Assembly: GCA_025454755.1 (NCBI GenBank)
Contig: JALONV010000014.1
Coordinates: forward strand, 1 to 37,089
Source of the DNA: Bacteroidales bacterium
GTDB lineage: Bacteria > Bacteroidota > Bacteroidia > Bacteroidales > VadinHA17
Length of the DNA stretch: 37,089 nucleotides
Direction: 5' to 3'
The notes beneath the pieces were generated by a model, which ran no database searches, was not told the origin of the DNA, and saw only the letters and a list, made by a program, of their open reading frames with translations. Below are positions 1 to 37,089 of this stretch, one piece after another (position 1 is the stretch's first letter; every line of letters begins with the position of its first letter). The position numbers and the translations under genes are program-made.

Positions 1-742
1 TGCAAAGTGTCTGTTCTCTCCTGCCTGCACTTCCTGTTTGAAGAAATGCAAATCTGCATGGCGGATCTCCAGAATCTTTAATACAAAGTTCAATAGCCCG
101 GTGGCATATTGCATCGGCAAGTGATGATATGTACAGGGATACTGAGTAAGGATCGGCCTGTCCGAGGATCATTGAACAAACCAGCTTCCGGCTTGCGAGA
201 TAAATATCCTGCAACATTTCAGCCGATCCGGCTTTTTCAATATCCCCTGCAATCTGCCTGTGATCATGAAAAAAAGTATCAGATAATTCAGTACTGGAAA
301 TATATCCTGCGACTTTATTATATTGCATTGCACCATTTATGCTTGCAAGATCAACCAGCAATGTGTTATCAGGATCATGGTTTAAAGCGAGCAGTTCTAT
401 TGTCCCTTCGTACCATAGTTCTCCTGAATCAGACTCAACGATTACTGCATTTAAAATAGCCCGGAACACAGAGGAGTCCTTTCGTCTTATAAGAACAGCG
501 CGGTTAACAATATTTTCCCTTGCTGCCATAGCTGTCTTAAGGACTTTTAACTGGGCAGTGTCCGGAAAAAAAGAATCTACATTCAATAAGGCCAGCTCCT
601 GAAAATCTTTATATCCCAATAATTTCAATGCGGGGTCGCTGACATATAAGAACCTGCTCTTTCTGCCATATGTCACTTTAAAAAACCCGGTGGATAATCT
701 GTTAATCAGAGGCATGGTCATTGAGCTTACCGGACTTCCCAT
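1..742 (-). CDS. PAS / DUF294 nucleotidyltransferase-like protein, 3' part, runs off the left edge
   Basis: This minus-strand frame is open for about 247 codons, from an ATG at 742 to the window edge, with no stop. It begins inside what looks like the end of one PAS domain, continues with a second PAS-like stretch (RFLYVSDPALKLLGY), then a helical region. It reaches the motif FLQTGSAGRREQTL just at the edge. G-S-x-G-R-x-E-Q-T is the hallmark of DUF294 / GlnD-like nucleotidyltransferases, where the GS is part of the metal and nucleotide site. The expected D-x-D residues lie outside the window, so activity cannot be judged. The frame is open from position 769, directly where the Cache/PAS gene at 766..1737 stops in another frame. 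The two are therefore probably one gene split by a one-base change, and the ATG at 742 may not be a real start. Family assignment is good; independence as a gene is doubtful. Confidence 0.72.
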   Translation of the reverse strand, partial: MGSPVSSMTMPLINRLSTGFFKVTYGRKSRFLYVSDPALKLLGYKDFQELALLNVDSFFPDTAQLKVLKTAMAARENIVNRAVLIRRKDSSVFRAILNAVIVESDSGELWYEGTIELLALNHDPDNTLLVDLASINGAMQYNKVAGYISSTELSDTFFHDHRQIAGDIEKAGSAEMLQDIYLASRKLVCSMILGQADPYSVSLYISSLADAICHRAIELCIKDSGDPPCRFAFLQTGSAGRREQTLC

Positions 743-765
743 ATCAGAGGTTGCCGGGTGCAAGG

Positions 766-1737
766 CTAATCACCTTTTTTCGTTTTAAGTGAACATCTTG
801 AATAATGACTGGCTGTCAGTTCTTCATACAGATCATCAGGATCATTGCTGGTGATGATTTCAGTACCGGTAAAAATATCATCAGGTTTCATACTGATAAA
901 CTCCCGTTCCTCATAATCAAGCCATGAGAGTATCGTTTTATTGGCCTGCATGCCATTAGAAGACCATAGGATCACACCTTCCGATGATGCTTCTGCCAGA
1001 GTCCTGTACAATTCCCTTGACTTCCTTAGTTCCTCCTCCGCTAAATTTCTTCTTTTTTCAGTCTTATGGCTCTGGTTCGATATTAATATCAGAAGTAGTA
1101 TTATCACTATCCCGATAATCCCTGAAATAATTAATGCACGGAATTCCATCTTCCGGATTTCCTGTGTTACATCATCAATATATATTCCTGTACCGATTAT
1201 CCATCCCCATGGCTCAAATAGCCTGACATATGACAATTTTGAAACGATCCTCGTTGAATCATCGTTCCACTGCCACATATAGTCAACATAGCTTTCACCT
1301 GTTGCGGAGACAGCTTTTACAAATTCTACGAATACCGGTTTCCCGCGGGGATCCCTGAATTGTGTAAGATCCTTTCCGTTAAGATCCGGACGATACGGAT
1401 GGACTATCATTCTGGGATGCAAATCAGTGATCCAGAGATAATCCTTGAGCTTCTCGCCATACCTTATCGAACTGATAGCAGACAAAGCTTCATTCTTAGC
1501 TTCTGTACTGTCAATGAGTCCCTGCTGTTCCAGGGAATTGTAATACTCAAGCAAACTGTAGGCTGATGAAGTTATTTCCTGTATCAGAACTCTTTTCCGG
1601 GCCTTCATGGTTTCTTCAAAACCCGGTATCAGATAAAAGAAGATCAGCCCTATAAAAAGGGAGAAAGCTAAAAAGGCCGGTATGTCAATTTTCAGGATGA
1701 ATTTCCATCCGGATCGTTTCCCTGGTGAACCTTCCAT
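766..1737 (-). CDS. Cache-domain membrane sensor with PAS domain, apparently truncated by a frameshift
   Basis: The 323-residue product has a membrane segment at about residues 20-38, an extracytoplasmic single-Cache domain at 45-190, a second membrane segment at 200-220 and a cytoplasmic linker. The Cache domain shows DYLWITD, HP at 113-114, and WGWIIGTGIYIDD at 177-189. A PAS domain starts near 244 (YRTLAEASSEGVILW). The protein stops after KTKKGD, mid-PAS, at a TAG at 766-768. Cache domains of this class bind small ligands outside the membrane and pass a signal to a cytoplasmic output. The missing output is present immediately downstream in another frame: the rest of the PAS, a second PAS and a DUF294 nucleotidyltransferase. 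It lies 18 bp after the metallophosphoesterase gene on the same strand and is probably co-transcribed with it. It may be a real broken gene, a sequencing indel, or two overlapping genes; I favour one split gene. Confidence 0.8.
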   Translation of the reverse strand: MEGSPGKRSGWKFILKIDIPAFLAFSLFIGLIFFYLIPGFEETMKARKRVLIQEITSSAYSLLEYYNSLEQQGLIDSTEAKNEALSAISSIRYGEKLKDYLWITDLHPRMIVHPYRPDLNGKDLTQFRDPRGKPVFVEFVKAVSATGESYVDYMWQWNDDSTRIVSKLSYVRLFEPWGWIIGTGIYIDDVTQEIRKMEFRALIISGIIGIVIILLLILISNQSHKTEKRRNLAEEELRKSRELYRTLAEASSEGVILWSSNGMQANKTILSWLDYEEREFISMKPDDIFTGTEIITSNDPDDLYEELTASHYSRCSLKTKKGD

Positions 1738-1755
1738 GATATCTAATCTCTATGT

Positions 1756-2532
1756 TTACCTCAAAGAAATTATCCTCAACTGTCTGTTTTCAGTATCAAA
1801 AATAGTGAATCCCGTTTTCCCCGGCTCTCCTGATAATGGAGGCAACAACACCAGCAGGGTTTCATTTCCAAGATTAAAATTATCAGAAGGAATTGAATTG
1901 ATCGCTTTCAGAAATGATTCTGCCCTCCTGCCACCTCCCTTGTAAGCGAAACCGGTGAATAATGTATGTGAATGTCCTGAAAATGAAAAACATACTTCGT
2001 TTTCCCCCATAAACCTCCACAGATCCCTGAGCTGATAATTTTTTTCAACGTACCTGGTTGTGGATCCTGTAAAGTCAGGGAAAATATAGTGTGAAAAGAG
2101 ACAACCGACACCTGGCTCAGATGTGATGATGAACTCCGGCAAATCTTTTAGAAATGCCTGATCTTCCTCATCCAGATCACCCGGGAGATCACCTTCATAG
2201 CACCAGACTCTTCCTGAAGAGATCTCCTTCCTTTTCATAGGATTCATGTTGAACCATTCCTCAGGATAAATGAATCCGTCAGAATAATGAGGCAGCTGCC
2301 GGGCAGCAAAAAGATCATGGTTCCCTGCAACAGTCCACCTGAAATTGGATCTTATCAGATCAAGACACTTTTTAGCGCTTCGTGTAGAATCGTACTTGTA
2401 AAACCTGATGTCATATCCTGCAATATCACCGAGACAAACCAGTTCATCGCATCTATTTGCATCTGCCACCCTCAGAGCACTGCCAAGCTTTTCCGCATTT
2501 TCATGTATATCAGAAATTATTCCCAGCCTCAT
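1756..2532 (-). CDS. Calcineurin-like metallophosphoesterase family protein
   Basis: The 258-residue protein carries the ordered metal-binding motifs of the metallophosphoesterase superfamily: D8-x-H10 (ISDIHEN), G35-D36 (LGDIAGYD), G70-N71-H72 (VAGNHDLF), H148 (LFSHY) and G186-H187-S188-H189. These bind a di-metal centre that cleaves phosphoesters. The length and order fit the YfcE/MJ0936-like bacterial branch, often called phosphodiesterases, but the substrate cannot be read from sequence. There is no signal peptide, so it is probably cytoplasmic. It is the first gene of a likely two-gene unit with the Cache/PAS sensor 18 bp downstream. That pairing could hint at turnover of a signalling nucleotide, which is inference only. 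Confidence 0.85.
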   Translation of the reverse strand: MRLGIISDIHENAEKLGSALRVADANRCDELVCLGDIAGYDIRFYKYDSTRSAKKCLDLIRSNFRWTVAGNHDLFAARQLPHYSDGFIYPEEWFNMNPMKRKEISSGRVWCYEGDLPGDLDEEDQAFLKDLPEFIITSEPGVGCLFSHYIFPDFTGSTTRYVEKNYQLRDLWRFMGENEVCFSFSGHSHTLFTGFAYKGGGRRAESFLKAINSIPSDNFNLGNETLLVLLPPLSGEPGKTGFTIFDTENRQLRIISLR

Positions 2533-2677
2533 CCCTGTTACCGGATTTTAGTAAAATATAATCCTGCCTGAAAACTTAAAGATAATCAATTCACTTAATT
2601 CTTGAATATGTTAAGCTCCTTCAGTGATTAATATCCTGCTGACCTTCTCATTTTTCCTTTGACTTTTCTTCTTTAAT

Positions 2678-2700
2678 AAAAAAGGCGCCTTTCAGCGCCG
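2678..2700 (-). terminator. Rho-independent terminator after tRNA-Arg
   Basis: On the minus strand a 5-bp GC stem (GGCGC / GCGCC, arms 2695-2699 and 2684-2688) with a six-base loop is followed by six T residues. It begins 5 bases beyond the 3' end of the tRNA and terminates its transcript. Confidence 0.85.
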
Positions 2701-2704
2701 TTTG

Positions 2705-2777
2705 TGATCCCGGAGAGACTCGAACTCTCAACCAACAGAACCGGAATCTGTCATTCTATCCATTGAACTACGGGACC
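2705..2777 (-). tRNA. tRNA-Arg (anticodon CCG)
   Basis: The 73-base minus-strand sequence folds as a full cloverleaf. The acceptor stem is GGTCCCG / CGGGATC with one G-T pair. The D stem is GTTC / GAAT. The anticodon stem ACAGA / TCTGT encloses the loop TTCCGGT, which gives anticodon CCG reading Arg codon CGG. The T arm is GAGAG-TTCGAGT-CTCTC. The discriminator base is A and the CCA end is not encoded. It has its own terminator. Confidence 0.95.
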
Positions 2778-2861
2778 AATGATGCGGTAAAATTAACATC
2801 TATAGGGCGGTTTGACAACTATTTGCCAAAGATTTTCTATTTTCGCCCTCTTAAGAAAAGA

Positions 2862-2897
2862 AAGCCCGAAGACAGAAGTCCGAATTCCGAAGTCATG
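2862..2897 (+). repeat. Left, degenerate heptanucleotide array, inverted relative to the 3321-3467 array
   Basis: Five 7-bp units in register (AGCCCGA, AGACAGA, AGTCCGA, ATTCCGA, AGTCATG) lie just upstream of the four-helix-bundle gene. Positions 2862-2884 match the reverse complement of 3324-3346 at 21 of 23 bases. The gene is therefore bracketed by arms that could pair as a long stem. The array is shorter and more degenerate than the right one. Confidence 0.8.
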
Positions 2898-2910
2898 AAT
2901 ACCTTATTTT

Positions 2911-3270
2911 ATGGAATTAAAATTTAAATTCGAAAACTTAATTATTTGGCAAAAAGCAATGGATTTTGGTGAAAATATTTTTAAAATTTCTACTCAATTT
3001 CCTAAAGAAGAAACATATAATCTGACTTCTCAGATTCGAAGGGCAGTGGATTCAATTGCACTTAATATTTCTGAAGGGTCAATCGGACAGTCAAATCCCG
3101 AGTATAAAAGATTTATAGGTATGGCAACCCGCTCTTTGGCAGAAGTTGTAACCTGTTTACATAAAGCTTCCAGAAGAAAATATATTTCTGATGAGGAGTT
3201 CAATGAACATTATAATTTTGCATACAACCTGATGAATATGATGGTGGCATTTAAAAATAAAATAAGCTGA
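2911..3270 (+). CDS. Four-helix-bundle protein (23S rRNA intervening-sequence / S23 family)
   Basis: The 119-residue protein matches the four-helix-bundle family first seen encoded in 23S rRNA intervening sequences. It opens with FENLIIWQKAMDFGENIFKI, then has SQIRRAVDSIALNISEGS, a family hallmark, and ends with a helix rich in Met and Phe. Members form oligomeric helical bundles; the related Avd accessory protein of diversity-generating retroelements binds nucleic acid, but no reverse transcriptase or template repeat is visible here. The molecular role of free-standing copies is unknown. The gene is clearly AT-rich compared with its neighbours and has no operon partner. It is flanked by heptanucleotide repeats in opposite orientation and sits between a tRNA and leuS, which suggests a small inserted unit. 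The start is the only good ATG in the open frame. Confidence 0.85.
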   Translation: MELKFKFENLIIWQKAMDFGENIFKISTQFPKEETYNLTSQIRRAVDSIALNISEGSIGQSNPEYKRFIGMATRSLAEVVTCLHKASRRKYISDEEFNEHYNFAYNLMNMMVAFKNKIS

Positions 3271-3320
3271 CATTAGGATGAAAATACCCTTTCACATTTG
3301 TCGTTTGCCTTCTTTCTCCG

Positions 3321-3467
3321 GACTTCGGACTTCCGGCTTCGGGCTTCGGACTTCGGGCTTCGGACTTCCGGCTTCGGACTTCGGGCTTCGGACTTCGGGC
3401 TTCGGACTTCGGGCTTCGGACTTCGGGCTTCGGACTTCCGGCTTCGGACTTCCGGCTTCGGACTTCC
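3321..3467 (+). repeat. Tandem array of 21 heptanucleotide units, consensus G(A/G)CTTC(G/C)
   Basis: Reading from 3321, the sequence divides without interruption into 21 units of exactly 7 bp. GACTTCG or GACTTCC alternates with GGCTTCG for most of the length, giving a 14-bp higher period. There are no indels in 147 bp. Because 7 is not a multiple of 3, all frames give related repetitive peptides, which explains several spurious overlapping ORFs. The array ends 33 bp before the leuS start and so lies in its leader or promoter region. Confidence 0.95.
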
Positions 3468-3500
3468 GTCTGATCTAACCAAATAATTATACTTTCCCCA

Positions 3501-6164
3501 ATGGAATATAACTTCAGCGAAATAGAGAAAAAGTGGCAGCATTACTGGGAGGAAAACAAGACTTTCAAAACTCCGGAAGACCTGACGAATCCAAAGAAAT
3601 GCTATGTACTTGATATGTATCCTTATCCATCCGGCGCAGGTCTTCATGTTGGTCACCCTGAAGGCTATACTGCAACCGACATTTATTCCAGGTATAAAAG
3701 AATGAAGGGCTTCAACGTTCTCCACCCTATGGGATGGGATGCCTTCGGACTGCCGGCAGAACAATATGCAATTCAGACAGGGACACATCCTTCAATTACA
3801 ACAAAAAACAACTGCGATACTTTCAGACGGCAGATAAAGGAACTCGGGCTTAGCTATGACTGGGAAAGAGAGATCAACACCACCGATCCGAAATACTATA
3901 AATGGACCCAATGGATCTTTATCAAACTTTACAATACCTGGTTCGATGAAAAGCTTCAGAAAGGAAGACCAATATCTAAACTGACCATTCCGGATGAAAT
4001 AAAGAAATCCGGGAAAAAGGAAGTCACAAAATACATTGACTCCAAACGCCTGGCTTATTACGACAATGCCATGGTTTGGTGGTGCCCAAGCTGCCGGATA
4101 GTATGCGCCAACGAGGAGGTACTGTTCGACGGATCACATGAAAAGTGCGGCAACAGGGTTGAGAAGAAAAACCTGAAGCAGTGGATGCTCCGTATCCCTC
4201 TCTATGCTGAAAGATTGCTCTCAGGATTTGACACTCTCGACTGGCCCGAAGGAATAAAGGATATGCAGCGCAACTGGATCGGACGGTCTACAGGCGCTGA
4301 AGTCGATTTTGCCATCGATGGCCTGAATGGTAAACTTACAGTTTTTACCACCCGCCCGGATACTCTTTTCGGCGCCACATATATGGTTATAGCGCCTGAA
4401 CATTCGTTTACTTCTGCCATAACCACTGATGAAAACAAAAATGCTGTAAACGATTATAAAAAAGCAGCGTCATTGAAATCTGATCTCGACCGTACTGATC
4501 TGGCCAAAGAGAAAACCGGGGTTTTCACCGGACGATACGCCATTAATCCGGTGAATCATAAAAAGATACCCATCTGGGTGGCAGATTATGTGCTCACCGG
4601 GTACGGTACAGGCGCGATCATGGCAGTGCCTGCTCATGATACCCGCGACTTCGAGTTTGCCCGGAAATTCAACCTTCCGGTTGTTTGCATACAGGACCCT
4701 GATGTATCCGATCCTGATCAGAAAAAGAGAATCATTTCCGGAAAAGAATGCTGGACCGAGGATGGCAAGTATATCAATTCGTCGGACCAAAAGACCGGAA
4801 TTGACATAAACGGTCTTAATAAGGAAGCAGGAATTGCCAAAATAACTTTATGGCTGGAGTCACAAAATCTTGGAAAGGAAAAAGTAAACTACAAATTGCG
4901 CGACTGGCTCTTCAGCAGGCAGCGCTACTGGGGTGAACCATTCCCGGTAATTCACTGGGAAGATGGTGAGATAACCCTGATAGATGAAAAAGAGCTTCCG
5001 CTTGAACTGCCCGAAATGGAAAAATACCTGCCGGGGGAAACAGGAGAATCGCCTCTTTCAAATGCAACAGGATGGCTCAATGTTACTGATAAATCAGGCC
5101 GCAAAGGGAGACGCGAAACCAATACTATGCCGCAGTGGGCCGGTTCATGCTGGTATTATCTCCGCTATATCGATCCGACCAATGACAAGCAGATCTGTGA
5201 TCCTGAAAAAGAGAAATACTGGATGCCTGTTGATCTTTATATAGGTGGCGCAGAACATGCAGTACTTCATTTGCTGTACAGCCGATTCTGGCACAAAGTG
5301 TTGTTCGACCTCGGGATTGTCTCCACCGATGAACCTTACATGAAACTTTTTAACCAGGGAATGATACTGGCTTATGCTTACGAAAATGAGTCCGGGGCAA
5401 AAGTAGCGGCAGATATTATCGAGGAACGCGATGGAAAATTCTTTGACAGCGAAACAGGCACCGAAGTAAAACAGATCGTTGCCAAAATGTCAAAATCTCT
5501 CAAAAATGTAGTCAATCCTGATGATGTTGTCACAAGGTATGGAGCTGATTCACTCAGACTATATGAAATGTTCATGGGTCCTCTGGATGTGACAAAACCC
5601 TGGGATGATAAAGGAGTGAAAGGCGTATTTAATTTCCTCGGAAGAACATTCAGGTTCTTCTCGAATCCCGAGATTATTGCGAATGGCGTGGAGGATCCTG
5701 AAATCCTTAAAGGTCTGCATCAGGCAATAAAAAAGGTGGAAGGGGATATCGAAAACCTCAGGTTCAATACTGCAATCTCAGCTATGATGATCTTTCTTAA
5801 CCTGGCAACAAAAAAAGCAAAAGTCACAAAAGAGACTGTCAGTATTTTTACAAAAATATTATCTCCTTTTGCCCCTCATCTTGCTGAAGAATTGTGGCAG
5901 ATGCACGGACATAATAAAACACTTGCATATGAACCATGGCCTGAGGTAAACGAAGAATATCTGAAAGAAGATACTTTCGAGTATCCTGTTTCATTCAATG
6001 GCAAACTGAGATTTAAGATTGCATTGCCTGTTAATATGGATAAGGAGGAAATCTCCCGCATTGTCCTGGCTGATGAAAGAGCGAAAAAATGGCTGGCAGC
6101 AGGAACACTATCAAACATAATTGTGGTTCCAAACCGGATTGTAAACATTGTTATTAAAAGCTAA
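3501..6164 (+). CDS. leuS: Leucyl-tRNA synthetase
   Basis: This class Ia synthetase charges tRNA-Leu with leucine in the cytoplasm. The 887-residue protein has the HIGH motif as HVGH at residues 49-52 within [16 protein letters not shown], and the KMSKS loop at 662-666. A zinc-ribbon-like segment (CPSC...EKCGN) follows the first Rossmann half. The CP1 editing domain contains [12 protein letters not shown] and [12 protein letters not shown]. The C-terminal anticodon-binding helices include [12 protein letters not shown]. The ATG at 3501 begins the family-typical [13 protein letters not shown]. No clear TAnnTTTG promoter is visible in the 33 bp between the heptanucleotide array and the start, so transcription may begin upstream of or within the repeat. 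The M23 lipoprotein gene starts about 10 bp after the stop. Confidence 0.98.
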
Positions 6165-6174
6165 CAGGCTGCTG

Positions 6175-7410
6175 ATGTTAATACGAAGGAATATTATCAT
6201 CCTGTCAGCTGTTATGTCTCTGTTAACTTCCTGCAGGTATTTTCAGGCAGAGGAACCTCCATTGCAAACATCCGTCAGAGATACAACCGTAAGCACAAAT
6301 AAAGAACCTGTTCATATCTTCGGAATCCCATGCGATTCATATACCCTGACAACATGGCATATAAAACGAAATGAATTTCTTTCCGAAATTCTTCTCGAAC
6401 GCGGTGTCCCCATGCAGGAAATAGACCAGATAATCAGGAATTCGGATTCGGTATTTGATGTCAGAAAAATAAGATACGGAAATCATTATACATTAATGTG
6501 TGATACTGACTCAGTTGCAAGGGTGAGGTACCTGGTATATGAACATGACCCGGCTTTAAGTTACATTTTCAGTTTCAACGATTCGATCAATATTACTCCT
6601 TACAGGAAAGAGATCAGAAAGGTCATCAGGTACTCATCAGGTATCATTGAGACATCACTATGGGAATCAATGATGGCAGCCGGTATGCCTCCTGACCTTC
6701 CGGGAGACCTGTCGGAAATGTTTGCCTGGACAGTTGACTTTTTCGGACTTCAGAGAGGTGACAGTTATAAAGTCTTCTATGAGGAACTCTTTATTGATGA
6801 CAAATCACTTGGTACAGGCAAAATTTATGGTGCACAATTCACCTGGGCTGGTAAAACCATAACTGCTATTCCCTTCATACAGGACAGCACTGAAAGCTAT
6901 TTCGATATTGAAGGCAACAGCCTGAGGAAAGCTTTTCTTAAAGCTCCCCTCAGGTTTTCAAGGATCAGTTCACGGTTTTCATCAAGCCGCCTTCATCCGA
7001 TACTCAGGATCCGCAGGCCTCATTTCGGCGTCGATTATGCCGCACCTGTAGGTACTCCTGTTGAGGCTATCGGTGACGGCAGGGTAATATTTGCTGGTAC
7101 AGAGAATGGTTCAGGGAGAATGGTAAAGATTGTCCATAACAGTGTTTATACCACTGCATATCTGCATCTCAGCGGCTTCGGAAAGGGTGTTTACCCCGGA
7201 GCGATGGTTAAGCAGGGAGATATAATCGGTTTTGTCGGGAGCAGCGGTCTGTCAACCGGCCCGCATCTTGACTTCAGGTTTTATAAGAACGGATCGCCTG
7301 TTGATCCGCTTACAGTTGAAGCTCCTCCTGTTGAGCCTGTTTCAGAAGAAAATAAAATGCGATTTGAGAAAAACAAGCTGCTTGTAGTGAGTATGCTCGC
7401 TACTTTTTAG
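6175..7410 (+). CDS. M23-family peptidoglycan metallopeptidase, predicted lipoprotein
   Basis: Starting at the ATG at 6175, the protein has a lipoprotein signal with lipobox LTSC (MLIRRNIIILSAVMSLLTSC). A start at 6148 is also open but overlaps leuS and puts extra residues before the signal. A central region precedes a C-terminal M23 (LytM/OapA-like) domain. The metal motif H-x3-D is H283-D287 (HFGVDY), and YLHL lies near 330. The last motif reads GPHLDF instead of the usual HxH, so the third zinc ligand would be Asp. A non-His residue here seems to recur in a Bacteroidota M23 branch (for example HVC forms), so this may be a family variant rather than inactivation. M23 enzymes cut peptide cross-links of the cell wall. 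Its 3' end overlaps the convergent purN by 11 bp. Confidence 0.88.
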   Translation: MLIRRNIIILSAVMSLLTSCRYFQAEEPPLQTSVRDTTVSTNKEPVHIFGIPCDSYTLTTWHIKRNEFLSEILLERGVPMQEIDQIIRNSDSVFDVRKIRYGNHYTLMCDTDSVARVRYLVYEHDPALSYIFSFNDSINITPYRKEIRKVIRYSSGIIETSLWESMMAAGMPPDLPGDLSEMFAWTVDFFGLQRGDSYKVFYEELFIDDKSLGTGKIYGAQFTWAGKTITAIPFIQDSTESYFDIEGNSLRKAFLKAPLRFSRISSRFSSSRLHPILRIRRPHFGVDYAAPVGTPVEAIGDGRVIFAGTENGSGRMVKIVHNSVYTTAYLHLSGFGKGVYPGAMVKQGDIIGFVGSSGLSTGPHLDFRFYKNGSPVDPLTVEAPPVEPVSEENKMRFEKNKLLVVSMLATF

Positions 7411-7987
7411 GTTTTTCCGGAAGCTTGTTAATCAGTTCTTCTATGACCCGTGGAAAGTGTTCATACTCAAGTGCATGTACCCTTGAGGCAAGAGTTTCCG
7501 GAGTATCGCGGAAATCCACTCTGCATTTTGCCTGAAATATGATACCCCCTTCATCATAATTCCTGTTTACATAATGAATCGAAATCCCGGATTCTGTGTC
7601 ATGATTATCTATTACTGCTTTATGTACTTTTTCACCATACATTCCTTTCCCTCCGTATTTCGGCAGAAGAGCAGGGTGAATATTTACGATGCGGCCATCA
7701 AATTCCTCCAGGATATTATTCGGAACGAGCCATAAAAATCCTGCAAGAACGATAAAATCGATACCATTCTCCAGAAGATAATCAAGCACTTTCCGTTGGT
7801 TGTAAAATTCGTTGCGGTCGAAAAAAACTGATTTTACTTCCAGTGTTGCAGCCCTTAGTAATACGTATGCTTCGCGCTTATTCGATAAAACAAGTGTAAC
7901 TTTTGCGTTGTTTCGGTTCGAAAAGTATTTTATGATGTTTTCGGCGTTGGTGCCTGACCCTGAAGCAAAAATTGCTATTTTCCTCAT
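7400..7987 (-). CDS. purN: Phosphoribosylglycinamide formyltransferase (GAR transformylase)
   Basis: PurN transfers a formyl group from 10-formyltetrahydrofolate to GAR in purine synthesis. The 195-residue product starts with IAIFASGSGTNAENI, the phosphate-binding loop. It has the folate and active-site block with Asn-x-His (VNIHPALLPKYGGKGMYG) and the following SGISIHYVNRNYDEGGIIF with its catalytic Asp. The length is normal for the family. It is a single gene transcribed towards the M23 gene, with an 11-bp tail overlap, and divergent from acpP across 181 bp. Confidence 0.95.
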   Translation of the reverse strand: MRKIAIFASGSGTNAENIIKYFSNRNNAKVTLVLSNKREAYVLLRAATLEVKSVFFDRNEFYNQRKVLDYLLENGIDFIVLAGFLWLVPNNILEEFDGRIVNIHPALLPKYGGKGMYGEKVHKAVIDNHDTESGISIHYVNRNYDEGGIIFQAKCRVDFRDTPETLASRVHALEYEHFPRVIEELINKLPEKPKK

Positions 7988-8168
7988 TATGTGATATTTG
8001 TCACTTTTTCTGTATATTTGATCCTGATATACTTAAAAAGTTTATTTAACTGTTAATCAGATTATTAATAGGGTAAGCAAATAAAAAACCTTAAATCATT
8101 TGAAAAATATATTACAAATATATTTCTTTACAAGGTTTTAAAATTATTATTAATTAAAAATTAGAATT

Positions 8169-8405
8169 ATGTCTGACATTGCCACAAGAGTAAAAGAGAT
8201 TATTGTTGACAAACTTGGAGTAGATGAGTCAGAAGTAACTCCCGAAGCCAGTTTCACGAATGATCTGGGTGCAGACTCTCTTGATACTGTTGAATTGATC
8301 ATGGAATTTGAAAAAGAATTCAATATCGGAATTCCTGACGATCAGGCGGAGACCATCAGCACTGTTGGTGATGCTATCAAGTACATCGAGGAAAATGCAA
8401 AGTAA
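8169..8405 (+). CDS. acpP: Acyl carrier protein
   Basis: The 78-residue acidic protein has the phosphopantetheine attachment motif G-A-D-S-L-D ([17 protein letters not shown]), with the modified Ser in DSL. It carries the growing acyl chain in type II fatty acid synthesis. The gene is 24 bp upstream of fabF and starts the acpP-fabF-rnc operon seen widely in bacteria. The 181-bp AT-rich leader contains TATATTTG at 8013-8020 and TATATTTC at 8119-8126, both resembling the -7 element. Neither has a well-spaced -33 partner, so no promoter is called. Confidence 0.97.
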
Positions 8406-8429
8406 TTTTGCATTGCTTATAAACCATTT

Positions 8430-9677
8430 ATGAGAAGAGTTGTAATTACAGGCCTTGGAGCACTGACTCCACTGGGTAATAATTTGCATGAATATTGGGA
8501 TGGACTTAAGAATGGTGTAAGCGGAGCGGGTATGATAACCCGCTTCAACACTGAAAAGTTCAAGACAAAATTTGCATGTGAAGTAAAAGGATACGACTCT
8601 TCCAATTATTTCGACAGAAAAGAGTCCAATAAACTGGACCTCTATTCCCAGTTCGCACATGTAGCTGCTGATGAAGCTATTGCTGATTCAGGTATAGACC
8701 TCCAGACGGTTGATAAGGACCGAATAGGTGTTATATGGTCCTCCGGCATCGGAGGCCTTCTAACCTTCTATGAAGCCATCAAGGGTTATGTGCAGGGCGA
8801 CGGAACTCCCCGCTTCAGCCCTTTCTTTATACCGAAAATGATCGCAAATATTGCTTCCGGATCCATATCGATAAAATATGGATTCAGAGGACCTAATTTT
8901 GCGACTGTATCGGCGTGTGCATCATCAACTCATTCACTTATTGATGCCCTTAATTATATAAAGCTGGGAAAGGCTGACATGATACTTGCCGGAGGATCGG
9001 AAGCTGCAATTAACGAACCGGGTATCGGAGGATTCAACGCCATGCAAGCTATGTCGACCAACAATCAGGAATTTGCATCTGCATCGCGTCCTTTTGATCT
9101 TACCAGGGATGGCTTTGTGATGGGCGAAGGCGCCGGGGCGATAGTCGTTGAGGATCTTGATCACGCAAGAGCAAGAGGTGCAAAAATCTATGCCGAGCTG
9201 GCAGGCGCCGGAATGACGGCTGATGCATACCATCTTACAGCGCCTCATCCTGAAGGAATAGGAGCCCGCAATGTTATGAAGCTGGCTGTTCAGGATGCAG
9301 GTCTGAAGCTTGAAGATATCAATTATATAAATATGCATGGTACGGCAACTCCGCTCGGCGATATTTCAGAAGCAAAAGCAATAATCGATGTATTTGGCGA
9401 GCATGCCTACAAGCTTAATATCAGCGCAACAAAATCAATGACCGGCCACCTGCTGGGTGCGGCAGGAGCTGTTGAAGCGATTGCAACAATTATGGCAATC
9501 ATGCACAACACAGTACCTCCTACAATAAACTTCAAAGTTCCTGATCCGCAGATTGACCAGAAACTGAATCTCACAGTCAATAAGGCACAAACCAGAATAA
9601 TCAACGCTGCCCTTAGCAATACTTTTGGCTTCGGAGGCCATAATGCTTCTGTAGTTTTTAAAAAAGCAGAGGTTTAG
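8430..9677 (+). CDS. fabF: 3-oxoacyl-[acyl-carrier-protein] synthase II
   Basis: KAS II condenses acyl-ACP with malonyl-ACP in the elongation cycle. The Cys-His-His triad is intact and at the same numbering as the E. coli enzyme: Cys163 in SACASSTH, His303 in HGTATPLGD and His340 in TGHLLGAAGA. The C-terminal GFGGHN motif is present. The 415-residue length is typical. It overlaps the rnc start by one base and follows acpP by 24 bp, indicating co-transcription. Confidence 0.98.
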   Translation: MRRVVITGLGALTPLGNNLHEYWDGLKNGVSGAGMITRFNTEKFKTKFACEVKGYDSSNYFDRKESNKLDLYSQFAHVAADEAIADSGIDLQTVDKDRIGVIWSSGIGGLLTFYEAIKGYVQGDGTPRFSPFFIPKMIANIASGSISIKYGFRGPNFATVSACASSTHSLIDALNYIKLGKADMILAGGSEAAINEPGIGGFNAMQAMSTNNQEFASASRPFDLTRDGFVMGEGAGAIVVEDLDHARARGAKIYAELAGAGMTADAYHLTAPHPEGIGARNVMKLAVQDAGLKLEDINYINMHGTATPLGDISEAKAIIDVFGEHAYKLNISATKSMTGHLLGAAGAVEAIATIMAIMHNTVPPTINFKVPDPQIDQKLNLTVNKAQTRIINAALSNTFGFGGHNASVVFKKAEV

Positions 9678-10423
9678 TGTCACTCTTCAAATCAAAAGTT
9701 AACGGTACATTTATTTTAGATAAACGTGAATTCGGTTCCCGCTTAAGGAAAATTCTTGGCTTTAAGCCGGGCAATCTCAGATTATATGAGATTGCATTCA
9801 TCCATCGTTCGGCCTCGTATAAGCTCCCCGACGGACAAAGGATCAACAATGAAAGGCTTGAATACCTGGGTGACGCAGTGCTTGATGCAATACTTTCAGA
9901 TTATCTTTTTGAGAAATTCCCGGATGCCAGTGAGGGTTTTCTCACCAAAATACGATCAAGGATTGTAAACAGGGATGTTTTGAACAGCCTGTCGGTTTCC
10001 ATGGGCATAAACAAGATTCTCGTCAGCAACGTCAGCTCCATACATACAACAAAAAACCTTTATGGCGATGCCCTTGAAGCGCTGATAGGCGCTGTTTTTA
10101 TCGACAAGGGATTCGGGAAAACAAAAAAGCTTTTTATAAAGAAAGTCTTTAATAAATATCTGAATCTCGAACAAATCGTAAACACCGACACTGATTATAA
10201 AAGTCTTGTCTTTGAATGGGTTCAGAAGCATAAGGCAAATCTTATTTTTACCTATAACGAAGAATATGATTTTAATACCAGAAAATCGGTTTTTTCGACA
10301 ACTCTTCTTATAAACCACGAAGAATTCGGTAAAGGACAGGGAGTTTCTAAAAAAGAAGCAGAACAGGAAGCTTCCTGCCAGGCATGGAAAAGGATTAAAG
10401 ATATTTCAGAGGATATGCCATAG
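9677..10423 (+). CDS. rnc: Ribonuclease III
   Basis: The 248-residue double-strand-specific endonuclease processes rRNA precursors and structured RNAs. The signature ERLEYLGDAVLDAILSDYL contains the first acidic metal ligands, and the second cluster is DALEALIGAVFIDKG. A C-terminal dsRNA-binding domain ends with SKKEAEQEASCQAW. The start is a GTG that shares its first base with the last base of the fabF stop; no nearby ATG would keep the N terminus. The overlap implies translational coupling with fabF. Confidence 0.96.
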   Translation: MSLFKSKVNGTFILDKREFGSRLRKILGFKPGNLRLYEIAFIHRSASYKLPDGQRINNERLEYLGDAVLDAILSDYLFEKFPDASEGFLTKIRSRIVNRDVLNSLSVSMGINKILVSNVSSIHTTKNLYGDALEALIGAVFIDKGFGKTKKLFIKKVFNKYLNLEQIVNTDTDYKSLVFEWVQKHKANLIFTYNEEYDFNTRKSVFSTTLLINHEEFGKGQGVSKKEAEQEASCQAWKRIKDISEDMP

Positions 10424-10455
10424 TATTTTGCAATTTTTCCTACCTTTATGAATTG

Positions 10456-10911
10456 ATGACGCTGAAAATGATGAGGATCAGTCCAAAAATCACACGTGTA
10501 CAGCTTAAGATCAATCAGAATAATGAGTCTGCATTTGTAGGAATAGTTTCTGCTGAACCCGACTACAAAATATCCTTGACGCTAAACAGAAAATTGAAAA
10601 TCTCGCTTAAAAATGTCACTCCATTCATCATCTCCGATGATGATGGAAATGAAGTCCTCTTTAGTAGATTTTCTGATGCATCTTCGTCTCATGGCATGTT
10701 ATACGACCTTATCTCAAACCGGAGCGAAAAGAAATATTTTATCAGGAAACTTAAAAATATCGACTACATTTTCCAGATACATAATCCGGAAAATGTAAAA
10801 GTAATAGACAGGATAATTTCGACGCTCAGGGAAACCGAATCTATTACAGCGGCATTCAGTATCGACATGCAGTCGCTCAAAGACAAAAATTTGCATTATC
10901 TAACTCAATAG
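10456..10911 (+). CDS. IPExxxVDY-type family protein (divergent)
   Basis: This roughly 150-residue protein has no enzyme motif that I recognise. It sits directly after rnc, where Bacteroidota genomes commonly encode an IPExxxVDY family protein. It contains the corresponding block as KYFIRKLKNIDYIFQI near residues 96-111, with IRKLKNIDY in place of the eponymous motif. The assignment rests on that motif resemblance and on synteny. The function is unknown. The open frame extends to a TTG at 10453, but the ATG at 10456 is the better start; later ATGs at 10468 and 10471 are possible. It is followed 3 bp later by a membrane protein gene, so both probably belong to the acpP-fabF-rnc transcript. Confidence 0.7.
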   Translation: MTLKMMRISPKITRVQLKINQNNESAFVGIVSAEPDYKISLTLNRKLKISLKNVTPFIISDDDGNEVLFSRFSDASSSHGMLYDLISNRSEKKYFIRKLKNIDYIFQIHNPENVKVIDRIISTLRETESITAAFSIDMQSLKDKNLHYLTQ

Positions 10912-10914
10912 GAT

Positions 10915-11439
10915 ATGGAAAAGCTGTTTTTTAATTTGTCGGAGGAAGAGTTTTCAAAAGGCAGAAAATTATTGTTATGGATTGTAACCGCCTTTTTCAT
11001 TATCGGCGGGATTTATGTTGCACTGCTTAGCCCGGTCTTTGGAAAACACTCTATAAGGCCCCTGATTTCACTTGCCCCCTTCGGTATTGGCTTTATCATC
11101 GGGAGCACAGCTCTCTATGCATCAATACAGAGAAAAGACCTGTTCTTCCTGATAGATGATGACAAAATAGAATTCAGATACGGAATATTCAGGCCAAAGA
11201 AATATTCTTTCCCCTGGACTGATATTAAAAAGCTGGTGATGCCCCATAAAGAGAGAAAAGTAAAAGTCATGTTCAAGGATGGAACATCCTATATTATCGA
11301 TATTTCATACATTCAGCGCAAGAAATCCACAATAATCAGAAAGCATCTCTTCCATGCAGCAAGGGCTCAAAACATAGATGTACTTAAAGTCGTTTCACTG
11401 GCTCATCACAAAAAACACAACGTATCACACAGCAGCTGA
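10915..11439 (+). CDS. Small membrane protein with two transmembrane helices and a PH-like tail
   Basis: The 174-residue product is not recognised by name. It has two hydrophobic helices at about 19-40 and 49-70, then a soluble part of beta-strand character with a pattern (FFLIDDDKIEFRYGIFRPKKYSFPW, broken here by strand turns) typical of bacterial PH-like domains. The C terminus is basic and His/Lys-rich. It lies 3 bp after the IPExxxVDY gene and is followed by a strong terminator, so it is the last gene of the acpP operon. The PH-like call is from the pattern only. Confidence 0.65.
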   Translation: MEKLFFNLSEEEFSKGRKLLLWIVTAFFIIGGIYVALLSPVFGKHSIRPLISLAPFGIGFIIGSTALYASIQRKDLFFLIDDDKIEFRYGIFRPKKYSFPWTDIKKLVMPHKERKVKVMFKDGTSYIIDISYIQRKKSTIIRKHLFHAARAQNIDVLKVVSLAHHKKHNVSHSS

Positions 11440-11470
11440 CCTGACCAAACCTGACTTGTATAAAGAAGAA

Positions 11471-11503
11471 GAGCCGCTCCAGAACAGAGCGGCTCATTTT
11501 TTA
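11471..11503 (+). terminator. Rho-independent terminator of the acpP-fabF-rnc operon
   Basis: A perfect 9-bp stem GAGCCGCTC / GAGCGGCTC (11471-11479 and 11487-11495) with a seven-base loop is followed by a run of six T residues. It lies 31 bp after the last gene. Confidence 0.93.
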
Positions 11504-11504
11504 A

Positions 11505-11720
11505 TAACCCTAAAACTAACCTAACCTATGAAAAAAAACTCTATATTATCATTTTCAAATATCGTGCCAAATCCTGTGCAAATATAAATATTGAATCTCT
11601 TATAAAAAAAAAAATTCTCCAAACAGCTCAAAATTAACATTTTTTTAATATTCTGTTAAACCATTTTAATATTTGGCGCCTTAAAATTACCTTTTAACCC
11701 GGTTTGAACAATTCACTCCT
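11505..11720. other. AT-rich intergenic stretch, no gene seen
   Basis: This part of the 340-bp gap between the acpP operon and the histidine kinase gene is very AT-rich. It holds only a 19-codon ATG frame at 11528-11587 (MKKNSILSF...) behind an AACCTAACCT sequence, and poly-A and poly-T runs. I see no RNA gene, riboswitch or second promoter that can be supported. Confidence 0.5.
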
Positions 11721-11772
11721 GTTAAAGAAAGTTAAAGGGGAAAAAGTTGCATTATATATAGTAGTACTTTTG
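11721..11772 (+). promoter_or_regulatory. Candidate promoter with OmpR-type direct repeats upstream of the two-component operon
   Basis: GTTAAAG occurs twice with exactly 10 bp between starts (11721-11727 and 11731-11737), the spacing expected for half-sites of an OmpR/PhoB-family dimer. Downstream, TACTTTTG at 11765-11772 is an exact match to the Bacteroidota -7 element TAnnTTTG. No -33 TTTG is present at the usual spacing, which fits an activator-dependent promoter. It ends 7 bp before the kinase start, so the transcript would be nearly leaderless. Autoregulation by the downstream response regulator is inferred. Confidence 0.4.
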
Positions 11773-11779
11773 CACTAGT

Positions 11780-13339
11780 ATGAAGCAAAGGATCATTGTA
11801 TTACTGGCTGTTTTCTTTTTCCTGGCAATCACGGGAATAATTTTTATCCAGCTCTACTGGATAAGGAATGCCATTGATATGACCGATCAGCAGTTCCGTA
11901 CCGATGCAAACAAGGCCCTCGCGGCAGTGGTTCTTGACCTTGAGGAACAAGAACTGATCAACAACATCATGGAACAGATCGATGGTACCCTGACAGACTC
12001 TGTGACAGCCATCGTTCCGGCAAATTCGCCACTGGCAAGAAAACTCAGAGGTTATCAGCCAAATTCGGAACTTCTCTCGGTTTATGGATTCGATTCTGAA
12101 AATGAGCCTATAACAATAACCAGTTCCGGACAAAGAATCGTAATCTCAGCAAAAGACATGAATGCGTATTCTCTGCCTGATGAGATTACGGAGACGTCAG
12201 CTGAATCATTAACTGCAGAGTTGAAAGGCAGGGTGACAAACAAGATTGTCTTCCTTGAGAATATAATGGATAAGATCCTATCAGAGACGCCCGAGATAAT
12301 GGAGCGCATCAATCCTGAAAATCTCAGGAAATCAATAAGATCAGCTCTCGATAATGTTGGAATTAATCTCGATTTCGAATTTTCAATCCGTTCAGGCAAT
12401 TCAGGAACAATCTGGGGAACACCCGGATATACCGACAAACCCGGCACCCCCAAGTTTATAATTCAGCTCTTCCCCAACGATCCACTGCCAGGACAAAGCC
12501 AGCTGGTGATGTATTGCCTGGAAGAACAGCAATATAAATTTGAAAAGATAGGATCCCTGGGGCTCCTTTCCCTTGTTTTCACTATTATGCTGCTGGTTCT
12601 TGCAACAAGCACATTTATCGTGATCTTCAGGCAGAAAAAGATTTCGGAGATAAGGAACGACTTCATAAATAATATGACGCATGAACTGAAGACTCCCATT
12701 TCGACTATCTCTCTTGCTTCGCAGATGATGGCTGACAAAACGATACCTGAGGAAAATAAAAATATCGATAACCTGTCAAAGGTTATTTCCGATGAAAGCA
12801 TGAGGCTGAAATTCCAGGTTGAGAAGGTGCTGCAAATGGCCATCTTTGAAAAGACAAAAATGAGGCTCAACCTTGCCGATATGGATATTCATAATATTCT
12901 TTCGGGCGCTATTGAGAACTTCGCACTTCAGATCAAATCCACGCAGGGTACTATCGAAAGGGATTTTCAAGCCGTTTCATCGCATGCCATGGTCGACGAG
13001 GTTCATTTTCTGAACGCAATTTCAAACCTTATCGATAATTCAATTAAATATTCTAAGGTAAAACCTGAAATAACAATTTCCACCAGGGATTCCAAGAAAC
13101 GAATATTAATAACTATTGAGGATAAAGGCATTGGCATAAGCAAAAAAGAGCTTAAGAGAATCTATGACAAATTCTACCGTGTCCCTTCCGGAAATCTCCA
13201 TAATGTAAAAGGCTTTGGTCTTGGACTGAGCTATGTCAGGAAAGTAATTGAGGACCATAATGGAACCATAAAGACCGACAGCCAGATAAATAAGGGTACA
13301 AAATTCACAATTTCCATTTCAAAAACCGGATTAAAATGA
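11780..13339 (+). CDS. rprX: Sensor histidine kinase, RprX-like
   Basis: The 519-residue kinase has a membrane helix at about 5-28, a roughly 230-residue extracytoplasmic region without a recognised fold, and a second helix near 258-283. The HisKA block is FINNMTHELKTPIST, with phosphoacceptor His301. The HATPase domain shows the N box (NAISNLIDNSIKYS), G1 (DKGIGIS), F box (FYRVP) and G2 (GFGLGLSYV). It is complete. It overlaps the response regulator gene by 4 bp (ATGA), so the two form a translationally coupled pair. Similarity of the partner to RprY of Bacteroides suggests the name; the signal is unknown. An RprX-like name is likely but rests on memory of the family. Confidence 0.88.
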   Translation: MKQRIIVLLAVFFFLAITGIIFIQLYWIRNAIDMTDQQFRTDANKALAAVVLDLEEQELINNIMEQIDGTLTDSVTAIVPANSPLARKLRGYQPNSELLSVYGFDSENEPITITSSGQRIVISAKDMNAYSLPDEITETSAESLTAELKGRVTNKIVFLENIMDKILSETPEIMERINPENLRKSIRSALDNVGINLDFEFSIRSGNSGTIWGTPGYTDKPGTPKFIIQLFPNDPLPGQSQLVMYCLEEQQYKFEKIGSLGLLSLVFTIMLLVLATSTFIVIFRQKKISEIRNDFINNMTHELKTPISTISLASQMMADKTIPEENKNIDNLSKVISDESMRLKFQVEKVLQMAIFEKTKMRLNLADMDIHNILSGAIENFALQIKSTQGTIERDFQAVSSHAMVDEVHFLNAISNLIDNSIKYSKVKPEITISTRDSKKRILITIEDKGIGISKKELKRIYDKFYRVPSGNLHNVKGFGLGLSYVRKVIEDHNGTIKTDSQINKGTKFTISISKTGLK

Positions 13340-14022
13340 AAATCACAAAAGTTTTGCTCGCCGAAGATGACAACAACCTTGGCATGCTCCTGAAGAATTA
13401 TCTGTCTGCCAAGAGTTATGATACCACATTGCTGGTCAATGGCATCCAGGCCCTTGAAGAATTTGCGAAAAAACAATATGAATTGTGCATTCTGGATATA
13501 ATGATGCCCGAGATGGATGGACTGACACTAGCAAAGGAGATCAGAAACATCAATCCTTCCGTTCCCATAATATTTCTGACGGCAAAAAGCCAGAAGGAGG
13601 ATGTCCTTGAGGGTTTCCGTACAGGAGCCGATGATTATATTACAAAACCATTTTCAATGGAGGAACTCCTTTACAGGATAAAGGCCATCCTTAAAAGGAC
13701 TGCAGGATCTGCCGTCCAGAAAAAAGAATCGATGTATACAATCGGAAATTACATATTTGATCCCCTCAAGCAATTGCTTACCCTGGAAAGCGAGTCAGTC
13801 AAACTGACTACAAAGGAATCAGAGCTCCTTGAACTGCTCTGTCGTCACAGGAATGAGATTCTCGAACGCAATTATGCACTGAAATCGATCTGGATCGATG
13901 ATAATTACTTCAATGCACGAAGCATGGATGTCTATATTACCCGGCTAAGGAAATATTTGAAAAAGGACCCATCAGTAAAGATCCTCAATGTTCACGGAAG
14001 AGGTTATAAACTGTTATGCTGA
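13336..14022 (+). CDS. rprY: OmpR-family response regulator, RprY-like
   Basis: The 228-residue protein has a receiver domain with the acidic pocket at E10-D11-D12, phosphoacceptor Asp54 (LCILDIMMPEMDG), the conserved Thr (IIFLTAKS) and Lys (YITKPFS). A C-terminal winged helix follows, ending with MDVYITRLRKYLKKD and VHGRGYKL, which contact DNA in the OmpR family. The receiver strongly resembles Bacteroides RprY. It is co-translated with the kinase by a 4-bp overlap, and a hairpin follows 8 bp after the stop. Direct repeats GTTAAAG before the kinase gene are possible target half-sites. Confidence 0.9.
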   Translation: MKITKVLLAEDDNNLGMLLKNYLSAKSYDTTLLVNGIQALEEFAKKQYELCILDIMMPEMDGLTLAKEIRNINPSVPIIFLTAKSQKEDVLEGFRTGADDYITKPFSMEELLYRIKAILKRTAGSAVQKKESMYTIGNYIFDPLKQLLTLESESVKLTTKESELLELLCRHRNEILERNYALKSIWIDDNYFNARSMDVYITRLRKYLKKDPSVKILNVHGRGYKLLC

Positions 14023-14029
14023 AATAAAG

Positions 14030-14052
14030 ACCCCGGCTTTAAGGGCCGGGGT
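14030..14052 (+). terminator. GC-rich hairpin after the two-component operon
   Basis: An 8-bp stem ACCCCGGC / GCCGGGGT (14030-14037 and 14045-14052) with a seven-base loop lies just after the response regulator stop. The bases after it are not a clean T run, so it may be a weak terminator or one that also serves the convergent lepA. Confidence 0.6.
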
Positions 14053-14174
14053 TGATTGCTTAGGTTAGATAATAGGATTGAAATTTCTTTTAACCTCATT
14101 TATCATTCGGCTAAAATAGTATTTTTTTATTTCAATTCAACTTTAAGATATTTTTTTTGATACTTTCTTTTTTG

Positions 14175-15962
14175 TCAGTCGAGTTTCAGAACTGCCAGAA
14201 AAGCCTGCTGCGGGACTTCAACATTCCCTATCTGACGCATTCTCTTCTTTCCCTTTTTCTGTTTCTCCAGAAGCTTTCTCTTCCTGGTGATATCTCCTCC
14301 ATAGCATTTTGCAGTAACATCCTTCCTTACAGCCTTGACTGTTTCGCGTGCAATGATTTTTGCCCCTATTGCAGCCTGAATTGCAATATCGAATTGCTGT
14401 CGTGGAATAAGCTCCTTCAGCTTGACACACATTTTCCGGCCAAAGTCATAAGCATGTCCCCTGTATATCAATGTTGAAAGGGCATCAACCATCTCGCCGT
14501 TCAACAGAATATCAAGCCTTACAAGGTCTGCGTTCTGATATGCAGTATAATAATAATCAAATGATGCATATCCTTTTGAGATGCTTTTAAGCTTGTCGTA
14601 AAAATCAAATATAATTTCAGAAAGCGGCATTTCAAATGTCAGTTCAACCCTGTCCCTGGTCAGATAAATCTGGTTTTTCAGCACTCCCCGCCTGTCGATG
14701 CATAGTTTCATTATAGGTCCAACATACTCCGACAGAGTGATAACCTGGGCAATGATATAGGGTTCTTCAATACGGTCGATATGATTTATCGGCGGAAGCC
14801 CTGAAGGATTGTGAACATCTATTACCTCTCCCTTTGTCGTGGTAACCTTGAATGACACGTTAGGAACTGTCGTAATAACGTCCATATCAAATTCCCTGTC
14901 GAGCCTTTCCTGGATGATCTCCATGTGAAGCAATCCAAGGAATCCGCATCTGAAGCCAAAACCCAGCGCTGCCGACGATTCGGGGACAAATGAAAGAGAA
15001 GCATCGTTAAGCTGAAGTTTTTCAATAGAACTGCGGAGATCTTCATATTCATCAGCATCAACCGGATACATACCTGCAAAAACCATCGGCTTGACATCTT
15101 CAAAGCCTTCTATTGCCTTATCGCATGGATTCCTGACCTGTGTTATCGTATCACCGACTTTTACCTCGATCGAATTTTTTACCCCTGAAATAATATAGCC
15201 AACATCGCCGGCACCTAATTCATCCCTGGGTTCCTGTTTCAGCTTCAGGACACCTATTTCTTCTGCGTTATACTCATGATCGGTACTTACAAACTTTACC
15301 CTGTCGCCTTTGCGGATTGTTCCGTTTATTATTCTGAAATATGCAATTATTCCCCTGAAAGAGTTGAATATCGAATCAAATATGAGAGCCTGCAACGGAG
15401 CATCAGGATCTCCCTCCGGAGGGGGAATGCGATTAACGATAGCTTCCAGGATGGCATCGACTCCCATGCCTGTCCTTGCACTTGTTTCAATTATGTCGCT
15501 GCGATTACAGCCCACCAGATCAACAATCTGGTCCTTAACTTCTTCGGGCATGGCATTGGCCATATCCATCTTGTTAAGGACAGGTATTATCTCCAGGTTA
15601 TGATCGAGCGCTTTGTAAAGATTGGCAATTGTCTGTGCCTGTATTCCCTGAGTTGCATCTATTACCAGCAGTGCTCCCTCGCATGCTGCTATTGAACGGG
15701 AAACCTCATACGAAAAATCCACATGCCCCGGGGTATCTATCAGGTTCAGGATATAATTCTTTCCGCCCAGAATATATTTCATCTGGATTGCATGGCTCTT
15801 TATGGTAATTCCTCTTTCCCGTTCAAGATCCATATCGTCAAGAACCTGGTCCTGGTATTCCCTTTCCGTAATTGTCTTGGTTTTCTCAAGCAGCCTGTCG
15901 GCCAGGGTGCTTTTACCATGGTCGATATGAGCAATTATGCAGAAATTACGGATGTTGTTCAT
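14175..15962 (-). CDS. lepA: Elongation factor 4 (back-translocating GTPase)
   Basis: The 595-residue product is a full-length LepA/EF-4, a ribosome-bound GTPase that remodels stalled or pre-translocation ribosomes. The G1 motif is AHIDHGKST at 11-19, G2 falls in [10 protein letters not shown]3 is DTPGH and G4 is NKMD. The family-specific C-terminal domain is present ([21 protein letters not shown]). It is a single gene with its own promoter about 27 bp upstream. It converges with the two-component operon across about 150 bp. Confidence 0.97.
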
Positions 15963-15988
15963 CAGTAAGCCGGGATAAAAATCAGGTG

Positions 15989-16018
15989 CAAATATAAAAA
16001 TTCTTTTCGGCCCCCCAA
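15989..16018 (-). promoter_or_regulatory. Bacteroidota-type promoter of lepA
   Basis: On the minus strand TTG (16018-16016) is separated by 19 bp from TATATTTG (15996-15989), an exact TAnnTTTG -7 element. The predicted start of transcription is about 20 bp before the lepA ATG. The -33 element lies inside the left half of the REP-like repeat at 16010-16118. Confidence 0.65.
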
Positions 16019-16118
16019 TCCCCCCTTAAGGGGGGTTAAAAAACACAGAGCCAGGTCCGTGACCAGGCTCTGTAAATATCTATTCATTTTATTACCCCCT
16101 TTAGGGGGGGCAGGGGGC
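16010..16118. repeat. REP-like paired GC-rich palindromic element, copy A
   Basis: The left half holds CCCCCCAAT followed by the palindrome CCCCCCTTAAGGGGGG (16020-16035). The right half (16093-16118) holds CCCCCTTTAGGGGGGG followed by CAGGGGGC. The layout, outer C-rich arm, hairpin, spacer, hairpin, outer G-rich arm ending CAGGGGGC, recurs at 28743-28821 with a different stem composition. The groL terminator is enclosed in the spacer. Confidence 0.7.
16038..16073 (-). terminator. Rho-independent terminator of groSL
   Basis: On the minus strand an 8-bp stem ACAGAGCC / GGCTCTGT (16045-16052 and 16066-16073), extended by a GGT/ACC pairing beyond one mismatch, is followed by six T residues (16043-16038). 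It lies about 46 bp after the groL stop. Confidence 0.88.
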
Positions 16119-16119
16119 A

Positions 16120-17766
<1,647 letters not shown>

Positions 17767-17781
17767 TTATTGGTTTCGGAA

Positions 17782-18060
17782 TTATGCTATAAAAAGAATA
17801 TCTGACTGAGAGATCAGCAGATAATCCTCACCGTCGATTGTCAGTTCCTGTCCGGAGTATTTTCCGTAAAGAACCTCATCCCCTTTTTTGACTTCCATTT
17901 CTTCGTCTTTCTTTGCTGCACCGACAAGTACAACTTTGCCCTGACGGGGCTTTTCCTTTGCAGAATCAGGAATGATTATCCCGCTGGCAGTTTTAGCCTC
18001 AGCTTCGAAAGGTTTTACAAGAACCTTGCCTGCCAGAATTTTACCTTTTAATTGTGCCAT
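17782..18060 (-). CDS. groS: Co-chaperonin GroES (10 kDa)
   Basis: The 92-residue co-chaperonin forms the heptameric lid of GroEL. It shows the N-terminal [20 protein letters not shown], which includes the mobile loop, and the conserved [14 protein letters not shown]. It is the first gene of the groSL operon. The 88 bp between the secG terminator and its start must contain the promoter, but no TAnnTTTG with correct spacing is evident. Confidence 0.98.
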
Positions 18061-18148
18061 TGTTATTTAGTTTTAAAGTTAAAAATCGATTATCGACTTG
18101 CTTTCTTACACATTCTATGCCAAAGGATTAAACATGACATTTTTAAAC

Positions 18149-18184
18149 AAAAAAGTGTCAGCTGGTGTGACAAACTGGCACTTT
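18149..18184 (-). terminator. Terminator after secG, upstream of groS
   Basis: On the minus strand AAAGTGCCAG (18184-18175) pairs with CTGACACTTT (18161-18152) at 9 of 10 positions around a 13-base loop. Its T run (TTTTTT, 18154-18149) overlaps the base of the second arm. It lies 22 bp after the secG stop. It resembles an operator palindrome but the T run favours a terminator. Confidence 0.7.
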
Positions 18185-18206
18185 AGGAGTGTTTTGCAAT
18201 ATAAAA

Positions 18207-18566
18207 TTACTTAGAAGGTTGATTATCACCTGTTGAGGTAGTGGTTGAGGCAGGCGGAACAGCTTGCGGCAGGGCCGGTATATCACTGGGGCTTACTGCA
18301 TTATCAAGGCTTGTCCTTGGATTTGCTTCCCTGGTCTTCTTAGGTATTGTTGCAGTAGCTACAAGGCTTAAAATCAAAATAGCTGCGGCAAGTGTCCATG
18401 TAGCTTTTTCCAGAAAATCTGCTGTTTTACGGATACCCATGGTTTGACCGGCTGATGTGAAATTTGCAGCCAGACCACCTCCTTTTGAATTCTGAACCAA
18501 TACAATAAGTATCTGGAAGGCGCATGCTACAAGAACCAAGACCGACACAAAAATATATATTCCCAT
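18207..18566 (-). CDS. secG: Preprotein translocase subunit SecG
   Basis: The 119-residue protein has two membrane helices (about 4-22 and 53-75) separated by the conserved SecG loop VLVQNSKGGGLAANF and a GIRKTADFLEKATW segment. SecG is the accessory subunit of SecYEG and eases insertion of preproteins. The Pro/Thr/Ser-rich C-terminal tail is typical of Bacteroidota SecG. It is the last gene of the sigma-54 activator-lptE-TPR-secG run, starting 4 bp after the TPR gene ends. Confidence 0.94.
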   Translation of the reverse strand: MGIYIFVSVLVLVACAFQILIVLVQNSKGGGLAANFTSAGQTMGIRKTADFLEKATWTLAAAILILSLVATATIPKKTREANPRTSLDNAVSPSDIPALPQAVPPASTTTSTGDNQPSK

Positions 18567-18570
18567 CTGG

Positions 18571-19461
18571 TTATTTTTTTAATACCTCTTTTACTTTTTC
18601 AATTTGCGATGCAAAGTAACTACTTTTTTCCGGAAATTTCAAACATAGTCTCTCATAAATATCGATTGCTTTCGAATAGTAGCCCTGATTAATATATATC
18701 CTGGCGAGAGTTTCAGTCACAAATCCGCCCCTCTCCTCAACATATGGTGTTGATATATCAATATTTGGCGTTTCAGTCTTTTCTCTTTTAGGTTCAATTC
18801 TCGGATTGGCAATAATGAATTTATCAATAAGTGCCGACTGAAGCTGTTTCTGAGATACGGATTCTTTTACTGGAGCGGTTGGTGTAGAATTTTTTTCTTC
18901 CGGCTCAAGCTCGAGCAGATCTGAAAGTTCAGGAACCGAAAATCCCGGATCCAAATAAGTAATTTTTTCTTCAATTGAGCCTGTTTCACCATCAATGATA
19001 ATAATGGCGGCGTCATACTCTTCCTCATAGATCTCTTCAGAAATCAGAACATTCTGATCAACAGCAGCATCATCAGGTTCTTCTGAGATCGATTCCTTTT
19101 CTATTTCATTTATAAAATCCTCGCTGTTTCTTGCCGACTCGATAACCACCTGCTGACTGTCAGTCGTATCGACAGTTACAGGCACAGGCTGAGGAATTTC
19201 TTTTTCTGTTATTTCATTCGCTTCAGGCTTTTGCCTTAGCAGATAGTAAAGCACCTCGCGATCGGCAATATGCATTGCAGATGTCCGAAGCTGATTCTCG
19301 AACTTAACATCTGAGGTGTTCTGGAGACCTTTCAGCAATAAAAGGTATGCACTCTGAAAATAGGGGAAGATATTAATGAGCTCGCTTACCTCGCTGATCG
19401 TTGCACGATCTGCAGGTCCTGAACTTTCAATCATTCTCAGAAAATCATTCCTGTTCATCAC
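18571..19461 (-). CDS. Tetratricopeptide-repeat protein, conserved in lptE-secG cluster
   Basis: The 296-residue protein has an N-terminal helical segment, a long acidic and Pro/Glu-rich middle that is probably disordered, and a C-terminal TPR unit (ETLARIYINQGYYSKAIDIYERL). There is no signal peptide, so it is probably cytoplasmic. TPRs bind partner proteins, but no specific role can be read. It lies between lptE (2 bp upstream) and secG (4 bp downstream), and the tight spacing implies one transcript with an envelope-assembly context. Confidence 0.8.
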   Translation of the reverse strand: MMNRNDFLRMIESSGPADRATISEVSELINIFPYFQSAYLLLLKGLQNTSDVKFENQLRTSAMHIADREVLYYLLRQKPEANEITEKEIPQPVPVTVDTTDSQQVVIESARNSEDFINEIEKESISEEPDDAAVDQNVLISEEIYEEEYDAAIIIIDGETGSIEEKITYLDPGFSVPELSDLLELEPEEKNSTPTAPVKESVSQKQLQSALIDKFIIANPRIEPKREKTETPNIDISTPYVEERGGFVTETLARIYINQGYYSKAIDIYERLCLKFPEKSSYFASQIEKVKEVLKK

Positions 19462-19463
19462 AA

Positions 19464-19997
19464 TTACCAGTTCACGAAAGCCCTGTTGAAAATATCTTCA
19501 ATAAGAAGTTCAATGATCTTTTCGGAAAGCTCTGTCTCCACTGCGCTAAGGTCAAGCTCGCTGCTGTAATCTTCATAGCGCGAAAAAGTTTGCTCGTAGT
19601 TATACTCAGGTTGGAGTGCATTGGTAAATTTAACCCTCACAGAAATTGTAAACCTGTTGGTTGCCGCCTGGGCATCAGCACCTACTGTCAGAGGGCGCGT
19701 GTTGTAATCAGTTATTTCCCCTTCAAAATTGACATCTCCGATACTGTTGGTTACTCCCAGATTTGTCTGCGCCTTGCATTTATCAATCAGCGCATCGGTC
19801 AGATTCTGGCTTAGTCCAGGTTGAACAAGGCTTGCCCTGTTCTGGAAATACTGTATACTGACGGTCTTGACATCTGGTGATATGCTTGCACCTGAAAATG
19901 AATACTTTATCTTGCACCCATAAAAAAGAAGTATTCCTGCAACAAAAATCAGGTTCGTCCCGGAAAAAATCTTATTTACCCTATATTTCGATGCCAT
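19464..19997 (-). CDS. lptE: LptE-family LPS assembly lipoprotein
   Basis: From the ATG at 19997 the protein starts MASKYRVNKIF and has a hydrophobic segment ending in a lipobox-like LLFYGC. A mature domain follows with KYSFSGASISPDVKTVSIQYF and PGLSQNLTDALIDKC, typical of Bacteroidota LptE. LptE plugs the LptD barrel and helps deliver LPS to the outer surface. An upstream ATG at 20045 is open but would put 16 extra residues in front of the signal and deepen the overlap with the sigma-54 activator gene. The chosen start overlaps that gene by 17 bp. kdsB, needed for the Kdo of LPS, is divergently transcribed nearby. Confidence 0.87.
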   Translation of the reverse strand: MASKYRVNKIFSGTNLIFVAGILLFYGCKIKYSFSGASISPDVKTVSIQYFQNRASLVQPGLSQNLTDALIDKCKAQTNLGVTNSIGDVNFEGEITDYNTRPLTVGADAQAATNRFTISVRVKFTNALQPEYNYEQTFSRYEDYSSELDLSAVETELSEKIIELLIEDIFNRAFVNW

Positions 19998-21222
19998 ATT
20001 CCTTGATTTTCCTGTATAACGTACGTTCGGATATCCCAAGTTCATGGGCAGCCAATTTTCTTTTTCCGTTGTATTTTTCGAGAGCCTTCCTTATCATTTC
20101 AACTTCCTTGTCGGCAAGAGATAAAGATTCCTCGACAATTTCCTCAGTGTCGACTATATCTTCCCTTCCCTTCCTTACATGAAAATCAGACTGTGTACCT
20201 TCAGCCGGTTTCGGCTCGGCCATAGCTGCCTGTGCATCCCTGGAAAGGTTCTTTATCGCCCTGCTGTCTGTTTCACTGAAAGTACCTGAATCCTCATTCT
20301 GTATCAGATCATAAACCAGTTTTTTCAGATCATTCATATCGCTCTTCATATCGAAAAGGATCTTGTAAAGGATCTCCCGTTCCGATGAGAATGATTTGTC
20401 GTCATCTCTTTTTATGACAGCCGGAAGCTTTATGCCCTCATAATCGGGCAGATAAGCTCTCATGGTTGATGTTCTTATTTCGCGTTCTCTTTCGATGATC
20501 GATATCTGTTCGGTAATGTTCTTCAATTGTCTTACGTTACCCGGCCAGGAATAATTAAGCAGCATGTTTCTTGCTTCGTTGTCGAGCTTTATGGTGGGCA
20601 TCCTGTATTTTTCAGCAAAATCAACAGCAAATTTCCTGAAGAGAAGGTAGATGTCATCGCCTCTTTCCCTTAGTGCAGGTATTTTTATCGGCACCGTATT
20701 GAGCCTGTAGTAAAGATCCTCTCTGAATTTGCCGTGATCTATAGCTGTTGCAACATCAACGTTACTTGCCGCTATGACCCTGACATTTGTTTTCTGAACC
20801 TTTGAAGAACCCACCCTTATAAACTCTCCTGTTTCCAGGACCCTCAGCAACCTTACCTGAGTTGACAGCGGCAATTCTGCAACCTCATCCAGGAATATTG
20901 TTCCTCCGTCGGCAACTTCGAAATACCCTTTCCTGCTGTCGGTAGCCCCGGTGAATGATCCTTTTTCGTGTCCGAAAAGTTCAGAATCAATAGTCCCTTC
21001 AGGTATTGCACCGCAGTTGACTGCAATATAGGGACCATGTTTCCGTGCACTGTGGCTATGTATAACCTGCGGAAATATCTCCTTGCCAGTTCCGCTTTCA
21101 CCGGTTATGAGTACGGATAGATCTGTCGGAGCAACCTGAACAGCTATATCGATAGCTCTGTTAAGCCCTTCGTAATTGCCAATAATCCCAAATCTTTGCT
21201 TGATATTTTGCAGATCCTTCAT
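19981..21222 (-). CDS. Sigma-54-dependent transcriptional activator (AAA+ with Fis-type HTH, no receiver)
   Basis: The 413-residue protein begins directly with the AAA+ domain. Walker A is GESGTGKE at 41-48, the sigma-54-contact loop is GSFTGA at 88-93 (Ser for the usual Ala), and Walker B is TIFLDE. The arginine-finger region and GNVRQLKN follow. A C-terminal Fis-type helix-turn-helix is KRKLAAHELGISERTLYRKIKEYG. It lacks an N-terminal regulatory domain, like PspF, so control may come from a binding partner or from expression level. The about 100-residue linker before the HTH is family-specific. It is the first gene of a run with lptE, a TPR gene and secG, which ties it to envelope functions by position only. 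Confidence 0.93.
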   Translation of the reverse strand: MKDLQNIKQRFGIIGNYEGLNRAIDIAVQVAPTDLSVLITGESGTGKEIFPQVIHSHSARKHGPYIAVNCGAIPEGTIDSELFGHEKGSFTGATDSRKGYFEVADGGTIFLDEVAELPLSTQVRLLRVLETGEFIRVGSSKVQKTNVRVIAASNVDVATAIDHGKFREDLYYRLNTVPIKIPALRERGDDIYLLFRKFAVDFAEKYRMPTIKLDNEARNMLLNYSWPGNVRQLKNITEQISIIEREREIRTSTMRAYLPDYEGIKLPAVIKRDDDKSFSSEREILYKILFDMKSDMNDLKKLVYDLIQNEDSGTFSETDSRAIKNLSRDAQAAMAEPKPAEGTQSDFHVRKGREDIVDTEEIVEESLSLADKEVEMIRKALEKYNGKRKLAAHELGISERTLYRKIKEYGIEI

Positions 21223-21296
21223 TTACAGTAAAAAGAATGTGCGAATTTAAGATATTTTTAAAACATTGGGAAATTCAATTTTCGTAAATTCGCAAG

Positions 21297-22070
21297 ATGA
21301 TAAAACACTCCGGCCGTCAGTTCGCTGCCATTATCCCGGCACGCTACGCTTCTTCAAGATTTCCTGGGAAACCACTGGTCATGCTGGGCAGCAAATCCAT
21401 GATCCAGAGAGTATATGAACAAGCTTCCAGATCAGTTGACCTGGTTTATGTTGCTACCGACGATCAAAGAATAATGGATACGGTTGGGAAGTTCGGAGGT
21501 AAAGCTGTATTAACATCGACAGAACATCTCAGCGGAACAGACCGCTGTGCCGAGGCAGTTGAAAGAATAATGAGTGACACTGGTCAAAAGATTGATATTG
21601 TTCTGAATATACAGGGCGATGAACCTTTCATCCAGCCTGAACAGATCGATCTTCTCAAATCATGCTTCAATGATGAAACCGTTCAGATTGCAACCCTGAT
21701 AAGGAAGACAGATCCCGGTGAAGATATATTCAACCCCAATCACGTTAAAGTGATACTCGATATCCGGGGTAATGCAATTTATTTCAGCAGGGCTGCGATT
21801 CCATTTTACAGAGGTCTTGAAGCGACAAAGTGGTCTGAAGAGCATGCGTATTTCAAGCATCTCGGGCTTTATGCCTATAAAACCGGCACACTGAAAACAA
21901 TTACAAAGCTGGTAAGAGGCCCGCTGGAAATTGCCGAATCGCTTGAACAGAACAGATGGCTGGAAAACGGCCTTAAGATAAGGACTGCGATAACCGGAAA
22001 GGAAAGCATAAGCATCGATACACCTGAAGATCTGGAACGTGCCCTGCGACATCTTAATGATTTTGTTTAA
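21297..22070 (+). CDS. kdsB: 3-deoxy-manno-octulosonate cytidylyltransferase (CMP-Kdo synthetase)
   Basis: KdsB activates Kdo with CTP before its transfer to lipid A. The 257-residue protein has the nucleotide-binding IIPARYASSRFPGKPL, the TDDQRI block, HLSGTDRCAEA, NIQGDEPFI with the metal-binding Asp, and the dimer and Kdo residues in FSRAAIPFYRG. A tail SIDTPEDLERA completes the family pattern. It is divergent from the sigma-54 activator gene across 74 bp and is followed 53 bp later by the small T9SS protein gene. Confidence 0.97.
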   Translation: MIKHSGRQFAAIIPARYASSRFPGKPLVMLGSKSMIQRVYEQASRSVDLVYVATDDQRIMDTVGKFGGKAVLTSTEHLSGTDRCAEAVERIMSDTGQKIDIVLNIQGDEPFIQPEQIDLLKSCFNDETVQIATLIRKTDPGEDIFNPNHVKVILDIRGNAIYFSRAAIPFYRGLEATKWSEEHAYFKHLGLYAYKTGTLKTITKLVRGPLEIAESLEQNRWLENGLKIRTAITGKESISIDTPEDLERALRHLNDFV

Positions 22071-22123
22071 AATTTTGATAACTTTAGCACAATTTTTGAT
22101 ATAATAAAACAAAACGGTATGAA

Positions 22124-22495
22124 ATGAAGAAGAGTTTACTCTCTTTTCTGTTTATCATTTTTGCTTCAGGCCTTCAGGCACAGAAGGATACCGTTAATGT
22201 TTCGCCATATCCGGTTCAAAAAAACGCTTTGGCAGATGCAGGAGTTGCAAGCATTTCAATCTATCCGGTTCCCATCAGAGAGAATTATTTTACGATCAGG
22301 AGCGAGAAAACGATTTCAAATGTCAGGATAACCAATATCATCGGACAGGACATCTTTAAAGAAAAATATAACAACCCTGAGCCTATCACAAAGATCATAC
22401 TTGATAATCCCAAGAGAGGGATGTATCTTGTAACTATAATTTTGGATGACGGCACCAGGGTGGTGAAAAAGATTATGATTGAGCAAGCTGAATAG
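22124..22495 (+). CDS. Small secreted protein consisting almost only of a T9SS type A sorting domain
   Basis: The 123-residue product has a clean signal peptide (MKKSLLSFLFIIFASGLQAQ) and then, after about 25 residues, a C-terminal sorting domain. That domain begins ISIYPVPIRENYFTI and continues with ISNVRITNIIGQDIF, GMYLVTIILDDG and VVKKIMIE. This is the pattern of the Por secretion system type A CTD, which directs cargo across the outer membrane by the T9SS. A normal cargo domain is missing, so the protein is a naked CTD or a small surface protein. It lies between kdsB and the MerR regulator with no tight coupling to either. Confidence 0.82.
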   Translation: MKKSLLSFLFIIFASGLQAQKDTVNVSPYPVQKNALADAGVASISIYPVPIRENYFTIRSEKTISNVRITNIIGQDIFKEKYNNPEPITKIILDNPKRGMYLVTIILDDGTRVVKKIMIEQAE

Positions 22496-22573
22496 GTGTA
22501 AGCTTTACTCAGCATATTAGCGGATTTTCGGGGGAATTTTCCGCAAAACATATAAAAACAATTTAACCATTGT

Positions 22574-22614
22574 CAAATGTTAAACATTCCATTTGCCAGT
22601 TTGTTTAACATTTG
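22574..22614 (+). promoter_or_regulatory. Perfect 12-bp inverted repeat, candidate operator of the MerR regulator
   Basis: CAAATGTTAAAC (22574-22585) and GTTTAACATTTG (22603-22614) are exact reverse complements separated by 17 bp. They lie 45 bp upstream of the MerR-family gene. There is no T run, so it is not a terminator. Long spaced inverted repeats in front of CarH/LitR-type regulators are usually autoregulatory sites; binding here is inferred. Confidence 0.55.
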
Positions 22615-22658
22615 TATGAGATATAAGATATTACATAACAATTTCAGAAACTATTGCC

Positions 22659-23558
22659 ATGGAAGAAGGAATTAATGTATTCTCTATAAGAGATCTGGAA
22701 AACTTTTCAGGAATCAAGGCCCACACCATAAGGATCTGGGAAAAAAGATACGGAATTCTTAATCCTGAAAGAACCGAATCAAACATCAGGACCTATAACG
22801 AATCAGAACTCAAGAAAATCCTTAATGTCGCATATCTGAACAGGAATGGTCTGAAAATATCCAGGATCGCCAGGCTGGATGAAGATGAGCTTACACAGAG
22901 GGTTATGGCTGCAAGCAGCAGCAATGACAATCCTGATAATGATTTTCAACCCGGAAAGATATTAATGTCTGCCATTCGTTTCAATGAAGATCTCTTCAAG
23001 GAATCACTTTCTCCATTTATTAAATACTGGGGCATTGAGGAGGCCTATTGCAGATATCTTCATCCTCTTCTCGAAAAAGCCAGGATCCTGTGGCAAACCG
23101 GAAGTCTTTCAAGAGCCCAGGAACAGTTTATCAGAAATGCTATAAAGCAGATAATCACTGTCGAAGACAGCCAGCTTAAGCCCTGGTCAGGGAAACCAAA
23201 ACTAACGGTTGCAATGATAAATACTTCTGAGAACCTCTCCGACAATAATTTCCTGTTCTATAAATACGTGCTTAAAAAACGCGGATTTGATGTTTTATTT
23301 ACAGGTGGCATTCTTCCTGCCTCTGAAGTCATTGAAATGTTCAAGATCAAACCTTTTGAGTACCTGGTTGTAAATTCAAGCGGATTTGATTTTGCAAAGA
23401 AAAAGATCGGATATTTCAGCAATATTGCCAGGTCATTGATGATCAAGAAAATAATCCTCACTGACTTCCCGGATGAGAAAGAAAGAAAACAGCAGGATCG
23501 GCTTGTTATTACAAGAGATCCTTCCGGTTTTATAAGTTTTGCTGATAGCCTGAGGTAA
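22659..23558 (+). CDS. MerR-family regulator, CarH/LitR-like, with degenerate cobalamin-binding domain
   Basis: The 299-residue protein has an N-terminal MerR winged HTH (IRDLENFSGIKAHTIRIWEKRYG at 10-32, broken by the recognition turn). A helical cap resembling the B12-binding-2 domain covers about 100-170 and a Rossmann-like domain follows from 180. In CarH the cap has W-x9-E-H; here it is W145-x9-E155-Q156. In the Rossmann part the cobalt-ligand motif E/D-x-H-x-x-G is replaced, and no His lies between residues 183 and 200. The protein probably does not bind adenosylcobalamin through the usual His, or not at all. An inverted repeat upstream suggests autoregulation. Targets are unknown; no carotenoid or photolyase gene is visible nearby. 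Confidence 0.85.
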   Translation: MEEGINVFSIRDLENFSGIKAHTIRIWEKRYGILNPERTESNIRTYNESELKKILNVAYLNRNGLKISRIARLDEDELTQRVMAASSSNDNPDNDFQPGKILMSAIRFNEDLFKESLSPFIKYWGIEEAYCRYLHPLLEKARILWQTGSLSRAQEQFIRNAIKQIITVEDSQLKPWSGKPKLTVAMINTSENLSDNNFLFYKYVLKKRGFDVLFTGGILPASEVIEMFKIKPFEYLVVNSSGFDFAKKKIGYFSNIARSLMIKKIILTDFPDEKERKQQDRLVITRDPSGFISFADSLR

Positions 23559-23560
23559 TT

Positions 23561-23659
23561 TTACCTGACTCTGACTGTCACTGAGTTTGCAATCTTCAAC
23601 GCTGTTGTCAGAGTACTCAGGTCAGTAAATAATATTAATATCCTGTTCAGGTTCGTCAT
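23561..23659 (-). CDS. Possible 32-residue small ORF after the TonB receptor
   Basis: An ATG 2 bp after the receptor stop opens a frame of 32 residues (MTNLNRILILFTDLSTLTTA...) that ends 2 bp before the stop of the convergent MerR gene, filling the gap. It is amphipathic and resembles nothing I know. The same region contains a loose inverted repeat (ACCTGA-CTCTGAC against GTCAGAGTACTCAGGT) that could be terminator structure. It may be chance. Confidence 0.2.
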   Translation of the reverse strand: MTNLNRILILFTDLSTLTTALKIANSVTVRVR

Positions 23660-23661
23660 TT

Positions 23662-26055
23662 TCAAAATTCAATCATAATTCCTATTGTAGGAAGCACTGT
23701 TCCGGAAGCACCATCGATGAATTTTGGTACATATTTCAACGGATCACCCGGATTAGTCATGGGAATCCCGTTTGCATCTGATTCTCGTAAAAGTATTGCC
23801 GTCTGGTCGTTTTGATGATTATAAACATTCTGCACATCCACATAGAGCATCAGAGACCACCCTTTAAAGTAGTATTGCTTATCGATCCTTAGATCGAGCT
23901 GATGAAATGATTTGAGACGCTGACTGTTGAAATTCGCGTAATCGAGATACCCTTGTCCCTGAAGATCCCATGCAGCTTTAAGCATCGATTTACCGACATC
24001 ATAGGGAGTATAGGGAGCACCTCCGACAAATCTCCATTTGAAGCCGAAATCCCAGTTGCGGTTGAACTTTTTGGTGGCAGTAACATTGAACAGATGACGG
24101 TTATCCCATGAGGAGGGTATCCACTTTGAATTGAGATCCTTAAATTCGCTTCTGACATAAGTATATGAGAAGACGAGGTTTATCTTCCTGAATTCCTTGA
24201 ACCTCCCCAGAAGCTCAATTCCATATGCCCGGCCATCGGACAGAGACAGGAGCTCTTCATCGCCGAAGATACCGTAACCAGCACTCTTGCTTCCAAGAGG
24301 GACTGAATCATTTACCGAGTAGGGATATTTTGAGTAGAACTTCATAAATCCTTCAAGTGTGAATTGTATGTTTTCGTTAGGTACAAGCTCAACTCCGGCA
24401 ACAATATGATCAGAGGTTATATACTTCAGATTGTTGTTCCTGTTAACAAACTTTTCTGTGGCCGTTGAGTATCCCAGCGCTGTGAAAGGTGGAAGCTGGT
24501 AATAACGTCCTACATTGAAGTTCAGATTAAACTTGTCAGTAAGTATATATGATGCTGAAAATCTGGGTGACAATTGTTTCAGTGGATTCATCATCGATGA
24601 TGAATAAGTGTTGAAGTCTGTTCTCAGTCCAAGTGAAAGCTTCAGCCTCTCATCAAGGTATGCATTGCTGAGCTGACCAAACAGTCCGAACTTGCCAAGC
24701 TTCAGGTTTGTTTCGTAATTCAGTTCGTCCCTTCCCGATGCCGTATAAAAAAGCCTGTATGTTGAATTCCTGTAATGAGCATATTCTGCACTTGCACCAA
24801 AATTCACCCTCAGGCCCTTTTCTCCGATAATTATTCTTTCAAACCTCGATTTTATTTCCCCTTCACCCGAAAGGTAATCAAGGAGTTTATTCGTATCGGC
24901 TTCTATATTTCCTGCATATTTGTACTGAGAGTTATTCAGGTAGTTCCTGCTAAGTACCCATGTATCATAACCATTGCTCCTGAAATGCTTGTAGACCAAT
25001 CCTGTAACATAACTGTATTGCTCCTGTACAGGGATATTGTCGAGCAAATACCTCTGGTATTCAGTTTCGTTGGCTTTCATGTTCAGCTCAAAGTCATCCT
25101 TGGCGCCCAGTCCCAGCACAGTGAGTTCATTTTTTTCATTTATTCTCACTCTGTATTTAAACTGAAAATCGGTATAATTCGGAAAGAAAGGAAGCTTCAG
25201 GGCAGTAAATATAAGTTCCAGGTAAGATCTTCTGACCGATAGAATCAAACTACTGTTCTTTCCTGTCGGACCATCTATTGTAAGACCCAGGTCCGATGCT
25301 CCCAAAGTTGCACGGTATTTCATTTTGTCGCGGTTGCCATCGATGAAAGTAAAATTGAGAACCGAGCTGAGTGTATTTCCTTTTGAAGCAGGGAAAGCCC
25401 CTGAGATGAAGTCGACAGATTGTACAAAATCGACATTCAGTATGCCTACCGGACCACCCGAAGCACCCTGAGTCGAGAAATGGTTCAGATATGGTATTTC
25501 AACATTGTCGACATAGAACCTGTTCTCGTTGGGGCCACCGCCCCTTACAATAACGTCATTTCTGTATGCCGGTGTTGATGCTACTCCGGGGAATGACTGG
25601 ATGACCTTTGATATGTCCCTGTTGCCGCCCGGGTTCTTCTCTATCTCATCAATACCTATGATCCTGACCGATACCGGTGTTTCAGCTTTCTTTACAAACG
25701 GTGAAGCTGTTATAACGACTTCTCCAATGTCAATAGCCAGTTCTTCAAGAGATATTTCAATATTTACCTTGTTACTGTTAGTTACAAGGAGGGCTGACGA
25801 AATGAATGGCTTGTATCCTACAGATGACACTCTGAGTTCGGTATAACCGGGCTTAAGGCCGGTGAATAAAAAGTTTCCGTCGAAATCGGAAACAGCGCCG
25901 ATAGTCGTTCCCCATATCTGAATGGTCGCAAAGGGAACACCCTCATTTGTTTTTGAATTATAGACTCTTCCTTTAATTACTCCTGAATTTGCCTGTGTAA
26001 ATGCCTCAGGGAAGAGAGAAATAAGTAATAAAAGGAAAATATAGATACGTCTCAT
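23662..26055 (-). CDS. TonB-dependent outer-membrane receptor with carboxypeptidase-like regulatory domain
   Basis: The 797-residue protein has a signal peptide ending near residue 20 (FPEAFTQA) and a carboxypeptidase-regulatory-like beta-sandwich at about 25-105 (GVIKGRVYNSKTNEGVPFATI). The plug domain has DISKVIQSFPGV and DVIVRGGGPNENRFYVDN. A long beta-barrel ends in the aromatic residue F of GIMIEF. Such receptors import large or scarce ligands using TonB energy. There is no SusD partner, no PUL and no obvious siderophore or cobalamin gene beside it, so the ligand is open. It is transcribed alone, convergent with the MerR gene. Confidence 0.95.
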   Translation of the reverse strand: MRRIYIFLLLLISLFPEAFTQANSGVIKGRVYNSKTNEGVPFATIQIWGTTIGAVSDFDGNFLFTGLKPGYTELRVSSVGYKPFISSALLVTNSNKVNIEISLEELAIDIGEVVITASPFVKKAETPVSVRIIGIDEIEKNPGGNRDISKVIQSFPGVASTPAYRNDVIVRGGGPNENRFYVDNVEIPYLNHFSTQGASGGPVGILNVDFVQSVDFISGAFPASKGNTLSSVLNFTFIDGNRDKMKYRATLGASDLGLTIDGPTGKNSSLILSVRRSYLELIFTALKLPFFPNYTDFQFKYRVRINEKNELTVLGLGAKDDFELNMKANETEYQRYLLDNIPVQEQYSYVTGLVYKHFRSNGYDTWVLSRNYLNNSQYKYAGNIEADTNKLLDYLSGEGEIKSRFERIIIGEKGLRVNFGASAEYAHYRNSTYRLFYTASGRDELNYETNLKLGKFGLFGQLSNAYLDERLKLSLGLRTDFNTYSSSMMNPLKQLSPRFSASYILTDKFNLNFNVGRYYQLPPFTALGYSTATEKFVNRNNNLKYITSDHIVAGVELVPNENIQFTLEGFMKFYSKYPYSVNDSVPLGSKSAGYGIFGDEELLSLSDGRAYGIELLGRFKEFRKINLVFSYTYVRSEFKDLNSKWIPSSWDNRHLFNVTATKKFNRNWDFGFKWRFVGGAPYTPYDVGKSMLKAAWDLQGQGYLDYANFNSQRLKSFHQLDLRIDKQYYFKGWSLMLYVDVQNVYNHQNDQTAILLRESDANGIPMTNPGDPLKYVPKFIDGASGTVLPTIGIMIEF

Positions 26056-26130
26056 AAATGCAAAACTTAACCTTGAAACAATACCGGTGGCTTATTGTTC
26101 AAAGAAATTCGAATATTTCCGGAGAAATTT

Positions 26131-27117
26131 CTAAGATTTCAGAAGATTGATAAAATATGCTTTCTCTTTTTCAAGGTTTATGGCCTTCTCCCTGCTCTCT
26201 AAAGCTTCTATTTTTGCCAGCATACTTTTAGCAAATTTGCTTATCTCAACCCTGGAGGCTGACTGAATTTTATGAAGCATTGCTTTTGTAATTGCAGAAA
26301 TTTCCATCCACAATTTTTTATTTTTTGCATCAAAGTAGCATCCTGAAAAGGCATCCCAGATGTAGTCAATTGCTGCCGGTGAAGGATGAAGCATATCGTC
26401 ATCATAGAACCTGTAGTCGCGAAGATCATCCATAAGAAGTTCAAAAGCAGGGAAATACCCCGGCTTTGAAGGATGACCCAGAAGCTCTTCAATGGCAAGG
26501 AATAAAACAGATTTGCTAATCAGGTTTCCATGAGCGCCATCCTTCCAGTGGCGGACAGGACTTACAGTAAATACAACTTTAAGGTCGGGGAACAGTGAGC
26601 TGAGTCTTTCAAGCTGGTTCTTCCACAGGGAAACCACTGCCCTGACAGAGAGCAGTTCGTTTGTAAATTCGGATTCCGGTATTTTATGGCAGTTGGAAAC
26701 GATCTTGCCGGAATGTTTCCACCTGTAAACTCTTGCTGTTCCAAAGGTGATAAAAAGGAACCTGGCATTTTCAATAAATTTTCCTGCCTCTTCGCTCCTC
26801 TTGTTTATTCTATCGAGCACTTCATCAGGATCTTCAGAAGAAAAATCGGTGTAATGATTGAAGCTGAGCCATGTTCCCTTAAAATTGTAAAGATCCGATA
26901 CCTTATAGGTTCGTCCGGAAGTAATGGTATCCAGCGTGTTGCAGACAGAAACAGGATTATATACGGTCCCTGAAGGATTGATCAATACGGGCATGCGCCC
27001 CGTTTCGAACTTTTTACCGATTGATGTTGCAAAACATGATCCTATGAATATAGCCGGATCATTGTAGGTGATCTTTACTTCTGAAGGAGTGATGCTTAAT
27101 GTAGTCCTGAGTTCCAT
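26131..27117 (-). CDS. GSCFA domain-containing protein
   Basis: The 328-residue protein carries the eponymous GSCFATSIGKKFE near residue 26 and further conserved blocks: FITFGTARVYRW, FTVSPVRHWKDG and a late DMLHPSPAAIDYIW. The family is related to SGNH/GDSL hydrolases, with Ser in the first block and D-x-x-H in the last as likely catalytic residues. The physiological substrate is not established. It lacks a signal peptide. The gene is 12 bp downstream of the alpha/beta hydrolase gene on the same strand, so both probably form a two-gene operon of hydrolases. Confidence 0.88.
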   Translation of the reverse strand: MELRTTLSITPSEVKITYNDPAIFIGSCFATSIGKKFETGRMPVLINPSGTVYNPVSVCNTLDTITSGRTYKVSDLYNFKGTWLSFNHYTDFSSEDPDEVLDRINKRSEEAGKFIENARFLFITFGTARVYRWKHSGKIVSNCHKIPESEFTNELLSVRAVVSLWKNQLERLSSLFPDLKVVFTVSPVRHWKDGAHGNLISKSVLFLAIEELLGHPSKPGYFPAFELLMDDLRDYRFYDDDMLHPSPAAIDYIWDAFSGCYFDAKNKKLWMEISAITKAMLHKIQSASRVEISKFAKSMLAKIEALESREKAINLEKEKAYFINLLKS

Positions 27118-27129
27118 TGTACATTTAAA

Positions 27130-27951
27130 TCAAACAATCTTCTTATTGATCCAGCTTATCAGAAAATCAAAAACCTCTTTCTTAAATGGTTCATTATGAA
27201 GCTCATGGTATCCTCCTTCCCAAATCTTTAATTCTGCCATTTTTGTTTTCACGGCAAATTCAATGCTTCCGTTAGGTGAACATATTTTGTCTTCACCACC
27301 GTGTACAAGCAGGAGGGGTACATTCAGCTCCGAAGCATGCGATAATGAATAATTGTTGAAACTCATCATCGTATGAAAGAGGCTTACTGACATTTTATCA
27401 TGAACAAGAGGATCATTTATATATTTTTCTATAATCTCCCTGTCGTGCGACAGATAGTTAACAGGAAGTCCGGTTTGCTGAACTAGTCCGGGTAAAATGC
27501 TTTTCATTATAGCCGCCAGCACCAATTTTGATTTGCCCGGTTCAAATGCCAGACGAAGTGTAGGATCCGTAACTATTGCCCCTTTTATCTTTGGATTTCT
27601 TGTTAGCAGGTAATTAAGTACTATCGATCCGCCAAGACTATGCCCGTATAAAAACAAAGGTAATCCGGAAAAGGTTTTATTCGATTCATCAATCATGATA
27701 TCAATCATTTCCATAAGGAGATCTCCATCCCTTACATGACCTCTCTTCCCTTCAGACCGGCCATGACCGGGAAGATCCACACCAGTTAATCCGATATCGC
27801 TTCCGTTGAATAATTCAGCCCAATGATCGTAACGTAGAATGTGTTCTCCATGCCCGTGTACCATAATAACTAAAGCGCGTAAATTATCTCCGGGGCTTTT
27901 GATAATTCCTTTAAGAATCTGTCCATTACTGAGAGCAATATTGTATTCCAT
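27130..27951 (-). CDS. Alpha/beta hydrolase, monoacylglycerol lipase / lysophospholipase-like
   Basis: The 273-residue protein has the alpha/beta-hydrolase oxyanion motif VHGHGEH, then DLPGHGRSEG, the nucleophile elbow GHSLG with Ser105, Asp221 in HGGEDKIC and His249 in GGYHELHNE. The triad is complete. The HGxGEH and SEG pattern with a cap of about 80 residues places it in the lysophospholipase / monoacylglycerol lipase group. No signal peptide is seen. It precedes the GSCFA gene by 12 bp, so the two may act on related esters. Confidence 0.9.
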   Translation of the reverse strand: MEYNIALSNGQILKGIIKSPGDNLRALVIMVHGHGEHILRYDHWAELFNGSDIGLTGVDLPGHGRSEGKRGHVRDGDLLMEMIDIMIDESNKTFSGLPLFLYGHSLGGSIVLNYLLTRNPKIKGAIVTDPTLRLAFEPGKSKLVLAAIMKSILPGLVQQTGLPVNYLSHDREIIEKYINDPLVHDKMSVSLFHTMMSFNNYSLSHASELNVPLLLVHGGEDKICSPNGSIEFAVKTKMAELKIWEGGYHELHNEPFKKEVFDFLISWINKKIV

Positions 27952-28107
27952 GGTTTTTTCTTTAAATGTACAAAAGTTGAAGGAACTAATTTATAAATAA
28001 TTTATACTGTCGCTTACTAATTAAGCCTATCTGATTAACTGTCTGCACTTTAGCAATTATCCTTCTTTAGAATAATCTTAGAATACAAGGATATTAGGAT
28101 ATTAAGA

Positions 28108-28139
28108 TTTGCTTATCTTTATATATACTCATATTTTTG
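28108..28139 (+). promoter_or_regulatory. Bacteroidota-type promoter of the ECF sigma factor gene
   Basis: TTTG at 28108-28111 is followed after 20 bp by TATTTTTG at 28132-28139, which matches TAnnTTTG exactly. The predicted transcript has a leader of about 20 bases before the ATG at 28166. A direct pair of GGATATTA octamers (28089-28104) lies just upstream of the -33 element. Confidence 0.78.
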
Positions 28140-28165
28140 CATGAACAAATTAAATAACAAGAGCT

Positions 28166-28672
28166 ATGACAACATTTGAATTCAACAACAGTTTGATCGG
28201 AATGAAGCCCAACCTCCAAAGGTTTGCCATGAGCCTTACTTCTGATCGCGACGATGCACTGGATCTTGTTCAGGACACATATTTAAAAGCAATCACATAT
28301 AAAGACAAGTTTGCCGACTTTACCAATCTTAAAGCCTGGGTATTTACAATAATGAAGAACACATTTATTAACAATTACAGGCGCGGAGTAAAAGAGAATA
28401 CCATTATCGACGGCACTAAAGATCTTTATTATATCAATCAGCCTCAGGACAAAGGATTCATTTCTCCAGAATCGAGTTATGCTGAAAATGAAATTGAAAA
28501 AGCAATAGATTCACTTGAAGATGAATTCAGGGTCCCGTTCAGGATGCACATCGAAGGCTACAAATACAAGGAAATAGCCGAAGAACTTGGTTTAAAGATA
28601 GGTACAGTAAAAAGCAGAATATTTTTCACGCGTCAGAAACTCATGCTGATGCTTAAGGATTACGTCAGGTAA
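28166..28672 (+). CDS. ECF-type RNA polymerase sigma factor
   Basis: The 168-residue protein has sigma region 2 (LTSDRDDALDLVQDTYLKAI and AWVFTIMKNTFINNYRR) and region 4 (EGYKYKEIAEELGLKIGTVKSRIFFTRQKL). It has no region 1.1 or 3, as in group 4 factors. It has its own primary-type promoter and terminator and no adjacent anti-sigma gene, so it is monocistronic and its regulator, if any, is elsewhere. It resembles the widely conserved free-standing ECF factor of Bacteroidota; the regulon cannot be inferred. Confidence 0.94.
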   Translation: MTTFEFNNSLIGMKPNLQRFAMSLTSDRDDALDLVQDTYLKAITYKDKFADFTNLKAWVFTIMKNTFINNYRRGVKENTIIDGTKDLYYINQPQDKGFISPESSYAENEIEKAIDSLEDEFRVPFRMHIEGYKYKEIAEELGLKIGTVKSRIFFTRQKLMLMLKDYVR

Positions 28673-28707
28673 TACTTGTTTTATTCAGGTTTAGTTTAGG
28701 GTAATCA

Positions 28708-28733
28708 GGGGCGTTTTGATAACGCCCCTTTTT
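28708..28733 (+). terminator. Rho-independent terminator of the ECF sigma gene
   Basis: A perfect 8-bp stem GGGGCGTT / AACGCCCC (28708-28715 and 28721-28728) with loop TTGAT is followed by five T residues, 35 bp after the stop. Confidence 0.93.
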
Positions 28734-28742
28734 ATATATTAA

Positions 28743-28821
28743 TTGCCCCTAAATTCCGCAAGGCGGAACTTCCTGATTATCTGATACTTAAAGAATCCCG
28801 CTTAGGCGGGACAGGGGGCAA
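28743..28821. repeat. REP-like paired GC-rich palindromic element, copy B
   Basis: Outer arms TTGCCCCT (28743-28750) and AGGGGGCAA (28813-28821) enclose two hairpins: TTCCGC-AAG-GCGGAA (28754-28768) and CCCGC-TTAG-GCGGG (28797-28810). The order and the CAGGGGGC end match copy A at 16010-16118, although stem bases differ compensatorily. It lies between the ECF terminator and the convergent lipoprotein gene. Confidence 0.75.
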
Positions 28822-28852
28822 GATTCAGACTTTTCAGACAGCCTCTTCTTAT

Positions 28853-29902
28853 TTATTTTCTGATTGATCTGTAAACTATTCCTGCCAATACAAAAATCAG
28901 AAACACTCCTGTCACAACCCATGCCCATTTGTTGGGTGTTTTTGATTCAGCCCATATCACATATGGTTCTGTAATGAAAAAATCTGATTTGACTGGCCAT
29001 TGCATGACACCTGTTGAATCAGCAAAGCCGTTTGCTCCAATAAGTTCTCCCGGCATTATTATTCTGAGAGTGTAGTCATCGAAACTAAAAAAGAGCTTTT
29101 CTGTTATAACATTTGCTGCAGAATCTGCTTCAGTTTGAAATTTCTGTCCATTTTCCTTGCCAAGAAACTCCCTGAGAATTATTCCATTGTTCCAAAGAGA
29201 ATCAAAATTATCACCGGTGGTCTCAATAAGCTTTATTAATTCATCTTCACGTGCCTTAAGTGTCTCCTTCGACAAATCAGGTCCGGTTTTCCCATCAGTA
29301 AGCTTTACGAATTCAGCCGACCATTCCGAAACCATGCATTTCAGGAACCAGTAGTCTGTTTTCTTGCTTATTGTATCATCCAGGGCTCTGTATTTCAAAC
29401 TGTCGGGACCATCCTTTTTTTCATCAGTTATAATATCAGGAGAATAGAACCATTTTAATTCATCATCATTCAGGAAATCAGAAGCAGGATAACCATAATC
29501 AAGTCTTTTTTCGACAATTTCCGCAAACCTGTATTCGGTATTGAACCATTTGAAGGTTCTTTTAAACTCTGTTCTGCGGTGTGCCTCCCTGTTTCCTCCG
29601 CTATCGGCAAGATATGCCTGGTTTAATTCTTCAACATTTCTGAACAGCTTCTCTGCTCTTTTCACCCAGATCGTATCCTCTCCCCCGTCAGTCTCAATAG
29701 AATCCCTTACTGTCCAGGTGCTGTCAAAAGGCACCTGAATCTGAGAGATCTCGAACTTGTTCTGCATGTTCTTCATTTCAATTTTCCGTGTGATTGATCC
29801 GTCAGGATGAACAATGTCTGTCACGACAGTTTCAGGTTCATCGCAGGAAACAATCATTACCAGGATAAACGATATTGCAAGTTTCAGTGATTTAGTCTTC
29901 AT
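28853..29902 (-). CDS. Predicted lipoprotein with C-terminal membrane helix, third gene of an ECF operon
   Basis: The 349-residue product has a lipoprotein signal (SFILVMIVSC, Cys near residue 20), a roughly 295-residue extracytoplasmic region rich in charged and aromatic residues, and a C-terminal membrane helix (WAWVVTGVFLIFVLAGIVY) with a basic end. The presence of both a lipid anchor and a terminal helix is unusual. I do not recognise the family. The gene lies 4 bp after the anti-sigma-like gene and so belongs to the ECF sigma operon, where the third gene is often a sensor or target of the anti-sigma factor. That role is inference. Confidence 0.75.
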   Translation of the reverse strand: MKTKSLKLAISFILVMIVSCDEPETVVTDIVHPDGSITRKIEMKNMQNKFEISQIQVPFDSTWTVRDSIETDGGEDTIWVKRAEKLFRNVEELNQAYLADSGGNREAHRRTEFKRTFKWFNTEYRFAEIVEKRLDYGYPASDFLNDDELKWFYSPDIITDEKKDGPDSLKYRALDDTISKKTDYWFLKCMVSEWSAEFVKLTDGKTGPDLSKETLKAREDELIKLIETTGDNFDSLWNNGIILREFLGKENGQKFQTEADSAANVITEKLFFSFDDYTLRIIMPGELIGANGFADSTGVMQWPVKSDFFITEPYVIWAESKTPNKWAWVVTGVFLIFVLAGIVYRSIRK

Positions 29903-29906
29903 AGCA

Positions 29907-30449
29907 TTACAGATTAAATTTCTTTTTATTCGCTTCCGTTAGTTTCTCTTCCAGTATTTTCTTCAGTTCCGGATCATCTTCAATGATCCGTAAAAGGTCT
30001 TTGTATCTGTGCTCCATTTCATTATAAGAATCCAACAATTCCTTTACCTGTTTTCCGGTAAATGAAACACGACCGGTTTTCAGCCTGAGTCTTGTCAGCT
30101 TGTCCAGAATTATATTGTCATCCGGAACAGCCGGATTCATTCTGACAAACTGATTGCCTGCCGGTATTGTTTGAATTTCAAGCTTTTCTATCCTCCTTAA
30201 GATCAGTGACTGCTGGTATATGAATAAACCCACAAGAAATACGGCAACAGTGACCAATGCACTTCTCATCCAGCCGATATATACCCAGCCAAACAGATAA
30301 TCGAAGAGATTGAATTCTGACTTTGCCTTTACCGGAGACTGCTGAATCCTGTTCATAATTCTCTCCTCAATATCAGTTGGTTCAGAAAGAAGTGGCTTTG
30401 ACGCTTTCAGCTGATCAAGGAGTTTCTCATATTTTTCATCCTTTTTCAT
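29907..30449 (-). CDS. Single-pass membrane protein, probable anti-sigma factor
   Basis: Starting from the ATG at 30449 (MKKDEKYEKLLDQLK), the 180-residue protein has a helical cytoplasmic N terminus of about 65 residues. One membrane helix follows (SALVTVAVFLVGLFIY), then an extracytoplasmic part with a C-terminal coiled-coil-like, charged region. There is no zinc HxxxCxxC motif, so it is not a classical ZAS-type anti-sigma factor. The longer frame from 30494 would overlap the sigma gene by 44 bp and is less likely. The start is one base after the sigma factor stop, the usual layout of sigma/anti-sigma pairs. The call depends on topology and position. Confidence 0.72.
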   Translation of the reverse strand: MKKDEKYEKLLDQLKASKPLLSEPTDIEERIMNRIQQSPVKAKSEFNLFDYLFGWVYIGWMRSALVTVAVFLVGLFIYQQSLILRRIEKLEIQTIPAGNQFVRMNPAVPDDNIILDKLTRLRLKTGRVSFTGKQVKELLDSYNEMEHRYKDLLRIIEDDPELKKILEEKLTEANKKKFNL

Positions 30450-30450
30450 T

Positions 30451-30996
30451 TCACAGATATTTTTCAAGCATTGCACCAATGTTTTTTCTGGCATAATGGA
30501 GGTTTGCCTTGATGTTTCTCCTGCTCATCCCTGTAATTGACGATATCTCTTCTGGTGTCATCTCCTCGAGGTCGCTAAGCACAAATACAGACTTTTGTCT
30601 GGGGCTCAGTTTTTCTGTCAGAAGATTTATAATCATTGCTGTTTCCCTGTTATCAAGGGCTGAGGAATTTTTTTCAGAAAAATGATTTGCAATCATTGCC
30701 CAGGTTTTGTCATCGGCTCTCTCTTCAATATGTCTCTTTTTCATTCTCATTTGATCGTAACACTTGTTCACTACAATCCTGTACAACCATGTTTTATAAC
30801 TTTCAGCAGATTTGATCCTTTTCAATTTCTCCCATACAGTTATCATGGTTTCCTGAACAACATCTTTAGCAAGATCCTCATCGCCAAGCATCCTGAAAGC
30901 CACAGAGAATGCAAAAGGCGAAGATATCCCTATGAGCTTTCTGAAATTCTGCAGATTGCCATTTCTGCACTCCTCTATTAATCCCGGATCGACCAC
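30451..30996 (-). CDS. ECF-type RNA polymerase sigma factor with adjacent anti-sigma-like gene
   Basis: The 181-residue protein has sigma region 2 (FRMLGDEDLAKDVVQETMITVWEKL, core DLAKDVVQETM) and region 4 (LSDLEEMTPEEISSITGMSRRNIKANLHYAR). The start is a GTG at 30996 with no good ATG near. It is the first gene of a tight operon with the anti-sigma-like and lipoprotein genes. Region 4 has the RRNIKANLHYARK form, common in Bacteroidota ECF factors paired with membrane anti-sigma factors. The inducing signal and regulon are unknown. Confidence 0.92.
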   Translation of the reverse strand: MVDPGLIEECRNGNLQNFRKLIGISSPFAFSVAFRMLGDEDLAKDVVQETMITVWEKLKRIKSAESYKTWLYRIVVNKCYDQMRMKKRHIEERADDKTWAMIANHFSEKNSSALDNRETAMIINLLTEKLSPRQKSVFVLSDLEEMTPEEISSITGMSRRNIKANLHYARKNIGAMLEKYL

Positions 30997-31066
30997 AATT
31001 GTGATGTTTTCTGTTATAAAGACGTATTAATTTAAGAAAGGTAAAAAGAAATAATAATAAAATCCA

Positions 31067-31189
31067 TTAACCGCAAAGAGCGCAAAGTTCCGATAGCTAT
31101 CGGAATTACGCAAAGGACACAAAGTAATTCCGAATTGGTTAACTTCTTTGCGTCCTTAGTTCTTGATCCTTAGCGGCCTTTGCGGTTAA
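31067..31189. repeat. Long inverted-repeat intergenic element with nested 18-bp palindrome
   Basis: TTAACCGCAAAG (31067-31078) and CTTTGCGGTTAA (31178-31189) are exact reverse complements bounding 123 bp. Inside are degenerate CGCAAAG-type 9-bp units on the left, TTTGCG units on the right, and a perfect palindrome TTCCGATAGCTATCGGAA at 31088-31105. It lies between the ECF operon and the end of queG. It has no coding potential and resembles dispersed intergenic repeats of Bacteroidota. Confidence 0.8.
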
Positions 31190-31197
31190 ATCTTCTA

Positions 31198-32142
31198 TTA
31201 ATCCATAGATCGGATTGCGGCGGAGATATTGCGCTTAAGATCGGCGAACTTGATTCTCTCCATTGAAGTGTTACCGAACAGTAGTTTGAACTGATCCTCA
31301 GTAAGCGACTGCCAATCCTCACGGGTCAACCTGGCAATTCTTTCGTCAATAGCGAATTCCGGATGGGAATTCAGAGGAGCATTCTGATTCCAGGGACACA
31401 CTTCCTGACATCTGTCGCAGGCATATATTCTTCCCCCGAGCTTCGGTATGATCTCTTCAGGTATAGGCCCCCTGTTTCCTATAGTAAGATTGGAAATACA
31501 TTTTCTTGCATCAATTGTTCTGTTGCTATTGATGGCACCTGTCGGGCATGCCTCAATGCATAACCTGCATTCTCCGCAGTAATCTTTTATATAAGGTTTA
31601 TCGTACTCAAGGTCTATGTTCAGCATCAGTACCCCGATAAAGAAAAATGATCCTATTTCCTTACTGATCACAATTGAATGTTTTCCCTGCCATCCCAGGC
31701 CTGCCTCCTGGGCCCATCCCTTCTCAAAAAGAGGATCCGAATCAACAAATGCTTTCCCTTCACATCCCGGAACTTTCTCTTTTACAAAGTCAAGAAGCTT
31801 CTCTAGCTTTTTTTCAATAACATCATGATAATTTGTTCCATAAGTATATCTGGACAGGAGAGGTGCAGTCGGATCTTTTTGTTTCAATTCTGAGTAATAA
31901 CTGAATCCGACAACAACAAGCGACCGGGTACCTGGGAACAGTAACTGAGGATCTTCACGTTTTTCTGTATTCCTCTCAAGGTAGCCCATCCTGTCGTGCA
32001 TTCCTTCTTCAACCCATTTTTTCAATACTTCCGTTCTTTCTGACAGCTTGCGGGATTCAGCGATTCCACATATATCAAAATCAAGTTCTCTGGCTTTTCT
32101 CCTGATTTGTTCCGATAATTTTCCAGTTTCTGCTGCCGTCAT
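31198..32142 (-). CDS. queG: Epoxyqueuosine reductase
   Basis: QueG carries out the last step of queuosine synthesis, reducing epoxyqueuosine in tRNA with a cobalamin cofactor and two [4Fe-4S] clusters. The 314-residue protein has the N-terminal conserved DICGIAESRKL, RYTYGTNYHDVI and GWQGKHSIVISKEIGSFFFIG. It then has the ferredoxin-type motifs CGECRLCIEACPTGAI and CDRCQEVCPWNQ. The length is right for the short form without the HEAT-repeat tail. It is the last gene of the SUF run, 9 bp after sufT, which would supply the clusters it needs. Confidence 0.96.
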   Translation of the reverse strand: MTAAETGKLSEQIRRKARELDFDICGIAESRKLSERTEVLKKWVEEGMHDRMGYLERNTEKREDPQLLFPGTRSLVVVGFSYYSELKQKDPTAPLLSRYTYGTNYHDVIEKKLEKLLDFVKEKVPGCEGKAFVDSDPLFEKGWAQEAGLGWQGKHSIVISKEIGSFFFIGVLMLNIDLEYDKPYIKDYCGECRLCIEACPTGAINSNRTIDARKCISNLTIGNRGPIPEEIIPKLGGRIYACDRCQEVCPWNQNAPLNSHPEFAIDERIARLTREDWQSLTEDQFKLLFGNTSMERIKFADLKRNISAAIRSMD

Positions 32143-32151
32143 AAAAGTTAT

Positions 32152-32472
32152 TTAAAGGAATCCGAGTTCAAGCTTTGCCTCATCGCTGAGCATACTCTTG
32201 TCCCACCGGGGTGAGAATGTCAGTTTGAGGTCGATATCCTTTACTCCTTTTGTTCCGCCAACCTTGTACTTCACCTCTTCAATAAGCTGTTCTGCCATCG
32301 GACAATTCGGTGCGGTAAGAGTCATGGTAATATGGGCGATATGATCGTCATCAACGCTGATACTGTAAATCAAACCAAGATCATATATATTGACAGGTAT
32401 CTCCGGATCAAAAATGCTCTTCAGCACTCCCATGATCCTGGTTTCTATTTCTAACTGTTCATTAGCATCCAT
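32152..32472 (-). CDS. sufT: SufT / MIP18-family (DUF59) Fe-S assembly protein
   Basis: The 106-residue protein is a single DUF59 domain: DPEIPVNIYDLGLIY near the N terminus, TLTAPNCPMAEQL with the conserved Cys, and a C-terminal FSPRWDKSMLSDEAKLELG. SufT and its relatives help the maturation or delivery of Fe-S clusters. It lies downstream of sufE behind a 39-bp spacer made mostly of TCTTTTR heptamers, and 9 bp upstream of queG. The context firmly supports a SUF role. Confidence 0.93.
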   Translation of the reverse strand: MDANEQLEIETRIMGVLKSIFDPEIPVNIYDLGLIYSISVDDDHIAHITMTLTAPNCPMAEQLIEEVKYKVGGTKGVKDIDLKLTFSPRWDKSMLSDEAKLELGFL

Positions 32473-32479
32473 CTCTTCT

Positions 32480-32521
32480 TCTTTTGTCTTTGGTCTTTTA
32501 TCTTTTGTCTTTTATCTTCCT
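32480..32521 (+). repeat. Tandem array of six heptanucleotide units, consensus TCTTTT(A/G)
   Basis: From 32480 the units are TCTTTTG, TCTTTGG, TCTTTTA, TCTTTTG, TCTTTTA and TCTTCCT, in strict 7-bp register. The array fills the sufT-sufE spacer and, on the minus strand, supplies the sufE stop codon at 32514-32512. Confidence 0.88.
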
Positions 32522-32961
32522 TCGCCTGATGCCTGATGCCTGTCGCCCGTCGCCTTATATGCCATCGCATAAAGTTTCATCTGTCGCACCATCGACAACA
32601 GACCATTAGATCTGGTTGGTGAAAGATTCTGCCTCAGTCCTATCTTATCGATAAAATAAAGTTCTGCAGAGATGATCTCATCCGGAGTTCTGCCGGAGAG
32701 AACTCTTATAAGCAATCCTACAATCCCTTTTGTAATAATTGCATCACTATCGGCTGAGAAAAAGACATGATCATCCCTTAATTCGGGATGCAGCCAAACC
32801 TTGGATTGACATCCTTCGATCAGGAAATCCCTGGTTTTGAATTTTGAATCAATAGCAGGAAGGTCTTTCCCCATATCGATGAGAAGATTATATTTATCCA
32901 TCCAGTCATCAAATACCGAAAACTCATCAACTATAGTGTCCTGAACCTGGGTAACTGTCAT
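32512..32961 (-). CDS. sufE: SufE cysteine desulfurase-associated sulfur acceptor
   Basis: SufE accepts persulfide from SufS and passes it to SufBCD. The 149-residue protein has the acceptor Cys51 in IEGCQSKVWL and the family blocks GLLIRVLSGRTPDEI and LSPTRSNGLLSMVRQMKLYA. The conserved part ends at about AMAYK. The last roughly 12 residues (ATGDRHQASGEGR) are encoded by the heptanucleotide array at 32524-32551 and by the end of the 32480-32521 array, which provides the stop. The tail is therefore probably a recent repeat-derived addition. It lies 10 bp after sufS. Confidence 0.95.
   Translation of the reverse strand: MTVTQVQDTIVDEFSVFDDWMDKYNLLIDMGKDLPAIDSKFKTRDFLIEGCQSKVWLHPELRDDHVFFSADSDAIITKGIVGLLIRVLSGRTPDEIISAELYFIDKIGLRQNLSPTRSNGLLSMVRQMKLYAMAYKATGDRHQASGEGR
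32524..32551 (+). repeat. Four heptanucleotide units inside the 3' end of sufE
   Basis: The units GCCTGAT, GCCTGAT, GCCTGTC and GCCCGTC are in strict 7-bp register and followed by a partial GCC. They are a different sequence from the neighbouring TCTTTTR array, with only two bases between the two. They encode most of the SufE tail; gain or loss of a unit would shift its frame. Confidence 0.85.
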
Positions 32962-32971
32962 ACCTTTTAAT

Positions 32972-34207
32972 CTAAGAAAACATGGAGATCACCTTTTCAA
33001 TTCCCGTGCCAAGGATGTTGATCTCTTCTTTTGTATTGTAAAAGCACATCGAAGCGCGCACGGTACCATCAATGCCGAACCTGTCCATCACCGGCTGGGC
33101 GCAATGCGTGCCTGTTCTGACAGCAATGCCAAGTTTATCAAGCACCATGCCTGTATCGTACTGGTGAATGTTGTTCAGGAGAAATGAAATTGTGGAAATC
33201 TTTGCTGGAGAATTTCCATATATTTTCAATCCTTTAATTCCTGCTAATCGTGTTGCAGCATACTCCAGGAGTTCCTGTTCTCTTGCAGCAATATTTTCCC
33301 GGCCGATTGACAGAACATAATCAAGTGCAGTTCCGAGACCGATTGCTCCCGGGAAGTTCATAGTTCCGGCTTCGAATTTGAAAGGCAGTTCATTGTAAGT
33401 TGTCTTTTCAAAGGTCACATTCTCAACCATATCACCACCACCCTGATAGGGCGGCATATCGGTCAGCCATTTTTCTTTGCCATAGAGGACACCTATGCCT
33501 GTCGGTCCGTAAATCTTATGTCCTGAGAAAGCATAGAAATCGCAATCCAGCTTTTCAACATCAGTCACTCCATGCTGAATCCCCTGGGCACCATCAATGA
33601 GCACCGGGATATTCATGGCGTGAGCTGCTTCAATGATCTCATTAACTGGTAATATAGTCCCCAGTGCATTTGAGACCTGTGTCACTGCTACAAGCCTGGT
33701 TTTTGCAGACAGGATTTTATGATACTCTTCCGGAATAATCTCACCATTATCATTAACCGGAATGATTTTAAGTTTTGCGCCTTTCCGGTCGCACATCATC
33801 TGCCAGGGAACAATGTTTGCATGATGTTCGAGATTGCTGATTATTATCTCATCGCCTTTCTTAATGAAACGCTCTCCGAAAGAAAATGCAACAGCATTTA
33901 TTGAAGCTGTTGTGCCCGAAGTGAAGACTATCTCCTCTCTTTTGTCTGCATTTATGAAAGACCTTACCTTCTCCCTGGCTTTTTCGTATTCTTCAGAAGC
34001 CCTGTCGCTTATTGCATGAACGCCACGATGAATATTTGCATTATACGTTGTGTATACTTCATTCATGGTATCTATTACACATTGTGGCTTTTGTGTAGTA
34101 GCTCCGTTGTCGAAATATACAAGCGGTTTGCCATATACCTTTGTATTAAGGATCGGGAAGTCGGCTCTTATTTCTGCGATATTTTTCACTTCAGAAAAAT
34201 TAACCAC
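32972..34207 (-). CDS. sufS: SufS-type cysteine desulfurase
   Basis: This PLP enzyme takes sulfur from cysteine for Fe-S assembly. The PLP Lys is in FSGHKIYGPTGIGVLYG, the catalytic Cys in RTGTHCAQPVM, and the group II signature regions EHHANIVPWQ and RHGVH-like NIHRGVHAISDRA are present. The conserved protein begins about at KNIAEIRADFPIL. The open frame extends to an ATG at 34324, but that puts about 39 residues inside sufD coding sequence. I chose a GTG at 34207, which overlaps the sufD end by 8 bp; a GTG at 34189 is the alternative. It is between sufD and sufE in the operon. Confidence 0.93.
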   Translation of the reverse strand: MVNFSEVKNIAEIRADFPILNTKVYGKPLVYFDNGATTQKPQCVIDTMNEVYTTYNANIHRGVHAISDRASEEYEKAREKVRSFINADKREEIVFTSGTTASINAVAFSFGERFIKKGDEIIISNLEHHANIVPWQMMCDRKGAKLKIIPVNDNGEIIPEEYHKILSAKTRLVAVTQVSNALGTILPVNEIIEAAHAMNIPVLIDGAQGIQHGVTDVEKLDCDFYAFSGHKIYGPTGIGVLYGKEKWLTDMPPYQGGGDMVENVTFEKTTYNELPFKFEAGTMNFPGAIGLGTALDYVLSIGRENIAAREQELLEYAATRLAGIKGLKIYGNSPAKISTISFLLNNIHQYDTGMVLDKLGIAVRTGTHCAQPVMDRFGIDGTVRASMCFYNTKEEINILGTGIEKVISMFS

Positions 34208-35558
34208 ATTTGACCATACAACTTGCGCAGCGTGAAAGTTCACCTTTAAGTCTCTGCATAACGAGATTATCCATTCTCTCCTGGAGTGCTTCAACCTTGA
34301 TGTTCTGTATAACCTCATGCGCAAATCCGAACATAAGCATTAATCTCGCCTGTCTCCTGTCAATGCCTCTTGACCTGAGATAAAAAAGGGCATTATCATC
34401 AAGCTGTCCGACAGTTGCGCCATGACTGCATTTTACATCATCGGCATAGATCTCGAGTTGCGGCTTGGTGTCCATTTTGGCATCATCGGTCAGAAGGATG
34501 TTATTGTTCTTCTGGTATGCCATTGTTCCCTGTGCATCCTTATGAACATAAATCCTTCCGTTAAATGCACCTGTTGCCATATCATCAAGCACCCCCTTGA
34601 AGAGCTGGTTGCTTGTGCAGTTTGGAAAAGCATGATCGACATTTACATAATTATCTATATGCTGAAACTTGTCGGCCAGGTAAAGTCCGTATGAATGGCA
34701 CTGAGCTCCTTCCCCTCCGAGGTAATGATGTGTACTGTTCCGTACAAGTCCGCCATGCAGGGTAATATTATTCGAAGAAGCATTGCTGTTTCGTTCCTGG
34801 TGAATGAAAGTATGCGTGATCTTGGCTGCATTGTTGTGTTCGTTCTGAACACGGATAATGTCGAAATGAGCGTTCTCGCCAACAAATATCTCAGTCACCA
34901 CATTGGTAAGAAATTTCTGCGGCGAAAGCGTATGATCGCAGATTATAAGCGTGATATCAGAATTTTTTTCTGCAATGATGAGGTTGCGGTGCTGATTGAA
35001 GATATCCTCATCCGACTGCACAAGGTTTACGATCTGAATTGGTTTTTTAAGGACGACTCCTTCGGGTACCCATATAAAAACACCATCTGAAGCCATTGCT
35101 GTGTTAAGATGTACAAGCCCGTCGGAATTTCCGTTTACATACCTGCCATAATGTTTTTCTATTTTATCGCTGAATTTCTTCGATGCTTCAGTCATGCTCC
35201 CAATCCAGATCCCTCCCGGGAGTTCCCGGAGCTTGTCATTGATTGTAGGATAAAATCCATTCAGCAGAACCACACCGTGAGCATCAAGATCAGTCACATC
35301 GCATCTGAATTCTTCAGCCTTCACAAAATCGGGTCCTGTGGGCATGAAGTAACTCTTGAAATCGTGATTAAAGAACGTATCGAGATTAGTGTACCTGTAA
35401 GATTCATTCCTGCGTGTAGGGATCCCAAGCTCTCTGAATTTTTCAATTGCAGCTTCACGAAAAGAATTTATGTATGGAGAAGAATTCTCCGATATTCTTT
35501 TTATGTTTTCCTTATAGAAATTAAGGTAACGCTCCGATCTTTCTGCCTGGTTGTTCAT
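34200..35558 (-). CDS. sufD: Fe-S cluster scaffold protein SufD
   Basis: SufD forms the SufBC2D scaffold with SufB and SufC. From the ATG at 35558, which overlaps the sufC stop by 4 bp (ATGA), the protein starts MNNQAERSERYLNFY and runs about 452 residues. It contains IPTRRNESYRYTN, GVFIWVPEGVVLKKPIQI, FNGRIYVHKDAQGTMAYQKN and the C-terminal block KCSHGATVGQLD, where the His is a proposed cluster or structural ligand. A further in-frame ATG at 35585 would add nine residues overlapping sufC. Confidence 0.96.
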   Translation of the reverse strand: MNNQAERSERYLNFYKENIKRISENSSPYINSFREAAIEKFRELGIPTRRNESYRYTNLDTFFNHDFKSYFMPTGPDFVKAEEFRCDVTDLDAHGVVLLNGFYPTINDKLRELPGGIWIGSMTEASKKFSDKIEKHYGRYVNGNSDGLVHLNTAMASDGVFIWVPEGVVLKKPIQIVNLVQSDEDIFNQHRNLIIAEKNSDITLIICDHTLSPQKFLTNVVTEIFVGENAHFDIIRVQNEHNNAAKITHTFIHQERNSNASSNNITLHGGLVRNSTHHYLGGEGAQCHSYGLYLADKFQHIDNYVNVDHAFPNCTSNQLFKGVLDDMATGAFNGRIYVHKDAQGTMAYQKNNNILLTDDAKMDTKPQLEIYADDVKCSHGATVGQLDDNALFYLRSRGIDRRQARLMLMFGFAHEVIQNIKVEALQERMDNLVMQRLKGELSRCASCMVKCG

Positions 35559-36310
35559 GACATATCCACTTCTCTTCTGATCCATTCGTATCCTTTTTCT
35601 TCAAGCTCAAGAGCCAGCTCTTTACCGGCAGTTTTTACAATTCGTCCGTCGTAAAGCACATGGACTACATCGGGGACGATATAATCAAGGAGTCTCTGGT
35701 AATGAGTAATGACAATTGTAGAGTTGTCAGGCCTCTTAAGCTTATTGACACCGTTGGCAACAATTTTGAGTGCATCTATGTCGAGGCCCGAGTCCGTTTC
35801 ATCAAGTATTGCAAGCTTCGGTTCCAGCATTGCCATCTGGAAGATCTCATTCTTCTTTTTTTCGCCTCCGCTGAATCCTTCATTCACTGATCTGTTTGCA
35901 AGCTTGGAGTCGATCTCAACAAGTTCCTTTTTCTCCCGCATGAGCTTGAGGAAATCGGAAGCCGAAAGTGGTTCCAGTCCCTTGTGTTTACGATGTTCAT
36001 TTACGGCTGTCTTCATGAAGTTAACCATGCTGACTCCCGGAATTTCTATCGGGTACTGGAATCCAAGAAATATACCTTCCCTCGAACGGTCTTCTGGAGA
36101 CATCTCCAGGAGGTCTTTACCCAAATAGGTCACAGTTCCTTCGGTGACTTCGGCAAACTCCCTTCCGGCAAGAACTGCGGCAAGTGTACTTTTGCCAGAA
36201 CCGTTGGGTCCCATAATGGCATGCACCTCCCCGGCTTTTACCTCGAGGCTGATCCCTTTCAGAATATTCTTCCCGTCAATTGCAGTTTTTAAATTGTTGA
36301 TTACTAACAT
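35555..36310 (-). CDS. sufC: Fe-S cluster assembly ATPase SufC
   Basis: SufC is the ABC-type ATPase of the SufBCD complex. The 251-residue protein has Walker A GPNGSGKST, the Q-loop, the ABC signature SGGEKKKNEIFQM, Walker B LAILDETDSGLD and the switch His in ITHYQRLL. The length is normal. It lies 50 bp after sufB, across a spacer containing an 8-bp tandem repeat, and overlaps sufD by 4 bp. Confidence 0.98.
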   Translation of the reverse strand: MLVINNLKTAIDGKNILKGISLEVKAGEVHAIMGPNGSGKSTLAAVLAGREFAEVTEGTVTYLGKDLLEMSPEDRSREGIFLGFQYPIEIPGVSMVNFMKTAVNEHRKHKGLEPLSASDFLKLMREKKELVEIDSKLANRSVNEGFSGGEKKKNEIFQMAMLEPKLAILDETDSGLDIDALKIVANGVNKLKRPDNSTIVITHYQRLLDYIVPDVVHVLYDGRIVKTAGKELALELEEKGYEWIRREVDMS

Positions 36311-36324
36311 ATTTATTCTATTTT

Positions 36325-36351
36325 ATCGTGCAATCGTGCAATCATGCAATC
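36325..36351 (+). repeat. Octanucleotide tandem repeat in the sufB-sufC spacer
   Basis: ATCGTGCA, ATCGTGCA and ATCATGCA are three 8-bp units followed by a partial ATC. They occupy most of the 50-bp spacer between sufB and sufC, with CTTTTATCTT beyond, similar to the heptamer array near sufE. Confidence 0.8.
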
Positions 36352-36360
36352 TTTTATCTT

Positions 36361-37089
36361 CTACCCAACGCTTCCTTCCAGGCTTATCTGGAGCAGTTTC
36401 TGCGCTTCAACGGCAAATTCCATAGGGAGCTTGTTTATCACCTCGCGTGCATATCCGTTTACTATCAGGGCTATTGCATCTTCGGTTGAGATGCCTCTCT
36501 GATTACAATAGAATATCTGGTCTTCTCCAATCTTCGAGGTGGTTGCCTCATGCTCGACGATTGCAGTCTGGTTATCAACTTCAATATAGGGGAATGTATG
36601 TGCCCCGCATTTTGATCCAAGCAAAAGTGAATCGCACTGTGAAAAATTCCTTGCACCTGAAGCATTCTTCAGAACTTTTACAAGACCGCGGTAGCTATTC
36701 TGTCCTTGTCCTGCAGAAATACCTTTTGAGACTATTGTGCTTTTGGTGTTTTTTCCTATATGGATCATTTTGGTCCCGGTGTCTGCCTGCTGATGGTGGT
36801 TTGTAACTGCAACCGAATAAAACTCGCCCGTCGAATTGTCACCCTTCAAAATACATGAAGGATATTTCCAGGTAATTGCCGAGCCTGTTTCGATCTGTGT
36901 CCAGGAGATCTTTGAATTTTCACCCCTGCATAATCCTCTCTTTGTTACAAAATTGAAGATACCGCCTTTCCCATCCTTATCTCCGGGGTACCAGTTCTGA
37001 ACAGTGGAATATTTTACCTCAGCATTGTTTTCTGCAATTATTTCCACGATGGCAGCATGAAGCTGGTTCTCATCTCTCATAGGCGCCGT
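36361..37089 (-). CDS. sufB: Fe-S cluster scaffold protein SufB, 3' part, runs off the right edge
   Basis: The frame is open to the window edge; the ATG at 37080 is internal, since TAP before [10 protein letters not shown] fits the middle of SufB. The visible part, about 242 residues, has [71 protein letters not shown] and the C-terminal [23 protein letters not shown], which contains the catalytic Glu and Cys region of SufB (each block quoted in part). SufB builds the nascent cluster with SufC and SufD. It is the first visible gene of the SUF run. Confidence 0.97.

Follow-up and report, generated by a model that had tools for sequence, protein, structure and literature searches.

Intervening sequences (IVSs) of 23S rRNA genes are the described systems closest to the element studied here. 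According to the accessible text of PMC4990558, the 23S IVS of Coxiella carries tandem GACAGAT heptamers before an S23p ORF and has a terminal stem of 28 bp that is cut by RNase III; its authors consider expression of the S23p protein improbable and regard what 23S rRNA IVSs do, and where they come from, as unclear. A PF05635-type protein family has also been reported from 16S and 23S insertions of CPR bacteria (PMC11270868, accessible text). Heptamer arrays as such have been described independently: the accessible parts of PMC4692102 report heptamer repeats of Xanthomonas and Nostoc, with 70 and 75 convergent heptamer pairs in two Xanthomonas genomes, and those of PMC4679880 describe TAACTGA repeats. 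These resemble the arrays described below in being built of heptamers, but in the accessible text of the two reports they are not linked to a four-helix-bundle gene.

We analysed a window of 37,089 nucleotides from a Bacteroidales bacterium (contig JALONV010000014.1). A prediction made from its sequence alone (the original prediction) held that a gene of the 23S IVS family, bracketed by inverted heptamer arrays, forms a free-standing mobile, or formerly mobile, IVS-like cassette.

A four-helix-bundle gene between inverted arrays in the leuS leader

The window gene encodes a four-helix-bundle (4HB) protein of the 23S-rRNA-IVS type (Table 1). In profile searches it matched PF05635 (E 2.4e-33) and TIGR02436 (E 5.7e-31), which confirms the predicted family. 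TRF recovered an array on each side, inverted relative to one another as had been claimed; the left one has a period of 7 and 4.7 copies (76% match), and the right one has a period of 14, equal to two heptamers (94% match). The reported complementarity of 21 of 23 bases between 2862-2884 and 3324-3346 was reproduced on recounting, with two of the 23 positions differing. It extends to 31 nt at 87% (2862-2892 with 3316-3346), and the left arm matches later copies in the right array over 33 nt at 85%. The exact 15-base pattern CGGACTTCGGRCTTC occurs at six places in the window's own genome, all at this locus and none elsewhere, and arrays of related units (AAGACGG/AAGACCG) are present at other places in that genome.

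Table 1. Features of the element and its surroundings in the window
Feature	Position	Strand	Basis or remark
tRNA-Arg(ccg), neighbour on the element's other side	2704..2777	-	RNA family match
Promoter-like block TTTGCCAAAGATTTTCTATTTTCGC	2822..2846	+	by eye; directly 5' of leuS where the insert is absent
Left arm, tandem heptamers of AAGTCCG / AAGCCCG type	2862..2894	+	85-87% complementary to right array
4HB gene (23S_rRNA_IVP / TIGR02436), 119 aa	2911..3270	+	profile matches, AlphaFold2 model, Foldseek, dN/dS
Right arm, tandem heptamers inverted relative to left (CGGACTTCGGGCTT, 10.6 x 14 nt)	3319..3466	+	TRF, arm alignment
leuS, host gene whose leader carries the element	3501..6164	+	ORF

The placement between a tRNA and leuS was also correct and could be refined: with the promoter-like block on one side and the leuS ATG on the other, the element occupies the leader of leuS. 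The block, a putative Bacteroidota -7 type promoter, can be made out by eye ahead of leuS in the majority of the genus genomes inspected. The 4HB ORF is the single gene between the arms, which thus enclose no transposase of the element's own as an IS would carry. In the predicted fold the left arm pairs with the right array (fold z-score -3.6, 20 shuffles). A 171-aa open frame on the minus strand (window 3273-3788), opposite the right array and the beginning of leuS, is probably spurious.

The locus shares with the 23S IVSs that carry an S23p ORF (Coxiella, Leptospira) the PF05635/S23p protein family and terminal inverted repeats whose pairing would enclose the ORF, and with the Coxiella IVS also the tandem heptamers before the ORF (PMC4990558, accessible text). 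Unlike them, it lies in a leader or intergenic region and not in rRNA, and its arrays are longer and locus-specific. The tRNA is the sole RNA family match in the window. Because an rRNA location was looked for and was not found, we file the element with the IVS kind but not as a 23S IVS.

Matched arms flank 4HB genes in related and distant bacteria

To score the arms, the 250 nt 5' of each gene were aligned with the reverse complement of the 350 nt 3' of it (match 1, mismatch -2, gaps -4/-2); the window locus scored 19. Its genome contains nine 4HB-family matches, all nine with opposed short tandem arrays by eye and with a unit differing from locus to locus, and the arm score was at least 14 in all eight loci that have enough flank. 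In the same genome, random windows reached 12 in 5 of 318 cases and 14 in none of 318, and control ORFs did so in 3 and 1 of 99, respectively. The single control ORF at or above 14 (L163:8150-9238) sits between two separate gene-less palindromes; the region L163:7800-9500 thus holds a 362-aa gene flanked by two gene-less ACACGGAT palindromes.

Homologues, whose flanks the original prediction had proposed to inspect for opposed arrays, were scored in three sets. The genus/order set comprises 78 of 179 tallied matches, mostly the better-scoring ones, of which 72 had enough flank for the arm score and 76 for shuffles and tandem scores; L037 and L068, with a stop in the core, were retained. The phylum set consists of 30 loci, the best matches of the phylum search, and the named-organism set of the best 80 of 582 confirmed stretches, 78 of them with flanks. 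Near relatives and leuS orthologues are included in the counts, so that the loci are not fully independent.

We observed an arm score of at least 12 in 54 of 72 genus/order loci (at least 14 in 47) and in 50 of the 78 named loci (38), but in just 12 of 30 phylum loci (10); a pair at or above 12 was absent at 18, 28 and 18 loci of these sets, respectively. Cross-paired flanks reached the two thresholds in 5.0% and 2.2% (genus/order), 2.7% and 0.87% (named), and 2.1% and 0.46% (phylum) of cases. For dinucleotide-shuffled flanks the values were 2.4% and 0/380, 1.8% and 0/390, and 2.0% and 1/150 (0.67%), in the same order. Among these best 80 of 582 stretches, loci not titled Bacteroidota scored at least 12 in 20 of 30 and at least 14 in 16 of 30. 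Their titles include Betaproteobacteria, Desulfosarcina, Sedimentisphaerales, Clostridia, Zambryskibacteria, Omnitrophica and Fibrobacter, many being MAGs and three of the 30 being titled only 'bacterium'; the Thiobacillus match, with a score of 12 in GC-rich sequence, looks doubtful.

The association of arrays with this gene family therefore holds in that matched arms lie far above the controls, but it is not exclusive, nine tandem arrays without a 4HB gene being present in 132 kb of control sequence. The window itself has solo arrays at two places. At 36325-36351 there is an intergenic solo array of ATCGTGCA (3.4 copies), an octamer that also forms the arms of L006, a 4HB element of the same genome. 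At 32480-32554 two adjoining heptamer arrays overlap the end of the minus-strand ORF 32512-32961 and encode its C-terminal tail.

The two arms of a locus change together

Of the 76 genus/order loci, 51 had a tandem score of at least 11 upstream (shuffles, 2.2%) and 51 had one downstream (shuffles, 0.4%); 35 of the 76 were tandem on both sides, and the period was equal in 34 of these 35. Among the named loci (best 80 of 582) the arrays were tandem upstream in 30 and downstream in 33 of 78, on both sides in 17 and with equal period in 15, and among the phylum loci in 3 and 4 of 30, never on both sides. A period of 7 was the commonest, followed by 8 and 9. The upstream arm contained more G than C in 44 of 54 paired genus/order loci (7 reverse) and in 44 of 50 named loci (3 reverse); at either end of the element the G-rich strand thus points towards the gene in its 5' to 3' direction.

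We compared the arms of each locus with those of relatives of at least 40% identity. Own arms outscored cross-arms in 52 of 54 loci (mean 19.2 versus 9.2), and because of this we conclude that, as judged from their alignments, the two arms of one locus change together. The contrast is weaker within the leuS orthologues, where certain foreign arms matched those of L060 and L034 as well as, or better than, their own.

If RNA pairing were under selection, G-U mismatches between the arms should outnumber A-C ones. The G-U:A-C counts were 33:57 (genus/order), 5:8 (phylum) and 17:21 (named), with no G-U excess in any set; the genus/order deficit (p 0.015, uncorrected) points in the direction opposite to RNA-pairing selection. 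As a G-U excess is absent, the more economical reading is copying at the level of DNA. Thus, the predicted stem with the gene in its loop agrees with the computed fold, but its arms bear no signature of selection for pairing.

Boundaries and context of the proposed cassette

Of the 18 near-related pairs compared, several located at different sites could be aligned across the gene plus ∼40-60 nt, or the arrays, per side, and not beyond. Homology is confined to gene and arrays in L005/L035/L070, L023/L045 and L057/L064, the last two being loci in one genome; these three groups of near copies are shown in a separate alignment. In four pairs the alignment continues further on one side or both, suggesting shared sites (L003/L046 and L040/L077 on both sides, L001/L021 and L080/L083). 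The pair L073/L074 was left unjudged upstream, since the contig of L074 ends within the array. The median aligned length from outer arm to outer arm was 474-511 nt. Hence, the repeats behave as the proposed ends of a cassette in that near copies stop matching at the arrays, but the unit is locus-specific and the ends have no constant sequence.

In 94 loci with arms and both neighbours called, the gene was in sense in 61 and in antisense in 11 between co-directional genes, the other 22 lying between opposed genes; by set, the sense:antisense ratios were 24:7, 9:1 and 28:3. None of the 80 named loci (best 80 of 582) matched rRNA. Interrupted genes were sought by joining the flanks, and in the 24 loci examined further neither an interrupted gene nor a target duplication was established; the long joined frames mostly came from a pair of adjacent, co-directional genes. 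We identified neither a transposase nor a recombinase or target-site duplication, and the empty leuS sites, which come from other species, are too diverged to place the ends to the base.

The leuS query matched in 58 of 58 genus genomes searched, in some of them just a distant synthetase, and a tRNA-Arg adjoins leuS in 26 of 31 loci scanned. Empty sites between the two had been suggested as a check, and both empty and gene-less versions were found in other species. In 18 of 43 genomes the promoter-like block ends at most 46 nt before the leuS ATG, and because of this short gap there is no room for the insert. A 4HB gene with GAAGNNN arms occupies the site in six genomes (G000, which is the window's, G004, G010, G012, G024 and G059). 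Gene-less hairpins with the GAAGNNN-arm unit were found in G006 and G045 (scores 11 and 18) and, by eye, in G065 and G021; those of G019 and G058 have another unit, and G041, G062 and G013 show solo arrays by eye. The leaders judged by eye were those of G000, G012, G010 and G047, plus the gene-less hairpins of G065, G021, G023, G011 and G009. Five leuS-site proteins included in a tree form one clade (support 100/98), which may reflect one old insertion followed by losses, or a lineage specific to this site. With 45 rows and few supported branches, the leuS tree does not date the gains and losses.

The predicted mobile nature of the cassette is thus borne out as far as array-bounded copies at different sites and empty sites go, but movement itself was not observed, and none was seen within a species.

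GxxExxY genes with similar arrays

GxxExxY genes (TIGR04256) are present in 17 of 26 genus genomes. From 30 loci we tabulated 28, leaving out the partial L141 and L142; 25 have both flanks, and L121 and L129 carry a stop. Opposed arrays of the ACCACAGAG type gave an arm score of at least 12 at 22 of the 25 loci (cross-paired, 15%) and of at least 16 at 12 of 25 (cross-paired, 2.8%); part of the cross-paired matching reflects the common repeat unit. The upstream arm had more G than C in 5 of 22 and the reverse in 13, and the G-U:A-C mismatches (12:13) showed no G-U excess. GxxExxY-like arrays also form gene-less palindromes.

In one place of the window's genome a GxxExxY gene (G000:C150:2510-2860) and a 4HB gene (4978-5283) lie ∼2 kb apart, each with opposed arrays (scores 13 and 22). 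In the leuS leaders of several genus genomes, 4HB-type arrays were seen by eye 3' of the promoter block and GxxExxY-type palindromes 5' of it; G072 is an exception, having a heptamer-like array upstream of the block.

The 4HB protein and alternative explanations of the layout

The AlphaFold2 model of the window protein is a four-helix bundle (pLDDT 94.8), and its best Foldseek matches were 2gsc and 2rld. Finite dS (1.8-2.7, which makes the values rough) was available for 4 of 15 leuS-site pairs, with dN/dS of 0.055-0.09, and 4 of 6 other close 4HB pairs gave 0.05-0.08; dS was saturated in all remaining pairs. Because dN/dS is low, the 4HB protein is, on these comparisons, kept by purifying selection.

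Such selection on the copies compared would also be expected if the arrays were iteron- or operator-like binding sites of the 4HB protein, and gene and arrays a self-regulating host cassette that does not move. The similarity of arrays between loci does track protein identity (Spearman 0.164, a value reached in 0 of 500 permutations), arrays being alike in 54% of pairs at 60-80% protein identity and in 0-3% below 60%. But this explanation requires inverted sites on both sides together with a fast, wholesale change of the unit, and near copies at unrelated sites have homology that ends at the arrays. Moreover, the net charge of the proteins is barely positive (+2 for the window protein; median +2 in 80 proteins). 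We consider it unlikely.

MITEs and REP/RAYT hairpins are small and palindromic, and a Y1/HUH transposase acting in trans is generally credited with moving REP elements. The window-type element is likewise small and palindromic, and gene-less hairpins with its unit exist; unlike those elements, it carries a conserved gene, has no fixed terminal sequence and shows no link to a transposase. A DNA hairpin mobilised in trans by a RAYT-type Y1/HUH transposase would find a potential enzyme in 23 of 26 genus genomes, which have Y1_Tnp matches. However, G007, G020 and G022 have no such match (assemblies 97, 98 and 87% complete) and hold 2, 5 and 5 4HB matches, and the element ends share no common sequence, which makes this route quite improbable.

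The element could alternatively move through an RNA copy made in trans by a reverse transcriptase, with the Avd-like 4HB protein as partner. The sense orientation in transcription units would suit such a route, and so would the fold: after 2gsc and 2rld, Foldseek returned the DGR Avd (4dwl; also 8ub7 among known structures), a four-helix bundle with which the window protein has a TM-score of 0.75-0.79. The homology of Avd to PF05635 is noted in PMC10053308 (accessible text). The Foldseek E-value for Avd was, however, 0.045 or worse, with 6-11% identity in the alignments, and RVT_1 matches occur in just 10 of 26 genus genomes. Unlike a DGR, the window's genome has no RVT_1 match (97.8% complete, 9 copies), and the same is true of G010 (9 copies) and G015 (10). 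We regard this reading as very improbable. Neither a reverse transcriptase nor a Y1 transposase is supported as a necessary partner, as 4HB-bearing genomes exist without an RVT_1 or Y1_Tnp match. That intergenic simple repeats adjoin the 4HB gene by chance is hardly credible, for solo arrays do occur but in three sets the locus-specific inverted match greatly exceeds what cross-paired flanks, shuffles and controls give.

Discussion

The explanation that we favour, and consider probable, is that the element is a free-standing relative of 23S rRNA IVSs, a cassette bounded by inverted arrays and working in the following way. The cassette would be ∼0.5-0.6 kb long, with short tandem repeats forming an inverted array on either side of a 4HB gene. 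Its sense orientation in a host transcription unit, here the leuS leader, may permit expression from the host promoter, and in the transcript the arrays could form a stem that holds the gene in its loop. If rRNA IVSs are a guide, a dsRNase such as RNase III would then trim the element and limit the cost to the host gene. Slippage would make the tandem units, and, most simply, template switching on the hairpin would renew one arm from the sequence of the other, at the level of DNA, so that the arms stay alike while the unit drifts. The Avd-like 4HB protein probably binds the nucleic acid of the element and aids its spread or persistence, and the gene-less hairpins at the leuS site would be decayed copies.

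More tentatively, a wider generalisation is possible, in which such elements, spread over bacterial phyla, make up a class of transposase-free mobile cassettes with ends set by architecture, namely inverted arrays of short tandem units of almost any sequence, and not by a fixed sequence. The 4HB and GxxExxY elements would be its branches, both with gene-less derivatives, and the 23S IVSs would be members that landed in rRNA; regeneration of the arms by recopying would let the unit drift while the pair stays matched.

In the open-access literature (preprints excluded), as far as its accessible text goes, we found no description of arrays and 4HB genes as a general cassette. As judged from the sequences compared, the layout common to many bacteria points to a widespread and little-noticed kind of mobile cassette. 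Should the copies in rRNA turn out to be members of a large family of free-standing cassettes whose repeat arms match each other, the question of what IVSs do and where they come from could be tested in ordinary cultivable bacteria. This would also give a meaning to a small gene family matched in 90 of the 118 phylum genomes sampled, and would account for some of the heptamer arrays described from the spaces between bacterial genes.
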